64,000 nt of DNA. Origin: Acidobacteriota bacterium (GTDB taxonomy: Bacteria > Acidobacteriota > Terriglobia > Bryobacterales > Bryobacteraceae). The notes below the pieces were generated by a model. The model was given only the letters and a program-made list of their open reading frames with translations, made no database searches and had not been told where the DNA came from. The position numbers and the translations under genes are program-made. How positions within the stretch are numbered: the stretch's first letter is position 1; each line of letters begins with the position of its first letter. Of the stretch, positions 1 through 64,000 are shown one piece after another. The stretch is from assembly GCA_017307505.1 (NCBI GenBank), contig JAFKEE010000029.1:62001-126000 (forward strand), given 5' to 3'.

Positions 1-2
1 TA

Positions 3-248
3 TCGCCGGATGCGCAGCCGATGGCCGAGAACCTCTACCGCTTCATCTGGTCGTGGCTGGTCTGCATGATCGTCACCATCGCCGTCAGCCTTGTCACTCA
101 GCCGAAGCCGGACTTGGAATTGCAGGGCCTAGTCTACGGCTTGTCGGACATGCCCACCGAAGCGGGAATCCCGTTTTACCGCCGCTCAATCTTCGCGGCG
201 ATCGTGGTCGCCGCCTGCTTCCTGGCCCTGAATCTCATCTTCTGGTAG
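3..248 (+). CDS. C-terminal end of a sodium:solute symporter (SSS family), partial
   Basis: The reading frame is already open at the left window edge and ends at a TAG after a short hydrophobic tail. Two membrane segments are visible, one around WSWLVCMIVTIAVSLV and one at the end (AAIVVAACFLALNLIFW). Between them lies LVYGLSDMP followed by YRR, an arrangement typical of the last cytoplasmic loop and final helix of SSS-family sodium/sugar symporters in Acidobacteria and Planctomycetes. An internal ATG at position 21 is unlikely to be the true start because upstream codons continue in frame. The substrate cannot be told from this fragment; the sugar genes that follow make a sugar or uronate plausible. 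Confidence 0.6.
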   Translation, partial: SPDAQPMAENLYRFIWSWLVCMIVTIAVSLVTQPKPDLELQGLVYGLSDMPTEAGIPFYRRSIFAAIVVAACFLALNLIFW

Positions 249-337
249 CTGTGTGGGGGCCCCGACCCGGAATCAGGCTCTATCTCTTAGAAACGGATTT
301 ACATCCCTGGAATACCGTAATAATGGAGTCAGCTCCG

Positions 338-1354
338 ATGACACGCAAACAGCGAATGCAGCGCGCCTTGCGCCGCCAGCCGGTCGATCGCCTGCCCACA
401 CAGTCCAACTACACCAAAGTGATGGCGCGGACGCTCGTCGGTTATTTCCAGACGGACGAAGCCGCGCTGGGCGAACGCCTCGACAATCACCTGTTGCGCG
501 TCGACCTCACCCATACCCGCTCCACCAACGCGGACGGCTCGATCGAATTCGACTGGTGGGGCGCTGGCTGGGACACCCGCACGGAAGGCTACTGGCACTC
601 CTTCGCTCCTCTGCACGAGACGCTGGATCTCGACGCCTTTTCCTGGCCGGATCCCACCGAACCAGGTCTCCTGGACTCGGCAATCCGCACAATCCAACGC
701 GACGGTGAACTTCAGTTCATCGCCCCCAACCTCGGAATGTGCCTCTTCGAAAGAGCCTGGGCTCTGCGCGGCTTCGATGCGTTTCTGATGGACATGATCG
801 ACCGCGTGGACTGGGTGGAAGACCTGCTGGACCGCATTACGGCCATCCAGTGCACGCTGGCCAGGAGGTTCGTCGCCGCCGGAGTGCACGGAGGATACTT
901 CGGCGACGACTATGGCGCGCAGCGCTCCATGCTCTTCTCCCCGCGCCTGTGGCGGAAGCTCTACAAGCCCCGCCTCGCGCAGATGTTCGCGGTCTTCACG
1001 GACGCCGGCCTGCCGGTCATCCTGCACTCCGACGGCGACATCCGCGCCATCCTGCCAGACCTTGTCGAGATCGGACTCACCGCCTTGAATCCCGTCCAGC
1101 CCGAAGTACTCGATCACGCCTGGCTCTTCCGGGAGTACGGCGCCAGACTCAGTTTCTACGGTGGAGTTTCCACCCAAGGTGTATTGCCCAACGGCTCCCC
1201 CGAACAGGTTCGGGCCGCGACGCTCGCCTGTGCCCGCGACCTGGCGCCCGACGGCACCGGCCTGGTCCTGGGGGCATCCCACCGCATGCAGTCCGACATC
1301 CCAGTCAAGAACGTGGAGGCCATGCTCAATGCTTTCGACACTACCGTCCGTTGA
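338..1354 (+). CDS. Uroporphyrinogen decarboxylase (URO-D) family protein
   Basis: A 338-residue protein with the URO-D fold signature: N-terminal RMQRALRRQPVDRLP, then a central ILHSDGDI segment and GLTALNPVQPE, as in the many URO-D-like paralogues. These are usually not heme enzymes but corrinoid- or cobamide-linked methyltransferase relatives, often encoded next to sugar genes in Acidobacteria and Planctomycetes. I chose the ATG at 338 because GGAG at 325-328 lies 9 nt upstream; an in-frame ATG at 323 would add five residues. No heme pathway neighbours are present. The gene overlaps the following galactokinase-family gene by 26 nt, so the two are probably co-translated. True substrate unknown. 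Confidence 0.75.
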   Translation: MTRKQRMQRALRRQPVDRLPTQSNYTKVMARTLVGYFQTDEAALGERLDNHLLRVDLTHTRSTNADGSIEFDWWGAGWDTRTEGYWHSFAPLHETLDLDAFSWPDPTEPGLLDSAIRTIQRDGELQFIAPNLGMCLFERAWALRGFDAFLMDMIDRVDWVEDLLDRITAIQCTLARRFVAAGVHGGYFGDDYGAQRSMLFSPRLWRKLYKPRLAQMFAVFTDAGLPVILHSDGDIRAILPDLVEIGLTALNPVQPEVLDHAWLFREYGARLSFYGGVSTQGVLPNGSPEQVRAATLACARDLAPDGTGLVLGASHRMQSDIPVKNVEAMLNAFDTTVR

Positions 1355-2516
1355 ATGGACCGTCGACTCGCTCGCACGCGCCCGGCGCATGGCTGAGGAG
1401 TTCCACCGCGAGTTCAGGGGCGAACCGGAACTCTGGGCGCGCGCCCCTGGCCGCGTCGACCTGATGGGCAGCCACACCGACTACAACCTCGGCTTCGTCC
1501 TCACGCTTCCAATCAGTAAAGACACCTGGATCGCAGCCCGCCACCGCGACGACGGCATCGTCCGCCTGCACTCCCTCAACCTGGAGGCCACTGACCAATT
1601 CCGCCTCGACCAGATAAACCGCGCCGCCGGCTCGAAGTGGCGGAACTACGTGCGCGGCGTGCCTGCGATCCTGCAGCAGGAGGGACTGAAGCTCAACGGC
1701 TGCGATGCGGTCGTGCACAGCACGGTCCCCCTGGAAAGCGGACTCAGTTCCTCCGCGGCACTGGAGTGTGCGGTGGCTACCATCTTTGAAGAACTTGGCG
1801 GCTGGCACCTGTCTCCTCAAAGAAAAGCTCAACTCTGCCAGAAAGCGGAAAACCAGTTCGCAGGCGTAAGTTGCGGCATCCTCGACCAGTACTCCGCCTG
1901 CCTCGGCCTGGACGGCTGCGCCCTGGTGCTCGACTGCCGCGATCTGTCGACACGCACCATCCACGTTGCGGAGAGCATCCGCATCGTCATCTGCAACACC
2001 ATGAGCCCCCGCCGTTTGTCGGGCGGCGAATACGCCCGGCGGCGGTCAGAATGTGAACAGGGCGCGTCCCTGCTCGGCGTCAATGCCCTGCGGGACCTTC
2101 CGCCGTCGGTCCTTGCCTCCCGTCGCAAGGAACTCAGCGAAGTGGTCGCAAGGCGCTGCGAGTTCATCGTCGACGAAAGCGCACGCGTGGAACTGCTGGC
2201 CCAGGCGCTCTCCGACGATGACCGTGCATCGATCGCCAGCCTCTGCGCCGCCTCCTTCGCCGGAGCGCGAGACCTCTACGAGATCGTCTCCCCCGCCATG
2301 GAAACCATGATGAAGTGCATGCTCGCGGCCCCGGGCATCCTGGGCGCACGCCAGGCCGGAGCGGGCTTCGGCGGTTGTATGGTAGCCCTGGTCGACGCCG
2401 CCCAAACCGGAGCCTTCCGCGCTTCGGTCATCGATTCCTACAGCCGATCGACGCAGACGGCACCCGAGGTCTGGCCCGTCGTGGGCGCTCGCGGCGCAGA
2501 AGCATTTCACCTCTGA
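1329..2516 (+). CDS. galK: Galactokinase-family GHMP sugar kinase
   Basis: A 395-residue GHMP kinase that should phosphorylate the anomeric hydroxyl of galactose or a related sugar using ATP. The galactokinase signature region is at residues 41-53 (GRVDLMGSHTDYN), the GHMP ATP loop is PLESGLSSSAALE, and the C-terminal glycine-rich motif is GAGFGG. Start ATG 1329 is supported by GGAGG at 1315-1319 with 9 nt spacing, inside the end of the upstream URO-D gene. Odd point: canonical galactokinases have G-E-H in the sugar-binding signature, whereas this protein has G-S-H (and D for N two positions after the Arg). The glutamate that normally contacts the sugar is therefore replaced. The family is certain; strict galactose specificity is not. 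Confidence 0.85.
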   Translation: MLSTLPSVEWTVDSLARARRMAEEFHREFRGEPELWARAPGRVDLMGSHTDYNLGFVLTLPISKDTWIAARHRDDGIVRLHSLNLEATDQFRLDQINRAAGSKWRNYVRGVPAILQQEGLKLNGCDAVVHSTVPLESGLSSSAALECAVATIFEELGGWHLSPQRKAQLCQKAENQFAGVSCGILDQYSACLGLDGCALVLDCRDLSTRTIHVAESIRIVICNTMSPRRLSGGEYARRRSECEQGASLLGVNALRDLPPSVLASRRKELSEVVARRCEFIVDESARVELLAQALSDDDRASIASLCAASFAGARDLYEIVSPAMETMMKCMLAAPGILGARQAGAGFGGCMVALVDAAQTGAFRASVIDSYSRSTQTAPEVWPVVGARGAEAFHL

Positions 2517-2577
2517 AGCCGGCCCGGCCGCAGTTCGCGCTTGCCCCGGCCTCTGGCCACCCACCACACTGAAGGAG

Positions 2578-3357
2578 ATGCCAAGGACCGCCTGGGGCTG
2601 GTTGATCACGCCGGAAGAACTCGAATCCTGGACCCTCTCCCTGGACGAGACCCTGCTTGTCATCAACAAACCCGGTCACGTCCTCTGCCATCCTTCGAAA
2701 CACGGCCCCTGGTCGAGCCTGGTCGGTGCGTGCCGTGAATACCTCTCCGCCGAAGTCCTGCACATGCCGTCGCGGCTCGATCGCGAGACCAGCGGACTCA
2801 TGCTCCTGGCGCGTGATCGCGACCTCGGCTCCCGTCTCCAGCGAGCCTTCCAGCACGGCCAGGTCCGCAAGAGCTATCTCGCCATCCTGGAAGGTCATCT
2901 CAACCACCCCATCGAAGTCGACCAGCCCCTGGCCCTTTCGACGTCCTCGGTAGTCCGGCTGAAGCGCGCGGTGACGGAGGGCGGCCAGCAGGCCCACACC
3001 CGGTTCGAGCCCTTGGAGCACGCCGGTGGCTACACGCTCGCTCGCGTCCGCCCAACCACCGGCCGCCTCCATCAGATCCGCGTCCATGCGGCTCATATAG
3101 GCCACCCAATCGCCGGCGACAAGCTCTACGGCCCCGACGAGACGCTCTTTCTCCGCTTCATCGAACACGGTTTCGATGAACACATGCAGGCGGCCCTGCC
3201 CTTCCACCGCCACGCCCTCCACGCGGCGTCCCTCACTTTTGAACTGGAAACAGGCCCTCTGCATTTCGAAGCGCCGCTGGCACAGGATATGGCCGGCTTC
3301 TGGAGCAGCCTGCACCCCTCACCCGCTCTCGGAGTTTCTAGAATGGAAGAGCCCTGA
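2578..3357 (+). CDS. RluA-family pseudouridine synthase
   Basis: A 259-residue RluA-type enzyme that isomerises uridine to pseudouridine in rRNA or tRNA. The catalytic motif SRLDRETSGLMLLAR holds the conserved aspartate; PTTGRLHQIRVH and HPIAGDKLYG are the other family blocks. There is no N-terminal S4 domain, so it resembles the shorter RluA/TruC-like forms. The purine-rich GAAGGAG directly abuts the ATG at 2578, which is too close for a normal Shine-Dalgarno site. The real start may lie slightly downstream (the codon-9 TTG at 2602), or the mRNA may use another signal. The C-terminus extends past the last core block with a His-rich segment. The target RNA position is not predictable. Confidence 0.88.
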   Translation: MPRTAWGWLITPEELESWTLSLDETLLVINKPGHVLCHPSKHGPWSSLVGACREYLSAEVLHMPSRLDRETSGLMLLARDRDLGSRLQRAFQHGQVRKSYLAILEGHLNHPIEVDQPLALSTSSVVRLKRAVTEGGQQAHTRFEPLEHAGGYTLARVRPTTGRLHQIRVHAAHIGHPIAGDKLYGPDETLFLRFIEHGFDEHMQAALPFHRHALHAASLTFELETGPLHFEAPLAQDMAGFWSSLHPSPALGVSRMEEP

Positions 3358-3380
3358 TTGTTCTCGTGGAGTGTCTTTCA

Positions 3381-4103
3381 ATGGAACTGCCCGCCATCGG
3401 CTCAGCCCTCACTATCCAGTACAAACGAAACCCGACCGTCTATTCGGATCCCGCCCTCAGCCCGCGCCTCTACTTCGGCCGCGTCGTGCGGCACGAAGGC
3501 GAGTGGGGGTTCGTCGCCCTCTTGGGCAACTATGACAACGTCCCGCAGGAGACGTCCATCGAGTGGACCGGCGACGAGTCAGGCTGGGCGGATCGCGAAT
3601 TCCATCAGCCTATCGAGACCATCAACTTCTCGCCCAGTGCCGATCAGATGGCTCTCGGCGATGAAATTGCCGCCTTGCCCGAAGAAGTACCTACCGCCGA
3701 CAGCCCCACCCGCCCGGTGGAAGAACTGAGGCTCCGCTTCCTTGCCGCCGCCTTCGAAGCCGGCTGGCTGAACGAACTCGAGAAGCCCGTAGTCTTCTAC
3801 TCCGACGATTTCCCGGATGCCTCCGCGACAGTCTCGCGCTGGAACCGCCAGGAACTGGCCAGCTTCGAGCTCAGCGACGACCGTGTCTACCTCGTCTGGC
3901 CCGTCGAAGGCCGTCCCGAGGAAGAGTGGGGCGTCGAACTCACCCGTCAGGAAGACGGAGTCTTCTACTCCAAATCAGAGGCCTTCGGAGACGAGTTCGA
4001 AGCCAAACTGGAGCACCGCGCAGGCTACCACGCCCTCATCGGGCTCTGGGGCAGCGACGAGTTCTTCAGTTTCTTCGGAGCCATCCTGCCCGACCCGAAA
4101 TAA
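3381..4103 (+). CDS. Conserved-looking hypothetical protein, acidic, no recognised domain
   Basis: A 240-residue protein I do not recognise. It is acidic and rich in Trp, Phe and Glu, has no signal peptide or membrane segment, and is therefore probably cytosolic. Short repeated-looking blocks such as GEWGFVALLG, EEEWGVELTRQEDGVFY and GLWGSDEFFSFFGAILP suggest a beta-rich domain. The ATG at 3381 has GGAG at 3368-3371 (9 nt spacing), better than the in-frame GTG at 3366. A TAGAAT sequence at 3339-3344 inside the end of the RluA gene could be its own -10 element. It converges with the next gene with no spacer. No function can be assigned. Confidence 0.7.
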   Translation: MELPAIGSALTIQYKRNPTVYSDPALSPRLYFGRVVRHEGEWGFVALLGNYDNVPQETSIEWTGDESGWADREFHQPIETINFSPSADQMALGDEIAALPEEVPTADSPTRPVEELRLRFLAAAFEAGWLNELEKPVVFYSDDFPDASATVSRWNRQELASFELSDDRVYLVWPVEGRPEEEWGVELTRQEDGVFYSKSEAFGDEFEAKLEHRAGYHALIGLWGSDEFFSFFGAILPDPK

Positions 4104-5303
4104 TCACGCCAGGTCGATCAGGTACATCTGACGCCCGGTCCCGCCATGCGCGGAATCGATCACCACCTTGCGGCCGTCCGGGCTATACCGCGGATGCGTG
4201 TCGCAGCGCCATTCGCCCGTATACTCCTTCGGTGAAGGGAAACTGCCCAGAGGCACCTTCGTGCCGGTGGCCAGTTCGTACAGAAACACGTTCTGGTTGC
4301 GCTGCTTGTCGGGATACGTGTCGTTGAGGATGTAACGCCCGCCCGGCAAGTAGGTGCAGTGGCCGTTCACCGTCATGACGTCAGGACCAATACACTCCAC
4401 CTGTTCGGTCCGGTCTTTGTACAGGTAAAACTTCTCACCCTTCGACGGATGCCATGCCCAGGCCAGGACGTGCTCCGGGTCGCGCCAGATGAAGTGCGAC
4501 GTCTTGCCATACGGATCCAGGATGAACAACTCTTTCCCGTCGCGATTCGCCGTGAACATGCGCGTCGAAAAGCTCGTGCCTTCCTTATCACCCCGCCAGC
4601 GGTGCAGGAAGATGAACCGCGACCCGTCGGTGTTGTACAGCAGGTGATTAAACCAGTGTTTGGCGCCGTTGGAGTACCCGCCCGGATACGGGATGCGCGC
4701 AGCCTCGGCAAACGGAATCAGCAGTTCGGTGCGGCCCGAGGCCACGTCCATCCGCCAGATCCCCGCATCCTCCGGCACGAGCTTGTCCTTGTTCGGATCA
4801 GGCAGCCCCGCATACCCGTAACCCGGCCGGCAGTTGTTCAACCGCCGGAAATCCGGATAGATCGCGGTCTTCCCATCTGGACTCAACGTATACACCGGAG
4901 CAGGCAACTGCCGCGTCCGGCCCGTCTTCACGTTGTGGATCTTCGCAACGAAACGCCCGTCCACACGGTCGTTCCAGATCACCTCATCGCGCGACCCCGG
5001 CAGCCACTGCAGCATCGCCCCCTGCTGCCAGTTCCACGCGCGCGTCTCGCCAATCGTCTTCCACTGATCCCCGTTCTGCGTATCGATCACACCCAACTGG
5101 ATCACATCGTCGGGCCGCGGAGACCGGTGCTCGAAGTCCACCTGCATTCCCAACACGTGGCGCGACGTCGGATCGAACTGGAGCTTGTCGTAGTAGCCGA
5201 ACCAGTGAAATCCAGGCGCTTTCGTGATCGCCCTGATCTTCACCGGTTCGCCCTGCAGCAGGACAGCCGCGGACGAAAGGAGAAAACTGCGTCGGTTGAG
5301 CAT
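4104..5303 (-). CDS. Exported beta-propeller protein (TolB/oligogalacturonate-lyase-like repeats)
   Basis: A 399-residue protein beginning with a twin-arginine-like signal (LNRRSFLLSS). It contains repeated WD40/PD40-type blades, for example YTLSPDGKTAIYPDF, HPRYSPDGRKVVIDS and YNTDGSRFIFLHRW, so a periplasmic or secreted seven-bladed propeller is likely. Its length and the closing His-Pro-x-Tyr-Ser-Pro-Asp-Gly blade resemble PL22 oligogalacturonate lyases. I cannot confirm the metal-binding histidines by eye, so a lyase role is only a suggestion, helped by the adjacent uronate genes. The ATG at 5303 shares one base with the upstream SDR stop (TGATG), showing translational coupling. A longer frame to 5375 exists but would lie inside the SDR gene. 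Confidence 0.65.
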   Translation of the reverse strand: MLNRRSFLLSSAAVLLQGEPVKIRAITKAPGFHWFGYYDKLQFDPTSRHVLGMQVDFEHRSPRPDDVIQLGVIDTQNGDQWKTIGETRAWNWQQGAMLQWLPGSRDEVIWNDRVDGRFVAKIHNVKTGRTRQLPAPVYTLSPDGKTAIYPDFRRLNNCRPGYGYAGLPDPNKDKLVPEDAGIWRMDVASGRTELLIPFAEAARIPYPGGYSNGAKHWFNHLLYNTDGSRFIFLHRWRGDKEGTSFSTRMFTANRDGKELFILDPYGKTSHFIWRDPEHVLAWAWHPSKGEKFYLYKDRTEQVECIGPDVMTVNGHCTYLPGGRYILNDTYPDKQRNQNVFLYELATGTKVPLGSFPSPKEYTGEWRCDTHPRYSPDGRKVVIDSAHGGTGRQMYLIDLA

Positions 5304-6088
5304 CAGAAACCGACCAGCATACCTCCATCCACCGGCAGAACGACACCATTCACAAACCGCGCCGCCGGGGAACACAGATAGACGGCCGCCCAGCCGATGT
5401 CCTCGGGGACTCCGAACCGGCCTAGCGGAGTCCGGTCCAGCACTTTCTGTTTCCGCGCCGGATCGCCCGCCATCGCCTTCCGCGAGATGTCCGTCTCAAT
5501 AAACCCGGGAGCAATCCCGTTCACGCGGATCCCCTTCGGAGACAAATCCACCGCCAGCGACCGCACCATCCCCAAATAGGCCGACTTGGCCGTCGTGTAA
5601 GCAAACACGCGCGGCACACCGAAAAACGAAGTCATCGAGGCCGTGAACAGGATATTGCCCCGCCCGCGCGAAACCATCCCCGGCGCCACAGCCCTCGTCA
5701 ATGTGTACGCACCAGTCACATGCGTGTCCATCAACTGCCGGAACTCCGTCTCCTCGGTCTCCTCAATCGACTTCTTGAAATGGTTCCCGGCGTTGTTGAT
5801 CAGGATCGAAACATCTCCGTACCGCGCCTTCACATCGGCCACCAGTTCGCCCGCGCGGCTGGTCTCGGCAATGTCGTGAACCGCAAAGCCGGCCTTCGGG
5901 CCCAGTTCCCCGGCGGCGGCCTGCAGATTCTCCTTGCGGCGTCCCACCAGGACTACCTGAGCCCCGGCCGACACCAGTGCGTGCGCCATCGCCCGGCCCA
6001 GGCCGGTGGCACCTCCTGTAATTAATGCGACTTCGCCTTCCAGTGAGAAAGCTTCCGCCAGAGACATGAACCCAGTGCTGTCTGACAT
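5303..6088 (-). CDS. SDR-family oxidoreductase (gluconate-5-dehydrogenase-like)
   Basis: A 261-residue classical short-chain dehydrogenase. The NAD(P)-binding TGGATGLG is at residues 24-31, NNAG at 98-101, the catalytic serine at about 151 (TASMTS) and YTTAK with Tyr164/Lys168. The overall pattern, ending PEDIGWAAVYLCSPAARFVNG and PVDGG, resembles gluconate/idonate 5-dehydrogenases and related sugar-acid reductases. It is translationally coupled to the exported propeller gene and divergent from the tagaturonate epimerase gene across only 34 bp, so a role in hexuronate reduction (fructuronate or tagaturonate) is plausible. An alternative start at Met8 exists; the first ATG was chosen because it sits at the right distance from the divergent promoter. 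Confidence 0.82.
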   Translation of the reverse strand: MSDSTGFMSLAEAFSLEGEVALITGGATGLGRAMAHALVSAGAQVVLVGRRKENLQAAAGELGPKAGFAVHDIAETSRAGELVADVKARYGDVSILINNAGNHFKKSIEETEETEFRQLMDTHVTGAYTLTRAVAPGMVSRGRGNILFTASMTSFFGVPRVFAYTTAKSAYLGMVRSLAVDLSPKGIRVNGIAPGFIETDISRKAMAGDPARKQKVLDRTPLGRFGVPEDIGWAAVYLCSPAARFVNGVVLPVDGGMLVGF

Positions 6089-6104
6089 AGTGGAGTGTTT
6101 ACTG

Positions 6105-6110
6105 ATATGT
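6105..6110 (+). promoter_or_regulatory. Probable -10 element of the tagaturonate epimerase gene
   Basis: TATGTT in a 34-bp divergent spacer, 12 nt before the ATG at 6123. No Shine-Dalgarno sequence is present between it and the start codon, so the mRNA would have a leader of only a few bases. A minus-strand TAACAT overlaps it (6106-6111) and could serve the SDR gene. Confidence 0.4.
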
Positions 6111-6122
6111 TAATTCACAGCT

Positions 6123-7352
6123 ATGGAAAAAGCAGTAGCACTGGCAAAGTTCTCCTTCGGGATGGGTGACCGCTTCGCCCAGCAGGGCAAGGCTCAGCTG
6201 GCCGCCTGCGCCAAGGCCGCGGCGCTCGGCGCCGATATCATTCCAGTCTGGAACAAGAGCAATCGCGAGCACATGATCGTCGGCTCCAAGCCGCCCAGCG
6301 TGCGCGAAGAGGCCGATGCCGCCGTCGCCGCGCTCGGTTGGACAAAGCCCTATCACGTCGATGCCGATCACATCAATCTCGGCACCGTCGATGGCTTCCT
6401 CACTGCCAGCGACTTCTTTACCCTCGACGTCGCCGACTCCATCGGGAAGTCCGCCGAACCCGCCGCCGTCGATGCCTTCGTTCAGCGCCATGGCGACTTT
6501 GGAGGAGCCTTCGGCCTCACCCGGGACAAGGTCCGTGCGGCTGCCACCAAGTACCTGTTCGCCGCCGAGGACGCCGGCCGCATCTATCGCCGCATCGAGT
6601 CCGCACGCGGCGCCGGCACCTTCGTCACGGAAGTCTCCTGCGACGAAACAGACTCGCCCCAGACCCCCGACGAACTGCTCGTCATCCTGGCAGCTCTGGC
6701 CGACCAGAACATCCCGGCCCAGACCATCGCCCCCAAATTCACAGGCCGTTTCAACAAAGGTGTGGACTACGTCGGCGACCCGGCCCAGTTCGAACGTGAG
6801 TTCCTCGACGACATCGCCGTCATCGCGCACGCCGTGAAGGAATTCGGCCTGCCCGCCAATCTCAAACTCAGCGTTCACTCCGGCAGCGACAAGTTCTCCA
6901 TCTACCCGGCCATCCGCCGAGCCATGCAGTCCACCGGCGCAGGCGTCCACCTGAAGACAGCGGGTACCACCTGGCTGGAAGAACTCATCGGACTCGCCGA
7001 AGCCGGAGGCGAAGGACTCGCCATGGCAAAACTCGTCTACGCCGAGGCCTTCGCGCACAGCACCGAACTCTGCGCCCCTTATGCCGCCGTGATCGATATC
7101 GACGGATCCAGGCTGCCCTCGCCGGAGTCCGTCAACAGCTGGAGTGCGAACGACTACGCCTCCGCCCTGCGCCACGACCAGAGCAACCCGGCCTTCAATC
7201 CCAACCTGCGCCAGTTGCTGCACGTCGGTTACAAAGTGGCCGCCAAGCTCGGCGACCGCTACCTGCAGATGGTCCGCGACTGCGAAGAGAGCGTCGCCCG
7301 CAATGTGACCGAGAACCTCTTCGACCGCCACATCGCACGCGTGTTCCTGTAA
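6123..7352 (+). CDS. uxaE: Tagaturonate epimerase family protein
   Basis: A 409-residue cytosolic protein matching the UxaE family, which interconverts D-tagaturonate and D-fructuronate in a galacturonate route lacking the classical UxaB/UxaC order. Visible family blocks are FSFGMGDRFAQQGKAQ at the N-terminus, PVWNKSNREH, YHVDADHINL, PKFTGRFNKGVDYVGD and LKLSVHSGSDKFSIYP, with His and Asp residues suited to metal binding. It is divergent from the SDR and propeller genes, which together look like a small uronate catabolism locus. It has no Shine-Dalgarno sequence; a -10-like TATGTT lies 12 nt upstream of the start. The length is normal for the family. Confidence 0.82.
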   Translation: MEKAVALAKFSFGMGDRFAQQGKAQLAACAKAAALGADIIPVWNKSNREHMIVGSKPPSVREEADAAVAALGWTKPYHVDADHINLGTVDGFLTASDFFTLDVADSIGKSAEPAAVDAFVQRHGDFGGAFGLTRDKVRAAATKYLFAAEDAGRIYRRIESARGAGTFVTEVSCDETDSPQTPDELLVILAALADQNIPAQTIAPKFTGRFNKGVDYVGDPAQFEREFLDDIAVIAHAVKEFGLPANLKLSVHSGSDKFSIYPAIRRAMQSTGAGVHLKTAGTTWLEELIGLAEAGGEGLAMAKLVYAEAFAHSTELCAPYAAVIDIDGSRLPSPESVNSWSANDYASALRHDQSNPAFNPNLRQLLHVGYKVAAKLGDRYLQMVRDCEESVARNVTENLFDRHIARVFL

Positions 7353-7481
7353 TCCGCCTCACCCCCCAGATCGCCCGGGGCGTCCACAGTTCCGACTTCG
7401 GCGCCCCTTCCACCACTCCGCCGCCGGCCGGCTTCGCCGCATCTCCAGCCCCCCCGATGGAGCCACCCCTCCGCGAAGCAC

Positions 7482-7487
7482 TATAAT
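7482..7487 (+). promoter_or_regulatory. Consensus -10 box (TATAAT) deciding the start of the PQQ dehydrogenase gene
   Basis: A perfect TATAAT lies at the end of a 133-bp intergenic stretch and overlaps an in-frame ATG at 7486. A transcript from this box would begin at about 7494, downstream of that ATG, so the next ATG at 7501 is the more likely start, with a leader of roughly 7 nt. Confidence 0.55.
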
Positions 7488-7500
7488 GGCCGTCATTGCA

Positions 7501-9585
7501 ATGCTGGGCCGCATCCTTCTCCTCTCCCTCGTTTCCCTCTGCCTCCTGGCCGAGGACTGGCCGACCTATCACGGTAGCGCCGCCAATACGAAGTACTCCA
7601 CTCTCGACCAGATCAACACAGCCAACGTCAGCCGTCTGAAACTCGCCTGGCGCTACGACACCGGCGATGCCTTCGAAGGCTCCGAGATGCAGTGCAACCC
7701 GATCATCGTCCGCGGAGTCATGTACGTCAGTTCGCCGAAACTGCGCATCCTCGCCCTCGACGCCGCCACCGGCAAGCTCAAGTGGAGCTTCGATCCCAAC
7801 AAGAACAAACCGGTCACCGGCAAAACCCGCAATCGTGGCCTCAACTACTGGGAGAGCGGCTCCGACCACCGCCTCTACTTCTCGTCCAGCAACTGGCTCT
7901 ACGCCCTCAATGCCGACACCGGCCAGCCCGTCCCCTCCTTCGGCACCGCCGGCCGCATCGACCTGCGCCAGAACCTCGGCCGCGACGCCAGCAATCTCTC
8001 CATCACCGTCACCACGCCCGGCGTCATCTACAAAGGGATCCTCGTCATCGGCAGCCTCGTGAGCGAAGGCTTGCCCGCCGCCCCCGGCCACATCCGCGGC
8101 TATGACGTCCGCACCGGCAAACTGCGCTGGATGTTCCGCACCATCCCCTCGCCCTCCGATCCCGCGGCCGCCACTTGGCCCAAGGGCGCCCAGGACTACA
8201 TCGGCGGGGCCAACAGCTGGGCCGGCATCACCATGGACGAAAAACGGGGCATCGTCTATGTCCCCACCGGCTCCGCCGCCTTCGACTTCTACGGAGCCAA
8301 CCGCGCCGGCGACAACCTCTATGCCAACTGCCTGCTCGCCCTGAAAGCCGAGACCGGCGAGAAACTCTGGCACTTCCAGTTCGTCCACCACGACACCTGG
8401 GACCGCGACCTGCCCACCGCGCCAACCCTGGTCACTGTGAATCGCGACGGCAAGCCCGTCGACGCCGTCGCCCAGATCACGAAGTCGGGTTGGATCTGGC
8501 TCTTCGACCGCGTCACCGGCAAGACTCTGTTCCCTTATGAGGAGAAGCCCGTTCCCCCCTCCGACGTTGACGGCGAAGTGTTGGCCAGGACCCAACCGCT
8601 GCCCCTCAAACCGGCCCCCTTCGCCCGGCAGGAGTTCACTGAGGATGAAGTCACCAACCGCACCAAGGAAGCCCACGACGTCGTCCTGGCGCGCCTGAAG
8701 CAGGTTCGCAGCGGACCACAGTTCACGCCCCCCAGCCGCCAGGGCACCGTCATCTTCCCCGGCTTCGATGGCGGCGGCGAATGGGGCGGAGCCGCCTACG
8801 ACCCCCAGACCAACCTGCTCTACATCAACGCCAACGAGATGGCCTGGATCCTCCGCCTCGTCCCCAAGGACGTCGGCAAAACCGCCACGGGCCGCGTCCT
8901 CTACAACCGCAACTGCTCCGGTTGCCACCGCGAGGACCTCGCCGGCAGCCCGCCCGAGTTCCCTTCCCTCCAGAACCTCATCTCTAAACGCAGCGAAGCG
9001 CAGATCTCCCAGATCGTGCACAAGGGCGCTGGTCGCATGCCCGGCTTTGCCCACCTCAAAGAGCCAGCGCTCGACGCCATCATCCGCTACCTGCTCAAGG
9101 GTGAGGACAAAGAAGTGGTTCAGTCCGTTCCAGGGTTACCCTCCCCGATCGACCTCAAGTACACCATGGACGGCTACAACAAGTTCCTCGACCCCGATGG
9201 CTACCCAGCCGTTAAACCGCCCTGGGGCACGCTCAGCGCCGTCAATATCGACACCGGCGAGTATGCCTGGAAGATCCCCTTCGGCGAGTTCCCTGAACTC
9301 GTGGCCCAGGGAGTCCGCAACACCGGCAGCGAAAACTATGGCGGCGCCGTCGTCACCTCCGGAGGCCTCCTCTTCATCGGAGCCACCAACGCCGACAACA
9401 AGTTCCACGCCTATGACAAACGAACCGGAAAGCTACTGTGGGAGTTCACCATGGACGCGGCCGGCAATTCCACGCCCTCCACTTACACGGTGAATGGCAA
9501 ACAATACGTTGTGATGGGCGCGGGCGGAGGCAAGTGGAAAGGCCACTCGGGCGGGTCGTACTACGCCTTTGCCCTGCCGGATTGA
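7501..9585 (+). CDS. PQQ-dependent dehydrogenase with an inserted cytochrome c domain
   Basis: A 694-residue exported quinoprotein. After a hydrophobic N-terminal signal or anchor (LGRILLLSLVSLCLL) comes DWPTYHGSAANTKYSTL, the usual start of membrane glucose/alcohol dehydrogenase-type propellers. W-motif blades follow (DAATGKLKWSF, RTGKLRWMF, ETGEKLWHF). A c-type heme site, CSGCH at residues 472-476, sits in a domain inserted between propeller blades, after which the propeller resumes (PWGTLSAVNIDTGEYAWKIP) and ends near GGGKWKGHSGGSYYAFALP. The expected role is periplasmic oxidation of a sugar or alcohol with electrons passed through the heme to the respiratory chain. An upstream in-frame ATG at 7486 overlaps the -10 box and is disfavoured. 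The substrate is unknown. Confidence 0.85.
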   Translation: MLGRILLLSLVSLCLLAEDWPTYHGSAANTKYSTLDQINTANVSRLKLAWRYDTGDAFEGSEMQCNPIIVRGVMYVSSPKLRILALDAATGKLKWSFDPNKNKPVTGKTRNRGLNYWESGSDHRLYFSSSNWLYALNADTGQPVPSFGTAGRIDLRQNLGRDASNLSITVTTPGVIYKGILVIGSLVSEGLPAAPGHIRGYDVRTGKLRWMFRTIPSPSDPAAATWPKGAQDYIGGANSWAGITMDEKRGIVYVPTGSAAFDFYGANRAGDNLYANCLLALKAETGEKLWHFQFVHHDTWDRDLPTAPTLVTVNRDGKPVDAVAQITKSGWIWLFDRVTGKTLFPYEEKPVPPSDVDGEVLARTQPLPLKPAPFARQEFTEDEVTNRTKEAHDVVLARLKQVRSGPQFTPPSRQGTVIFPGFDGGGEWGGAAYDPQTNLLYINANEMAWILRLVPKDVGKTATGRVLYNRNCSGCHREDLAGSPPEFPSLQNLISKRSEAQISQIVHKGAGRMPGFAHLKEPALDAIIRYLLKGEDKEVVQSVPGLPSPIDLKYTMDGYNKFLDPDGYPAVKPPWGTLSAVNIDTGEYAWKIPFGEFPELVAQGVRNTGSENYGGAVVTSGGLLFIGATNADNKFHAYDKRTGKLLWEFTMDAAGNSTPSTYTVNGKQYVVMGAGGGKWKGHSGGSYYAFALPD

Positions 9586-9602
9586 AGTGATACACTCCGG
9601 CC

Positions 9603-9803
9603 ATGTCTCAGGTAGCCCAGGTTCTTGGCCCAATCATTGGTTTTGCCTACCTCTGCCTGCTGGCATTCCTGATTTGGCGCTTCTACATAATGACCAGGGA
9701 CGTGGCCGACATGAAGCGACTGCTCCAATCGCTGGTGGACGAGCAAAAGAAAAAGGGCGCCACCCCGTTGCCGGAGCAGCGCCCTGATTCGCTCGAAAAT
9801 TAA
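9603..9803 (+). CDS. Small single-pass membrane protein
   Basis: A 66-residue protein with one clear membrane helix (about residues 8-28, LGPIIGFAYLCLLAFLIW) followed by a charged coiled-coil-like tail (TRDVADMKRLLQSLVDEQKKK). It resembles small stator- or scaffold-like membrane proteins but matches nothing I recognise. TACACT at 9591-9596 is a possible -10 element 6 nt before the ATG, which would make the mRNA leaderless. The gene ends directly against the convergent tpiA stop. No function assigned. Confidence 0.6.
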   Translation: MSQVAQVLGPIIGFAYLCLLAFLIWRFYIMTRDVADMKRLLQSLVDEQKKKGATPLPEQRPDSLEN

Positions 9804-10556
9804 CTAGAAGTTCACGACGCCCGCAAAGTCTTCCGCCTTCAGAGAGGCTCCGCCCACCAGCGCGCCGTCGATGTCCGGCTTCGCCATCAGGCCCTTCACG
9901 TTGTCGGGCTTCACACTGCCGCCGTAGAGGATGCGAATCGCGGCCGCTGCCTCGGCGCCGAACTTCGCCGTCACCAGGTCACGGATCGCCTTATGCGTAT
10001 CCTGCGCGATCTCCGGCGTGGCCACCTTGCCGGTGCCGATCGCCCACACAGGCTCGTAGGCAATCACGATCTTGGCGAACTCTTCCGGCGTCAGGCCGGC
10101 GATCCCGCCATTGAACTGCGTCGCCAGCACGTCATTCGTACGGCCGGATTCGCGCTCTTCCAGGCTCTCGCCCACGCAGACCATCGGGATCAACCCGGCT
10201 TCCAGGGCCGCCTTGGTGCGCTTCAGTACCGTCTCGTCGGTCTCGTGGAAAAACTGACGGCGCTCGCTGTGGCCGATGATCACATACGTGCAACCGGCCG
10301 CCTTCAACATGGCCGGCGTAACTTCCGCGGTGAAAGCGCCTTCCTTGTTCTGCCAGTAGCAGTTCTGGCCACCAATACCCACGCGGCTGCCCGCAGCCGC
10401 ATCCACGGCGGCGGCGATGTCGACAAAGGGAGGACAAATCGCGACGTCCGCATGCGTGGACGCAGCCACCAGCGGCAGGAACTTCTCGAAGAATGCTTTC
10501 GTTTCCGCCGGCGTCTTGAACATCTTCCAGTTGCCGGCCATCAAAGGAGTGCGCAT
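9804..10556 (-). CDS. tpiA: Triose-phosphate isomerase
   Basis: A 250-residue glycolytic/gluconeogenic enzyme interconverting dihydroxyacetone phosphate and glyceraldehyde-3-phosphate. All signature elements are intact: GNWKMFK with Asn9 and Lys11, the electrophilic His96 in IIGHSERRQ, the catalytic Glu168 in AYEPVWAIGTGK, and the phosphate-binding YGGSVKPDN near residue 211. The length is standard. The start is the ATG at 10556, with TAAAAT 6 nt upstream and no Shine-Dalgarno sequence, suggesting a leaderless transcript. The gene is separated from the S41 protease gene behind it by a strong GC hairpin, so it forms its own transcription unit rather than the usual gapA-pgk-tpiA cluster. Confidence 0.97.
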   Translation of the reverse strand: MRTPLMAGNWKMFKTPAETKAFFEKFLPLVAASTHADVAICPPFVDIAAAVDAAAGSRVGIGGQNCYWQNKEGAFTAEVTPAMLKAAGCTYVIIGHSERRQFFHETDETVLKRTKAALEAGLIPMVCVGESLEERESGRTNDVLATQFNGGIAGLTPEEFAKIVIAYEPVWAIGTGKVATPEIAQDTHKAIRDLVTAKFGAEAAAAIRILYGGSVKPDNVKGLMAKPDIDGALVGGASLKAEDFAGVVNF

Positions 10557-10562
10557 GGTTCT

Positions 10563-10568
10563 ATTTTA
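10563..10568 (-). promoter_or_regulatory. Probable -10 element of tpiA
   Basis: On the minus strand this reads TAAAAT, and only six bases separate it from the tpiA ATG. Transcription would start at or within a base or two of the start codon. No recognisable -35 TTGACA is present at the standard distance. Confidence 0.45.
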
Positions 10569-10597
10569 GCCTGTTTCCGGACCACTCAGTCTGAATC

Positions 10598-10623
10598 GGG
10601 GCGGGCGGATCACCACCCGCCCC
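10598..10623 (-). terminator. GC-rich hairpin after the S41 protease gene
   Basis: Perfect 8-bp arms GGGGCGGG (10598-10605) and CCCGCCCC (10616-10623), extended by GG/CC after one mismatch, with an ATCA loop. It lies 11 bp past the stop of the minus-strand protease gene and before the tpiA promoter in the same direction. There is no U-tract, so it may act by pausing, Rho or RNA stability. Confidence 0.5.
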
Positions 10624-10634
10624 ATTCCAACCGC

Positions 10635-12473
10635 TTACGGCTTGCTCTGCGCGATCATGTCCACAATCGTCGACGTGAACGCATCGACGAACGGGCCGCC
10701 AAACGTATCGAAGTTCTCACGGGTCATGTAATCCACCAGGATGTCGGGATACACTCCGACGTTCTCCATGTGGTTGGCCGGCGGGAAGTTCGGCGTCGAG
10801 ACCAGGTTCGCGCGGGTCACAAAGGTGCGGGTCACCCGTGCGATGCCTTCCGAATACGTGGTCGCATTGTATGCCCCGGGATTGCCGCCCCCGCCATCCG
10901 TCCTCATTCCAAGGACTTTGGCCCGGCCCGCATCCTGCAGCATCATCGTGAACGCCTCGCCGGACGAGAGCGTGAACTCATCCGTCAGCACCAGGATCGG
11001 CTTGTCATAGGCCGCCACGGCGCCCGTGGTGTCTACCGCCGGAGCGATGTTCTCGAACGTGTAACCGCAAACCGGCAGCGAACCCGTCCGTCCGCGATTC
11101 TCGCTCAACGCCTGCTTTACCTCATTCAGGTAAGCCTGATACAGGTCCTGGACCCATTGGGGAGCGTTGGCGTTTTTCGCCGACGTCAGGCTGCCGGAGA
11201 AGAAATTAACCCAGGTCTGCGTGGCCCGCATCTCGTAAGCAACACCGCGGAAAGGTTTGGTAAAAAGATACTGCTCCAGTGCCTGGGTGTAGCAGAGGCT
11301 GCCGCCGCCGTTGTTCATTACATCAATGACCAGACCATCCGTGTTCGCTTTGAGATAAGCGATCTCTGAAGCAAACTGCTTCAGGGCATTTGTCGAATTG
11401 GCCGGCGACATGCTCGGAATCCGGATAAAGCCGACATTGTAAGTACCGGCCTTGAAAGTGCCCGTCAGAAACTCGTCGGCCGATCCAAAGCCCAGACGGA
11501 TTTTGAAGTTGGCGGGCGGATCGAAAACCGGATAGAAGAAGCCGAACCCGGCCGCATCCTGCTTCGTCTGAACACCCGACATCGTTTGCAGTTCCTGGTA
11601 GGGGCGCATATATTCCGGCACGGCTTCAATCTCGGGCACCGTCCGCTCACGCAGGATCCCGCGGTTGAACCGCGCCAACTGCAGCGCGCCGCGCTGCTCG
11701 TTCAGCGGATTCCGGCGTTCCATCCGCGACAGTTGACGATCCGGCAGCATTCTGCGCAGGTCGTCTGCTGACTTGGGATTCTTGACGGAGCTCAGATCAA
11801 ACCCGGGCACCGGCCCGACCTTGATCATCGGCGTTCCGCTCTTCACCCACGGCACCGTATAGCTGGCTTCCACTCCATTTACGTCGCGGGTGACGATCAC
11901 GGCCGAATCGCCGACCAGACCCGCGATCGGCATGAACGACTGGTACCGGTAAGTCAGCGAATCGGCCGCCAGCCGGCGCCGGGTGCTCGGGTTGCCCATC
12001 CCGTTCGCGGAATAGGGGATGAACTGCTGAATCAGATCTTCTACCGGAATGCCGTCCACGGAAACCAGTTCGTCGCCGATATTGATCGGAAACAGGCGGC
12101 GAGGCAAGGCGGTGCGGTCCACGCCTTCCACCAGAACTTTTCCGTCATAGATGTCCACCACGATCCGCATATCCGCGACGAAGTCCGAGGCGATATAGAA
12201 TTCGTCGTGGCTGTCCTGCAGGCTCGCTACATAGCGCACACAGAGATCCAGGAACTCAATGTCACTCTTTGAATTCTTGACCTTCTCCACCCACGGTTTG
12301 ACGTTGTAAAGGTCAAAGCCGATGACATCGCGCTTCCATTCATACGGGGCGTAGTTTTTTGCATACAAACCCGCCAGTTGTAGAAAGTCCGACACCTTCT
12401 GATCCGTCGTCAGTTGGCCGAAGCAAGCTGGCGCGAGACACAACAGGAACACCGCGGCATTTCTTAAAAGCAT
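10635..12473 (-). CDS. S41-family (C-terminal processing type) serine peptidase, exported
   Basis: A 612-residue exported protein: signal peptide LLRNAAVFLLCLAPACFGQ, then a variable N-terminal part that includes a PDZ-like stretch (INIGDELVSVDGIPVEDLIQQF). The C-terminal S41 core contains DGLVIDVMNNGGGSLCYTQALEQYL and the serine region TDEFTLSSGEAFTMMLQDAGRAKVLG. Family members use a Ser-Lys dyad; the serine is in the LSSGEAF segment. It is larger than typical CtpA and resembles the tricorn-like/S41 proteins abundant in Acidobacteria. Upstream (12474-12588) is a 115-bp spacer shared with the divergent sulfatase gene. Likely role: periplasmic protein or peptide processing. Confidence 0.85.
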   Translation of the reverse strand: MLLRNAAVFLLCLAPACFGQLTTDQKVSDFLQLAGLYAKNYAPYEWKRDVIGFDLYNVKPWVEKVKNSKSDIEFLDLCVRYVASLQDSHDEFYIASDFVADMRIVVDIYDGKVLVEGVDRTALPRRLFPINIGDELVSVDGIPVEDLIQQFIPYSANGMGNPSTRRRLAADSLTYRYQSFMPIAGLVGDSAVIVTRDVNGVEASYTVPWVKSGTPMIKVGPVPGFDLSSVKNPKSADDLRRMLPDRQLSRMERRNPLNEQRGALQLARFNRGILRERTVPEIEAVPEYMRPYQELQTMSGVQTKQDAAGFGFFYPVFDPPANFKIRLGFGSADEFLTGTFKAGTYNVGFIRIPSMSPANSTNALKQFASEIAYLKANTDGLVIDVMNNGGGSLCYTQALEQYLFTKPFRGVAYEMRATQTWVNFFSGSLTSAKNANAPQWVQDLYQAYLNEVKQALSENRGRTGSLPVCGYTFENIAPAVDTTGAVAAYDKPILVLTDEFTLSSGEAFTMMLQDAGRAKVLGMRTDGGGGNPGAYNATTYSEGIARVTRTFVTRANLVSTPNFPPANHMENVGVYPDILVDYMTRENFDTFGGPFVDAFTSTIVDMIAQSKP

Positions 12474-12570
12474 TCGTTCACCCTTTGTGGTTATTTACAA
12501 AATCACTACTCAGCAGACCCGGTCATTGGCAATAATAACCCGTTCCGCAAGCTGGTGCTGGACGCTGTGA

Positions 12571-12576
12571 TATGCT
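12571..12576 (+). promoter_or_regulatory. Possible -10 element of the sulfatase gene
   Basis: TATGCT preceded by TGTGA, 12 nt before the ATG at 12589. The intervening sequence is CCCACCACCACC, with no Shine-Dalgarno site, matching the short-leader pattern seen elsewhere in the window. Confidence 0.35.
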
Positions 12577-12588
12577 CCCACCACCACC

Positions 12589-14040
12589 ATGCTGCGCCGA
12601 TCTTTCCTGCAGGCACTGCCAGCCGCTGCCTGGGCCGCGCAACACAGCGCGCCCCGTCCCAACATCCTGTATGTGCTCGCCGACGACCTGGGCTGGGGCG
12701 ACCTCACCTGCTACAATCCCGAGTCGAAGATCCCCACTCCGAACCTCGACCGGCTCGCAACGCAGGGCGTCCGCTTCACAGACATGCATTCGCCCTCCTC
12801 CGTGTGCACGCCTACCCGCTACGGCATCCTCACGGGCCGCTATTGCTGGCGCTCGTCGCTCAAGTCCGGAGTCCTCCAGGGCTACTCCCCCAATCTCATC
12901 GAGCCCGGCCGGCCCACTGTCGCTTCCCTGTTAAAGAACGCCGGCTACAATACAGCCGCCTTCGGCAAATGGCACCTCGGCCTGGGCACGGCCGCGAAAA
13001 CCGACTATTCGAAGCCCCTGCACCCCTGCCCCGTCGATCACGGCTTCGAGACCTTTTACGGGATCCCGGCCTCGCTGGATATGCCACCCTATCTCTGGGT
13101 CGACCAGGATCACGCCGCGGAACCGCCCTCCTCCGAAACTCCGGGCGACACCGGCTTCGGCGGCTCTCAGGGCCGCTTCTACCGCGGCGGAGCCATCTCG
13201 CCGTCCTTCAAGATCGATGAGGTCCTGCCCACCATCACCCGCAAAGCCGAAGAGTTCCTCCGGGCCCGCCGCACGGCCGCCAATCCGTTCTTTCTCTACG
13301 TGCCCCTCACCGCCCCGCACACTCCGTGGGCGCCTCTGCCCGAACAGAAAGGCAAATCCCGCGCCGGACTCTATGGCGACTTCGTTACCCAGGTGGACGA
13401 CTCTGTAGGCCGCATCCTCGCAGCCCTCGAACAGTCGGGCCGTGCCGCCAATACGCTGGTCCTCTTCGCCAGCGACAACGGAGCCTATTGGAAGCCCGCC
13501 AACATCGAGGAGACCGGCCACCGCGCCAACGCCAACTGGCGCGGCATGAAAGCCGACATCTACGACGGCGGCCACCGCATTCCGTTCCTGGCTCGCTGGC
13601 CCGGACATATCACTCCCGGGGGCATCTCACCACAGCTCGGCTGCCTCACTGACCTGTGCGCCACGGCAGCCGAAGTGGCCGGCATCGGTCTGCCGCGTGA
13701 TTCCGCGGAAGACAGCTTCTCCCTCGCCCCGGCCCTATTCGGCACGCGGCCCGTCACCGCCATTCGCGACACCGTGATCCATCACTCTGCCCAGGGACTC
13801 TTCGCCGTCCGCCGCGGACCGTGGAAACTGGCCCTGGGCCGCGGCTCCGGCGGCTTCACCCAGCCCGCCGCCATCACACCGGCCCAGGGTGAACCCCAGG
13901 GCGAGCTCTATAACATGGCCGACGATCCCCGGGAGACACGCAATCTCTGGGCCGACAAACCCGACGTCGTGAGATCGCTCACGGCGCTGCTGGACCAGTA
14001 CCGCAGCGATGGCCGCAGCCGGCCGGTTCTGACGCGCTGA
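12589..14040 (+). CDS. Exported type I sulfatase (arylsulfatase family)
   Basis: A 483-residue enzyme with an RRSFLQ-type signal peptide. The metal-binding Asp pair is at residues 32-33 (LADDLGWGD). The formylglycine signature CTPTR is at residues 73-77 and continues YGILTGR; FGKWHLG, VPLTAPHTPW and FASDNGAY are the other family blocks. The cysteine requires conversion to formylglycine by a maturase (FGE or anSME) that is not encoded in this window. It should remove sulfate esters from a glycan or small molecule in the periplasm or outside the cell. It is followed after 27 bp by a GntP permease gene that probably has its own -10 box. Given the GH95 and other glycosidases nearby, sulfated polysaccharides such as fucans are a reasonable but unproven substrate. 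Confidence 0.9.
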   Translation: MLRRSFLQALPAAAWAAQHSAPRPNILYVLADDLGWGDLTCYNPESKIPTPNLDRLATQGVRFTDMHSPSSVCTPTRYGILTGRYCWRSSLKSGVLQGYSPNLIEPGRPTVASLLKNAGYNTAAFGKWHLGLGTAAKTDYSKPLHPCPVDHGFETFYGIPASLDMPPYLWVDQDHAAEPPSSETPGDTGFGGSQGRFYRGGAISPSFKIDEVLPTITRKAEEFLRARRTAANPFFLYVPLTAPHTPWAPLPEQKGKSRAGLYGDFVTQVDDSVGRILAALEQSGRAANTLVLFASDNGAYWKPANIEETGHRANANWRGMKADIYDGGHRIPFLARWPGHITPGGISPQLGCLTDLCATAAEVAGIGLPRDSAEDSFSLAPALFGTRPVTAIRDTVIHHSAQGLFAVRRGPWKLALGRGSGGFTQPAAITPAQGEPQGELYNMADDPRETRNLWADKPDVVRSLTALLDQYRSDGRSRPVLTR

Positions 14041-14053
14041 CCCGCATGCGTAA

Positions 14054-14059
14054 TAGAAT
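14054..14059 (+). promoter_or_regulatory. Probable -10 element of the GntP permease gene
   Basis: TAGAAT ends 8 nt before the ATG at 14068, in the 27-bp gap after the sulfatase stop. The predicted transcript would start within one or two bases of the ATG (leaderless), with no Shine-Dalgarno sequence. Confidence 0.4.
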
Positions 14060-14067
14060 GGCTGCTC

Positions 14068-15402
14068 ATGCCTAACGGCAACACGCTCGTCCTTTATACG
14101 CTCTGCTCCATCGGACTCCTGCTGGTCCTCATCCTCTGGGCCCGCTTGCACGCCTTCCTCGCGCTGATGATCACGAGCATGGCACTCGGGGTGGCCTGCG
14201 GCATGAAACCGGTCCAACTCCTCAAGTCCATTCAGAACGGCTTCGGGGAGGCGTTGGGGTTCATCGCCGTCGTCGTAGCGCTGGGCGCTATGATCGGCCG
14301 GTTTCTCGAATACTCCGGCGGCGGACGCGCTCTGGCCGATTGGGTGCTGTCCTGCTTCGGACCGCGCAACGCCACCTGGGCCGTCCTGCTCTCGTCATTC
14401 CTCATCGGTCTGCCCATCTTCTTTGAGGTGGGCTTCATCATCCTTGTGCCGCTGGTCTACAGCCTGGTGCGGGAGTCGAAGAAGTCACTCCTCTATTACG
14501 GCCTGCCTCTCGCCGCGGCCCTGACAGTCACTCACGCCATGGTTCCACCGCACCCGGCGCCGGCCGCCGCTGCTCAACTGCTGGGCGCCGATCTTGGCAA
14601 GACCATCCTCTTCAGCATCGTGGTTTCGATCCCCATGGCCATCTCCGGCGGCATCTTCTACGGCCGCTGGATCTCCGCACGGCTCTTCATCCCTGTACCC
14701 GAACGCGCCGCCAAGGTAGTGGAGTGCTCCAACCGCCCCTCTCCGCCGGTGCCCCTCGTCATCCTGCTGTTGCTGTTGCCGGTCCTCCTGATCTTCGCCG
14801 CCACGCTGTGCAATACGTATGCGCTCCCCGGCAAGGAAGTCTTCGCCTTCTTCGGGCACCCCTTCACCGCACTAACGATCACAGCCCTGGCGGCCATGTT
14901 CTTCCTCGGCTTCCGCTGCGGGCTCAACCGCGCCGACATCGCCCGCATGGCCAACGACTCCATGGCCCCCATCGGAGCCCTGCTCGCGATCATGGGCGGC
15001 GGCGGCGCCTTCAAGCAGGTGATTGTGGATTCGGGCGTTGGACCTTACGCCGGCAAGATGTTGGCGGACTCAAACATGTCTCCGCTGGTCCTGGCCTATC
15101 TCGTGGCAGCGGCGATGCGCGTGGCACAGGGCTCCGCCACCGTGGCCATCATCACAGCCGCGGGCATCGTCGCACCCCTGGTGAAAGGCATTCCTGGCTA
15201 CACGCCGGAGATGATCGTCCTGGCCCTCTGCTGCGGAGGCACCATCCTGTCGCACGTCAACGATGCCGGCTTCTGGCTGGTCAACCAGTCCCTGGAGATG
15301 ACCGTCCCCCAGACCCTTCGTTCCTGGACAGCCATGAAGGTAATCACATCCTTCGTGGGCCTGGCCATTGTCCTCCTGGCACAGGCAATCTTCTTCCACT
15401 AA
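14068..15402 (+). CDS. GntP-family proton symporter (gluconate-type permease)
   Basis: A 444-residue, highly hydrophobic inner-membrane protein with about 12-14 membrane helices. Family blocks visible are LIGLPIFFEVGFIILVPLVYSL, LTVTHAMVPPHPAPAAAAQLLGADLG, the glycine-rich LAIMGGGGAFKQVIVDSGVG, and SATVAIITAAGIVAP followed by HVNDAGFWLVNQ. GntP members import gluconate, idonate, fructuronate or related sugar acids with protons. In this window the partner enzymes could be the uronate genes at 4-7 kb, but they are not adjacent. The length is normal. Downstream there is a perfect hairpin before the convergent bacilliredoxin gene. Confidence 0.88.
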   Translation: MPNGNTLVLYTLCSIGLLLVLILWARLHAFLALMITSMALGVACGMKPVQLLKSIQNGFGEALGFIAVVVALGAMIGRFLEYSGGGRALADWVLSCFGPRNATWAVLLSSFLIGLPIFFEVGFIILVPLVYSLVRESKKSLLYYGLPLAAALTVTHAMVPPHPAPAAAAQLLGADLGKTILFSIVVSIPMAISGGIFYGRWISARLFIPVPERAAKVVECSNRPSPPVPLVILLLLLPVLLIFAATLCNTYALPGKEVFAFFGHPFTALTITALAAMFFLGFRCGLNRADIARMANDSMAPIGALLAIMGGGGAFKQVIVDSGVGPYAGKMLADSNMSPLVLAYLVAAAMRVAQGSATVAIITAAGIVAPLVKGIPGYTPEMIVLALCCGGTILSHVNDAGFWLVNQSLEMTVPQTLRSWTAMKVITSFVGLAIVLLAQAIFFH

Positions 15403-15407
15403 ACAGC

Positions 15408-15436
15408 AGTGGCGCCAGAACGAATCCGGCGCCACT
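15408..15436. terminator. Perfect inverted repeat between convergent genes
   Basis: AGTGGCGCC (15408-15416) and GGCGCCACT (15428-15436) form a 9-bp stem with an 11-nt loop, starting 6 bp after the GntP stop. No U-tract follows on either strand. Its place between convergent genes suggests a bidirectional transcription end or mRNA 3' stabiliser. Confidence 0.5.
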
Positions 15437-15458
15437 ATCCAGCAAGTCCCAGGGGTAA

Positions 15459-15486
15459 AGCTGACAGCTGAAAGCTGAGAGCTGAC
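15459..15486. repeat. Four tandem copies of a 7-bp unit AGCTGAN
   Basis: Units AGCTGAC, AGCTGAA, AGCTGAG and AGCTGAC run head to tail with only the seventh base varying. The array ends 6 bp before the stop codon of the minus-strand bacilliredoxin gene. Such heptad repeats are a kind of simple-sequence element scattered between genes in some genomes. Confidence 0.8.
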
Positions 15487-15492
15487 CGCTAT

Positions 15493-15924
15493 TCAGGCCG
15501 TTGTCTTCGAACAGAACCGGTCAAACGCTTCCACCAGGATCTTCGCGATCTCCGGAGCCTGGCGGCTCTCGATCTCAAAGCGGTGCAGCGCCCACACCAA
15601 CTGGCCGTCACGAAACAAAGCCATCGACGGTGACGACGGCGGAATCCCCTTCAGGTGCTTCTCGCGCAGCGAGGCCGTAGCCGCTACGTCCGCACCCGCA
15701 AACACAGTGGCCGCCACGTCGGGGCGGTTCGCATGCTGGAGCGCCATGCCGATGGCCGGACGAGCCTTGCCGGCAGCGCAGCCGCACACCGAATTGGTGA
15801 TCATCAACACAGTACCCGGCGTGGCCACGGTTTCATCCACCGCTTCGGGCGTCCGCGTTTCCACCACACCAAACTTCGTCAGATCTTCCCGCATGGGAAT
15901 GATCAATGGCTCTGGATAAGGCAT
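15493..15924 (-). CDS. Bacilliredoxin, BrxA/BrxB (YphP/YqiW) family
   Basis: A 143-residue cytosolic protein with the family's CGC active site: NSVCGCAAG, Cys47 and Cys49. The N-terminus PYPEPLIIPMREDL and the segment HLKGIPPSSPSMALFRDGQLV are typical. In Firmicutes these proteins remove bacillithiol from protein cysteines; in Acidobacteria, where bacillithiol-like thiols are also reported, a similar thiol-disulfide exchange role is expected. It stands alone, with the GH95 gene 21 bp behind it on the same strand but starting far upstream. The full-length fold and catalytic residues are intact. Confidence 0.9.
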   Translation of the reverse strand: MPYPEPLIIPMREDLTKFGVVETRTPEAVDETVATPGTVLMITNSVCGCAAGKARPAIGMALQHANRPDVAATVFAGADVAATASLREKHLKGIPPSSPSMALFRDGQLVWALHRFEIESRQAPEIAKILVEAFDRFCSKTTA

Positions 15925-15945
15925 GCTTCTAGAATCTCACGAATC

Positions 15946-18318
15946 CTAACTGATTCGTACTGTCTCACCCGGCTTGGTCGTGTACTCGGTCACCTTGCCC
16001 CCGGTGCTCACTTTGCAGGTGCCCCCCAGGGTCGACTTCAGAGTCGCCGACTCCAGCTTCCCACCGCTCCACGACATATCCACGACATAGCCGCCGCGCG
16101 CATGCAAACCCTTGACGCTGCCCTGCCCCCAGGCATCCGGCAGGGCCGGCAACAACCGGATCACCCCGTTGTGGCTTTGCAGCAGCATCTCCGCAATCCC
16201 GGCCGCCCCTCCAAAGTTGCCGTCGATCTGGAACGGCGGATGCGCGTCGAAAAGGTTCTCATAGCTGCCGCCGCCGGACGAGTAATTCGTTTTCGTGACG
16301 TTCGAACCCACTGGAGCCAGCAGCATCTTCAGCAGCTTGTGCGCCCGGTTCCCGTCGCCCAGCCGCGCCCACAGGTTGATCTTGTACGCCAGCGACCACC
16401 CTGTCGAGGCGTCCCCTCTGACATCCAACGATTTAGCCGCCGCCTTCGCCAGTTCGGGCGTCCCGTCCGGTGTGATCTCGGATCCTGGATACAGTCCCCA
16501 AAGATGCGAAACGTGGCGATGATGCGGCTCCGGCTCGGGATACTCTTCCAGCCATTCCATGATCCGGCCATCCGAACTGACCCGTGTCGGGGCCAGACGC
16601 GCCCGTTTCTCCTCGAGCTCCTTACGGAAGTCCGCATCGATGCCCAGGACCTTCGACGCCTCGATGCACGCTCCGAACAGGTAGCGAAGCAACTGCATGT
16701 CCACCGCCGGCCCCATGCACACGTGCGCCCGCTTTCCGTCCGGCAATTGGAACGCATTCTCCGGTGAATTGGCCGGAGCCGTCACCAGCCATTTGTGCGA
16801 GCGCTCCTCGATCAACATATCGGCGTAGAATCGCGCCGAACCCTGCATCACCGGATACAGCTTCTCGAGATAAGCCTTGTCCTGCGTGAACAGATAGTGA
16901 TCCCACAGATGCTGGCACAACCACGCCGACCCGCTCGTCGTCGCGCCCCACGACGCGCTCTCGCCGGGGGAGGTGAAGCCCCACGGATTCGTGACCACAT
17001 GCGCCACCCAGCCCCGCGCGTTGTAGTAGGCCTTGGCCGTTTTCGTGCCCGGTTCCACCAGCGATTCAATCAGCGCAAACAACGGGGCGTGCAGGTCGCT
17101 TAAGCCGCCCGATTCCGCCGGCCAGTAGTTCATCTGGACGTTCACGTCCAGGTGCCAGTCCGAGTTCCAGGGCGTCTCCAGCTCTTCTGCCCAGACTCCC
17201 TGGAGATTAGCGGGGAATCCGCCCGGCCGCGACGACGAGATCAGCAGATACCGGCCGTATTGAAAGTAGAGGGCCGCCAGCCCCGGATCGGCTGCGCCTT
17301 CAAAGACTTTAATCAGCCGCTTCGGTGTCGGCAGGTCATTGTTGCCGGGGCCCAGGTCCATCGCCACCCGCTGGAAATACTTTTTGTAATCCGCCTGATG
17401 CGCGCTGACCAGCCCGACATAGGTGCGCCGCGCCAGCTTCAGCATGTCCGCCCGCGTCGCCGCCACCGGATCCTTGACGTTCCGGCCCGCAAACCCCTGA
17501 TAGTCCGTCGCCGCCGTCACAAACAGGATCGCCGCGTCGGCGCCCTGCACCTTGATCGAGTCTCCGTCCACGGTCATCGAGCCGCCGCGCACCATTAGCC
17601 GCAGCCTGGCGGCGAACTTGACACCCTTCCCATCGGTGCCGTTGTCTAACTGCCCTGTCATCAACAGCGTGTCGCGGCCTTCAACCTTCACTGCCGCCCG
17701 CTCCGGCCGGTCCAAATTGGCTTCGAACGTCAAAGAACGCAGTTTCGACGCAGTCAGCCGCACGATGATTGCCTGGTCCGGAGCGCTGACAAAGGCATCG
17801 CGTGTGTACTTGATCCCGTCCTGTTCATACTCCACCAGCCCCATCGCCGTCTCGAGGTCCAGTTCCCGGCGGTAGTTCTTCACTTCTCCGCCCTGGGGAA
17901 ATTTCAACAGGAGATTGCCCAGGATCTGGTACCGCCCGAACGGCACAATCCCTCCCTTGGGATTGTGGGAGCCCGCTCCCTGGCAGATGAAGTTCTTGTT
18001 GACCAGGGCCTCGGCTTCGAAGTTCTTGCCGTCCAGCAGCAACTGGCGAATCTCGGGCAGTACGGCGGCGGCATTCGGCCGGTCGGCATCCTGCCGGCTG
18101 CCGGCCCAGACCGAACTCTCATTCAGGACAATGCGCTCTTCCGGAACCCCGCCGAAAACCATCGCCCCCAGCCGCCCGTTGCCGAGCGGCAAAGATTGCT
18201 GAAACTTCTGGCCCGGCTCATCGAACCAGATCCGCAATGGGCTCTTCTTCTTCACCGGCGGCACCGGAGCCGCCGCAGCCGCCACGGGCAGGCTCTGCAG
18301 GAACGTGCGTCTGCGCAT
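15946..18318 (-). CDS. Glycoside hydrolase family 95 (alpha-L-fucosidase/galactosidase type), exported
   Basis: A 790-residue exported enzyme with an RRTFLQ-type signal. The N-terminal GH95 beta-sandwich begins [27 protein letters not shown] and includes [10 protein letters not shown]. The central (alpha/alpha)6 catalytic barrel carries [36 protein letters not shown] and the acid region [12 protein letters not shown]. Late blocks are [13 protein letters not shown] and [26 protein letters not shown]95 enzymes invert alpha-1,2-fucosyl or alpha-galactosyl linkages. The Asn, Glu and Asp positions used by the family appear intact in the NYW, SPE and QIDGNFG segments. Likely role: extracellular or periplasmic trimming of plant hemicellulose or fucosylated glycans. 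The length is typical. Confidence 0.93.
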
Positions 18319-18349
18319 CAGTCAATCTCCTCTTCCGGTTGCGGACTGT

Positions 18350-19075
18350 CTACTTGTAGAGACCCTTCAGATCGTTGAGGCGGACACGCCACGGGTCGGC
18401 GAAGGCGGTGAAGCCATTCCACATGCTGACCTTAGTGCCCTCCACGTTGAACCAGCGGACGGGTACTTCCAGCACGCGGAAGCCATGCTTCTTCGCGATA
18501 TACAGGATCTCGACATCGAACCCGAACCCTTCGCTCTGCTGGCGCGCCGCCACCACACGCGCGGCCTCGTGACTCAGCATTTTGAAGCCGCACTGTGTGT
18601 CCCGGTAGGGCAGGCCTGTCGCCAGCCTCATCAGCAGATTAAAGGTACGCCCGGCCAGTTCGCGGGCAAACGATTGGTGCCGCCCGACCAGCGAGCGGTC
18701 CAGAGCCCGCGACCCGATCGCGCCATCGGCCTTTTCCCGCAGCACCGCCGTGATCAGCTTGTCGAGTTCGGCAATAGGAGCGGATAGATCGGCGTCCGTG
18801 AACAGGATCCAGTCGCCTTTCGCCTCCTGCATGCCGTGCCGCACCGCATAGCCTTTGCCACGGTTGCCAGGATTCGATACCAGCCTCACGCGGCTGTCCC
18901 GCGACGCTGTCTCGCGTACGATTTGCGCTGTCCGGTCCTTCGATCCGTCGTCGACAACCAGCACTTCCACAAAGTCGAAACCCTTTGAATCTAAATAGGT
19001 TTTGACCGCCTCGAGGCTATCTGGGAGACGCTGTTCTTCGTTGTACGCCGGAATGATGATCGAAAGAGACCGCAA
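18350..19075 (-). CDS. GT2 family glycosyltransferase (dolichyl-phosphate glucosyl/mannosyl-transferase-like)
   Basis: A 241-residue GT-A fold enzyme. The N-terminal SIIIPAYNEEQRLPDSL and VLVVDDGSKDRTAQIV bind the nucleotide sugar; DADLSAP is the DxD metal site; LPYRDTQCGFKMLS and FDVEILYIAKKHGFRVLEVPVRW are typical of polyprenyl-phosphate sugar transferases related to DPG1/ALG5. There are no C-terminal membrane helices, so it probably acts at the membrane surface on undecaprenyl phosphate. The start is a TTG at 19075, because no ATG or GTG precedes the first beta strand; its -10 box overlaps that of lysS. It is encoded divergently from lysS across 38 bp. Confidence 0.85.
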   Translation of the reverse strand: MRSLSIIIPAYNEEQRLPDSLEAVKTYLDSKGFDFVEVLVVDDGSKDRTAQIVRETASRDSRVRLVSNPGNRGKGYAVRHGMQEAKGDWILFTDADLSAPIAELDKLITAVLREKADGAIGSRALDRSLVGRHQSFARELAGRTFNLLMRLATGLPYRDTQCGFKMLSHEAARVVAARQQSEGFGFDVEILYIAKKHGFRVLEVPVRWFNVEGTKVSMWNGFTAFADPWRVRLNDLKGLYK

Positions 19076-19082
19076 GCTCCCT

Positions 19083-19090
19083 ATTATAAT
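19083..19090. promoter_or_regulatory. Symmetric ATTATAAT serving as -10 for both GT2 and lysS
   Basis: The 8-bp palindrome ATTATAAT gives a perfect TATAAT on both strands (plus 19085-19090, minus 19088-19083). On the plus strand it precedes the lysS Shine-Dalgarno AGGAG (19103-19107) and TTG start (19114). On the minus strand it lies 7 bases from the GT2 TTG start. No second -10 candidate fits in the 38-bp gap. Confidence 0.6.
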
Positions 19091-19113
19091 GGGGTTTTCC
19101 CTAGGAGTTTGCT

Positions 19114-20618
<1,505 letters not shown>

Positions 20619-20622
<4 letters not shown>

Positions 20623-21842
20623 CCAGGGCCTTTGAACTTTTCGTCGCCTCCCGCTACCTGAGGGCCAAGCGCCGTCAGGCCGTGATCTCCCTGATTACCG
20701 TTATCTCGGTGATCGGGGTGGCGGCGGGCGTCATGGCTCTGGTTATCGCGCTGGCTATCAACAACGGTTTCCGCACTTCGCTCGAACGCAGCCTGCTGGG
20801 CGCCACGCCGCACGTCGTGCTGCTCGAAAAGGAACCCAGCTCGGGCATCGCCAACTGGCGCGAGTTGTGCACCAAACTGGCCAAGGTCCCCAATGTGCGG
20901 AGGGCCGCGCCGGCTCTCTACGGCAAGGTACTGGCCGCCGGGCCTCTACAGTCCGCCGAAGCGACGATCAAGGGCATGCCGCTGGATGGACAGGACTTCC
21001 GCGAGCACATTACAGCCGGCGAGGTGGGCGACCTGAGCAATGTCCGCGGCCTGCCTGGAGTCGTGCTGGGCACCCATCTGGCGCGCCGCATCGGGATGCG
21101 GGTCGGTGACGTCGTCCGGCTCATCAGCCCTCAAGGCGAATTGACGCCCTTCGGGTTGCGGTCCTCCCAAACGCGCTTTCGAGTCGCGGCCCTCTTCGAG
21201 TCGGGCTTCTACGACCTCGACAACCAGTTCGCCTTCACCACCCTGCCCGCCGCCCAGAAGCTCTTCTCCCTGGGTGATGTCGTCAACTCAATCGAGTTGA
21301 AGGTGAACGATCTGGAAGCAGCGCCGGAAACCGCCCGTCTCGCCGAAGAACAAGCCGGCAAAGAACTAGGCGCCACGAGTTGGATGGAGCAGAACCGCCA
21401 GATCCTCAATGCGTTAAAGATGGAACGCATCGTCTCCGTGGTGACCATTTCGCTCATCCAGTTGGTGGCGGCGCTGAACATTCTGACGGCGCTCTTCATG
21501 AGCGTGATGGAGAAACGCCGCGACATCGCGGTCCTGCTGTCCATGGGCGCCCGGCGCCGCCAGATCGCCCGCATCTTTATCGCGCAGGGACTCATGATTG
21601 CCGCCGCCGGCATTGTCCTGGGCCTGACGCTCGGCTACGGCCTTTCGTACCTGGCCGACCACTACCGGCTCTTTGCGCTGGACGAGGAGATCTACTCCCT
21701 GTCGTATGTGCCGTTTGAAGCGCGTCCCATCGACGCGCTCTGGATCTCAGCGACCGCGCTGGCCGTGACGCTCGCGGCCACTCTCTACCCCGCGCGTTCC
21801 GCAACGAAGATCACGCCGGTGGAGACGCTGCGCTATGAGTAG
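20619..21842 (+). CDS. LolC/LolE-type ABC transporter permease (lipoprotein release)
   Basis: A 407-residue inner-membrane permease of the MacB/LolCE fold: one N-terminal helix after FVASRYLRAKRRQAVISLITVISVIGVAAG, a large periplasmic domain (about residues 50-265), then three C-terminal helices with VMEKRRDIAVLLSMGARRRQIARIF and the terminal PARSATKITPVETLRYE. The N-terminal R-x-R-R-x-A-x-I-S pattern is characteristic of LolC/E, which extract lipoproteins from the inner membrane for LolA. The partner ATPase LolD is not next to it. The start is a GTG overlapping the lysS stop. The downstream gene is convergent. A single permease gene suggests a LolF/LolC homodimer or a partner encoded elsewhere. 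Confidence 0.85.
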
Positions 21843-21874
21843 CAAGGACTCCGGACCGGCCCTGTGGACTGCGG

Positions 21875-22906
21875 TCAGATCGCCATTCCCAGGCCCACCA
21901 GGTTTGCCGCCAGGATGATGATCAGCATGCCGATCCAGAGGATCACGATCGGGCGGCGCTTCACATGGGCCCATTCGCCTAACGCGAGGCCCACAAGACC
22001 GCCGAACAACACGTAGCCGCTCATGTGGAGCATCCAGTTCACGTAAGAAAGGTTTTGCGGAATGTTCGCCGCGCCCCAGGCGTAGAAGAAGAACTGGAGG
22101 TACCACATGGTGCCGCCGGTCGCCGCCATGATGCCGTTCTTCAGATTGGCCGCCAACGGCTGCGAGAGGTCCGCCTTGATCGACAACTCGCTCCGCATCG
22201 CCAGGCGTCCGAAGCAATAAGCAAAATTGATCAGCGCGCCGCCGCCCATGATGATCACATAGCTCGGCAGGGCCGCATAAAGCGGATCCACGCCCAACTG
22301 CAGGGCGGCCTGCTCAATTGGCTTCGATGCGTCAATCGCGAACGACATGCCGGAAGAGAAAAAGCCGCACATCAGCGCCAGCAGCAGGCCCTTCTTCAGA
22401 TCGAACTCGGCGGCCGTCACACCCAACTGCTCTTCCTTCTGGTGCCCTGCATAGGTCACCACCGCCACCCCCACCAGCGCCACCAGGATGCCGGCCAGTG
22501 TCACCAATCCGTTGTTCGACGTGAACAGAAACAGGAACTGCCCGTGCAGAAACGGTGGCAGCAGAGTACCGACAACCAGCGTCGTGCCGATGGCGATGCC
22601 GATGCCCAGCGACATCCCCAGGTAACGCATCGTCAGCCCGTAGTTCACATTGCCGACACCCCACATGCTGCCAAAAAGAAACGCCTTCCAAACGACGCTG
22701 GAGTCCAGAGCGGCATAGAACCCCCGAAAGTCAGGCAAGAGGAAAAAGCTCACCAGAATGGGGAGCAGAACCCAGGAGAAGATCCCGGCTACCGCCCAGG
22801 TGGTCTCCCAGGACCACTTCTTCACTTTTCCAATCGGAGCGTAAAACGAGGCGGCCGACGCGGCGCCCACCATGTGCCAGCCAATGGCGCTGATAATCGA
22901 ATTCAC
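21875..22906 (-). CDS. rhaT: L-rhamnose/proton symporter
   Basis: A 343-residue membrane protein with ten hydrophobic segments. It follows the RhaT sequence closely: [35 protein letters not shown], and [21 protein letters not shown] followed by [18 protein letters not shown]. The role is uptake of L-rhamnose, a component of pectin rhamnogalacturonan. The start is GTG at 22906, with GAGGAG 5 nt upstream (complement of 22912-22917). Rhamnose catabolic genes (rhaABD) are not in the window, but the uronate and glycosidase genes fit a pectin-using lifestyle. The upstream region to 23328 is non-coding and shared with the ANTAR gene. Confidence 0.9.
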
Positions 22907-23328
22907 TCAGACTCCTCTTCGACGTGGACCCAGCCGGCCGAGGCCCCGCACCGGAAACCCAATCTCGGCAGATCGCACCAGGATCGTGACAAGCCAAGCA
23001 ACTACATTACTTCATTGCGAAGCCCGTTCTGATTCCCCCAGCGACAAATCGCCCGTTCGTGGCTGAGGGCGTGGCTCGCGATGAGGGCAAATCGAACGGA
23101 CGAACCCAATTTGAATCAATCTAGACTTACTCTATCTAGATATGTATTTTTTAGTTGACATACTATGTCTACTAACGGTACTTTGGATCTAGACACAACG
23201 CCGATGACTCTCCCAACCCATCGCCGCCTGCAACTTCCGGTTGACCATACAGCCGGCTGTTGCTGTTGTTGAACCCGCCTCAGCTCAATTCCCAGCCCTT
23301 TCGCCGCAGTCGTCAGAGGAGCCTCTTT
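22907..23328. other. 422-bp non-coding region between rhaT and the ANTAR gene
   Basis: No gene was found on either strand. The first part is ordinary GC-rich sequence with one inverted pair, CCGTTCG (23053-23059) and CGAACGG (23093-23099). From about 23105 to 23195 it becomes strikingly AT-rich and holds the promoter and palindromes described separately. The rest (23191-23328) would be a leader of about 138 nt with a 12-bp palindrome, ACAGCCGGCTGT, at 23249-23260. Confidence 0.7.
23120..23193 (+). promoter_or_regulatory. Promoter and operator cluster of the ANTAR gene
   Basis: A consensus -35 TTGACA lies at 23155-23160, with TACTTT at 23179-23184 (18-bp spacer) as -10. A perfect 13-bp palindrome GACATAcTATGTC (23157-23169) overlaps the -35 element. 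TCTAGA occurs three times (23120-23125, 23135-23140, 23188-23193). The third copy covers the predicted transcription start, 53 bp (about five helical turns) from the second, which suggests binding sites on one face of the DNA. Confidence 0.55.
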
Positions 23329-23946
23329 ATGCCCGAACTCATTGCCCAAACTCTCTCTGTTTCTACCTTCGAACAGTCCATCCTGCATGAAATCAGCCAC
23401 ATAGCGACCACTGCCCCTGCCTTCACGTGGGCAGTGGAGAAAGTTCAAGCACTGCTCCAGCGCAAAGCCGGTCTGAAGTTGCTGTTGGTCGATCTGGAGG
23501 CGGCATCACCGCTCGCGAAACAGGAAGTGCAGCAGTTCCTGGCTGTCCCCAACCAAGCCAAGCTGCTATACACCTCGGCCCTGAGGGACAAAGGACAGGA
23601 GATCGGGCGGCTTGTGGCCGGCTTCGCCGACCCGCCGCTTTCGCCGGAAGCTGCCCAGCGTCTTGCGAGATTCCTGGGCGAGCAACTGGGCTCCCTGCTG
23701 GGGCGGGCGCGCCTGCGATCCCGCCGCAGCGGTCTGCGGCAGGAACTGGAACAACTTAAGGCGCGGCTAGACGGCCGCAAGACCCTCTCCCGGGCGGAAG
23801 GACTCCTTTCCAGCCGGCACGGGCTCACCTCCCAGCAGGCTCGGGCCTGGCTGGAATCGCAGAGCCGGGCGAGCGGCAAACCCGTCACCGTCCTGGCCGA
23901 ACAACTCGTCCTGCTGCACACCCGCGCGGTGCGGCTGAGCGCCTAA
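23329..23946 (+). CDS. ANTAR-domain RNA-binding regulator with a degenerate receiver-like N-terminus
   Basis: A 205-residue protein I assign to the ANTAR class of transcription antiterminators. Its C-terminal 60 residues fit the ANTAR three-helix pattern: LKARLDGRKTLSRAEGLLSS, RHGLTSQQARAWLESQSR, then PVTVLAEQLVLLH. ANTAR domains bind paired hexaloop hairpins in nascent RNA and prevent termination. The N-terminal part (about residues 1-95) is shaped like a pseudo-receiver (KLLLVDLEAASPLAKQEVQQFLAV, LLYTSALRD) but lacks the acidic pocket and phosphorylatable Asp pattern of true receivers. The start ATG has GAGGAG 7 nt upstream. The next gene begins 4 nt after its stop, so it probably shares a transcript with the PIG-L and TonB receptor genes. 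Confidence 0.7.
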   Translation: MPELIAQTLSVSTFEQSILHEISHIATTAPAFTWAVEKVQALLQRKAGLKLLLVDLEAASPLAKQEVQQFLAVPNQAKLLYTSALRDKGQEIGRLVAGFADPPLSPEAAQRLARFLGEQLGSLLGRARLRSRRSGLRQELEQLKARLDGRKTLSRAEGLLSSRHGLTSQQARAWLESQSRASGKPVTVLAEQLVLLHTRAVRLSA

Positions 23947-23950
23947 CCCG

Positions 23951-24772
23951 ATGCAACTCACGCGCAAAGAGTTTGTGATCAGCCTCGCCGCCGCCGCGGG
24001 CCTGCCGGCCAACGGACCTTTGAAGATTCTCCTGGTCTTCGCCCACCCCGATGACGAGTCCGTCGTGGCCGCCACGGTCTACCGCCTGACGCACGAACTC
24101 GGCGCCATCGCCGACCATGTTGTCATCACCAACGGAGAGGGCGGCTATCGCTACTCGAAACTGGCCGAATCCCTTTATGGGGCTTCTTTGACGGACGAAG
24201 CCACTGGCCGTGCCCGGCTGCCGGAAATCCGGCAAAGGGAAACCCGCAACGCCGGCCGGATCCTGGGCGTCCGCAGGCATTACTTTCTCCAGCAGCGGGA
24301 CGAGCGCTTCACCCTAGATTCCAGCGAAGCGCTGGATCGCCTTTGGGATACGGCGTTCATCCGGCACCGCCTGGTAGCGCTGCTGGAGGAGGAGCGCTAC
24401 GACGCGGTGCTGACGCTCTATCCCGAGCCCTCCACTCACGGTCATCACCAGGCAGCCGCATCGCTGGTGCTGGATGCCGTCGCGGCGCTTCCTGACGCCG
24501 CGCGGCCGGCGGTTCTCGGGGCCGTCACTGCCCCCAACGGCCCCGATCCCCGCGCCGATTTCGTCCTGAATCGCCATACGCCACTACCCCAGAACCGCGA
24601 GTTGGACTATTCCATCGTCGTGAACTGGGTTATCGCCGAGCACAAATCGCAAGGACTCCTGCAGCGCGACTGCAATCGCTTCGACAGTGAGGTTTTCCAC
24701 CTCCTGAACGGCGAACGCCGTGAGGCCGCTCAGCAGGTATTTCAACGACTCACTTCCGGAGATCACCAGTGA
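23951..24772 (+). CDS. PIG-L family deacetylase
   Basis: A 273-residue zinc-dependent deacetylase of the LmbE/MshB/BshB family. The metal site AHPDDE is at residues 31-36, and the later THGHH supplies further ligands. ITNGEGGYRYS and RQRETRNAGRILGV are typical. The N-terminus (TRKEFVISLAAAAG) looks like a weak twin-arginine-type or plain signal with only one Arg, so export is uncertain. Such enzymes deacetylate N-acetylglucosamine conjugates, for example in bacillithiol synthesis or glycan turnover. It sits 4 bp after the ANTAR gene, and its stop overlaps the GTG of the TonB receptor gene (GTGA), linking it to uptake of an N-acetylated compound. Confidence 0.85.
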   Translation: MQLTRKEFVISLAAAAGLPANGPLKILLVFAHPDDESVVAATVYRLTHELGAIADHVVITNGEGGYRYSKLAESLYGASLTDEATGRARLPEIRQRETRNAGRILGVRRHYFLQQRDERFTLDSSEALDRLWDTAFIRHRLVALLEEERYDAVLTLYPEPSTHGHHQAAASLVLDAVAALPDAARPAVLGAVTAPNGPDPRADFVLNRHTPLPQNRELDYSIVVNWVIAEHKSQGLLQRDCNRFDSEVFHLLNGERREAAQQVFQRLTSGDHQ

Positions 24773-27700
24773 ACCTTCGACTCCCTCTCGTTGCCGGAGC
24801 CCTGCTCACGGTACTATGCGCTCAAACCGGCACCAGTGTATTGACGGGAACGGCCACCGACGCCAGCGGCTCCGCCCTGCCAAATGTCGTCATCACCATC
24901 ACCAACAACGACTCCGGAGCCCGTTCCTCGAGCGTGACCAACGAATCCGGCACCTATCGCCTGGGTTCTTTGTCGCCCGGCAGCTACAAACTCGAGGCCG
25001 AACTTGCGGGCTTCGATCGCTTCGTGCGCAGTCCCATTCCGTTGAATGTCAGCCAGGTGCTGGCGGTGGACTTCTCGCTACAACTGGGCCAGACCTCAAA
25101 TACGGTCACGGTCCAGGAAGACCTGCCGCTGACCGAGACGCAAAGCTCCAGCACCGGCCAGTTGGTGAACCGGCGCATGGTGGCGGGATTGCCGATGCCT
25201 AACCGCGCGGCCACATCCCTGGTCGCGCTGGCTCCGGGCGTGGTCATGATCGATTCCGGCCAGGGCGCGGAGAACTACCCGGTGTTCGCGATTGCCGGCG
25301 GCCGCGCCCGGAATCAGAACTTCACCCTGGATGGTGGAAATGTGACGAATGCGGTTGGCTTGACGAGACCGCAACAGATGACTTCGCTCCCGATGGACGC
25401 CATGCAGGAATTCCGCGTGATCTCCAACAACTACTCCGCCGAGAACGGCCATTCCACCGGTGGGGTGATCACGCTGTCCACGCGTTCCGGCACGAATGAG
25501 TACCACGGCAGCGTCTTTGAATTCCTGCGGAACAACGTCCTGGACGCCCGGAACTTCTTTGCCGCCGAACGCCCACCGCTGCGGCTCAACCAGTATGGCG
25601 CCTCCCTGGGCGGGCCCATCCAGAAGGACAGGACGCACTTCTTCCTCACCTGGGAACAGACCCGCCAGGTGTCGTCCACCATCGCCCTCCAGACCGTGCC
25701 CACTCTCAGCCAGCGGGCGGGCGACTTCTCCGGCCTGCCGGCGATCTTTGACCCGGCCACGACCGTTGGACGCGTCCGCCAGCCGTTCCTGAACAATACG
25801 ATCCCCGCCAGCCGGTTTGATCCGGTGGCCCGCAATGTGCTCGGCTACTATCCGCTGCCCAATCGCGCCGGGTCCGCCAACGGAGCGAACAACTACGCCG
25901 CGAACGCCAACTCCTCATTGACCAGAAACATCGTGGTGGGCCGGTTGGATCACCAGTTGCGTCCCTCCGACCAGCTCTCGGCCCGCTATTACATCAATGA
26001 TTCCTACATTGCCAATACAGGCTCGTTCGCCAACCCGGTCGCGGCGCCCGACGCCAACTGGAACGACGCCCGCATCCAGAGCATCCTCGCCGGCCACACG
26101 CACATCTTCCGCCCGGACCTGGTGAACGAACTGAAAGTCTCTTATCTGCAACGCAAGTTCATCGACGACCGCTTTGGCGCGTTCGAGAATCTGGCGGCCA
26201 AGGTGGGATTGACGGGCGTCAGCGCCGCGGCCTTCCCCAACTTCAACCTGCCCGGGTATGCGCCGCTCTCCTCGAACTCGATGTCGCGCCACCAGTCGCC
26301 CATCCGCGACACTCAGTTTCTGGAGTCGCTGTCCTGGCTGCGCGGCAAGCACGCCTTCAAGTTCGGAGCCGAGTACCGCATGGGTTCGAACAACGAGACA
26401 CGCGACCGCACGTCCTCAGGCAGTTTTGGCATCACTCCGCTCATCACCGGCCTGCCGGGCGTGGCCAACACCGGCAGCTCCCTGGCGTCTCTCCTCCTGG
26501 GTGAGGTGAACTCGGTGAACATCCAGGCCTCCGATCCGATCCTGTCGAAAGCCTCCTACTGGTCCTGGTATGTGCAGGATGACTGGCGCGCCACTTCCAA
26601 CCTGACCATCAATTATGGGTTGCGATGGGAGTCCGAACTGCCGCGCTATGTGGAGAACAACGCGCAGAACTCGTTCGACGTCTCGGCCATGAACCCGGTG
26701 TCGGGCACACCGGGCGTCGTCACCTTCTCCGGAGTCGACGGCGTGCCGCGCCGGGCGTTCCGGACGGACCTGAACAACTGGGGTCCGCGGCTGGGCTTTG
26801 CCTGGAAAGCGGCGCATGGGTTTGTGGTGCGCGGCGGGGGCGGGGTCTTCTACGGACCCACTGTCAGCAACACCATCGGGGACACAGCGTCTACGGGCTT
26901 CTCCGATGCGATTTCTCTGGTGGTGCCGCAGGCTGATTTCCAGAGCGCGATTCAGCTGCGCAACGGAGTGCCCGTTTTGCCGCGGCAGCCTCTCAACGCC
27001 GGCTTCGGCGCCGTCGGCCCGGGCCAGAAACCGAACACGTCCGTGGGCTTCTTCGAGCGCGACCGGCCCACGCCGATCAGCTACCAGTACAACTTCAACA
27101 TCCAGCGCGAACTTGCCGGGGGCACGGTGCTGGAGACCGGCTATCTAGCCAACGTCTCCCATCACCTGACGGCGAACGATCTGACACTGAACCAGGTCCG
27201 GCCGGAACTGATGGGCGCCGGGGACGCGCAGGCCCGCCGGCCGTTCCCGCAGTTCAGCAACGTGTACTGGATCAATCCGGCCATCGGGAACTCGACCTAT
27301 CATGCCGGCTTCCTCCGCACGGAGAAGCGCTTCTCGCGAGGCATGTCGTTCCTGGCGCACTACACATTCTCGAAATTCATCGACGACGTGGCCTCGGGCA
27401 ATGAGTACGGCGATCCGCAGAGCTACATGGACGCCTACAACCGGCGCCTCGACAAAGGATTGAGCGGCTCGGACGTAACGCACCGCACCGTGGTCAGTGC
27501 GCTGTACGAAGTGCCGGTGTTACGCGGACTGTGGAACAAGGCGTTGGGCGGCTGGCAGGTGGGCACGTTCGTCACGCTGCAATCGGGCGCGCCGTACACG
27601 GTGGTGACCGCTGCCAACACGACCAATGCGTTTCCGGCCGGCGCAACGCGGCCCGACCTCATTGCCGAACCCACGGCGGGCACCCGGACGCTGTCGCGCT

Positions 27701-27984
27701 GGTTCAACACGGCCGCCTTCCAGGCTCCGCAGCAGTTCATTTTTGGGAACAGCCCGCGGTCCGGCCTGCGCGGCCCTTTCCAGAAGTCAGTGGATGCGAC
27801 GGTCTCACGGCAGTTCCAGCTGAGCGAGCGATTCCGGACAGACCTGCGCGGCGAGTTTTACAACCTTTTGAACACGGTGAACTTCGACGTGCCGGGCCAC
27901 ACTTTCGGCGCGGCCGACTTCGGCACGATTCAGAGTGCCCGTCCGGCGCGCACCATTCAACTGGGCTTGCGGTTCAGTTACTAG
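24769..27984 (+). CDS. TonB-dependent, Oar-like outer-membrane receptor with carboxypeptidase-regulatory domain
   Basis: A 1071-residue outer-membrane protein. Signal peptide (LRLPLVAGALLTVLCAQ), then a CarboxypepD_reg-like domain at about residues 25-110 (GTATDASGSALPNVVITITN, SGTYRLGSLSPGSYKLEAELAGF), then a plug (NRRMVAGLPMPNRAATSL, YPVFAIAGGRARNQNFTLDGG), then a long beta-barrel ending in alternating residues and aromatic Tyr (TIQLGLRFSY). This architecture is hugely expanded in Acidobacteria and is used for import of oligosaccharides or large molecules. The start is a GTG overlapping the PIG-L stop. Its converging neighbour begins 3 bp later. The substrate is not predictable from sequence. 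Confidence 0.92.
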   Translation: MNLRLPLVAGALLTVLCAQTGTSVLTGTATDASGSALPNVVITITNNDSGARSSSVTNESGTYRLGSLSPGSYKLEAELAGFDRFVRSPIPLNVSQVLAVDFSLQLGQTSNTVTVQEDLPLTETQSSSTGQLVNRRMVAGLPMPNRAATSLVALAPGVVMIDSGQGAENYPVFAIAGGRARNQNFTLDGGNVTNAVGLTRPQQMTSLPMDAMQEFRVISNNYSAENGHSTGGVITLSTRSGTNEYHGSVFEFLRNNVLDARNFFAAERPPLRLNQYGASLGGPIQKDRTHFFLTWEQTRQVSSTIALQTVPTLSQRAGDFSGLPAIFDPATTVGRVRQPFLNNTIPASRFDPVARNVLGYYPLPNRAGSANGANNYAANANSSLTRNIVVGRLDHQLRPSDQLSARYYINDSYIANTGSFANPVAAPDANWNDARIQSILAGHTHIFRPDLVNELKVSYLQRKFIDDRFGAFENLAAKVGLTGVSAAAFPNFNLPGYAPLSSNSMSRHQSPIRDTQFLESLSWLRGKHAFKFGAEYRMGSNNETRDRTSSGSFGITPLITGLPGVANTGSSLASLLLGEVNSVNIQASDPILSKASYWSWYVQDDWRATSNLTINYGLRWESELPRYVENNAQNSFDVSAMNPVSGTPGVVTFSGVDGVPRRAFRTDLNNWGPRLGFAWKAAHGFVVRGGGGVFYGPTVSNTIGDTASTGFSDAISLVVPQADFQSAIQLRNGVPVLPRQPLNAGFGAVGPGQKPNTSVGFFERDRPTPISYQYNFNIQRELAGGTVLETGYLANVSHHLTANDLTLNQVRPELMGAGDAQARRPFPQFSNVYWINPAIGNSTYHAGFLRTEKRFSRGMSFLAHYTFSKFIDDVASGNEYGDPQSYMDAYNRRLDKGLSGSDVTHRTVVSALYEVPVLRGLWNKALGGWQVGTFVTLQSGAPYTVVTAANTTNAFPAGATRPDLIAEPTAGTRTLSRWFNTAAFQAPQQFIFGNSPRSGLRGPFQKSVDATVSRQFQLSERFRTDLRGEFYNLLNTVNFDVPGHTFGAADFGTIQSARPARTIQLGLRFSY

Positions 27985-27987
27985 GCG

Positions 27988-29013
27988 TCAGGCGATGCGC
28001 CGGGATTTGGCCTGGTAGAGTTGCTCGTCGGCGCGGCGGAAAATGGAATCGGGGGTTTCGCCCCGCTTCCATTCAGCCACGCCGATCGAGGCGAGGATCA
28101 TCACTTTGATCCAGGCTCCATCGGCCTTGAAGGTGTACTCTTTGTTGAACTGGAGCCGGATCTGCGAGGCCCGCTCGTTCGCCTTGGCCAGACCGCAGTC
28201 GGGCAGGATGGCCAGGAACTCATCGCCGCCCCAGCGGCAGATCGTGTCCTGCCCGCGGACCGAGGAAGAGAGACGCTGAGCGAACTCGATGAGCACATTG
28301 TCGCCCGCCTGATGGCCCCAACGGTCGTTGATCCCCTTGAAGCGATCCATGTCGAACAGCAGCAGCGAGAACTGGCGTTTGTTGGCGATGAGGCCCTGAA
28401 TCCGGTGTTCCCCAGCCCGCCGGTTGGCGACCTTGGTGAGCGGATCCGTATTGGCCAGTTGCTCGGATTCGTCCAACCTGCTGCGGAAGGTCCGCAATTC
28501 CTCGCGCAACTGCTCCACTGCCTCTTCAGATCCCTTATGGACCTGCACCGCCACCTGCCGCAGCTCCACGATCTCGCGGGCCAGCCGCTTGCGGATCTCC
28601 GGCAGGTCGGACATCTGAGAAATGGCTTCCAGGTTTCTGGTGAACTCAGTCAGCTTGGAACTGTTCGTCTGCCCCTGCGCGGCAACGACCGCAGCCACCT
28701 GCGACAGGCATAAGAGAACCTTTTTGACTTCCTTCTCCTGCTGCCCAAGCAGCCGGCAGGATTTCTCCATGTACGATGCGAGTTCCTGCTCCAGCCGGAC
28801 GCGCGCCGTCCTCAACGAATCGAGCGTGATCGACTCACTGAGTTCCTCCGATAGTGCGCGCAGTTCTCTGCGATGATGGGCGGCCAGCGTCTCGGAAACC
28901 GGAACGAGGGACTCGCTGATGCTGTTGACTGCCGCCGCGTAGCTCGACTCGAGTTCGGAGCACAGACGATGACGATCGTCTGCTTCCAAGATGTGCTTTC
29001 TCAAAGAGATCAT
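27988..29013 (-). CDS. Diguanylate cyclase (GGDEF) with a coiled-coil N-terminus
   Basis: A 341-residue soluble protein. Residues 1-185 are helical and charged with coiled-coil character and no recognised sensor domain; residues 186-341 are the GGDEF cyclase that makes c-di-GMP from two GTP. The active motif GGDEF is at 262-266, and the inhibitory I-site RGQD at 253-256 has the standard five-residue spacing, so product feedback inhibition is expected. Substrate-binding LFDMDRFKGINDRWGHQAGD is intact. No membrane helix is present; the long helical region probably dimerises or binds a partner. It is encoded divergently from an HGSNAT-like membrane protein with a palindrome in between. Confidence 0.92.
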   Translation of the reverse strand: MISLRKHILEADDRHRLCSELESSYAAAVNSISESLVPVSETLAAHHRRELRALSEELSESITLDSLRTARVRLEQELASYMEKSCRLLGQQEKEVKKVLLCLSQVAAVVAAQGQTNSSKLTEFTRNLEAISQMSDLPEIRKRLAREIVELRQVAVQVHKGSEEAVEQLREELRTFRSRLDESEQLANTDPLTKVANRRAGEHRIQGLIANKRQFSLLLFDMDRFKGINDRWGHQAGDNVLIEFAQRLSSSVRGQDTICRWGGDEFLAILPDCGLAKANERASQIRLQFNKEYTFKADGAWIKVMILASIGVAEWKRGETPDSIFRRADEQLYQAKSRRIA

Positions 29014-29091
29014 GTACCACCCAACCGTTTGCTTTCCTGAGGATCATCGGCAGTTTGTGTCGCGGACTTAACAGAAACTTCCATTGAGTCT

Positions 29092-29109
29092 TCCTAATCT
29101 AAATTAGGA
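29092..29109. promoter_or_regulatory. Palindrome TCCTAAT-CTAA-ATTAGGA in the GGDEF/HGSNAT divergent spacer
   Basis: Perfect 7-bp arms (29092-29098 and 29103-29109) around a 4-bp centre, in an AT-richer part of the 180-bp divergent spacer. Its size and symmetry are those of a dimeric repressor or activator site; it is 79 bp from the GGDEF start and 84 bp from the divergent start. Confidence 0.4.
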
Positions 29110-29176
29110 CTGTTTAGTGCTGAATCAGAAGGTAGGTTGCGGGCCGAAGTCGAGCCTGGCGCGCGGCAGGCTATCC

Positions 29177-29182
29177 TATAGA
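29177..29182 (+). promoter_or_regulatory. Probable -10 element of the HGSNAT-like gene
   Basis: TATAGA 11 nt before the ATG at 29194, with no Shine-Dalgarno sequence between them. This is another case of a very short or absent leader. Confidence 0.4.
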
Positions 29183-29193
29183 GCACCCGCCTC

Positions 29194-30303
29194 ATGCCCA
29201 CAACAAGCACCTCCGAACGCCTGACCTCTCTGGACGCCTTTCGCGGCGCCACTATGGCGCTGATGGTTCTGGTGAACAACGCCGGAGATGGCGATCATAC
29301 CTACGCTCCGCTCAACCATGCGGAGTGGCACGGCTGGACATTGACCGACACGGTATTCCCGTCCTTTCTTTGGATAGTCGGCGTCGCGATGACACTCTCC
29401 ATGGCCAAGCGGCTGGCCAACGGAGCGGCAAAGATGCAACTGCTGAGGCAGGCGGTGCAGCGCGCTCTTGTGATCTATGGCCTCGGCCTGCTGGTGTATG
29501 CGTTTCCGCATTTCCATCTTTCGACGCAGCGGGTGCTGGGAGTGCTGCAGCGGATCGCGATCTGCTACCTGATTGTCACTGTCATCTACCTTACATGTGG
29601 GATTCGCGGCCAGATTGCCTGGATTGTCGGCCTGCTGGGTTCTTACTGGTTACTGATGGCCTATGCGCCGGTGCCCGGATTCGGCAGCGGACGGTTGGAT
29701 GTCGAGGGCAACTTCGCGCATTACATCGACAGCATTGTGCTGGGCAAGCATAACTATGCTTCAACGAAGACGTGGGATCCGGAGGGCATCGTGAGCACTT
29801 TGCCCTCGATCGCGACTGCCCTGTTTGGAATCATGGCGGGCCACATTCTGAAGCTGCGCAAGGAACTGGCGGAACGCACGAACTGGCTCTTCCTCACCGG
29901 CCTCGTGCTGATCGCCCTGGGCCTGATGCTCGATCCCTGGCTGCCCATCAATAAGAAGCTGTGGACCAGCTCCTTCGCGCTCTTCATGGCGGGCCTGGAT
30001 TTCGTCGTATTTGGAGCCTTTGTCTGGCTGGTGGATGCGCAGGGCTACAAGTGGTGGACACGGCCGTTCGTCATGCTGGGCATGAACGCCATCAGCATCT
30101 ACATGGTGTCGGAACTGCTGGCGGAGTCCCTGGGTTCGATCCACACCGCCTCGGGGTCACTGAAGTCGTCGATCTTCCAGAACGTATTCACGCCGATCGC
30201 GTCTCCGTACAACGCCTCCCTGCTCTATGCGCTGAGTTTCACGCTGCTGATGTTCGTGGTGGCTTACGGCATGCATCGCAAGGGATGGTACCTGCGGGCC
30301 TAG
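29194..30303 (+). CDS. HGSNAT/NagX-like multi-pass membrane acyltransferase family protein
   Basis: A 369-residue inner-membrane protein with about ten helices. The opening ERLTSLDAFRGATMALMVLVNNAGD and the following HAEWHGWTLTDTVFPSFLWIVGVAM match the heparan-alpha-glucosaminide N-acetyltransferase (HGSNAT) and DUF5009 families, where a His in the first loop region takes part in transmembrane acetyl transfer. FVMLGMNAISIYMVSELL near the C-terminus is also typical. The likely function is acetylation of an amino sugar or cell-wall glycan across the membrane using cytosolic acetyl-CoA. It stands alone on its strand; the downstream gene is convergent and touches its stop. Confidence 0.82.
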   Translation: MPTTSTSERLTSLDAFRGATMALMVLVNNAGDGDHTYAPLNHAEWHGWTLTDTVFPSFLWIVGVAMTLSMAKRLANGAAKMQLLRQAVQRALVIYGLGLLVYAFPHFHLSTQRVLGVLQRIAICYLIVTVIYLTCGIRGQIAWIVGLLGSYWLLMAYAPVPGFGSGRLDVEGNFAHYIDSIVLGKHNYASTKTWDPEGIVSTLPSIATALFGIMAGHILKLRKELAERTNWLFLTGLVLIALGLMLDPWLPINKKLWTSSFALFMAGLDFVVFGAFVWLVDAQGYKWWTRPFVMLGMNAISIYMVSELLAESLGSIHTASGSLKSSIFQNVFTPIASPYNASLLYALSFTLLMFVVAYGMHRKGWYLRA

Positions 30304-31362
30304 TTAGTGGATCGTAGACACGGCTTCGAGCAGGGCGTCGACGCTGCCCGCGCGCAGCAGCACCTGCAACCGGGGCTCGTCGACACCGCCGGCCCTTCCT
30401 AACAACTGCCTGGCCGGACCGGCCTGATCGGCCCCGCGCCAGCGCGCCATCTCCAGGAGCATGGGCCAGGCTCTGCCGCGGATCTCGCTGAGGAGTTTCG
30501 GATTCTGCTCTTCGCTGAGATTCAGCAGGAGGATCGCCGCGCGCTGCCGATCCGACCAATGGCCGGAGTGGAGCATGGCCACCAGTTCTGAGGCAGGAAC
30601 CCAGGCCGTGACGCGCATGTCCGTCCTCAGCAGCACCATCAGGGAACGGGTGGCATTGTCGCGGACGCCTTCATCGGGGTCGTGGCACGCCGCCACCAAA
30701 GCGTGGACCAGGACCCGCGAGCGGCGGCCGTAGCTGAGAAAGTGGGCGGCGATGGCACGATGCTGGGGATCGCCCGAGTTGCGCAGGATGCGGCGCAACT
30801 GTTCGCCATGGCGCATCGTGTAGTGGCGGATGGAGAGTTCGGTCTCCCGTAGCTTGATGTCGAGATCGGAAGAAGGCTTCACGGTATCGGACATTCCGGC
30901 CGCCTGCGCCTCCTGCCAGACGGCCCAGGAGGATTCGGCCAGGGCGAGGCCGCCGGCGGGCAGTCTCAAACGGGCGTGCGGAGCGGCGGAGAGCCGGAAC
31001 CCATCGCCCGGGCCATCGGGCCAACCGATAAAGATGGTCCAGGATTCTTCGGGCGATCGACGGTCGCAACAGACCAGGGCGACATCCGTGGCCTTGGCGA
31101 CGGTACGGATCCGGCCCAGGAGCTCGTTCATCTCCTGGGCGTTCACTTCGGAGCCTTCGTGGACGGGCAGCGCGGTGCGAAGGGAGGCCAGATCGTGTCC
31201 AGAGGCGCCGAAGAATTCAATGGCTCCGATGCGGACGCGGGTGGGTTGGGCCTGCGCCGCGAGGCAGAGAAGCGCGGCTGCAACGAGCCAGCGGACGGGT
31301 TTCGACGTAGGTGTCACCTGGGGTATGAGAGATTGTAACGTCAATCGCGTTGATTGGAACAT
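30304..31362 (-). CDS. Exported protein with a possible POTRA-like N-terminus and HEAT-like helical repeats
   Basis: A 352-residue protein. A hydrophobic signal (VRWLVAAALLCLAAQA) precedes a segment VRIGAIEFFGASGHDLASLRTALPVHEGSEV that looks like the first strand and helix of a POTRA domain. The second half is helical with HEAT-like units (ILRNSGDPQHRAIAAHFLSYG, HDPDEGVRDNATRSLMVLLR, SGHWSDRQRAAILLLNLS). Both modules mediate protein contacts, so a periplasmic scaffold is likely. The ATG at 31362 was preferred; a GTG at 31386 would extend it by eight residues. It is divergent from the DUF4097 gene across about 56 bp. No enzymatic motif was seen. Confidence 0.65.
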   Translation of the reverse strand: MFQSTRLTLQSLIPQVTPTSKPVRWLVAAALLCLAAQAQPTRVRIGAIEFFGASGHDLASLRTALPVHEGSEVNAQEMNELLGRIRTVAKATDVALVCCDRRSPEESWTIFIGWPDGPGDGFRLSAAPHARLRLPAGGLALAESSWAVWQEAQAAGMSDTVKPSSDLDIKLRETELSIRHYTMRHGEQLRRILRNSGDPQHRAIAAHFLSYGRRSRVLVHALVAACHDPDEGVRDNATRSLMVLLRTDMRVTAWVPASELVAMLHSGHWSDRQRAAILLLNLSEEQNPKLLSEIRGRAWPMLLEMARWRGADQAGPARQLLGRAGGVDEPRLQVLLRAGSVDALLEAVSTIH

Positions 31363-31418
31363 CGGAGCGGTCCCAATCGTACTCACAGCAGTACCATGTA
31401 CGAATGGGGAGGCAAATG

Positions 31419-32216
31419 ATGCGTGTGCCCGTGTTATGGATGACGGTGGCGGCGGCGGCAGCCGTGGTGGCGACGCCGGCGATGGGCGAAGAATGGACGA
31501 AGCAATGGTCCATCCAGGGGCAAGCCGACCTTAGGGTGGAAGTGGATGACGGCCGGGTGATCGTGCGCGGTGCGGATACAAACCAGATTGAAGCGCGAGT
31601 GATCACCACGGGGTGGAAAATCGGACCGGGTGGAGTGCAGATCACGCCGCGGCAGGAAGGCTCGCGCCTGGAGCTGGATGTCCGGACACCCCGCTTCAAC
31701 AACTGGATGGGCAACAACAACCGGTCGCTGCGGGTGGAACTGCGCGTCCCCAGGAATCTGGTGGCCAGTATCCGGACTGGAGACGGCTCCGTCCTGGCCG
31801 AGGATCTGCAGGGGTCGCTCCGGCTGCGGTCGGGCGACGGCAGCATCGAAGCGACGGGGGTGGACGGGAAACTGGATGCGGAGACGGGCGACGGCAGCAT
31901 CCGGACCCGCGGGCGTTTCGAGGTCCTCATGTTGCGTACCGGCGACGGGCGGATCGAAGCCGATGTGCTGCCGGGCTCCAAGATGGTCAGCGGCTGGGAA
32001 GTGAACACCGGCGACGGACACGTGGTGGTGCGTCTGCCCGAGAAGTTCGCCGCCGACGTGGACGCGCACACGGGCGACGGCCGGGTGGAACTCGAGTTTC
32101 CCATCAACACTTCGCGGCTGGACAGCGGCAAGGACGTCCACGGCAAGCTGAACGGCGGCGGGCCCACTCTGCGTATCCGCACGGGAGACGGGCCTATCCG
32201 GCTGGCCCGCATGTAG
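31419..32216 (+). CDS. Exported DUF4097-type beta-strand repeat protein
   Basis: A 265-residue protein with a signal peptide (RVPVLWMTVAAAAAVVATPAMG). It is followed by regular short beta-strand repeats, many containing T/S-G-D-G: RTGDGSVLAEDLQG, RSGDGSIEATGVDG, ETGDGSIRTRG, RTGDGRIEADV, NTGDGHVVVRLP and so on. This is the DUF4097 right-handed beta-solenoid pattern found in periplasmic or surface proteins near anti-sigma factors or adhesins. The ATG at 31419 was chosen because GGGGAGG (31406-31412) then has 6 nt spacing; an ATG directly before it is too close. Function unknown; each repeat could place a turn with an exposed Asp, possibly binding cations. Confidence 0.8.
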   Translation: MRVPVLWMTVAAAAAVVATPAMGEEWTKQWSIQGQADLRVEVDDGRVIVRGADTNQIEARVITTGWKIGPGGVQITPRQEGSRLELDVRTPRFNNWMGNNNRSLRVELRVPRNLVASIRTGDGSVLAEDLQGSLRLRSGDGSIEATGVDGKLDAETGDGSIRTRGRFEVLMLRTGDGRIEADVLPGSKMVSGWEVNTGDGHVVVRLPEKFAADVDAHTGDGRVELEFPINTSRLDSGKDVHGKLNGGGPTLRIRTGDGPIRLARM

Positions 32217-32249
32217 GCCTGTCCGGCGGGTGACCTGTAAGCTAGAACA

Positions 32250-33476
32250 ATGAGGAATTCCGGCGCATCCAGCGCCTTGCTGATCCACATTACCGGCCAC
32301 GACAAGCCGGGCCTGACGCATGCCTTGACCGAAATTCTGGCCTGGTACAACGTCCGCATCCTGGACATTGGACAGGCAGTAATTCATGACGGTCTCACGC
32401 TGGGCATCCTGGTGGAACTGACGCAGGAGATGAGGTCGTCCGCACTATTGACGGAATTGCTCCTGATGGCCCATCAGTTGGGCGTCCAGATTAAGTTCTC
32501 GGCCTCGTCGGCGGACGAATACAACGAGTGGGTGGCGGCGGCGAGTAAACAGCGATTCATCGTCACCGTACTGGGCCCCACCATCGAGGCCAGCCACATC
32601 TCCAAGGTCAGCGGGATTCTCACGGAAGGCGGGCTGAATATCGACCGGATCGACCGGCTCTCGTCGCGATCGCCCCTTTCGGCGCCGGAGGAACCAGGCC
32701 GGTTCTGCGTGGAGTTCAGCACCAGCGGCGGTAGCGCGGTGGCGGAGGACGAGGTTCGGACGAAACTGGCGGCACTGACGGAGGATGGCGAGATCGACAT
32801 CGCCTTCCAGCATGACTCCGTGTTCCGGCGGAACCGGCGCCTGGTAGCGTTTGACATGGATTCGACGCTCATCCAGGGCGAAGTCATCGACGAACTGGCG
32901 CGCGAGGCCGGAGTCGGCGAACAGGTGCAGGCCATCACGGAATCGGCCATGCGCGGCGAGCTGGATTTCCGGGCCAGCTTCCGGAAACGGGTTGGCTTGC
33001 TGAAGGGCCTGCCGGAGTCGGCGCTTCAGAATGTGATCGATCGGATTCCTCTGACCGACGGGGCGGAACGCCTGGTATCGACCCTGAAGAAGCTAGGGTA
33101 TAAAACGGCCATCCTGTCCGGCGGCTTCACGTTCTTCGGACGGGTGTTGCAGCAGAAGCTGGGCATCGACTATCTGCACGCCAATACCCTGGCCATCCGG
33201 GATGGGGTGGCGACGGGCGAGGTGGTGGGCGACGTAGTGGACGGCGCCCGCAAAGCCCAGCTTTTGCAGGAGTTGGCACAACGGGAAGGGCTCAGCCTGG
33301 AGCAGGTGATCGCGGTAGGCGACGGCGCCAACGACCTGCCTATGCTGCGCCTGGCCGGGCTTGGAATTGCCTTCCGGGCCAAGCCGGTGGTGAGGGCCAA
33401 CGCCAAGCAGGCGCTGAACAGCCTGGGGCTCGACGGGATCCTCTACCTGGTGGGCGTGCGCGACCGCGAAGTGTAA
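32250..33476 (+). CDS. serB: Phosphoserine phosphatase with two N-terminal ACT domains
   Basis: A 408-residue enzyme for the last step of serine biosynthesis, hydrolysing phosphoserine to serine. The first part (about residues 8-180) holds two ACT-type ligand-binding domains (LLIHITGHDKPGLTHALTEIL and IVTVLGPTIEASHISKVSGIL), expected to sense serine. The HAD catalytic core has the nucleophile and acid pair at Asp202/Asp204 (VAFDMDSTLIQGEVIDELA), motif II ILSGGFTFF and motif III GDGANDLPML. The length fits the long, mycobacterial-like SerB form. There is no clear Shine-Dalgarno; TAGAAC at 32243-32248 directly precedes the ATG. It is a single gene, not next to serA or serC. Confidence 0.94.
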   Translation: MRNSGASSALLIHITGHDKPGLTHALTEILAWYNVRILDIGQAVIHDGLTLGILVELTQEMRSSALLTELLLMAHQLGVQIKFSASSADEYNEWVAAASKQRFIVTVLGPTIEASHISKVSGILTEGGLNIDRIDRLSSRSPLSAPEEPGRFCVEFSTSGGSAVAEDEVRTKLAALTEDGEIDIAFQHDSVFRRNRRLVAFDMDSTLIQGEVIDELAREAGVGEQVQAITESAMRGELDFRASFRKRVGLLKGLPESALQNVIDRIPLTDGAERLVSTLKKLGYKTAILSGGFTFFGRVLQQKLGIDYLHANTLAIRDGVATGEVVGDVVDGARKAQLLQELAQREGLSLEQVIAVGDGANDLPMLRLAGLGIAFRAKPVVRANAKQALNSLGLDGILYLVGVRDREV

Positions 33477-33525
33477 CGGCTCGCATTCATCAAACTGTCA
33501 CAAACGTGACCTATTCTGACTGCGA

Positions 33526-33624
33526 ATGGGCCTTCCGATTCTTCTCCTCGTGGCGCTGGCCGCCGCTGTAATTGGATTGATGCTCTATAACGGACGCAAG
33601 GGCCGGCGCTGGGCCGGCCACTGA
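33526..33624 (+). CDS. Possible 32-residue single-helix membrane peptide
   Basis: A short frame encoding MGLPILLLVALAAAVIGLML followed by a basic tail, in the 200-bp gap after serB. One hydrophobic helix plus positively charged C-terminus is the pattern of real small membrane proteins, and TATTCT at 33512-33517 could be a -10 element. Its 3' end overlaps a GC-rich inverted segment. It could equally be chance; there is no independent support. Confidence 0.3.
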   Translation: MGLPILLLVALAAAVIGLMLYNGRKGRRWAGH

Positions 33625-33676
33625 CGGACTCCATCCCCACCGGGCCATTACGGTACGCTGTCAGGGGAGTTCGCCC

Positions 33677-35674
33677 ATGCTGCGCCGTCTTACCCTGATT
33701 CCGTTCCTGATTGGATCCTTGCTGCCCGCACAGACCTCGTCCCGCTGGAATCTGGCGTCCGACGGTGGCATCGAGTGGTCCGTCAAACCGGGTGAGGCGC
33801 ACCAGGATCAGATCGAAATGAGCGGGCGGCAGGTGTCCCTCATCGTGACCTATGGTGTCCGGAAAGACGGGACGTCCTACGCCGGGCACCAACTGGTCTT
33901 CCCCTCCCTGCGGACCATCCCGAACGACACACACGCGAGTCTTTCCTATACCTTCGCGGCGGAGGCGGCGCCAAGATACTTCGTCAATGGACGGCCGGTG
34001 CGCGGCGAGACGACGACCCGGATGCACCACCTGGGGCTGCTGACGATGGAGAGTGCGCTGGGGCGGCAGAAGGACGTCATGCTGGTGCAGACCATTTTTC
34101 CTTCCACACGCCGGCCGGCCGCTTTTCACACTTACTCTTTCAAGAACAACTCCACTAAGCCGTTGACGGTGGAGTTGGAAGAGACCCGGCAGGTGGCGAC
34201 AACCGCGGCGAGCCGGGGCGTGGATGGCTCGTTCGTGATTTCGGCCCGGACGTTGGATGCCGCGGTTCGGACGCTGGAACCGGGTGGCACCACGACGTTC
34301 AGTGTCGTCTTTACCGCCCGGCGTGCAGCGGAGCCCGAACCGCAGTTCGATGCAGGCGCGGAAGAACGCGACCGTCGGACGCTGGTCGCCGGCTATCTCT
34401 CCAAACTCCAGTTGGAGACTCCGGATCCCGTCCTGAATACCGCTTTTGCCTTCGCCAAGATCCGGACCACGGAGAGCATCTACGACACGGTGGGCGGCCC
34501 GATGCACGGACCTGGCGGCGGCGCCTACTACGCCGCGATCTGGGCGAACGATCAGGCGGAGTATGCGAACCCGTTCTTCCCGTTTCTGGGCGACGCGACG
34601 GGCAACGAGTCCGCACTGAACGCATACCGGCACTTCGCAAGATACATGAATCCCGAGTACAAGCCCATTCCCAGTTCCATCATTGCGGGCGGTCTGTCGT
34701 TCTGGAATGGTGCGGGCGATCGAGGCGACATGGCGATGATCGCCTATGGGGCTTCGCGCTTCGCTCTGGCTAACGGAGACGAGAAGACGGCCCGCACGTT
34801 GTGGCCGCTGATTGAATGGTGTCTGGAGTACTGCAAACGGAAGGTGACCCCAGCGGGCGTCGTGGCCTCCGACAGCGATGAATTGGAGGGCCGGTTCCCG
34901 GCCGGCAAGGCGAATCTGTCGACCTCGTCGCTGTATTACGATGCACTGCTGTCGGCGTCGACGCTGGGCCGGCAGTTGGGGCAACCGGCGGAAAAACTCA
35001 GTGAGTATGCCGGGCGCGCCAAAGCGGTGCGGGCAGCCATCGAGAGTTATTTCGGCGCCGAAATTTCCGGTTTCCACACATACCGCTACTACGACGGAAA
35101 CACGGTGCTGCGTTCCTGGATCTGCATTCCGCTGGCGATGGCGATCATGGATCGCGCCCAGGGCACCATCGACGCGTTGTTCTCCCCCACTCTTTGGACG
35201 GTGAACGGCCTGGCCACGCAGGCGGGCGACAAGACGTTCTGGGACCGGTCTACGTTATATGCGTTGCGCGGAGTGCTGGCGGCGGGCGCCACCGAGAAGG
35301 CCATGCAGTTCCTGTCCTACTACTCGCGGTTGAGACTGCTGGGGGACCATGTGCCGTATCCGGTGGAGGCCTGGCCGGAGGGCAATCAGCGGCATCTGGC
35401 GGCGGAGAGCGCCTTGTACTGCCGCATCTTTACGGAAGGGCTGTTCGGGATCCGTCCGACGGGCTTGAGTTCCTTCACGCTGACGCCGCGGCTCCCGAAG
35501 GAGTGGCCGGGCATGAAGCTGAAGGGCGTGCACGCGTTTGGGCAGACATTCGACCTGTCGGTGACTCGCCAGGGCGCTGAGCTCAAGGTCGTGGTGACGC
35601 CGGCCGGGCAGACGCCGATCGAGCGCACGATCAGCGCAGGCGCCTCGACGGAAATCCAGTTCGCTGCCCGCTAA
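33677..35674 (+). CDS. Exported six-hairpin glycosidase-like protein
   Basis: A 665-residue exported protein (signal LRRLTLIPFLIGSLLPA). An N-terminal beta-sandwich (about residues 20-230) is followed by an (alpha/alpha)6 barrel: TAFAFAKIRTTESIYDTVGGPMHGPGGGAYYAAIWANDQ, ASDSDELEGRFPAGKANLSTSSLYYDAL, TLWTVNGLATQAGDKTFWDRSTLYALRG, then a C-terminal beta domain. The layout is that of GH15/63/78/95-type enzymes, which invert alpha-glycosidic bonds with two acidic residues; candidates lie in the WANDQAEY and EAWPEGNQRHLAAESALY segments. I cannot assign a specific GH family. Start ATG 33677 has GGGGAG upstream. It converges with the RNase T2 gene, overlapping 4 bp. Confidence 0.75.
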   Translation: MLRRLTLIPFLIGSLLPAQTSSRWNLASDGGIEWSVKPGEAHQDQIEMSGRQVSLIVTYGVRKDGTSYAGHQLVFPSLRTIPNDTHASLSYTFAAEAAPRYFVNGRPVRGETTTRMHHLGLLTMESALGRQKDVMLVQTIFPSTRRPAAFHTYSFKNNSTKPLTVELEETRQVATTAASRGVDGSFVISARTLDAAVRTLEPGGTTTFSVVFTARRAAEPEPQFDAGAEERDRRTLVAGYLSKLQLETPDPVLNTAFAFAKIRTTESIYDTVGGPMHGPGGGAYYAAIWANDQAEYANPFFPFLGDATGNESALNAYRHFARYMNPEYKPIPSSIIAGGLSFWNGAGDRGDMAMIAYGASRFALANGDEKTARTLWPLIEWCLEYCKRKVTPAGVVASDSDELEGRFPAGKANLSTSSLYYDALLSASTLGRQLGQPAEKLSEYAGRAKAVRAAIESYFGAEISGFHTYRYYDGNTVLRSWICIPLAMAIMDRAQGTIDALFSPTLWTVNGLATQAGDKTFWDRSTLYALRGVLAAGATEKAMQFLSYYSRLRLLGDHVPYPVEAWPEGNQRHLAAESALYCRIFTEGLFGIRPTGLSSFTLTPRLPKEWPGMKLKGVHAFGQTFDLSVTRQGAELKVVVTPAGQTPIERTISAGASTEIQFAAR

Positions 35675-36318
35675 CGCACGGGCGGCACACGCACACTGCT
35701 GGCCTTGCACTCCCGCTGACCGGTGCACGGAATGGGCTTCAGGTTCTTGTCCAGGCAGACCCGGACTTCGCTAAGGAAGTTCGCGCTGCAGGAGATGGCG
35801 ATCATGTTGGGCGTCATGCCCGGATTCGCCTGCAGGAACTCCTTCTTCACCTCGCCGGGGCTGATGGTGAAGTACTCCTTTGGCGACTGGAACTTCGGCG
35901 GCACCTTGATGCTCAGCAGGGCTTTGCGGGCGGTTTTGAAGTAGTTGTCCGCATTCATGCCGCTGCACGTGCCGTGGCGGGTCCACTCATGATTGATGAG
36001 AGACAGCGACGGCATGATGTCGAGCATCGTCTTGGGATCCGACAGCCCCTTGTCGGTGGAGCAGAACTGCGGCCAGCCGCTGCCGTTCTGGGGTTTGGTG
36101 TACTGCGGCCACAACCCATGAAGGACGAAGGCGAAACTGTGGCCCGTTCCGCACTGCGGATCGCTGGGCTTGGTCGTCTTCCCGGCACAGTAGGCAGGCG
36201 ACCAGGACATGGTCAAGAGATAGTAGTCAAACTGGCCCGGCTCCCCGATTTTCTTGTCGCGTTCGGCCCCAGAGAGCACCGAAACGGCCAACAAACCCAG
36301 ACACAGCAGGTGTTTCAT
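35671..36318 (-). CDS. Secreted ribonuclease T2
   Basis: A 215-residue exported RNase of the T2 family, which cleaves single-stranded RNA through 2',3'-cyclic phosphates. Signal peptide KHLLCLGLLAVSVLSG; CAS-1 FVLHGLWPQ at residues 64-72 (His67) and CAS-2 HEWTRHGTC at 110-118 (His110, Glu111, His115) contain all three catalytic residues. There are several cysteines suited to disulfides (around 44, 56, 86, 118), consistent with export. An upstream TTG (36339) overlaps the GGAGG Shine-Dalgarno, so the ATG at 36318 is preferred. The likely role is scavenging extracellular RNA for phosphate and nucleotides. It is divergent from the asparagine synthase gene. Confidence 0.92.
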   Translation of the reverse strand: MKHLLCLGLLAVSVLSGAERDKKIGEPGQFDYYLLTMSWSPAYCAGKTTKPSDPQCGTGHSFAFVLHGLWPQYTKPQNGSGWPQFCSTDKGLSDPKTMLDIMPSLSLINHEWTRHGTCSGMNADNYFKTARKALLSIKVPPKFQSPKEYFTISPGEVKKEFLQANPGMTPNMIAISCSANFLSEVRVCLDKNLKPIPCTGQRECKASSVRVPPVR

Positions 36319-36354
36319 ATGCCGCAAGAATACCTCCAATCGAGCCGTATTCGC

Positions 36355-36360
36355 TATCCT
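36355..36360 (+). promoter_or_regulatory. Possible -10 element of the asnB-GT39-GT4 operon
   Basis: TATCCT lies 8 nt before the GTG start of the asparagine synthase gene. GGGAG immediately follows it, only 3 nt before the GTG, too close for a normal ribosome site. The start codon is fixed because the catalytic Cys must be residue 2. Confidence 0.35.
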
Positions 36361-36368
36361 GGGAGTTT

Positions 36369-38246
36369 GTGTGTGGAATCGCAGGTTATACCAAGCTGGA
36401 TCATCCCGTCGAACGCGGCCGAATCGACAGGATTGTACAGACCATTCATCACCGGGGCCCGGATCATCAGGGGACGCATGAGTCCGACCTGATCGCGCTG
36501 GGCAATGCCCGTCTTTCCATCATTGACCTGTCGTCGCAGGGCAACCAGCCGATCTATGCGCAGAACGGCGATCTCGTCATCGTCTACAACGGCGAGGTGT
36601 ACAACCACGCCGAGGTACGCCGCGAACTGGAAGACCTGGGCCACTCCTTCGAAACGCACTGCGACACCGAGGTGGTGCTGAAGGCGTTCGTCCAATGGGA
36701 CACCCAGAGCTTCAAGAAGCTGCGCGGGATGTTCGCTATTGCGATCTGGAGCGAGTCGAAGCGGCGGCTGGTTCTGGCGCGCGACCGCATGGGCATCAAG
36801 CCGCTCTACCTGTTCCACCACGGGCGAGACCTCTACTTCGGTTCCGAGCTGAAAACGATTCTCGAACATCCGGAGATCCCGCGAAAACTGGATCTGAACG
36901 GGCTGAGCTACTACCTGTCGCTCAACTACGTGCCCGCGCCGCATACGCTGATCGACGGGCTCGAGAAGCTGCTGCCGGGCGAGTACCTCGAATGGCAGAA
37001 CGGGTCCATCCACCGTGCTCCCTACTGGTCCATTCAATTCAAGCCGGATCCCTCCATCACGCTGGAAGACGGCAAGCAGGAACTGGACCGCCTTCTGCGG
37101 CTGTCGATCCGGGAGCACCTGATCTCCGATGTGCCGCTGGGCGTGTGGGCCAGCGGCGGTCTGGACTCCTCGGCCGTGCTGCACTACGCGGCACAGGAGG
37201 TCCCGAAGCTGAATACGTTCTCGGTTTCCTTCAAAGGCCAGGGACATGACGAGAGCGAGTACTTCCGCCAGGTGGCCGCGCAGTATGGGACGAACCACAA
37301 TGAGTTCGACCTGAACCCGGAAAAGGAGCTGGTCGACGCCATCGGCAAGATCAGCTACTACTCGGACGAGCCCTCGGCCGATGCCGGTGCGCTGCCGGTG
37401 TGGTTCCTGTCGGAGATGACGCGGCGTCACGTCACCGTCGCCTTGAGTGGCGAGGGCGCCGATGAACTGTTCGGCGGCTACCTGACCTATGTCGCCGACG
37501 GATACGCGGCGCAGGCCCGGCAGTATCCCGCCTGGCTGCGGCGCCTGGGGCTCGGCGTGGCCCGTCTCCTGCCGGTGTCGGATGAGAAGATTGGATTCGA
37601 GTACAAGGCCAAGCGGTTCCTGGAGGGGTCGCTGCTGAAGCCCGCCGAAGCCCACCTCTTCTGGAACGGCAGTTTCAGCGACCAGGCCAAGCGGACGCTC
37701 TACCAGGCGCGCCGGTATCCGAACCCCGGCGAATTGATCAATACGCTGCCCACCGAGGCCTTCTCCAGCGGCGAGTTGAACAAGTTCCTGTGGCTCGACC
37801 AGCGCTACTACCTGGCCGACGACATCCTTTACAAGTGCGACCGCATGTCCATGGCGCATTCGCTGGAAGTGCGGCCGCCGTTCCTGGATCATCGCATCGT
37901 GGAGTTCGCGGGCCGGTTGCCGGAGCCGCTCAAGATCCAGGGCGGGTCGTTGAAGCACGTTCTGCGGGAACTGATGCGGGACAAGCTGCCTCCGGCCGTG
38001 CTGACGCGCAGGAAGGAAGGCTTCGACATTCCGGCCCATCGTTGGTTCCGCGGCGCCCTGCGGCCTTTGATGGAAGAGACTCTCTCGAAAGCGAATGTCG
38101 ACGCGACCGGCCTGTTCCGGTACGAGGCAATCGAAAAGGTGAAGCGCGACCATGTGGGCCGGCGCGCCAACCTCGGTTATCAGTTGTGGGGCCTGCTGAC
38201 GTTGTTCCTATGGATGAAAAGATGGAAAGTCGAAACCGCTACCTAA
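36369..38246 (+). CDS. asnB: Asparagine synthase (glutamine-hydrolysing)
   Basis: A 625-residue class-II amidotransferase. The start GTG at 36369 is fixed by chemistry: Cys2 (MCGIAGY) is the glutaminase nucleophile. The N-terminal Ntn domain includes RGPDHQGTH, LGNARLSIIDLS, NGEVYNH and HCDTEVVLKAF. The synthetase domain has the ATP pyrophosphatase loop SGGLDSS at 262-268 and ALSGEGADELFGGY. The C-terminal part (MSMAHSLEVRPPFLDHRIVEFA) is of the exosortase/polysaccharide-associated AsnB type as well as the general one. It overlaps the following GT39 gene and lies in a three-gene unit with two glycosyltransferase genes. It may therefore amidate a cell-surface polymer component rather than, or as well as, making free asparagine. 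Confidence 0.92.
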   Translation: MCGIAGYTKLDHPVERGRIDRIVQTIHHRGPDHQGTHESDLIALGNARLSIIDLSSQGNQPIYAQNGDLVIVYNGEVYNHAEVRRELEDLGHSFETHCDTEVVLKAFVQWDTQSFKKLRGMFAIAIWSESKRRLVLARDRMGIKPLYLFHHGRDLYFGSELKTILEHPEIPRKLDLNGLSYYLSLNYVPAPHTLIDGLEKLLPGEYLEWQNGSIHRAPYWSIQFKPDPSITLEDGKQELDRLLRLSIREHLISDVPLGVWASGGLDSSAVLHYAAQEVPKLNTFSVSFKGQGHDESEYFRQVAAQYGTNHNEFDLNPEKELVDAIGKISYYSDEPSADAGALPVWFLSEMTRRHVTVALSGEGADELFGGYLTYVADGYAAQARQYPAWLRRLGLGVARLLPVSDEKIGFEYKAKRFLEGSLLKPAEAHLFWNGSFSDQAKRTLYQARRYPNPGELINTLPTEAFSSGELNKFLWLDQRYYLADDILYKCDRMSMAHSLEVRPPFLDHRIVEFAGRLPEPLKIQGGSLKHVLRELMRDKLPPAVLTRRKEGFDIPAHRWFRGALRPLMEETLSKANVDATGLFRYEAIEKVKRDHVGRRANLGYQLWGLLTLFLWMKRWKVETAT

Positions 38247-40000
38247 TCGCTTTTGTTCTGTTGGTGGCGGCGGCCATCTACATTCCGACACTGCTCGCTC
38301 CACCACACCTGATGGACGATGTCGACGCAGTGCAGGCACAGATCGCGCGCAACATGCTCGACTCGGGCGACTGGGTCTCGGCGCGGCTCGACGGCGTGCT
38401 CTACCTGGAGAAGTCGCCGCTCAAATACTGGATGATGGCGTGCTCGTACGCGATCTTCGGCGTGCACGACTGGGCGGCGCGCCTGCCCGTCGTGTTGTCG
38501 ATTCTGGCGCTGACGGCTCTGATCTTCTGCATGGGCCGCTGGGCATTCTCGGAACTGGCCGGATTCTACGCGGCGCTGGCGTTCTCCACCTGCATCGGAC
38601 TCTTCCTGTTTACCCGGATCCTCATCCCGGACATCATTCTTACCGGCACCATTGCCCTCGCGCTATGGGGACTGCTGCGGGCTCTCGATGAGAAAGAGGA
38701 GCACCCGCGCCTGTGGGCCGCCATCATGGCCGTGGCCATGGGTGTCGGCCTGCTGCTGAAGGGCCTCATCGCTCTGGTTTTCCCGGTCGCGGCCGGTGTC
38801 TGTTACCTGCTCTTTTCGGGCTTGTTCTTTCAATGGAAGACCTGGCAGCGTCTGCGGCCGTTCTCAGGCACACTGCTGATTCTGTTGGTAGCCGCGCCCT
38901 GGCACATCCTGGCCACCCTGGCGAATCCGCCTTACTTCGACTTCTCGATGACTTCGGGGCCCGGCAATTATCGCGGGTTCTTCTGGTTCTACTTTTTCAA
39001 CGAGCACATCCTGCGCTTCCTGAACCGCCGCTGGCCGCGCGACTACAACACCGTGCCGCGCTACCTGTTCTGGCTGTTCCACCTGCTGTGGTTCTTCCCG
39101 TGGTCCATTTACCTGCCGCGACTGGTGAGGTTCAACTATCGCGGAGCGGGCCGGGCGGAACGGCTACGGCTGCTGTGCCTGTGCTGGATCGGGTTCATTC
39201 TCATCTTCTTCACGTTCTCGACGACGCAGGAATACTACTCGATGCCGACCTACCCGGCCTTTGCGCTGCTCATCGGCTGCGCCATGGCGGAACGCGGCAA
39301 CTACGCCCGTCATGCCACCAAGGTGCTGGCCGTCCTCTCCGGACTGGCCTTTGCCGCCATCGTCTTTATTCTGGTGAATGTCTGGAGCCTGCCCACCCCG
39401 GGCGACATCTCGCAGGCTCTGACACAGAACCCCGACATGTACACCCTGTCGCTGGGGCACATGGGCGACCTGACCTTGAAGTCCTTTGCCTATCTGAAAA
39501 CGCCGCTGGTCATGGCCGGACTCGCCTTCCTTTGCGGGGCGATCGTCACACTGAAGTACCGCGAACGTATGACGCATTACGGGCTGGCGCTGATGATGGT
39601 GCTGTTCCTGAACGCGGCCCGCGTGGCGATGAAGACCTTCGATCCTTACCTCAGTTCGCAGCCCATCGCGGCGCGCCTGACGCAGTCACAACCGGGGCTC
39701 GTTATTTTCGGTGATCAGTATTACAATTTCAGCTCGGTCTTCTTTTACGCCAACTTAAAACAAGCTCTGCTGCTGAACGGCCGGTACAATAACCTGGAGT
39801 ACGGCTCTTATGCGCCCGGCGCACCGAACGTCTTTGTCGATGACGCGCAACTGCGTGCCTACTGGCACGCTCCGCAGCGCGCCTACCTGATTCTGGAAGG
39901 CCCCAAGCTACCCGCCATCGAGGCGCTGCTCGGCAAACAAGACCTCCACCTCGTTCTGGAAAGCGGAGGCAAGTACCTTTTCGTGAACCAGCAACCATGA
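38222..40000 (+). CDS. GT39 (ArnT/PMT-like) integral membrane glycosyltransferase
   Basis: A 592-residue membrane protein with about 12 helices. After the first helix (LIAFVLLVAAAIYIPTLLA) comes the catalytic loop PHLMDDVDAVQAQIARNMLDSGDW with the acidic pair used by ArnT/PMT enzymes. LYLEKSPLKYWMMACSYAIFG and the later FFWFYFFNEHILRFLNR are typical of lipid-linked sugar transferases. A C-terminal globular part (about residues 480-592) is periplasmic. Such enzymes move a sugar from an undecaprenyl-phosphate donor to lipid A or protein. It overlaps asnB by 25 bp; an in-frame ATG at 38210 is an alternative start. Its stop overlaps the next ATG (ATGA). Confidence 0.85.
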   Translation: MESRNRYLIAFVLLVAAAIYIPTLLAPPHLMDDVDAVQAQIARNMLDSGDWVSARLDGVLYLEKSPLKYWMMACSYAIFGVHDWAARLPVVLSILALTALIFCMGRWAFSELAGFYAALAFSTCIGLFLFTRILIPDIILTGTIALALWGLLRALDEKEEHPRLWAAIMAVAMGVGLLLKGLIALVFPVAAGVCYLLFSGLFFQWKTWQRLRPFSGTLLILLVAAPWHILATLANPPYFDFSMTSGPGNYRGFFWFYFFNEHILRFLNRRWPRDYNTVPRYLFWLFHLLWFFPWSIYLPRLVRFNYRGAGRAERLRLLCLCWIGFILIFFTFSTTQEYYSMPTYPAFALLIGCAMAERGNYARHATKVLAVLSGLAFAAIVFILVNVWSLPTPGDISQALTQNPDMYTLSLGHMGDLTLKSFAYLKTPLVMAGLAFLCGAIVTLKYRERMTHYGLALMMVLFLNAARVAMKTFDPYLSSQPIAARLTQSQPGLVIFGDQYYNFSSVFFYANLKQALLLNGRYNNLEYGSYAPGAPNVFVDDAQLRAYWHAPQRAYLILEGPKLPAIEALLGKQDLHLVLESGGKYLFVNQQP

Positions 40001-41091
40001 AGGTGATGATCGACGCCACTGCGCTGCTGTTGCGCAGCGCTGGTGTGAAGAGCGTGTTGTACCACTGGATTCTCGCCATGCGGGAACTGGCCGGCGGCAG
40101 GTCGATTCGCGTTTACCCGCCCATGCCCGAAATCGGCGGCCTCGATCATCAGCAAAGTGTGACGTCGCAATGGGCGACTATTCGTGGCATCGCGATGGCG
40201 GTTCTGAATCAGCGACTGGGGCTGCCCTTCCCGGCTCTGGCGGCTCACGGCATGGATGTCTTCCATTGCTCCAACCAGGTGCGGACTCCGCCGCGCAGGA
40301 TGAAGCTCACGGCCACCATTCACGACCTCACCTGCTGGAAGATGCCGGAACTGCATACCGCGGCCAACGTTACCGCCGATAAGCGGTACGCCGAGCGGGT
40401 GCTCTGCCGGGCCGACGGCTTGATCGCCGTCAGCGAGCACACGCGCAATGACGCCATTGAGATCCTGGGCATCCACCCCGACAAGATCGTCGCCATCCCG
40501 AACGGCATCAGCGAGAGCTACTTTGACGTCTCGGGTCCGCCGGTGCGATCGAAGCCCTATGTCCTCACCGTCGGCACCATCGAACCGCGCAAGAACATCG
40601 ACGGCCTGCTGGATGCGTGGGCGCTGATGCGCGAGGACCTGCGCCACGCCTACGACCTGCTCATTGTCGGGCCGGCCGGCTGGGCATCGGAGAAGACCGT
40701 GGCGCGGCTGCAGTCTGTCCCCGAAGGGATCCGGTGGCTGGGCTATGTAGCGGAAGACGATCTGCCTAAGCTGACCCACAGCGCCACACTGCTGGCCTAT
40801 CCGTCTCTCTACGAAGGCTTCGGATTGCCCCTGGCCCAAGCCATGGCCGCCGGCGTGCCGTGCGTCACGTCCAATGTCAGCTCTATGCCGGAAGTGACGG
40901 GTGAAGCCGCGCGGCTGGTGGATCCGCGGAGTCCGGTCGAAATCCGGGACGCCATTACCGCCTTGCTGGAGAATCCCGAAGAACGCGCGCGCCGCGGACA
41001 GGCCGGCCGGCAGCGCGCCCTGGAACGCTATCGCTGGTCGCGCATCGCGGCGCGCAGCCTGGATTTCTTCCAGGACGTCATCACCGGCTGA
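39997..41091 (+). CDS. GT4 family glycosyltransferase
   Basis: A 364-residue GT-B enzyme. The C-terminal nucleotide-sugar domain has the classical motif LAYPSLYEGFGLPLAQAMAAGVPCVTSNVSSMPEVTGEAA, with the acidic E-x7-E pattern (E-GFGLPLA). HPDKIVAIPNGISESYF, LTVGTIEPRKNIDGLLDAW and ATIHDLTCWKMPELH are other family blocks. It most resembles mannosyl- or glucosyltransferases of O-antigen and exopolysaccharide clusters. It is coupled to the GT39 gene by an ATGA overlap, so asnB, the GT39 and this gene form one operon probably making or decorating a surface glycan. No signal or membrane segment is present. Confidence 0.88.
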   Translation: MKVMIDATALLLRSAGVKSVLYHWILAMRELAGGRSIRVYPPMPEIGGLDHQQSVTSQWATIRGIAMAVLNQRLGLPFPALAAHGMDVFHCSNQVRTPPRRMKLTATIHDLTCWKMPELHTAANVTADKRYAERVLCRADGLIAVSEHTRNDAIEILGIHPDKIVAIPNGISESYFDVSGPPVRSKPYVLTVGTIEPRKNIDGLLDAWALMREDLRHAYDLLIVGPAGWASEKTVARLQSVPEGIRWLGYVAEDDLPKLTHSATLLAYPSLYEGFGLPLAQAMAAGVPCVTSNVSSMPEVTGEAARLVDPRSPVEIRDAITALLENPEERARRGQAGRQRALERYRWSRIAARSLDFFQDVITG

Positions 41092-41146
41092 GCCCGGCAA
41101 AGCGGCCGTCTTTCCTGCCTGGACCAACGGAATGGTCCATTTCCGC

Positions 41147-41152
41147 TAAACT
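41147..41152 (+). promoter_or_regulatory. Possible -10 element of the ECF sigma factor gene
   Basis: TAAACT 9 nt before the ATG at 41162, in the 70-bp gap after the GT4 gene. No Shine-Dalgarno sequence lies between it and the ATG. Confidence 0.35.
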
Positions 41153-41161
41153 CTTCTCAAA

Positions 41162-41713
41162 ATGCCCGATGTGACGCAATTGCTGCGGGAGTGGCGGGAA
41201 GGCCGCAAAGAGGCCGCGGACGAACTGGCTCCGCTGGTCTATGAGGAGCTGCGCCGCCTGGCCGGCGCCTATATGCGCCACGAGCGCCCGGATCATACCT
41301 TGCAGCCCACCGCGCTCGTGAACGAAGCCTACCTGAAGCTGGTCAGGGAAAAGGTGCCGGACTACGAAAACCGGGCGCACTTCACCGCCGTCGCCGCCCA
41401 CCATATGCGGCAGGTGCTGGTGGACCATGCCCGGCGCCACCGGGCCGGCAAGCGTGGCGGCGGCATGCAGGCCCTTGCCCTGGAGGACACCACTCTCTTT
41501 CAGCCGGAGCGCTCGCGCGATCTGCTGGCCCTGGACGATGCCTTGTCCGAAATGGCCGCCGTGGACCCGCGCAAGGCCCGGGTCGTGGAGATGTATTTCT
41601 TCGGCGGCATGAACCGCGAGGAGGTCGCGGCCGTCATGGGCGTCCATTTCAATACCGTTTCGCGCGACCTGCGCATGGCGCAGGCCTGGCTGAAGGCGCG
41701 TCTTCTCCGCTAA
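41162..41713 (+). CDS. ECF-type RNA polymerase sigma factor (acidobacterial/planctomycete group)
   Basis: A 183-residue sigma factor with region 2 (LAPLVYEELRRLAGAYMRHERPDHTLQPTALVNEAYLKLV) and region 4 containing a helix-turn-helix (GGMNREEVAAVMGVHFNTVSRDLRMAQAWLKARL). The phrase TLQPTALVNEAYLKL marks the ECF group found mostly in Acidobacteria and Planctomycetes, often controlled by Ser/Thr kinases rather than classical anti-sigma factors. No kinase or anti-sigma gene adjoins it here: the asnB operon lies upstream and the convergent ADOP gene downstream. Its regulon is unknown. Confidence 0.88.
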   Translation: MPDVTQLLREWREGRKEAADELAPLVYEELRRLAGAYMRHERPDHTLQPTALVNEAYLKLVREKVPDYENRAHFTAVAAHHMRQVLVDHARRHRAGKRGGGMQALALEDTTLFQPERSRDLLALDDALSEMAAVDPRKARVVEMYFFGGMNREEVAAVMGVHFNTVSRDLRMAQAWLKARLLR

Positions 41714-41889
41714 GTACCTGTCTTTGCAACCCTCAGTCACCGGGCGGCGGCCGCCGGATAACAGCCTCAAATATTTCTTTGGGCCGGTGGTATGTTCCCC
41801 CCGATTTCCTCGCTTTACCAGGTGAGCGGCGATTTTCTCGGGATCGCCCTCACCCTCGGCACTGCCGTACACACCGGCTCGGAGGAGCG

Positions 41890-41914
41890 GCTCCAGCCAG
41901 TCTTTGGCTGGAGC
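41890..41914. terminator. Perfect hairpin between the convergent ECF sigma and ADOP genes
   Basis: GCTCCAGCC (41890-41898) pairs with GGCTGGAGC (41906-41914) around the 7-nt loop AGTCTTT, 14 bp past the ADOP stop. There is no U-tract on either side. The rest of the 215-bp gap 41714-41928 shows no gene. Confidence 0.5.
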
Positions 41915-41928
41915 TTAGCGGTGTGGTT

Positions 41929-44661
41929 TCATTCGCAACGCAGCGCCACCACCGGATCCACCCGCGAAGCCCGGCGCGCCGGCAGATAGCCCGCGAACAG
42001 CGCCGTGGCAATCAACGCCAGCGCCGAGCAAGCCAGCGTCAGCGGATCGTCCGGCGACAGCCCGTAGAACAGCTTTGCCGCCAGCCGCATCGAGGCGATC
42101 GTCAACCCCAATCCGATCACCGCCCCCACCACCGCCATGCCCAGCGTCTCGCGCATCACCAGCCAGAGCACATGACCGCGTGTCGCGCCCAGCGCCGACC
42201 GTAAGCCGAGTTCCGCTGTGCGGCGCGAAACCGCGTAAGCCATTACGCCGTAAAGCCCCAGGCAGGCCAGCAGCAGGGCAATGCCGGCAAACACGGCCGT
42301 CAGCCGGGCGATGAACGCCTCCCGGCTCAGCGCGTTCTCGAACTGCCGCGACAGCGCCGTGACGCTGCGCACGGGCAGCGCAGGCGCGGCCTGGTTGATC
42401 ACAGTGCGGATGGTGGACGCCATCGCCTCCGGATCCCCGGCCGTGCGGATGTCGAGGCTGCGGACGTACTCCTCCGGGTTCTGGCTCAACGGGAACCAGG
42501 CCATCGGCCCAACAGGCGCTCTGAGGTCATTCATCCGGACATCGCGGACAACCCCGACGATGGTGAACGGCGGCGACCCGGCGCCCTCCTGGAACTGGCG
42601 GCCCAGGGCGGCGCTGCCGCCGAAATACTTCTTTGCCATGGCTTCGTTGATCACGGCCACCAGGGGCGCCTTGGCCGTGTCGGCCGGGGTGAAGCCGCGG
42701 CCCTGCACAAACTGGATGCCATAGGCGGCAAACAGCCCCGGCGTCGCCACATTGACCTGCATGACCCTCAACTCTCCCGGCGCCGCAGGCAGGCCGGGGA
42801 TATGGAAGCCGCTCGCACGCGCCGCCCCGCTCAACGGGCTATGCAGCGACAACGACGCTGTGCGCACGCCCGGCACAGCTTCCACCTGACGAAGCAGCTC
42901 CTGGTAAAGAGCAGGCAGGCGATCGATGGGAATACCAGCCGTCCGGGGATCAATGCGAGCTGTCAGCACATGCTCCTTCTGGAAGCCCGGATCCACCGTC
43001 GAGAGGTTCCGCAGCGTCAGGGCAAACAGAGTGGCGCCGACCAGCAGGACCAGGCAGACGGCCACCTGGCCCACCACCAGCAGTTTGCCTAGGGTCCAGC
43101 GCTGGCCATGGGCGCCGCCCTCGTGGCCAGCCGTACGCGAGCCCGATTTCAGGTCCGTCCCGAGGTCAGCGCGCGTCGACCGCAACGCGGGCGCGAGTCC
43201 GAACAGCAGCCCTGACCCCAGGCACAACAGCGCCGTGAAGGCCAGAACGTGCCAGTTCATAGGCACCTGCAGTCCCGGGCCTGCCGACGACTGGCCGTTG
43301 CCGGCCAGGCGCACCAGCACGTCCTTCAGCCAGACACCGGCGGCGAACCCGGCCGCTCCGCCGATCAGCGAAAGTAGAGTGCTTTCGGTCAGCATCTGCC
43401 GGATCAGGCGCCCCCGGCCCGCACCGATCGACAACCGCACGGCGAACTCGCGGCGCCGGCTGGCCGCGCGCGCCAGCAGCAGGTTGGCGATGTTCGCGCA
43501 CGCGATCAGCAACACCAGTCCAACCGTGATCATCAGGACACTCAGCGGAGCGCTCACCGCCTCGCGCAGGTCCGAGAGACCTTTGCCGGCCGGCTCCGCC
43601 ACCACGCGCTGCTTGCGCATCTTCTCCCGCCAGACGGGATCGCTATCCAGCCCGCCCAGCAGCTCATTGTCCGCATGCAGTGCAGCCGAGCAATTATCCA
43701 ATAGCGGCTGGAGGGACGCTTCTGCCGGCACGCGCACAAACACCATCAGCCAGCTGATGCCGCGCTGCGGCGGCCAGGGCTTGTTGGTATCGGCGTCGTT
43801 CATGTTCGCGTTCTGCGCGTAGTGCAACTCGTGCTGCATCTGCAGCGGGATCCAGACCTCGGCGTTGTCCCCGGGATGCGGACCCAGGAAGCCCTCCTGT
43901 GCCACCCCGGCGATCGTCATCGCCGCTCCGTTGATGGTGACACCCCGGCCCACCACGCTCGCGTCGCCCGAGAAACGGCGCAGCCAGTAGCCGTGGCTGA
44001 TCACCGCCACCGGATGGCCCCCCAACCGCTGGTTGTCTTCCGGCCCAAGCACCCGGCCCGCCGCCGGCTTCACACCAAACAGCTGGAAATACTCGCCGGA
44101 TACCAGTTGGCCGCGCACCGATTCGGCAGCGGCGCCCGCCATGGAGAGATTCAGCGTCGTCATGGGCGTCATCGCGGCGGCGCTCGTGCCTGCCGGCATG
44201 CGGGCGCGCATCTTCTCGTACAGCGGCCAGGAGAAGCGGTAGTCCAGTTCCTTATCTCCATTGCGAGCCAGCGCTGAAAGCTCCCGCGGAGCCTGCACGC
44301 CGGGCAGCAGCCGCAGCAGCAGGTAATCGAGGACACTGAAAACCGCGGTGTTCGCGCCAATACCCAGTGCCAGCGAGGCTACGGCCACCAGGGCAAAGCC
44401 CGGGCTCTTCCGCAGCCCCCGCCAGGCGTAGCGCAGGTCGGCGCCCAGATCCTCCACCCAGCGCGTCCCCCGGGCGTCGCGGCAGTCTTCCTTCAGCTGC
44501 TCCAGGCCGCCGAACTGGAGGCGGGCCATGCGCAGCGCCTCGTCCCGCGTAGCACCCTTAGCGCACAACTCGCTCACCATCTCGTCAAAGTGGAAGCGCA
44601 GCTCCTTGTCCAGGTGCCGTTCCACTTCGCGATGACGCAACAGCCGGTGGATCCAGGTCAT
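41929..44661 (-). CDS. ADOP-type ABC transporter permease (fused double MacB-like permease)
   Basis: A 910-residue membrane protein. It opens with the ADOP-specific N-terminal helical region (HREVERHLDKELRFHFDEMVSELCAKGATRDEALRMARLQFGG) and then two consecutive MacB/FtsX-like permease halves: DLRYAWRGLRKSPGFALVAVASLALGIGANTAVFS with IACANIANLLLARAASRRREFAVRLSIGA, and LVVGQVAVCLVLLVGATLF with the C-terminal SRRTAELGLRSALGATRGHVLWLVMRETL. These acidobacterial duplicated orphan permeases lack an adjacent ATPase, as here. The transported substrate is unknown; macrolide- or lipoprotein-type efflux is assumed from the fold. It is encoded 9 bp after its PadR regulator and sits in the PadR-operator-controlled unit. 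Confidence 0.95.
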   Translation of the reverse strand: MTWIHRLLRHREVERHLDKELRFHFDEMVSELCAKGATRDEALRMARLQFGGLEQLKEDCRDARGTRWVEDLGADLRYAWRGLRKSPGFALVAVASLALGIGANTAVFSVLDYLLLRLLPGVQAPRELSALARNGDKELDYRFSWPLYEKMRARMPAGTSAAAMTPMTTLNLSMAGAAAESVRGQLVSGEYFQLFGVKPAAGRVLGPEDNQRLGGHPVAVISHGYWLRRFSGDASVVGRGVTINGAAMTIAGVAQEGFLGPHPGDNAEVWIPLQMQHELHYAQNANMNDADTNKPWPPQRGISWLMVFVRVPAEASLQPLLDNCSAALHADNELLGGLDSDPVWREKMRKQRVVAEPAGKGLSDLREAVSAPLSVLMITVGLVLLIACANIANLLLARAASRRREFAVRLSIGAGRGRLIRQMLTESTLLSLIGGAAGFAAGVWLKDVLVRLAGNGQSSAGPGLQVPMNWHVLAFTALLCLGSGLLFGLAPALRSTRADLGTDLKSGSRTAGHEGGAHGQRWTLGKLLVVGQVAVCLVLLVGATLFALTLRNLSTVDPGFQKEHVLTARIDPRTAGIPIDRLPALYQELLRQVEAVPGVRTASLSLHSPLSGAARASGFHIPGLPAAPGELRVMQVNVATPGLFAAYGIQFVQGRGFTPADTAKAPLVAVINEAMAKKYFGGSAALGRQFQEGAGSPPFTIVGVVRDVRMNDLRAPVGPMAWFPLSQNPEEYVRSLDIRTAGDPEAMASTIRTVINQAAPALPVRSVTALSRQFENALSREAFIARLTAVFAGIALLLACLGLYGVMAYAVSRRTAELGLRSALGATRGHVLWLVMRETLGMAVVGAVIGLGLTIASMRLAAKLFYGLSPDDPLTLACSALALIATALFAGYLPARRASRVDPVVALRCE

Positions 44662-44670
44662 CGGGTACCC

Positions 44671-45009
44671 CTATTCCACGGTCCGCAGAATGAGGCCCAC
44701 CGCCTCGCTCATCCGCTCCCAATGCGCTGTCTCCGCCTCCAACTGGTGGCGGCCCTGCGGCGTCAAAGTATAGAACTTCGCCTCGCGCCCGCTATCGGAC
44801 GCGCGCCAATCCGAGGCCAGCAATCCCTTGTTCTCCAGCCGGTGCAGGGCCGGATAGAGCGAGCCCTGCTGCACTTGCAACGCTTCCTTCGAGATCTGCT
44901 GGATCCGTTGAGCGATCCCGTAGCCATGGATGGGCCCGAACTGGACGATCTTGAGAATGAGCATGTCCAGCGTGCCCTGGAGAAGGTCAGATTTGCGTGG
45001 TTCCTGCAT
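44671..45009 (-). CDS. PadR-family transcriptional repressor of the ADOP operon
   Basis: A 112-residue winged-helix regulator. The N-terminus DLLQGTLDMLILKIVQFGPIHGYGIAQRIQQIS and the wing segment VQQGSLYPALHRLENKGLLASDW are diagnostic of acidobacterial PadR proteins paired with ADOP permeases. The short C-terminus (SEAVGLILRTVE) provides the dimerisation helix. It is the first gene of a two-gene unit with the ADOP permease. A near-perfect 20-bp inverted repeat covers its own promoter, pointing to autorepression lifted by an unknown ligand. Confidence 0.93.
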   Translation of the reverse strand: MQEPRKSDLLQGTLDMLILKIVQFGPIHGYGIAQRIQQISKEALQVQQGSLYPALHRLENKGLLASDWRASDSGREAKFYTLTPQGRHQLEAETAHWERMSEAVGLILRTVE

Positions 45010-45011
45010 GA

Positions 45012-45064
45012 TGCCTCGACGGTCTACCTATACAGTAGCGGCGCATAGGTAGACCGTCAAGGCA
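45012..45064 (-). promoter_or_regulatory. PadR operator: 20-bp inverted repeat around the padR-ADOP promoter
   Basis: Arms 45012-45031 and 45045-45064 match at 19 of 20 positions with a 13-bp centre. On the minus strand, -35 TTGACG (45060-45055) lies in the distal arm and -10 TACTGT (45037-45032) in the centre, with a 17-bp spacer. The proximal arm covers the transcription start. A bound dimer would block RNA polymerase directly. Confidence 0.75.
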
Positions 45065-45103
45065 TGGAGAAGGGACTGTGATGGATGTAACGGGAGCTGT
45101 CGG

Positions 45104-46168
45104 TCAGATCATGTTCTTCTTCGCGTACTCCAGGCTCTTCTCCAGGTCCAGCATCTGCTGCATCTTGAGCGCCTCCTGGAATGCCGGCACCTTAGGCCCC
45201 GGAGCATCCTCAATCACCATCGGCGTCATCAGCGGATGGCCCGTCTTCACCAGCGACACAAACCGTGCAAACTCCGACGCGCGCCCCTTCGGAAATCCTT
45301 TCCAGAAGGAGTCCTCCAGATAAGGCACAATGCGCGGCGGGCGGCCCGTGATGACTTCCAGGTGCAGCGACGACTCCGGACACAGCTGCTTTTGCATGGC
45401 GCCGATCTTCTTCATGTCCACGCAGCCTTCTCCACACACGGTCCAGTGGGCGGCGCAGCCGCGCGGATGCTCGAACAGCGCGGTATCGCGAATGTGCGTG
45501 GTCATCGTCAACGGACCCAGCACCTCCATCGTGACCTCCGGGTGCTCGGCACACCAGATCGGATTCCCGGTATCCAGGCAGGCCGCCACATAGTCCTTGC
45601 CGGACTCTTCGATGACGGTCTTCGCTTCCCACGCCTGCATATCCCCGGAATGGTTCTCCAGCGCGATCTTCACACCGGTATCCAGCGCCACGCTCCGCGC
45701 GCCCTTGAATACCTTGATCGTGCTCTCCATGTGATACTCGATGCCCTTCCCGTCGTAGCGGTCCACCGTATCGCCGAGATAACAGCGCAGGCTGCGCGCA
45801 CCCACGAGGTGGGCAATCTTCAGCGCCTTGGTGAGATTCTCCACCGGATCCCCGAACGACGGCTTCCAGGCCTTCGCCGTGGGACAGATACACCCGGTTC
45901 CGGCATCGATGGCAATGTCCAGTTCCTTACCCTTGGCTTTGACTTTGGCGAGATGCGCCGGGTCGAGCGATTCAAAATCGTCCAGCGACGAGATCTGGAT
46001 GGCATTGCAGCCGTGCTTCGCCGCAAAGTCGAGGTGCTCCAGCGATTTCATGCGCCAGGCGCGCAGGGAGTAAGTGTCAAAACCAAGACGCAGTTTGGGG
46101 TTCTGCGCACGCAGGCCGGCAACCGTGGAAGCAAAGGAGGAGAGGAAGAAAGTGCGGCGGGATAGCAT
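45104..46168 (-). CDS. Exported TIM-barrel sugar isomerase/epimerase-like protein (AP-endonuclease-2 family)
   Basis: A 354-residue protein with a twin-arginine-type signal (LSRRTFFLSSFASTVAGLRAQ), followed by a xylose-isomerase-like TIM barrel: LRLGFDTYSLRAWRMKSLEHLDFAAKHGCNAIQIS, VGARSLRCYLGD, GVKIALENHSGDMQAWE, YVAACLDTGNPIW, MTTHIRDTALFE and SSLHLEVITG. Glu, Asp and His residues at strand ends fit a divalent-metal site. Such exported relatives are common in Acidobacteria and Planctomycetes, and their sugar substrates are mostly unknown. It converges toward the PadR promoter region and is transcribed in the same direction as PadR but not coupled to it. The signal implies folding with metal in the cytoplasm before export. 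Confidence 0.82.
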   Translation of the reverse strand: MLSRRTFFLSSFASTVAGLRAQNPKLRLGFDTYSLRAWRMKSLEHLDFAAKHGCNAIQISSLDDFESLDPAHLAKVKAKGKELDIAIDAGTGCICPTAKAWKPSFGDPVENLTKALKIAHLVGARSLRCYLGDTVDRYDGKGIEYHMESTIKVFKGARSVALDTGVKIALENHSGDMQAWEAKTVIEESGKDYVAACLDTGNPIWCAEHPEVTMEVLGPLTMTTHIRDTALFEHPRGCAAHWTVCGEGCVDMKKIGAMQKQLCPESSLHLEVITGRPPRIVPYLEDSFWKGFPKGRASEFARFVSLVKTGHPLMTPMVIEDAPGPKVPAFQEALKMQQMLDLEKSLEYAKKNMI

Positions 46169-46226
46169 GGGTACCGCCTCATCTTATCAGGGGGGATACC
46201 CATCGCCCGGCCACCGGCCGCGGCCC

Positions 46227-46634
46227 TCACCATTCGTTATAGGGATTACCCTCGAGCGACTTCTTGTCCGACTTCGACCGCACATCGAAGATGCCCGGCT
46301 CCGTCTGATTCACGCTGGTCACGGCGTCTTCCTGGATCGTCGTCCAGTCCGATTCACCCGTCATCGGATCCGCCGGAATCTGCCGCAGATAACCTTCCTG
46401 CACGAGGTCCTGCAGCGACTGAGGGGCCTTCGCCTTGTCGTAAGTGAACTCGTCAATCACCGTGCGCAGCGTGAAGAGATTCTGCCGCAGGACGCTCTCC
46501 TTGGCGCGGATCACGGACTTCTGGTACATGGGCACCGCCACAGCCACCATGATCGCGATGATCGCCATGACGATCATCAGTTCGATCAGGGTAAAGCCGC
46601 GGGATTTTCTACCATTCGGAGTACATCGTGCCAT
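46227..46634 (-). CDS. Type II secretion/type IV pilus pseudopilin (GspG-like)
   Basis: A 135-residue pseudopilin. The prepilin peptidase site is RKSRG-FTLIELMIVMAIIAIMVAVAVPMY, with Glu at mature position 5, followed by the long N-terminal helix and a GspG-like C-terminus (LRTVIDEFTYDKAKAPQSLQDLVQEGYLRQIPADPMTGESDW). The real start is the ATG at 46634, which lies inside the end of the preceding pseudopilin gene (26-bp overlap); the open frame extends further upstream without support. Together with the neighbouring pseudopilin and secretin genes it forms the outer parts of an export or piliation machine. The ATPase and inner-membrane platform genes are not in the window. Confidence 0.88.
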   Translation of the reverse strand: MARCTPNGRKSRGFTLIELMIVMAIIAIMVAVAVPMYQKSVIRAKESVLRQNLFTLRTVIDEFTYDKAKAPQSLQDLVQEGYLRQIPADPMTGESDWTTIQEDAVTSVNQTEPGIFDVRSKSDKKSLEGNPYNEW

Positions 46635-47076
46635 CCGGTGCCTTCTCCATTGATTTCGTATACACGTCGAAGACGTTCTGCCCGCCCCAGCCTGTCGACT
46701 TCGGGTCGTCCTGCGTGGAGCGGAGCCCCCAATCCGTCGATTTCGTGAACGGATCGCGCGGCATCCGGCGCAGGAACCGGATCTTCTTGCCGTTGGCGTC
46801 ATTCGCCATCTTCACGCCTTCCACCAATTGATCCAGTGTCTCTGGATAGCAATCGGTGCCCATCTTCTGGGCGATCTTATTTCCGTCACAGGCGTCCTTG
46901 TACTTGTCGATGGCCTTACGGAGTTCCACCAACGCGTACCGGAGTTCCCGTTCCTTCTCACGGCGCACCTTGAAGCGCGCCAACGGCAGCGCCATGGCGG
47001 TGAGCAGCGCCATGATCGTGAACGCCACGATCAGCTCGATCAGTGTCAGCCCGCGTTGATTCCGCCTCCTGCGCAT
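46609..47076 (-). CDS. Pseudopilin (prepilin-type N-terminal methylation site), GspG-like
   Basis: A 155-residue protein beginning RRRRNQRG-LTLIELIVAFTIMALLTAMALPLA, a prepilin cleavage site with Glu at mature position 5. The soluble part contains ALVELRKAIDKYKDAC, CYPETLDQLVEGV and FLRRMPRDPFTKSTDWGLRS. This resembles the major pseudopilin GspG C-terminal region, including the RDP-T block near its calcium site. It starts 4 bp after the secretin gene's stop and overlaps the next pseudopilin gene, so the three are one operon. Two GspG-like pseudopilins side by side could form a mixed filament. Confidence 0.88.
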   Translation of the reverse strand: MRRRRNQRGLTLIELIVAFTIMALLTAMALPLARFKVRREKERELRYALVELRKAIDKYKDACDGNKIAQKMGTDCYPETLDQLVEGVKMANDANGKKIRFLRRMPRDPFTKSTDWGLRSTQDDPKSTGWGGQNVFDVYTKSMEKAPDGTMYSEW

Positions 47077-47080
47077 TGCT

Positions 47081-49519
47081 CTATTTCACTGTGATCGACG
47101 TCACCGGGGCCGTCACCGGGATGCTCTGCAGCCGCGCATCCCGCAGCGTCAGATCGGCCAGCGTGATCTGGGATGTGCCCGCGGCCACCGCCGTGAACTT
47201 CAGGTTCACCAGCGTGCCCGAGCCCGAAATCCCACCGGCTCCCGGAAGACGATTCATGTTGACGATCGCCATGCCCTGCGCTTCTACCTTGGATTCGGAG
47301 AAGGTCACCTGCTGCCCGTCGCCGCCCATGAAGTCGCCCTTGGTTACTTCCACCAGCTTCAATACCTTGTTGTCGTAAGTCACGCGCATCGGCGCCGTGA
47401 AGAGATCGGTCACGTTGTCCACCTGGAGAGTCACGGTGAACGTCTCAGCAGGACTCACCTGCGACGCGGACGGCCGCAGCATCATGGTCGGCGTGCCGGG
47501 TCCGGCGGTCGGCCGGCCCAGGCCCGGATTGTCGGGGCTCACGGCGGGATTCGTCTGTACCGCGGGCACCGGCTGGTTCTCCGCCTGCGAGCGCGGCATC
47601 TCGGCGCCCGGAACAACCGGCGTAGGCACCGTGGGCTTCGCCGGAGCAGCCATCGGCAGCCCGGAAGGTCCTGCACCCGGCTTGGGCGAGGCCACGGGCG
47701 CTGCCTTCTTCGCATCCTTCCTGGGCGCGTAGTTCAGCTTGTAGATGGTTTCGGAGCCAGTTGCGATCGCGCGGACATTTTCCGCCGTCACCTCGGGTCC
47801 GCGTACGATGTGCGGCACCAGCGCCACCAACAGGTCCGAGTTGATGTTCTCAATACTGTCGGTGGAGAAGAACCGTCCGAAGAACGGCAGGTTCATGAGA
47901 CCCGGCAGGCCGCTCCGCACTTTGGTCTGCGTCGCCTGCATCAGGCCGCCAATCAAAGTCACTTCGCCTTCTCTGACTCGGATGATATGGCTCACTTTGC
48001 GCTGGCCGATAACAGGCTGCGAGAGGCCGCCGACGTCCACCTTGTCGCGAATGTTCGAAATCTCGAACTCCACCTGCATCGACACTTCATCGTTGGAGTG
48101 GATGCGAGGAGTGAGGTCCAGATTCACGCCCACTTCTGCGAACTGAAACTGAGTGGACACCAGCGGGCTGACGCCCACCGCGCCCGCGCCGGACTGAAAT
48201 GAACCGGTCGCGTAGGGATACCGGTCGCCGAGGCGCAGGGTGGCTTTCTGGCCGTCGGTGGCTCGCACCTGCGGAGTGGTGAGCACCTTCGACGAACTGT
48301 CTTTCGCCAGGGCCTCGACAAACGCGCCAGGCACGGTCGCCGACCAGTCGCCCAGCCCCAAGCTGCTCAGCCCTTTCAAACTGACCGAGCCCGAACTGGA
48401 ACCACCGGGCGTCGGGGTAATGCTCGAAGAGAATCCGTTCTTGCCGCCCGAAACCAGCGACATACCGATGTCGCGCGTCTTGTCCTTGTTCGCCTCCATG
48501 ACGATGACGTCCACGACAACTTCAGGCTTGGCCTTGTCGAGGTCCAGCAGCACCTTTTCCGCCAGGGCGACCTGGTCCGCGGTCCCGCGCACTACAATCG
48601 CCGATTGAGAATTTACCGGGAAGACTTTGCGCACGTCCGTCACGGTACGCATGCCGGTCATCACCTCCTGCAGTTCCTGCGGCGAGGTCAGGTTCTGCAG
48701 ATAGAAAATGCGCGTCACCTGCTCTTCGTAGTCGCGCCTCTTCGTGACATTATCCTGGGTGACGAAAATTGTATTGCTCGAAAGCGGCTTCACATAGGTC
48801 TTCGTCAGGAGGGCCAGATAGTCGAGAGCTTCATCCAGCGTCGTATTCGACAGATCGACGGAGAACTTCTTCTGCTGATCCTGGAACTCTGAGTCGAACA
48901 GGACATTAATGCCCGCAACCTTGCCCAGCGTCTCATACAGCACCTTTGTGCCCTGATTGGCCATCTTGAGGCCCAGAAGTTCCTGCGAAATCGGCTTCAA
49001 CTCCGGAAGGGGCAGAATGCGGGAGGCCCGCTGCTCGGCATCCTTCCGCGCCATCTCCGCGGGGGTCATGCCCGCCTCATTGGGAGGGGTTGCGGCGGCG
49101 GAGTTGGGATCTTCTTTCTTCGCCTTCTCCCGCTCGATCATGGCGTTCGTGCGGCGCATCTCCTGCTCGGCAATGGTCGAGGCAGGGTCGATGGCGAACG
49201 CACGTTGAAACTCCGCCAGGGCGCCTTCGAGGTTGCCCTCACGGCGCAGTTTCTGGCCGGCATCGACGTGCAACTGGCCCGCGGCAAAACGCACCCGGCG
49301 CAGCGCGAGCACATAGCCTGTGTCCCGCGGATCCGCCGCTACCGCTTTCTCATAGAGGTCGAGAGCTTTGTCGTATTCCCGGGCGGTCTCCGCCGCCCTG
49401 CCCAGCTCCAGGAACTTGTCGCCCTTCTTGTTGCCGGCGAATGCCAGCGGTACGGAGATGGCCAGGAAAACCAGCCCGCAGGCGGCCGCCAGGGCCGCTA
49501 AACGATTCATCTTCGGCAT
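47081..49519 (-). CDS. Secretin (GspD/PilQ-like) with N-terminal TPRs and a C-terminal cohesin-like domain
   Basis: An 812-residue exported protein. Signal helix LAALAAACGLVFLAISVPLAFA; TPR-type helices (about residues 25-110: KFLELGRAAETAREYDKALDLYEKAVAADP); secretin N-domains (VAGINVLFDSEFQDQQKKFSVDLSNTTLDEALDYL, RIFYLQNLTSPQELQEV); then the secretin channel core (VVDVIVMEANKDKTRDIGMS, KVLTTPQVRATDGQKATLRLGDRYPY, VREGEVTLIGGLM, LPFFGRFFS). A Pro-rich linker (about 590-680) leads to a cohesin-like beta-sandwich (VSPAETFTVTLQVDN, APMRVTYDNKVLKLVEV, GSGTLVNLKFTAVAAGTSQITL). The start ATG at 49519 follows AGGT-rich sequence. Cohesin fused to a secretin should lie at the pore mouth or periplasm and may bind the pseudopilus or cargo. 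Confidence 0.88.
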   Translation of the reverse strand: MPKMNRLAALAAACGLVFLAISVPLAFAGNKKGDKFLELGRAAETAREYDKALDLYEKAVAADPRDTGYVLALRRVRFAAGQLHVDAGQKLRREGNLEGALAEFQRAFAIDPASTIAEQEMRRTNAMIEREKAKKEDPNSAAATPPNEAGMTPAEMARKDAEQRASRILPLPELKPISQELLGLKMANQGTKVLYETLGKVAGINVLFDSEFQDQQKKFSVDLSNTTLDEALDYLALLTKTYVKPLSSNTIFVTQDNVTKRRDYEEQVTRIFYLQNLTSPQELQEVMTGMRTVTDVRKVFPVNSQSAIVVRGTADQVALAEKVLLDLDKAKPEVVVDVIVMEANKDKTRDIGMSLVSGGKNGFSSSITPTPGGSSSGSVSLKGLSSLGLGDWSATVPGAFVEALAKDSSSKVLTTPQVRATDGQKATLRLGDRYPYATGSFQSGAGAVGVSPLVSTQFQFAEVGVNLDLTPRIHSNDEVSMQVEFEISNIRDKVDVGGLSQPVIGQRKVSHIIRVREGEVTLIGGLMQATQTKVRSGLPGLMNLPFFGRFFSTDSIENINSDLLVALVPHIVRGPEVTAENVRAIATGSETIYKLNYAPRKDAKKAAPVASPKPGAGPSGLPMAAPAKPTVPTPVVPGAEMPRSQAENQPVPAVQTNPAVSPDNPGLGRPTAGPGTPTMMLRPSASQVSPAETFTVTLQVDNVTDLFTAPMRVTYDNKVLKLVEVTKGDFMGGDGQQVTFSESKVEAQGMAIVNMNRLPGAGGISGSGTLVNLKFTAVAAGTSQITLADLTLRDARLQSIPVTAPVTSITVK

Positions 49520-49650
49520 GTTAGACCTAATCTTGCTCCATCGGCCACCTCGCCGCGCCATGCTAAACTCAAGGAAAAGGCGCTACGCGTTCCTGGCACT
49601 TCTTCTCTACTGTTGACGTTTCAGACCGCCCGCGCGTGGAGGCGAATCTA

Positions 49651-50130
49651 ATGGCCGCGGACAAATCAGGCATCAAGCTCGTCTCCGAGAACCGCAAGGC
49701 CTACCACGACTTCTTCGTTTTGGAGAAGCTTGAGGCGGGCCTGGTGCTCACGGGGACCGAGATCAAATCGGCGCGCGAGGGAAAGGTCCAGCTTCGGGAC
49801 AGTTACGCCGACATCATCGGCGGCGAGGCCTGGATCCTCAACGCCCACTTCAGCCCCTACTCCCATGGCAACATCTGGAACCACGACCCCACCAAGAAGC
49901 GGAAGCTCCTGCTGCATAAGCAGGAAATTCTTAAACTGTTCGCCAAGGTGCGCGAAAAGGGCCTGGCTCTCATCCCGCTCAAACTCTACCTGCGGGACGG
50001 GCTGCTGAAATGTGAGCTCGGCGTTTGTAAAGGCAAGAAACTGCACGACAAACGCGAAGCCGAACAGACCCGCGACCAGGAGATGGAGGCCAAGAAGGCC
50101 ATGAATCTGAAGAATTCGAGGAGCTACTAG
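49651..50130 (+). CDS. smpB: SsrA-binding protein SmpB
   Basis: A 159-residue RNA-binding protein needed for tmRNA-mediated rescue of stalled ribosomes. The family blocks are present: NRKAYHDFFVLEKLEAGLVLTGTEIKSAREGKVQLRDSYA, YSHGNIWNHDPTKKRKLLLHKQEI and LIPLKLYLRDGLLKCELGVCKGKKLHDKREAE, with the basic C-terminal tail ending KNSRSY. Start ATG 49651 is supported by GGAGG at 49638-49642 (8 nt); the upstream GTG at 49636 is inside that site. The tmRNA gene ssrA itself is not seen in the window. It is followed 7 bp later by pepA. Confidence 0.97.
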   Translation: MAADKSGIKLVSENRKAYHDFFVLEKLEAGLVLTGTEIKSAREGKVQLRDSYADIIGGEAWILNAHFSPYSHGNIWNHDPTKKRKLLLHKQEILKLFAKVREKGLALIPLKLYLRDGLLKCELGVCKGKKLHDKREAEQTRDQEMEAKKAMNLKNSRSY

Positions 50131-50137
50131 TCCAGCC

Positions 50138-51601
50138 ATGGAATTGATACTCAGCCGTACGCCTGCCGCCGCCATTGAGGCCGATGTGCTTCTGGTGATC
50201 AGCTTTACCGACGAACGGGCCGGCAACGACCTCTCCGAAGGCCTCGTCTCCGAACTCTATGACCGCGGGGAGTTTACCGGCAAGGCGCTGGAAACCGCCA
50301 TCATCCACCGGCCCGGCCCCCTGCGCGCCGGCCGCCTCGTCCTGCTGGGCGGCGGCGACAAGGCGAAGTTCACCGCCAACGACATGCGCAAACTGGGCGG
50401 TCTGGCGGTTCGTACGCTCAAACCCAAGGGAATCAAGAACATCGCCATCGCGCTCAGCGGCGATACGCTCAGTGGTTCCATGCTGGAAGCGCTGGTGGAA
50501 GGCGCCATCCTCGGCGACTTCGAGCCCGACCAGCTGAAGACGGACAAGAAGAACGCGGACAAGAAGATCGAGCAGTTCCGCATCTCCGTCCCGGACGAGA
50601 CCTCCGAGCTGGTGAACGCCTTACGCAGCGGACGCGCCATCGGCGAGGCCCAGAACTTCGCCCGCACCCTCGTCAATCAGCCCGGCAACCTGTTGACCCC
50701 GCTGAAGTTGGCCGCCGAAGCCAAAACCATGGCCGAGGAATTCGGCTTGGGCTGCGAAATCCTGGATGAGGCCCAGATGCGGCAGCTTGGCATGGGCGCC
50801 CTGCTGGGTGTGTCCATGGGCTCGGCCGAGCCGCCCGCCTTCGTCATCCTCCGCTACACGCCGCCGGAGCCGCCCAAGACGGAAGACCACCTGGCCATCG
50901 TCGGCAAGGGAGTGACCTTCGATACCGGCGGTATCTCCATCAAACCCTCCGATGGCATGGAGAAAATGAAGTACGACATGGGTGGCGCCGCCGCGGTCTT
51001 TGGCGCCATGCGAGCCATCGCCCAGTTGAAGCCGGCCATTCCCGTCACCGCCATCGCCCCCTGCGTCGAGAACATGCCGGGCTCCAAGGCCCAGCGCCCG
51101 GGCGACATTGTCACGACCTACCAGGGAAAGACAGTGGAAGTGCTCAATACGGACGCCGAGGGCCGCCTGATCCTGGCGGACGCGCTGACCTATGCCGCCC
51201 GCCACGGCTGCACCCACCTGGTGAACGCCGCCACCCTTACGGGCGCCATCGCAGTTGCTCTGGGCCATCTCTACTCCGGGGTTTTCTCCAACAACGAAGC
51301 CCTGCAGGAAAAGGTCCTCAGCGCCAGCAGAACGGAAGGCGAGCGGATGTGGCCATTCCCGATGGACGAAGACTACAAGGAGTACCTCAAGTCCGCGTTC
51401 GCCGACATCGGCAATATCGGCGGACGCTGGGGCGGCTCCATCACCGCCGCCAAGTTCCTGGAAGAGTTCGTCGAAGGCAAGCCCTGGGTCCACCTGGACA
51501 TCGCCGGCGTTGCCTGGCTGGACGACGGCAAGCCGTTCCTGGCCAAAGGTCCCACCGGCACTCCGGTCAGGACATTCGTGCGTCTCGCGCTCAACTGGTA
51601 G
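50138..51601 (+). CDS. pepA: Leucyl aminopeptidase, M17 family
   Basis: A 487-residue cytosolic metallo-aminopeptidase. The C-terminal catalytic domain has VGKGVTFDTGGISIKPSDGMEKMKYDMGGAAAV, with the first metal ligands, and the family signature NTDAEGRLILADAL. The N-terminal domain (about residues 1-165) is the usual macro-like regulatory domain. The length and all metal-binding Lys, Asp and Glu positions are as expected for a hexameric enzyme with two metal ions. It is 7 bp after smpB and likely co-transcribed; peptide degradation after ribosome rescue makes a sensible pairing, though this is inference. Confidence 0.95.
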   Translation: MELILSRTPAAAIEADVLLVISFTDERAGNDLSEGLVSELYDRGEFTGKALETAIIHRPGPLRAGRLVLLGGGDKAKFTANDMRKLGGLAVRTLKPKGIKNIAIALSGDTLSGSMLEALVEGAILGDFEPDQLKTDKKNADKKIEQFRISVPDETSELVNALRSGRAIGEAQNFARTLVNQPGNLLTPLKLAAEAKTMAEEFGLGCEILDEAQMRQLGMGALLGVSMGSAEPPAFVILRYTPPEPPKTEDHLAIVGKGVTFDTGGISIKPSDGMEKMKYDMGGAAAVFGAMRAIAQLKPAIPVTAIAPCVENMPGSKAQRPGDIVTTYQGKTVEVLNTDAEGRLILADALTYAARHGCTHLVNAATLTGAIAVALGHLYSGVFSNNEALQEKVLSASRTEGERMWPFPMDEDYKEYLKSAFADIGNIGGRWGGSITAAKFLEEFVEGKPWVHLDIAGVAWLDDGKPFLAKGPTGTPVRTFVRLALNW

Positions 51602-51624
51602 GCATCTAAGGGCTTGAGGAGATC

Positions 51625-52446
51625 ATGACGCTCCGCTGGCTCTCTCTGCCACTGCTATCGTGGGCCGTATTCCCGGCGCTCGCGGCGCAGCCCCCTGCCG
51701 GCCTGTCTGACGAGCAAAAATCGGACTTCCTGCGCCAGGCGCCGGTGATTGCCGTCAAAATCCTGAGAGAGGGTGTTACCAGTTCCCATCGCGCCACCCT
51801 TCGCAAGGGCGGCCTGACGCACGACGCCCACATCCAGACGGTGGATGAATCGGGAGTGATTGCCAGCTCGATCAATTTTGAGCGCGGCTTTTCAGACAGT
51901 TACCGGCACAACCTGGCCGCCTTCGAATTGAACCGGATGCTGGGCCTCGAACGCGTCCCCGTCACCGTGGCCCGGGAATACCGCCGGCAGCCGGCGTCCT
52001 ACACCTGGTGGGTAGATAACGAGCTCATGACCGAACGCGTCAGGCAGGCACGGAACATCCGGCCGCCCAGCGGAACCATCTGGAACGACCAGGTGTACAT
52101 CATGAAGGTCTTCGACCAACTCATCTACAATGTCGATCGGAATACCGGCAATATTGTCATCGACAAGGGCTGGAAACTGTGGATGATCGACCACACCCGC
52201 GCCTTCCGCATCCGCATCGACCTGATGAACGAGGAGGAACTGGTCCGCTGCGACCGGGCCCTGCTCGAGCGGCTGCGCAAACTGGATCCGGCCGAGGTAC
52301 GCTCCCGTCTCTCCCCCTGGCTGTCCCCCCAGCAGATCGATTCCATGATGGCCCGCCGGGATCTGATCGTCCGCCATTTTGAGGAGCTCGCCGTCCAAAA
52401 GGGCGAAGCCAGCGTCTATTATGAGTACCTCGAAAAGAACCCATGA
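51625..52446 (+). CDS. Exported PI3/4-kinase-like (atypical kinase fold) protein
   Basis: A 273-residue protein with a signal peptide (RWLSLPLLSWAVFPALAAQ). Residues 169-178 (NVDRNTGNIV) align with the catalytic loop D-R-H-x-x-N of phosphatidylinositol and related atypical kinases: Asp171, Arg172 and Asn176. Residues 187-192 (MIDHTR) align with the metal-binding D-F-G equivalent (Asp189). AAFELNRMLGLERVPVTVAR (98-117) matches the N-lobe helix region of HipA/FAM20-like kinases. I see no clear beta3 lysine, so activity is uncertain. SD GAGGAG precedes the ATG. Its stop overlaps the ATG of the phosphatase gene (ATGA). Expected site: periplasm or cell surface. Confidence 0.6.
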   Translation: MTLRWLSLPLLSWAVFPALAAQPPAGLSDEQKSDFLRQAPVIAVKILREGVTSSHRATLRKGGLTHDAHIQTVDESGVIASSINFERGFSDSYRHNLAAFELNRMLGLERVPVTVAREYRRQPASYTWWVDNELMTERVRQARNIRPPSGTIWNDQVYIMKVFDQLIYNVDRNTGNIVIDKGWKLWMIDHTRAFRIRIDLMNEEELVRCDRALLERLRKLDPAEVRSRLSPWLSPQQIDSMMARRDLIVRHFEELAVQKGEASVYYEYLEKNP

Positions 52447-53423
52447 GACGCCGTGACTTCCTGAAACTGGCCGCCGCCGTCCAGATCGCATCGCCGGCGC
52501 GGCTCGTGGCCGTTGGCGACGTCCACGGTGACCTCGACCGTTTTATCGACGTGCTCTCCATGGCCGGCCTGGTGGACGATTCCGCCGCCTGGTCCGGCGG
52601 TCCCGCAACGCTGGTACAACTGGGCGACGTGGTGGACCGCGGAAGCAAGTCCCGTGAGGTCATCGACTTCCTCATCGCGCTCAAAAAGCAGGCCGAGCGT
52701 GCCGGCGGAGCCATTCATTGCCTCATCGGAAACCACGAAGCGATGCGCATGTACGGCGACTTCCGCTACGTTGCCGCTGCTGAGTATCAGGGCATGGCCA
52801 CCTCCAAAAGTGAGCGGGAACGCGACCGCCTCTTTGAAAAAGACCTGGCCAGGATTGCCGGCGCCTCCAGCCTGAAAGACCGCAGCGATCTCTCGCTCGG
52901 CTATCGCTCGAAATGGGAGAAGGATCACCCCCTGGGGCAGGCCGAACTGGCGCGGGCGTTTTCGCCCAAAGGCCCCTACGGAAAGTGGATTCTCGTTCAG
53001 CGCGCCGCTCTGCGCCTGGACGGTACGCTCTTCGTACATGCCGGCATCTCGCCGAAGTACTCCGAATGGTCCGAATCGAGACTGAACACAAGAGTCAAGG
53101 AAGAACTCCAGGCAGGTGATCGACTCGACGACGAGTCTGTGTGCAAGGACACCTTGGGTCCACTGTGGTGGCGCGGTTTCTCCACGGATTCAGAATCCGA
53201 ACTCGCGCCGCATGTTGAGTCGCTGCTCCAGAAACACCAGGTGCGCCGGATCGTGGTAGGACATACCCCAACCCAGGATGGAGTCGTCAGCCGGCTGGGC
53301 GGCAAACTCATCCTGGCGGACGTCGGCCTGTCCACCGCATTCAGCGCGCGCCGGGCCTGCGTCGTGATCGAAAATGGCGAGGCCCACGCGCTGGATCGCG
53401 GGCGCAAGCTTCAGCTCAAGTAG
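52443..53423 (+). CDS. Exported calcineurin-like metallophosphatase (Shelph-like)
   Basis: A 326-residue exported phosphoesterase with a twin-arginine-type signal (RRRDFLKLAAAVQIASPA). The dinuclear metal site is complete: GDVHGD at 25-30, GDVVDRG at 61-67, GNHE at 96-99, and later FVHAG and VVGHTPTQDGV. The spacing and the extra helical insert between GNHE and FVHAG are those of the Shewanella-like phosphatases, several of which dephosphorylate proteins on tyrosine. It is translationally coupled to the exported kinase-like gene by an ATGA overlap, which suggests they act on the same extracytoplasmic target. Its 3' end overlaps the convergent epimerase gene by 13 bp. Confidence 0.85.
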   Translation: MRRRDFLKLAAAVQIASPARLVAVGDVHGDLDRFIDVLSMAGLVDDSAAWSGGPATLVQLGDVVDRGSKSREVIDFLIALKKQAERAGGAIHCLIGNHEAMRMYGDFRYVAAAEYQGMATSKSERERDRLFEKDLARIAGASSLKDRSDLSLGYRSKWEKDHPLGQAELARAFSPKGPYGKWILVQRAALRLDGTLFVHAGISPKYSEWSESRLNTRVKEELQAGDRLDDESVCKDTLGPLWWRGFSTDSESELAPHVESLLQKHQVRRIVVGHTPTQDGVVSRLGGKLILADVGLSTAFSARRACVVIENGEAHALDRGRKLQLK

Positions 53424-54298
53424 GAGCCGGCCAGGATCTCATCGAAAATCAGCGGCTTGGTGACGGTCCAACCAAAGTAGCGGGCGGCCTTTGTGCTGCC
53501 GGCGCGGCAATCCATGGCCAGGCAGTCGGCCACCAGGCCGATGTGCTCCCGAGCCACTTCCAGCGGAATCGACTCGATCCTGCCTTCCAGCCCGCAGGCC
53601 TTCGCGACGGCGCGGGCAATCTTCTCCTGTGGTTGGGGCATACCACCGCACGCGAAAAACAACTCGCCGGAGGCCGGTTCGGTCACGGCGCGCACGTAGA
53701 GGTCGGCCAGATCGTCGATGTGCACGCTCGACCAGCAATTGGCGCCCTTGCCGATGATCCGGACCGCGCCGTATTCTCTCGCGTCCGCAAAAAGACTCCC
53801 CACGATGCCGCCGCCGCGCCCATACACCACACCCGGCCGCAGCACGACAGGACGGACTCCGGAACTCTTCGACTCCAGGACCATCTCTTCCACCGCCGGG
53901 CGCCACGACACCAATTCCGGTGGATGCAGTGCGCAGATCTCACCCACCATCCGGCCGTCGGTATCCCCAACAACCCAGACACCGCTGGTGTAGACGAACG
54001 CCCGCTTCGACCCGGCCAGGGCCGAGAGCATCGCCCCCACCGCCGCTTTGGCGATGGCGCCCCGCTCGGGGCCAGCCGCATCGGCGGCGTGGATCACGGC
54101 GTCCGCATCAGCAACGGCCGCGCGCAGGCTGTCCGGGTCCGTCAGGTCGCCGCGCCGGGCCACAAAGCCCTTCGACTCCAAAAGATGGGCCTTATCTTCC
54201 GACCGGGCCAACCCCTGCGGCTGGTGCCCTGCGGCCTTCAAAGCTTCGCAGACGGCAGACCCGATATAGCCGGTCGCGCCGGTCACCAGAACTTTCAT
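53411..54298 (-). CDS. NAD-dependent epimerase/dehydratase family protein (extended SDR)
   Basis: A 295-residue extended SDR. The Rossmann motif GATGYIG is at residues 7-13, DADAVIHAADAAG follows, and VYTSGVWVVGDTDG carries the active-site Ser region. However, the usual Y-x-x-x-K is not obvious: after the SGVW segment comes WRPAVEEMVLES instead of YxxSK, as in several atypical NmrA/SDR-e members that bind but may not reduce sugars. RPGVVYGRGGGIVGSLF and SSVHIDDLADLYVRAV are conserved. Its role could be nucleotide-sugar modification or a redox-sensing function. Its upstream region is the structured non-coding segment beginning at 54299. Confidence 0.8.
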   Translation of the reverse strand: MKVLVTGATGYIGSAVCEALKAAGHQPQGLARSEDKAHLLESKGFVARRGDLTDPDSLRAAVADADAVIHAADAAGPERGAIAKAAVGAMLSALAGSKRAFVYTSGVWVVGDTDGRMVGEICALHPPELVSWRPAVEEMVLESKSSGVRPVVLRPGVVYGRGGGIVGSLFADAREYGAVRIIGKGANCWSSVHIDDLADLYVRAVTEPASGELFFACGGMPQPQEKIARAVAKACGLEGRIESIPLEVAREHIGLVADCLAMDCRAGSTKAARYFGWTVTKPLIFDEILAGSYLS

Positions 54299-54340
54299 CG
54301 AGCGTGAATCTCCCAGCTATGGAGTGTAGCGTGTGACGCG

Positions 54341-54458
54341 GGAAAAAGGTGTCCTAACGGAGGGAAGGCCCTGTGGCGGGGAGCCGCAGGGCCTTCTTCA
54401 GAGGGGCTTGTGAGGGGCTGGGTCCCCTCACGGGATGTTTATAGTCGATGACGACTTT
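54341..54458 (+). ncRNA. Three-hairpin structured RNA element, copy 1
   Basis: Order: GGAAAAAGGTGTCCT lead; hairpin P1 with 9-bp arms 54365-54373/54387-54395 extended by a U-G and GGC/GCC around loop GGGGA; linker CAGAGGGGCTT (54399-54409); hairpin P2 with 8-bp arms 54410-54417/54424-54431 and loop CTGGGT; GGGATG; hairpin P3 AGTCG-ATGA-CGACT (54443-54456). The same order recurs in copy 2 with stems changed in sequence but still paired. I do not recognise it as a known riboswitch, sRNA or REP class. Orientation is inferred from the terminator after copy 2. Confidence 0.7.
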
Positions 54459-54523
54459 AATTGTCTTTATATACTGCACATCGCGTGCCAAAGCATGTTA
54501 AACGGGGAATCAACAACTTACAG

Positions 54524-54587
54524 TGCACCTGGTTGGGCTTGCCCCCACACAACTGGGGCAAGGGGTGGGTGAATCTTAACAGGTGCA
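54524..54587 (+). ncRNA. Nested hairpin between the two element copies
   Basis: An outer stem TGCACCTG (54524-54531) with CAGGTGCA (54580-54587), both perfect over 8 bp, encloses an inner stem CTTGCCCC (54538-54545) with GGGGCAAG (54555-54562), also perfect over 8 bp, with a 9-nt loop. Two nested perfect 8-bp stems within 64 nt are unlikely by chance. It may be part of the same transcript as copies 1 and 2 or a separate RNA. Confidence 0.55.
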
Positions 54588-54700
54588 TAAACCAACTGGG
54601 TTATATTTCGCATCTCAATATCCGATTAGCGGAATAGCCCCAACCATCGCCCATTTGGGGACACAGCAGGCCCAACGCAGGATGGCAGGAGAGGTGGGGG

Positions 54701-54818
54701 AAAAGGTGCCCTGAAAAGCGTAGAGGCCGTGTGGCTGGGGACCGCACGGCCTCTGTCAGAGGGGCTTGCAAGGAGCTGGGCCTCCTTGCGGGGATGCAAT
54801 TAAGTCGATGACGACTTA
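54701..54818 (+). ncRNA. Three-hairpin structured RNA element, copy 2
   Basis: Same layout as copy 1: AAAAGGTGCCCT lead; P1 with 10-bp arms 54722-54731/54745-54754 and loop containing GGGGA; linker CAGAGGGGCTT (54757-54767), identical to copy 1; P2 arms 54768-54775/54782-54789 with loop CTGGGC; GGGATG (54791-54796); P3 TAAGTCG-ATGA-CGACTTA (54801-54818). Against copy 1, two P1 pairs and three P2 pairs differ by double compensatory changes. An intrinsic terminator follows 29 nt later, upstream of the histidine kinase gene. Confidence 0.72.
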
Positions 54819-54846
54819 TGTTGATCTAAGTATGCATTACGGACAT

Positions 54847-54867
54847 AAGACTCCGCAAGTCTTTTTT
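54847..54867 (+). terminator. Intrinsic terminator after element copy 2
   Basis: AAGACT (54847-54852), loop CCGCA, AGTCTT (54858-54863) and then a run of T to 54867. It has both a stem and a U-tract in the plus direction only. It ends 78 nt before the histidine kinase ATG, so it either terminates a small RNA containing copy 2 or acts as an attenuator for the kinase gene. Confidence 0.65.
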
Positions 54868-54945
54868 ATATTATTACTTCTTCATTGTTGCCACATCTCC
54901 TCACACTCGCAGCCCACTGTACGATTGAGTAAAGAGAACCTGCCA

Positions 54946-56133
54946 ATGACTGACGATTCTCACTATCTGCCCTCCGCCCGCCTCCCACGCGCCGCCGTGC
55001 GCGATCAGGGGGCAACGGCGCTTGGGCAGGAGACGCTGCTGAAGCTGCTGGACACTTCAAGTGATTCCCTGGCCGTGCTCAATCCGCAACGCCAGATTGT
55101 CTACTGCAACGAGACCTGCTGGCGTCTGGCCGGACTTGCCAGCCTCGACGAGGCCATTGGAATGAGGCCCGGTGAGTTGCTGCGCTGCGTCAATGTGAAG
55201 CAGCGGCCGGGCGGTTGCGGCACCACGGACAACTGCAGGTTCTGCGAACTGGCCCAGGCGCTGGTGAAAGGCCAGCAGGGTCTCACCACCGCCGGCAGGT
55301 GCCTCATCGAGTCAGGAGACGGCGGGCTGTCCTGCGATACCGAATACCGCGTGCAGGTCACGCCCCTGCCGGAAGCCGGCCCGGGCTGGGTCTGCTACCT
55401 GATCGCAGACATCAGCGCCGAGAGCAAGCGCAGGGCTCTCGAAAGAACCTTCTTTCACGACATCCTGAACCGGGCCTTCTCCCTGGAGGGCGTCGCCGAG
55501 GCCCTGGCCGACGACACGCTGTCGCCCTCTGAGCGCAGTGAGTTCAACGCCATGCTGGGGGTGGCCGTGCGAGGCATGACGGAGGAACTGAGAAGCCAAC
55601 GTATCCTGCTCGCCGCCGAATCGGGCGAATTGGCCGCCGATCCGCTGCCGATTAACAGCCTCACCGTGCTGCGCGATGCCATGAGAACCTGCGCGACGTT
55701 CTGGTTGGAAGAATGCGCCCGGCTCGAAATCCAGGGCGGCGCCGAATCCATCGAATTCGAGAGTGACCCTGCACTGCTCGGCCGCGTTCTCATTAACCTC
55801 CTGAAGAATGCAGTGGAAGCATCCGGCCCGGGCCACTCCATCACGGCGGGCTGCCGCCGGGAGAGCGACGAAGTTCACTTTTTTGTCCACAACCAGCAGG
55901 CAATGGAGCCGACCGTGGCCGCGCGCGTCTTCCAACGGGCCTTCTCTACCAAAGGACGTGGCCGCGGCCTGGGCACCTATGGCGCCCGTTTGTTGACGGA
56001 ACAATACCTGGGTGGCCAGATTTCGTTCGAATCAGATCCTGGTTCAGGCACGACCTTTCTGGTCCGGCTGCCTGTGCGCAAGCGGCCCAGCCAGGTGGAA
56101 CACCACGAACCGGCTGTTGGCGCCGCCCGCTAG
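54946..56133 (+). CDS. PAS-domain sensor histidine kinase with a four-cysteine cluster
   Basis: A 395-residue soluble kinase with no membrane helix. The PAS domain (about residues 30-160) contains DSLAVLNPQRQIVYCNETCWRLAG and a cysteine cluster at 81, 91, 97 and 100 (C-x9-C-x5-C-x2-C, including GGCGTTDNCRFC), suited to binding a metal or Fe-S centre or to thiol redox sensing. The phospho-acceptor is probably His171 in FFHDILNRAFSLEGVAEAL. The ATPase domain has the N-box NLLKNAVEAS (284-293) and STKGRGRGLGTYGARLL. The start ATG 54946 has only a weak purine stretch upstream. Longer in-frame starts lie inside the RNA element and are unlikely. No response regulator is adjacent on this strand. Confidence 0.87.
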   Translation: MTDDSHYLPSARLPRAAVRDQGATALGQETLLKLLDTSSDSLAVLNPQRQIVYCNETCWRLAGLASLDEAIGMRPGELLRCVNVKQRPGGCGTTDNCRFCELAQALVKGQQGLTTAGRCLIESGDGGLSCDTEYRVQVTPLPEAGPGWVCYLIADISAESKRRALERTFFHDILNRAFSLEGVAEALADDTLSPSERSEFNAMLGVAVRGMTEELRSQRILLAAESGELAADPLPINSLTVLRDAMRTCATFWLEECARLEIQGGAESIEFESDPALLGRVLINLLKNAVEASGPGHSITAGCRRESDEVHFFVHNQQAMEPTVAARVFQRAFSTKGRGRGLGTYGARLLTEQYLGGQISFESDPGSGTTFLVRLPVRKRPSQVEHHEPAVGAAR

Positions 56134-56816
56134 TCGAGGTCGAAGCCCCGGCGCAGCATTTGCACGCTGAGGACCCCCTCGACTGCCTGCAGTGTCTTGA
56201 TCAGGTTCGGTGGCGTCTGCCCGGCCGCCGGACGAACCCGGTACGCGCCGTCGAGCGAAGCGCCCTGTTTGCCGGTCCCCATCGAGACCAGTTCCCGCTC
56301 CTTGAGCAGGCTCCCGATGGCCGCAGTGACGATTCCGTCCAGGTCGCAATCCAGCCCGGTCCGAACCTTGAGAATATACTCAGGCTCCGGATTCGTCGAA
56401 GCCTTCGCCCGCAACAGCAGCAGCGCCTCGGCCAGGGCCACCACTCCGAGCCCGATCGAGGCCACCCAGAGGCTCCGGGCCCCCACCGCCATTCCGACGA
56501 TCACCGCGAAGATCACATAGGCCGTATCCTGCGTGTCACGCACCACGGTGCGGAACCGGACAATCGACAGTGCCCCTACCAGGCTGAACGCCCGCGCCAC
56601 ATTATCCCCAATCACCTGCGTCACCATGGCGATCAATACGCAAAGCAGCAGCAGGGTCGTGGGGAACTGCAGCCCGGTGTTGAGTTCCCGGCGAGTGAAC
56701 TTGTAGATGCCGCCGATGAGCGCCCCGAAGAACAGCGCCGACATCAGCCGGATGAAGACATCAAACGGCTCGACGTGCGGACCATTGGCGAACGGGGTGA
56801 TCAGAAAGTCACGCAC
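56130..56816 (-). CDS. DUF4956 membrane protein
   Basis: A 228-residue inner-membrane protein of the DUF4956 family. Four hydrophobic segments occupy roughly residues 18-140 (MSALFFGALIGGIYKF, TTLLLLCVLIAMVTQVIG, YVIFAVIVGMAVGA, LWVASIGLGVVALAEALLLL), with the conserved cytoplasmic GALSIVRFRTVVRDTQDTAYV between them. The C-terminal 80 residues form a soluble ferredoxin-like domain. DUF4956 proteins regularly occur with VTC and CotH genes, as here. The first 16 bp overlap the end of the VTC gene. The role is unknown; a membrane partner for the VTC polymerase is the usual proposal. It is convergent with the PAS kinase gene. Confidence 0.9.
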   Translation of the reverse strand: MRDFLITPFANGPHVEPFDVFIRLMSALFFGALIGGIYKFTRRELNTGLQFPTTLLLLCVLIAMVTQVIGDNVARAFSLVGALSIVRFRTVVRDTQDTAYVIFAVIVGMAVGARSLWVASIGLGVVALAEALLLLRAKASTNPEPEYILKVRTGLDCDLDGIVTAAIGSLLKERELVSMGTGKQGASLDGAYRVRPAAGQTPPNLIKTLQAVEGVLSVQMLRRGFDLD

Positions 56817-57583
56817 GGCGCACCTCCGGCAGTGAATCCGGCCGGCTCAGTTTCGACCAGGCTGCCAAACCGCCCCAGGTTCAGCGCTTTCCCGGCCGAA
56901 CGGTATTTCGACGAATTCCGCGGATTCAACGAGAAGTCATCCATGAACCGCTGGAACAGCGCCGGCACTTCACCGCGGTACTTCAGCTCCAGCACGATCC
57001 GGTCTTCCGACAGGGAAACGGTGGGCCGCCGGGCCTCAAACGCGAAACCCTGCACCGGCACCGCGCGCACGGCGTCGTCGAGGGTCAGACGGATGGGTCC
57101 GGACTCCGTCATGCCCATCCGGGCCGTGCGCGCGTATGCGATCTGGCACACCGGCCGCAGGCCGCGCGCCAGAATGCGTCGGTGGAACCAGTAGCCGGCC
57201 CAGCCTCTCTTCGCTTCCGGTTGGGCCAGCTTCGAAATCTCCCCCATCTCGATCTGGGAGCGTTTCTTGCAGACGAGGCCGCGGCTCTTCATCTTCCGTT
57301 CCAGGAAGATCACGTCACTCGACCCGTACCGCCGGACCCTGTATTTGCCGCGCCCAAACGAACCCGTGCGGGCCAGCACATCGAACTCCGCCGTATCGAG
57401 ATAAAGCGTCGTGATGGAGTAGGCGTCCTGATCGGCGCCGCGGCCGTGCGGGTCGGCCAGCATGTTGCGCCGCGCCCACGAGCGCACCTCCTCGGCCAGC
57501 GGCCGTCCAATCACGAACTTCAGTTCGGAGGCGAACTTCCTGAACTGTCCCGGATCGATGGAAGGTGATTGCAAGGTTTCCAT
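56801..57583 (-). CDS. VTC-domain polyphosphate polymerase-like protein
   Basis: A 260-residue protein with the VTC tunnel-domain pattern: ELKFVIGRPLAEEVRSWAR, YSITTLYLDTAEFDVL, KYRVRRYGSSDVIFLERKMKSRGLVCKKR, and the late VLELKYRGEVPALFQRFMDDFSLNPRNSSKYRSAG. The alternating basic residues (RVRRY, ERKMKSR) and Glu residues (ELK, LERK, LELKY) line the ATP/polyphosphate tunnel in yeast Vtc4. A related function, making or binding an anionic polymer from ATP, is expected. No SPX or membrane domain is present; the DUF4956 protein could anchor it. It starts 18 bp after the CotH gene ends and overlaps the DUF4956 gene, so the three form an operon. Confidence 0.92.
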   Translation of the reverse strand: METLQSPSIDPGQFRKFASELKFVIGRPLAEEVRSWARRNMLADPHGRGADQDAYSITTLYLDTAEFDVLARTGSFGRGKYRVRRYGSSDVIFLERKMKSRGLVCKKRSQIEMGEISKLAQPEAKRGWAGYWFHRRILARGLRPVCQIAYARTARMGMTESGPIRLTLDDAVRAVPVQGFAFEARRPTVSLSEDRIVLELKYRGEVPALFQRFMDDFSLNPRNSSKYRSAGKALNLGRFGSLVETEPAGFTAGGAPCVTF

Positions 57584-57601
57584 GACTGACTCCTGTGGGC
57601 A

Positions 57602-59611
57602 CTACGGCTGCTGCATCGGAGGACGGCCGCCAGGCGGTCCAAAACCGCCGGGCATGCCGCGCGGCGCCAGGTCCCGGTTGATCCCAGACCGGACCTGCTC
57701 CTCCGTCAGAGAACCAGTCTTGGCTCCGCCCCAGTTGTCAAACCACTTGGCGAAGCCGCGCGTGAATTGTTCGCGCGTGATCGGCGCATTCTGCGCAGCG
57801 CCCATAGCCTGCTGGAACGCCGGAGCCAGGAACATGGCCGGCCCCATACCGCCCGGACCACCAGGACCGCCGAATCCGCCCCGGCCACCCGGACCTTTCT
57901 CATTCCCCGTCTGCCCCTGCGACTTGCCCGCCAGTTGCGCCGTCACCGATTGCGATCGCGGACCCACAAAGCCCTTGATGGGCTTCATGCCGCCCATCCG
58001 CGGACCCATCCTGCCCCCAGGACCGCCGCCCGGACCCTCACCCGGACCACCCGGCCCCATTCCCCCGCCCGGAAAGCTCGCCGGCTCTACCTGCTGGCCG
58101 GAGACCGCCTTCTCAAATCGCGCCAGTTTTTCCGGCGATTCCTCTTGCACCGCCGGACGGATGAGCGCCGCCGTCTCATCCACCTGCTTCGAGATCCGCC
58201 CCGGCTCACCCACGGTCCGGTTGATCTCCCCCAGTTTGGCCAGGTACAGCTTCTTGAACTCCTCCACCTGGAACACCCGCTCCAGGAAGCGGTTCTGCCC
58301 CTGCCACGGCCGCTGGATGCTCAAGTCCGTGCTGCCGCCCATTGGGAACTGCCCGAACGAGTGGTCCAGATCCCAGGGCAGGAACAGGAACTTGTTCGAC
58401 TGCGGGTGCAGGTAAACGTAGTAGTTCTGCCCCATCGAGAGCAGGCTGTCCATGTTGGAGAGCCAGACGGTCGCCGCCATGAACCGTGCGAATTCGTCCA
58501 GATCCAGGTAGCTCTTCAATCCCGAAGCAAAGGCCGCATCGTTCGCCGAACTCACGAACCGCGCAAACTCGATTACCCGCTTCTTCTGTGCTTCCGTGAG
58601 GTCCTCCTTCGGGTCGTACATCCGCTCGTACTTCGACCAGTCGTCCCCCATATCCGTAAAGAGGTTCTGGCCCACCGGCTTGAAGATGGCACCGTCGCGC
58701 GTCCCAAACCGCTCCTCGGCAAAGTGTTTGTCGATGTCCTCCACCACGGAGTACAACCCAAAGTATTTCCGGTCATACTTACCCGGCACGGTCACGAACA
58801 CGCGGGCATACGACGTACGCGGCGAAGGCACACCCGCATCCCGGAAAAGCCGGTAGGACAGCGGCTCATTCATCCAGCTCGCATCGGTGACATTGTTGTG
58901 CAGATTGAGCTTGGTCAGGCCCGCCAGCTTTTGCCCCTTGACGTATTTGTTCAGGTCGAGCTTCAGCGACTTCTTGATGGAGTTGCGCGACTCCATATAG
59001 GAGTTGTTGCCCTTGAAGCGCACCGCCACGTCGCGAAACTGGGTGCCGTCGAAATCCAGATCAGCGTGTACATATTCAAAGTTGATGCCCGACATTGCCG
59101 AGATGCCGTTCCGCTTGCTGGTCCCGTTGCGCGGAGGCATTCCTGGTCCTTCTCCGCCGGGACCGCCGGGCCCGGGCATCGGTGCCAGGGTATTCAAGCC
59201 CACCCGCAGCTGTTCCGCCGTCAGTTTCCCGGTCTTCTGTTTGTCCCAGGCTTCAAACCAGGCATTGCCCAGACCTGTGAACTCCGCCGCGGACAGCTTT
59301 CCATCCTTGTTCGTGTCCCCCTTCATAAAGGCCGGCGCGACGAACATCGCCGGGCCAAACCCGCCGGGACCGCCCGGTCTGCCAGGACCACCCGGTCCAC
59401 CGGGAAACTCTCCGCCGCCCTTGGGCTCAATCGCGTTCCACTGGTCGGCCGTGAACTTCAGATGGATCGTCCAGATCCTGGCATTCTGGAAGACCTCAGC
59501 CGGTTTCGCGGGAGGCGCCGCAACCGCCAGACCAGCCAACCCCAGCACGGCCGCGGCAGCCCAGAGCTTACGCCCACCGGCTGTGCGCTTCGGATTTCGT
59601 TCGTGACTCAT
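57602..59611 (-). CDS. CotH-family spore-coat-kinase-like exported protein with EF-hands and Gly/Pro-rich linkers
   Basis: A 669-residue exported protein (signal LWAAAAVLGLAGLAVAAP). The CotH kinase-like domain is split: its first strands (RIWTIHLKFTADQWNAIEP) are followed by a Gly/Pro-rich stretch and an inserted EF-hand pair (GDTNKDGKLSAAEF, then a weaker KTGKLTAEQ). The core resumes at VRFKGNNSYMESRNSIKKSLKLDLN, with GLYSVVEDIDKHF and FLFLPWDLDHSFG. A second Gly/Pro/Met-rich region and a degenerate EF-like copy (APITREQFTRGF, KTGSLTEEQVRSG) close the protein. CotH proteins phosphorylate secreted proteins using ATP outside the cell. Calcium or magnesium control through the EF-hands is plausible. 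First gene of the CotH-VTC-DUF4956 operon. Confidence 0.9.
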   Translation of the reverse strand: MSHERNPKRTAGGRKLWAAAAVLGLAGLAVAAPPAKPAEVFQNARIWTIHLKFTADQWNAIEPKGGGEFPGGPGGPGRPGGPGGFGPAMFVAPAFMKGDTNKDGKLSAAEFTGLGNAWFEAWDKQKTGKLTAEQLRVGLNTLAPMPGPGGPGGEGPGMPPRNGTSKRNGISAMSGINFEYVHADLDFDGTQFRDVAVRFKGNNSYMESRNSIKKSLKLDLNKYVKGQKLAGLTKLNLHNNVTDASWMNEPLSYRLFRDAGVPSPRTSYARVFVTVPGKYDRKYFGLYSVVEDIDKHFAEERFGTRDGAIFKPVGQNLFTDMGDDWSKYERMYDPKEDLTEAQKKRVIEFARFVSSANDAAFASGLKSYLDLDEFARFMAATVWLSNMDSLLSMGQNYYVYLHPQSNKFLFLPWDLDHSFGQFPMGGSTDLSIQRPWQGQNRFLERVFQVEEFKKLYLAKLGEINRTVGEPGRISKQVDETAALIRPAVQEESPEKLARFEKAVSGQQVEPASFPGGGMGPGGPGEGPGGGPGGRMGPRMGGMKPIKGFVGPRSQSVTAQLAGKSQGQTGNEKGPGGRGGFGGPGGPGGMGPAMFLAPAFQQAMGAAQNAPITREQFTRGFAKWFDNWGGAKTGSLTEEQVRSGINRDLAPRGMPGGFGPPGGRPPMQQP

Positions 59612-59642
59612 AGCGTTCTACCGCCACACTAGCCGAAGCGAC

Positions 59643-59717
59643 CTTAAGAGAAAGTGAAGCGGCGGCCCGGCTGCCACGAGTACAAAACTTAACGTTCTTC
59701 ATGTTCTCTTAGGGTTC
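59643..59717. promoter_or_regulatory. Candidate response-regulator boxes in the CotH / two-component divergent promoter
   Basis: A palindromic CTTAAG (59643-59648) continues into AAGAGAA, and its near inverse TTCTCTTAGG occurs at 59704-59713. GTTC occurs as direct repeats at 59694, 59703 and 59714 (spacing 9 and 11), near the helical-turn spacing used by OmpR-family dimers. TAGAGT at 59725-59730 could be the -10 of the regulator gene. Confidence 0.4.
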
Positions 59718-59746
59718 GGTTTGTTAGAGTTCTGACGTAGAAACCG

Positions 59747-60406
59747 ATGCGTGTCCTGATCGTGGAAGACGAACCCGACCTGCTGATGAGCCTTCTGCGC
59801 GCGGTGCGCGACGAGGGCTACGCCGCCGATGGCGCCGCCGATGGCATCGAAGGCCTGTTCAAAGCGGAAAACAACGATTACGACGCCCTGCTGCTCGACG
59901 TCATGCTGCCCGGCATGGACGGCTGGGAACTCCTGCGGCGGCTGCGGCTCTCTAAAAAGACGCCGGTGCTCATGCTCACGGCCCGCGATGCCGTCCGCGA
60001 CCGCGTGCGCGGCCTCGATGCCGGCGCCGACGACTATCTCGTAAAACCCTTCGATCTCGATGAACTGCTGGCCCGCCTCCGCGCCCTCATCCGCCGCGCC
60101 GCCAGCCAGTCGCAGCCCATTCTGGATCTGGGCGACGTCGCCATCGACACCGCGGCCCGCACCGTGACGAAGCAGGGCCAGGAAGTCGTGCTCACCGCCC
60201 GCGAGTATTCCCTGGTGGAATACCTTGCACTGCACCAGGGCTCCGTCGTCACCCGCACCATGCTCTACGAGCACCTGTTCGACGAGAACGATACGACCCT
60301 CTCCAACCTCCTCGACGTCCACGTCTCCAACGTCCGCAAGAAACTGGGCCACGACTTCATCACCACCCGCCGCGGCCACGGCTACTCCATCGGAGCCCAG
60401 CCATGA
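59747..60406 (+). CDS. OmpR-family response regulator
   Basis: A 219-residue two-domain regulator. The receiver (about 1-120) has the acidic pocket VEDEPDL, the phosphorylatable Asp51 in LLLDVMLPGMDGWELL, Thr in MLTARD and the Lys in YLVKPFDLDELLARL. The C-terminal winged helix (about 130-219) contains LTAREYSLVEYLALHQGSVVTR and SNLLDVHVSNVRKKLG. It is coupled by an ATGA overlap to the following sensor kinase and is divergent from the CotH operon across 135 bp with repeated GTTC/AAGAGAA motifs. Control of the CotH-VTC-DUF4956 operon and autoregulation are likely but inferred from position. Confidence 0.94.
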   Translation: MRVLIVEDEPDLLMSLLRAVRDEGYAADGAADGIEGLFKAENNDYDALLLDVMLPGMDGWELLRRLRLSKKTPVLMLTARDAVRDRVRGLDAGADDYLVKPFDLDELLARLRALIRRAASQSQPILDLGDVAIDTAARTVTKQGQEVVLTAREYSLVEYLALHQGSVVTRTMLYEHLFDENDTTLSNLLDVHVSNVRKKLGHDFITTRRGHGYSIGAQP

Positions 60407-61881
60407 TCTTCAACTCCATCCGCTGGCGTCTGCAGGCCTGGCACGGCGTCATTCTCGCCACCGTCCTGACGGGCTTCGGCGTCACCGCCTACCAGGTCGC
60501 CCGCGAAAACCAGTTGCGATCCATCGATCAGGACCTCGGCCAGCAGTTGGACGCTCTGTTCCGGCCGAGGCCGCCCGAAGGACGACCCGAGGGTCCGCCC
60601 CCCGACCGACTGCCCGGCGGCGAGCGCGGCCGGCCGTTTCCCTTCGAGCCGGGCGAGTTCGAGCAGCGCCTGCGCCAGGCGGTGACCGAGTTTGGGAGCT
60701 CAGGTGGGCCCTACGCCACGCTATGGCAGGTGAATCAGGGGCTCATCGCCCGTTCGCCCGGAGCGCCTGCGGACCTGCCGGAGCCGCGCGAGGCCTTTGC
60801 TCAGTCTCCAGCCGAGGGCGGTCCAGGCCAGCGCGGCTTCCGCCCCGGACCGCATAGTCCACAGTTCGCCCGCACCCGCGGCCAGATGCGCGAGATCGCG
60901 ATTCCCCTGCCCCGCGGCTTCGTCATCGTGGCCGGCCGCTCCATCGCCGACGACCAGGCGGCCATGCGGCGCCTCGCCCTGTGGCTGCTTGCCGCCGGCA
61001 TGGGCATCTTTCTCCTGGGCCTTGCCGGCGGCGGTTGGGTGGCCGCCCGGGCCATCCGGCCCATCGACGCCATCAGCGCCACCGCTCAACGCATCTCCGC
61101 CGGCGACCTCGCCCAGCGCATCAACGTCGCCGACACAGACAGCGAACTCGGCCGCCTGGCCGCGGTCCTCAACACGACCTTCGCCCGCCTGGAGTCTTCC
61201 TTCACCCAGCAGGCCCGCTTCACTGCCGACGCCTCCCACGAGCTGCGGACCCCCGTCTCCGTCATCCTCACCCAAACGCAGACCTGCCTGGCCCGCGAGC
61301 GCGATCCGGCCGAGTATAAGGAAACGCTGGAGGCCTGCCAGCGCGCCGCCCAGCGCATGCGGCGTCTGACAGAATCGCTGCTCGAGCTCGCCCGCCTCGA
61401 CGCCGGAGAAGAGCCTCTGCGCCGCGAACGTTTCGACCTGGGCCGCGTTGCCCGCGAAAGCGCGGAGTTGATCCGCCCCCTCGCCGCGCAACGCAAAGTG
61501 ACCCTTGAGACCGATCTCGCCCTGGCCGAATGCACCGGCGACGCAGAACACATCGCCCAAGTCGTCACCAACCTGCTGTCGAACGCCATCCACTACAACC
61601 GCGAGGCCGGCACGGTGACCCTTGCGGTCCGCCAGGAGGGAAGCCAGGGTGTGCTGCGCGTCTCCGACACCGGCTGCGGCATCGACAGGGAAGACCAGCC
61701 CCACATCTTCGAACGCTTCTACCGCGCCGATAAATCCCGGACCCGCGCCGAAGGGCGCACCGGCCTCGGCCTAGCCATCTGCAAGGCAATCGTCGACGCC
61801 CACGGTGGTTCCATCGAAGTCGAGAGCCAGCCCGGCTCAGGCAGCACGTTCACGGTCCGCCTACCGCTGGCGCACGGTTAG
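60403..61881 (+). CDS. HAMP-domain sensor histidine kinase, partner of the upstream regulator
   Basis: A 492-residue membrane kinase. TM1 is at about residues 14-32 and TM2 at about 190-214; between them is a periplasmic sensor of about 155 residues that is strikingly rich in Pro, Arg, Gly and Glu ([23 protein letters not shown]) and matches no sensor family I know. HAMP follows (about 215-267), then the HisKA domain with His279 in [14 protein letters not shown], and the ATPase domain with [30 protein letters not shown] and [19 protein letters not shown]. The Arg/Glu-rich periplasmic region might respond to polyanions or divalent cations, which would fit the polyphosphate and EF-hand proteins encoded next door. 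Stop overlaps the convergent lipid kinase gene. Confidence 0.93.
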
Positions 61882-62822
61882 CGGGCAGCGGACATCTTTT
61901 GGAGGAACGCCCGCGGCAACATCAGCCGCACCCGTTCCGGCGCAATATCCAGGCTCACCGGCGCCAGCCCGGCATACTCGCCATCCACCTGAACGTCGAT
62001 CGGCGTCGAGCCGTTCGCCTCCATCTGCAGGCTGCGGGCATGCGCCACCGTCACGCCTTTCATCCCCTTCAGACTGTTCAGCAGCACTCCGCTGAAATAC
62101 TTCAGGTAGCGGAACGAACTCGGTCCTTCGAACAGCACCACCGCAAATTCATCGCTGAGCAGGTTGGCGTGCCGCGCGATCTCCAGGTCGCCGCCGTAGT
62201 TCCGCACCCGGCTGACCAGGGCGAAGCTGCAGCGGGAGCGCTTTCCGTCCATGACCACATCGAACTCCGGCAGCTTCTTGCCCACCTGCGCAAAGCCGCC
62301 CTCCCAGTAACTCAGCTTGCCCCAGCGCCGCTTAAACTCCGGACTGACCATTCGCACGATCCGCGCATCCAACCCGACCCCGGCCATACAAGCAAAGAAG
62401 CGCGCCGGTTTCCCGGGAGCAGTCATCCGGCCCAGCGAGATCGTCGCCGGCTCCAACTCCTTGAATCGGGACGCGGCCCGCACCAGATGCCCGCCGATGC
62501 CCGTTTCCATGCCCAGCACATTGGCCGTCCCGGCCGGCAGGATCGCCAGCGGAACCGGAGACCCGGCCATGCCCGCAATCACCTCATTGATCGTTCCGTC
62601 TCCTCCAGCCACAAAAACGAGATTGGAACCCTCGTCGATGGCTTTCCGGGCGATGGGGCCGGCTGTATTGGGCCCCGTGGTCGGGCACAGCCGGATGGTT
62701 CCGACATGCGGCTCCAGCAGACGCTGGGCCTCGGCGATCATCTGGGGACTGCGAAAAAGCTTTCCGGCGACGGGGTTGTAGACCAGGGAGGCCAAGGTTC
62801 GAGATGCGTTGGGATCGGACAC
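61878..62822 (-). CDS. Diacylglycerol/lipid kinase family protein (DAGK catalytic domain)
   Basis: A 314-residue YegS/DgkB-like lipid kinase. The start region SLVYNPVAGKL and the nucleotide loop VAGGDGTINEVIAGMAG (GGDGT at residues 73-77) with LPAGTANVLGMETG form the N-terminal ATP-binding domain; ACMAGVGLDARIV and the C-terminal beta-domain (DVQVDGEYAGLAPVSLDI) complete the fold. It should phosphorylate diacylglycerol or a related lipid at the membrane. The start is a GTG at 62822, with a perfect minus-strand TATAAT nine bases upstream and no Shine-Dalgarno, so a leaderless GTG mRNA is likely. Divergent from ligA with overlapping -10 boxes. Confidence 0.9.
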   Translation of the reverse strand: MSDPNASRTLASLVYNPVAGKLFRSPQMIAEAQRLLEPHVGTIRLCPTTGPNTAGPIARKAIDEGSNLVFVAGGDGTINEVIAGMAGSPVPLAILPAGTANVLGMETGIGGHLVRAASRFKELEPATISLGRMTAPGKPARFFACMAGVGLDARIVRMVSPEFKRRWGKLSYWEGGFAQVGKKLPEFDVVMDGKRSRCSFALVSRVRNYGGDLEIARHANLLSDEFAVVLFEGPSSFRYLKYFSGVLLNSLKGMKGVTVAHARSLQMEANGSTPIDVQVDGEYAGLAPVSLDIAPERVRLMLPRAFLQKMSAAR

Positions 62823-62831
62823 GTAGTTACG

Positions 62832-64000
<1,169 letters not shown>

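Follow-up and report, generated by a model that had tools for sequence, protein, structure and literature searches.

The duplicated three-hairpin element described here raises a simple question: is it an RNA, and if so, from which strand is it made and what might it act on? The window (the whole stretch of 64,000 nt of Bryobacteraceae DNA that was analysed) contains two copies of this element, each ~115 nt long (54353-54463 and 54711-54823), with starts 358 nt apart and a gap of ~240 nt between them; they lie between an epimerase gene and a PAS/HATPase histidine-kinase-like gene. The copies are 78% identical across a 69-nt core. They do not differ at all in the linker CAGAGGGGCTT (54399-54409 and 54757-54767), nor in a second block, AGTCGATGACGACTT (54443-54457 and 54803-54817). 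A preliminary description of this DNA had reported two copies some 240 nt apart with a common layout, an invariant linker, and five double changes that preserve stem pairs; layout and linker were located as described, and all five changes are correct when read off the sequence.

The best explanation, which as a whole we hold to be fairly probable, is that these are tandem minus-strand small RNA (sRNA) genes with their own promoters, whose products would pair with Shine-Dalgarno (SD) sequences. Its sequence-based components, namely the existence of a family, the paired structure, the placement of promoters and terminators, and a link to the Rfam family Acido-1 (RF01686), are supported here. The predicted parts of the two copies are given below, with matches to R1, a covariance model of the minus strand built from 25 relatives.

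54346-54464, minus strand: sRNA copy 1 (sigma54-type), predicted transcript; R1 match 54353-54463 (minus, 111 bits), folding z-score -7.17; putative +1 at ~54464, 12 nt past the -12 element, and a tentative 3′ end at a T5 run near 54346
54443-54457, minus strand: copy 1 hairpin H1, loop UCAU (P3 of the preliminary description)
54410-54431, minus strand: copy 1 hairpin H2, loop ACCCAG (formerly P2); 8 of 8 pairs doubly changed among members
54399-54409, minus strand: copy 1 unpaired linker AAGCCCCTCTG, near-invariant in members, candidate anti-SD seed
54364-54396, minus strand: copy 1 hairpin H3, terminator-like (formerly P1); 12 of 12 pairs doubly changed
54714-54824, minus strand: sRNA copy 2 (sigma70-type), predicted transcript; R1 match 54711-54823 (minus, 121.3 bits), folding z-score -7.35; putative 5′ end at ~54822-54825, T4 tract at 54714-54717
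54802-54818, minus strand: copy 2 hairpin H1, loop UCAU
54768-54789, minus strand: copy 2 hairpin H2, loop GCCCAG
54757-54767, minus strand: copy 2 conserved linker AAGCCCCTCTG
54722-54754, minus strand: copy 2 hairpin H3, followed by the T4 tract

The two-copy element is not a chance product. In the seed alignment of the 25 relatives, made by MAFFT without reference to structure, pairing holds in 92.2% of cells and double changes occur in 17 of 27 pairs, a level that none of 500 shuffles reaches. In a 131-member alignment, which was fitted to the structure and so is biased towards it, these values rise to 95.1% and 27 of 27, again with none of 500 shuffles reaching any measure; covariation is 0.482, whereas shuffles give 0.172 and sliding gives no more than 0.10. 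Pairs thus covary among relatives, and loops and linkers are kept while stems vary, as expected from the selection on RNA structure that had been proposed from the two copies. The preliminary description had seen a genuine selected RNA element and most likely assigned it to the wrong strand.

The family is widespread within Bryobacteraceae. A DNA search of 200 Bryobacteraceae genomes gave matches in 61, and pattern matches include Paludibaculum, Solibacter, and other members of the family. A covariance-model search, as the preliminary description had suggested, located members in 99 of 237 Bryobacteraceae genomes, spread over 46 of 76 genera; nearly all of these genomes have 1-4 copies, often in tandem. 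The window's own genome (9.4 Mb) has only two good R1 matches, the window copies themselves. None were found in 20 genomes from other families of the same order, and across the phylum R1 gave only weak, unconvincing matches, with no convincing member beyond Bryobacteraceae. Four of these weak outside matches (L048, L049, L052, and L067) were rejected: they show no apparent sigma54 or sigma70 promoter at the expected position, and they resemble coding DNA or ordinary terminators.

The preliminary description recognized no known family. This stands for the window, which has no Rfam match at the gathering threshold or at E-values up to 5, and RF01686 finds nothing in its genome; it does not stand for the distant members, which match RF01686 at 50-86 bits, several of them above threshold and without exception on the reverse of the R1 strand. 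Membership was set at 50 bits or more to the Rfam covariance model, which the window copies do not reach. No function has been assigned to Acido-1 itself, which Weinberg et al. (2010; PMC2864571) described as a probable noncoding RNA from Acidobacteria. The Rfam model has matches in 52 Bryobacteraceae genomes, 30 above the cut-off, and none in 297 genomes sampled across the phylum; convincing matches to either model are confined to Bryobacteraceae in the genomes sampled. R1, although built without Acido-1-type loci, detects them at ~34-52 bits (E-values 1e-6 to 1e-11), indicating homology through intermediates; wherever overlapping matches of the two models were checked, they lay on opposite strands. 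Acido-1 and the window family share the order H2-linker-H3 and, read on the reverse strand of the Rfam model, a CUCUGAG linker core and a CCCAG loop. Acido-1-type members have H2 loop UCCCCUCCC and linker ACCCCUCUGAG. The window copies differ in having an extra 5′ hairpin (H1) and an H2 loop RCCCAG rather than UCCCCUCC, and their branch often has a sigma54 promoter. By sequence, the copies thus represent a divergent branch within the family that includes Acido-1.

The conserved unpaired stretches suggest how such RNAs might act. As proposed here, two paralogous tandem genes would each be transcribed leftwards from their own promoter, copy 2 from a sigma70-type promoter and copy 1 from a sigma54 promoter preceded by an IHF-like site and by repeats that resemble activator sites. 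Each would produce an RNA of ~110-120 nt with three hairpins, of which the last would serve as terminator. Among the unpaired stretches, CAUCCC, the CCCAG loops, and AGCCCCUCUGA are the most conserved; they are complementary to G-rich SD-like sequence, and the Acido-1-type H2 loop UCCCCUCC is an SD complement. These C-rich stretches may pair with the G-rich ribosome-binding sites of mRNAs, which would block their translation. We consider this anti-SD mechanism slightly better than an even call; we infer from the DNA that the genes are transcribed, where exactly the RNAs begin and end, that IHF and an activator bind, and, most of all, what the RNAs pair with.

A search with one pattern, the linker complement CAGAGGGGCT, gave 21 matches in the genome (two of them the copies themselves) vs. 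14 for a control pattern, and no conserved target was found with it. The ribosome-binding region of lysA holds an exact CAGAGGGGCT in two close species (L245, G000:C32:384983; L264, G145:C1:4741870). Other genomes with a readable lysA start showed no such site, and lysA was rejected as a conserved target since the site is not kept beyond those two species. Two Hfq-like matches in the genome exceed the Pfam cut-off, a strong one (96 bits) and a weak one (30.8 bits), at these positions:

G000:C15:201391-201579: Hfq-like match (L235)
G000:C49:311544-311699: Hfq-like match (L236)

The main rival to SD pairing keeps the same minus-strand sRNA, and has it titrate a protein that binds the repeated C-rich CCCAG/CCCC motifs, as a sponge like CrcZ or CsrB. 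Three or four short C-rich repeats in loops and linkers, kept while the stems vary, are what such a sponge might look like, and the failure to find a conserved mRNA target fits it as well. One argument against it is the small number of motifs within ~110 nt; another is that the Acido-1-type loop complements the SD sequence, and we know of no protein with specificity for CCCAG/CCCC motifs. A titrating role seems unlikely, if less so than the other alternatives considered below.

The anti-SD reading has a described parallel. NfeR1 of Sinorhizobium has three hairpins with ultraconserved anti-SD motifs and variable stems, and has been shown experimentally to silence mRNAs by covering the translation start (PMC10746234). 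It and the alpha-r14 and cuckoo RNAs are found in Alphaproteobacteria (PMC10746234; Reinkensmeier and Giegerich, 2015, as cited there); the related CcsR RNAs share a transcript with a DUF1127 gene (PMC10253847), and are clustered, as the tandem copies are here. Three hairpins, variable stems, and conserved unpaired C-rich motifs are common to both groups. The motifs themselves differ, however (CCUCCUCCC in NfeR1/alpha-r14/cuckoo RNAs, CCCCUC/CCCAG in the window family), as do the promoters. CCUCCUCCC is absent from the hairpin loops of window-family members and no sequence relation was seen, limiting the comparison to one of RNAs that may work alike.

The preliminary description had taken the plus strand as the RNA, with G-rich AGAGGGGCU linkers and CUGGG loops. 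Rfam models Acido-1 in this orientation, and both strands fold better than shuffles. A few U-G pairs of a plus-strand RNA would be A-C on the minus strand; taken alone, the counts of G-U and A-C (96 vs. 79, with 53 of the 79 in two columns) do not decide between the strands. Folding is stronger on the minus strand: over the same spans, z-scores for copies 1 and 2 are -6.2 and -6.0, vs. -4.7 and -4.5 for plus. The predicted minus-strand transcripts reach -7.2 and -7.4, with three separate hairpins and open linkers, an arrangement found in the minus-strand fold only; the plus strand pulls the linker into other pairings. The upstream features predicted for the minus-strand genes are:

54475-54490, minus strand: sigma54 promoter of copy 1, TGGCACGCGATGTGCA, with -24 GG and -12 GC, by sequence reading a close fit to consensus
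54508-54520, plus strand: IHF-like site AATCAACAACTTA, 17 bp upstream of the copy 1 -24 element
54566-54572, minus strand: candidate activator site TCACCCA, upstream of copy 1
54829-54858, minus strand: sigma70-like promoter of copy 2, TTGCGG-18-CATACT, weak in the window (7/12)
54861-54877, minus strand: A/T-rich UP-element-like stretch upstream of the copy 2 -35; similar A/T tracts occur in other members

Among the 128 members with sufficient flanking sequence, 63 have a sigma54 site (score of at least 9/12) on the transcript side vs. 3 on the opposite side, with shuffles at ~1.5%; over different counts, sigma54-type members number 63-75 of ~129, copy 1 included. Nearly all of these sites lie 25-31 nt ahead of the model start, a fixed position that would place the transcription start a few bases upstream of H1. 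The genome has an rpoN gene. Upstream of sigma54-type members, the IHF-like sequence WATCAANNNNTTR is matched at 8-9 of 9 positions in 39 of 74 (3.1 expected from shuffles), and TCACCCA/TGGGTGA is present in 33 of 74 (1.8 expected); these heptamers would suit the sites of an enhancer-binding protein. Members lacking a sigma54 site mostly have sigma70-like hexamers at about the same distance, although such scores are less telling alone, as shuffles often reach 8/12. Orthologues of copy 2 within the genus have TTGCGG-18-CATAAT or TTGACG-19-AATAAT. Where copies stand in tandem, in the window's genus and in a related genus, the sigma70-type copy precedes the sigma54-type copy; the window's copy 2 is slightly under the sigma70 threshold of that analysis.

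T-runs of at least 4 follow the last hairpin in 54 members, vs. 10 for the opposite strand. Copy 1 has none directly past its last hairpin, with the next T5 ~15-20 nt further on. Because promoters and terminators both point that way, the transcribed strand is most likely the minus strand, the reverse of that first proposed. The plus-strand reading was rejected on this evidence, and has only a slight chance of being correct; that these are minus-strand, trans-acting sRNAs we regard as highly probable from the sequence.

The same signals are found in the Acido-1-type members. T[TGA]GACA-17-TANNNT is present on the R1 strand of 42 of 44 distinct elements (a de-duplicated count), beginning 44-48 nt before CATCC, and T-runs of at least 4 lie past the last hairpin in 39 of the 44, vs. 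3 with one at the opposite end. On the Rfam strand, sigma70-like scores all stay below 9 in these elements, most of which were counted twice in that comparison. With nearly all promoters (42 of 44) and T-tracts (39 of 44) on the reverse strand, the strand of RF01686 is most likely reversed. The spacer between the -35 and -10 elements of the Acido-1-type promoters is also conserved (approximately AACAGATCTGAAACTG; L192, L193, L196-L202, L276-L305), pointing to a possible regulator site within the promoter itself.

Sibling sRNAs with sigma54 promoters recall the Qrr sRNAs of Vibrio, which have several siblings, sigma54 promoters, and an NtrC-type activator; here, the activator is represented by candidate sites only. 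No sequence or structural resemblance to Qrr was noted. If the family spans Bryobacteraceae and takes in Acido-1 (on the wrong strand since 2010), siblings with the same seed that are split between sigma70 and sigma54 could be constitutive and signal-dependent arms of one anti-SD regulator, which would then be a candidate for wide-ranging post-transcriptional control in Acidobacteriota. This larger proposal is tentative, and we would put it a little short of even.

Conserved loops in an intergenic element, near a gene in some members, might instead belong to a cis-regulatory leader, riboswitch, or transcription attenuator of neighboring genes, and the preliminary description had hinted at a ligand-binding RNA. 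The neighbors are diverse in both orientations, however: no neighbor family is common to more than 10 of ~95 loci, so nothing widely shared points to a function, and the next downstream gene is oppositely oriented at 58 of 96, with no consistent same-orientation downstream gene among the loci examined. The element also has its own terminator, and each tandem copy its own promoter. Diverse neighbors and own promoters argue for free-standing trans-acting sRNA genes rather than riboswitches, making cis-regulation very improbable. A REP/MITE-like repeat or mobile hairpin element, suggested by the tandem duplication, is hardly credible given 1-4 copies in nearly all genomes with diverse neighbors, promoter-linked positions in 46 genera, two good matches in 9.4 Mb, and a conserved linker.

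No study of Bryobacteraceae small RNAs turned up in the literature searched. An orphan Rfam family gains a new branch in the window copies, a probable strand correction, two promoter classes, a likely start and end, and a proposed mechanism that can be tested; its range within Bryobacteraceae widens from 52 genomes (Rfam model) to 99 (R1). The correct strand determines which probes and deletions will work.

Around the window copies, the copy 2 promoter and the kinase-like gene (54946-56133, plus strand) diverge from a short intergenic stretch (54829-54946). Beyond this, a DUF4956 protein and a VTC-domain protein are encoded side by side (56133-57583), with a CotH kinase gene nearby (57605-59611).
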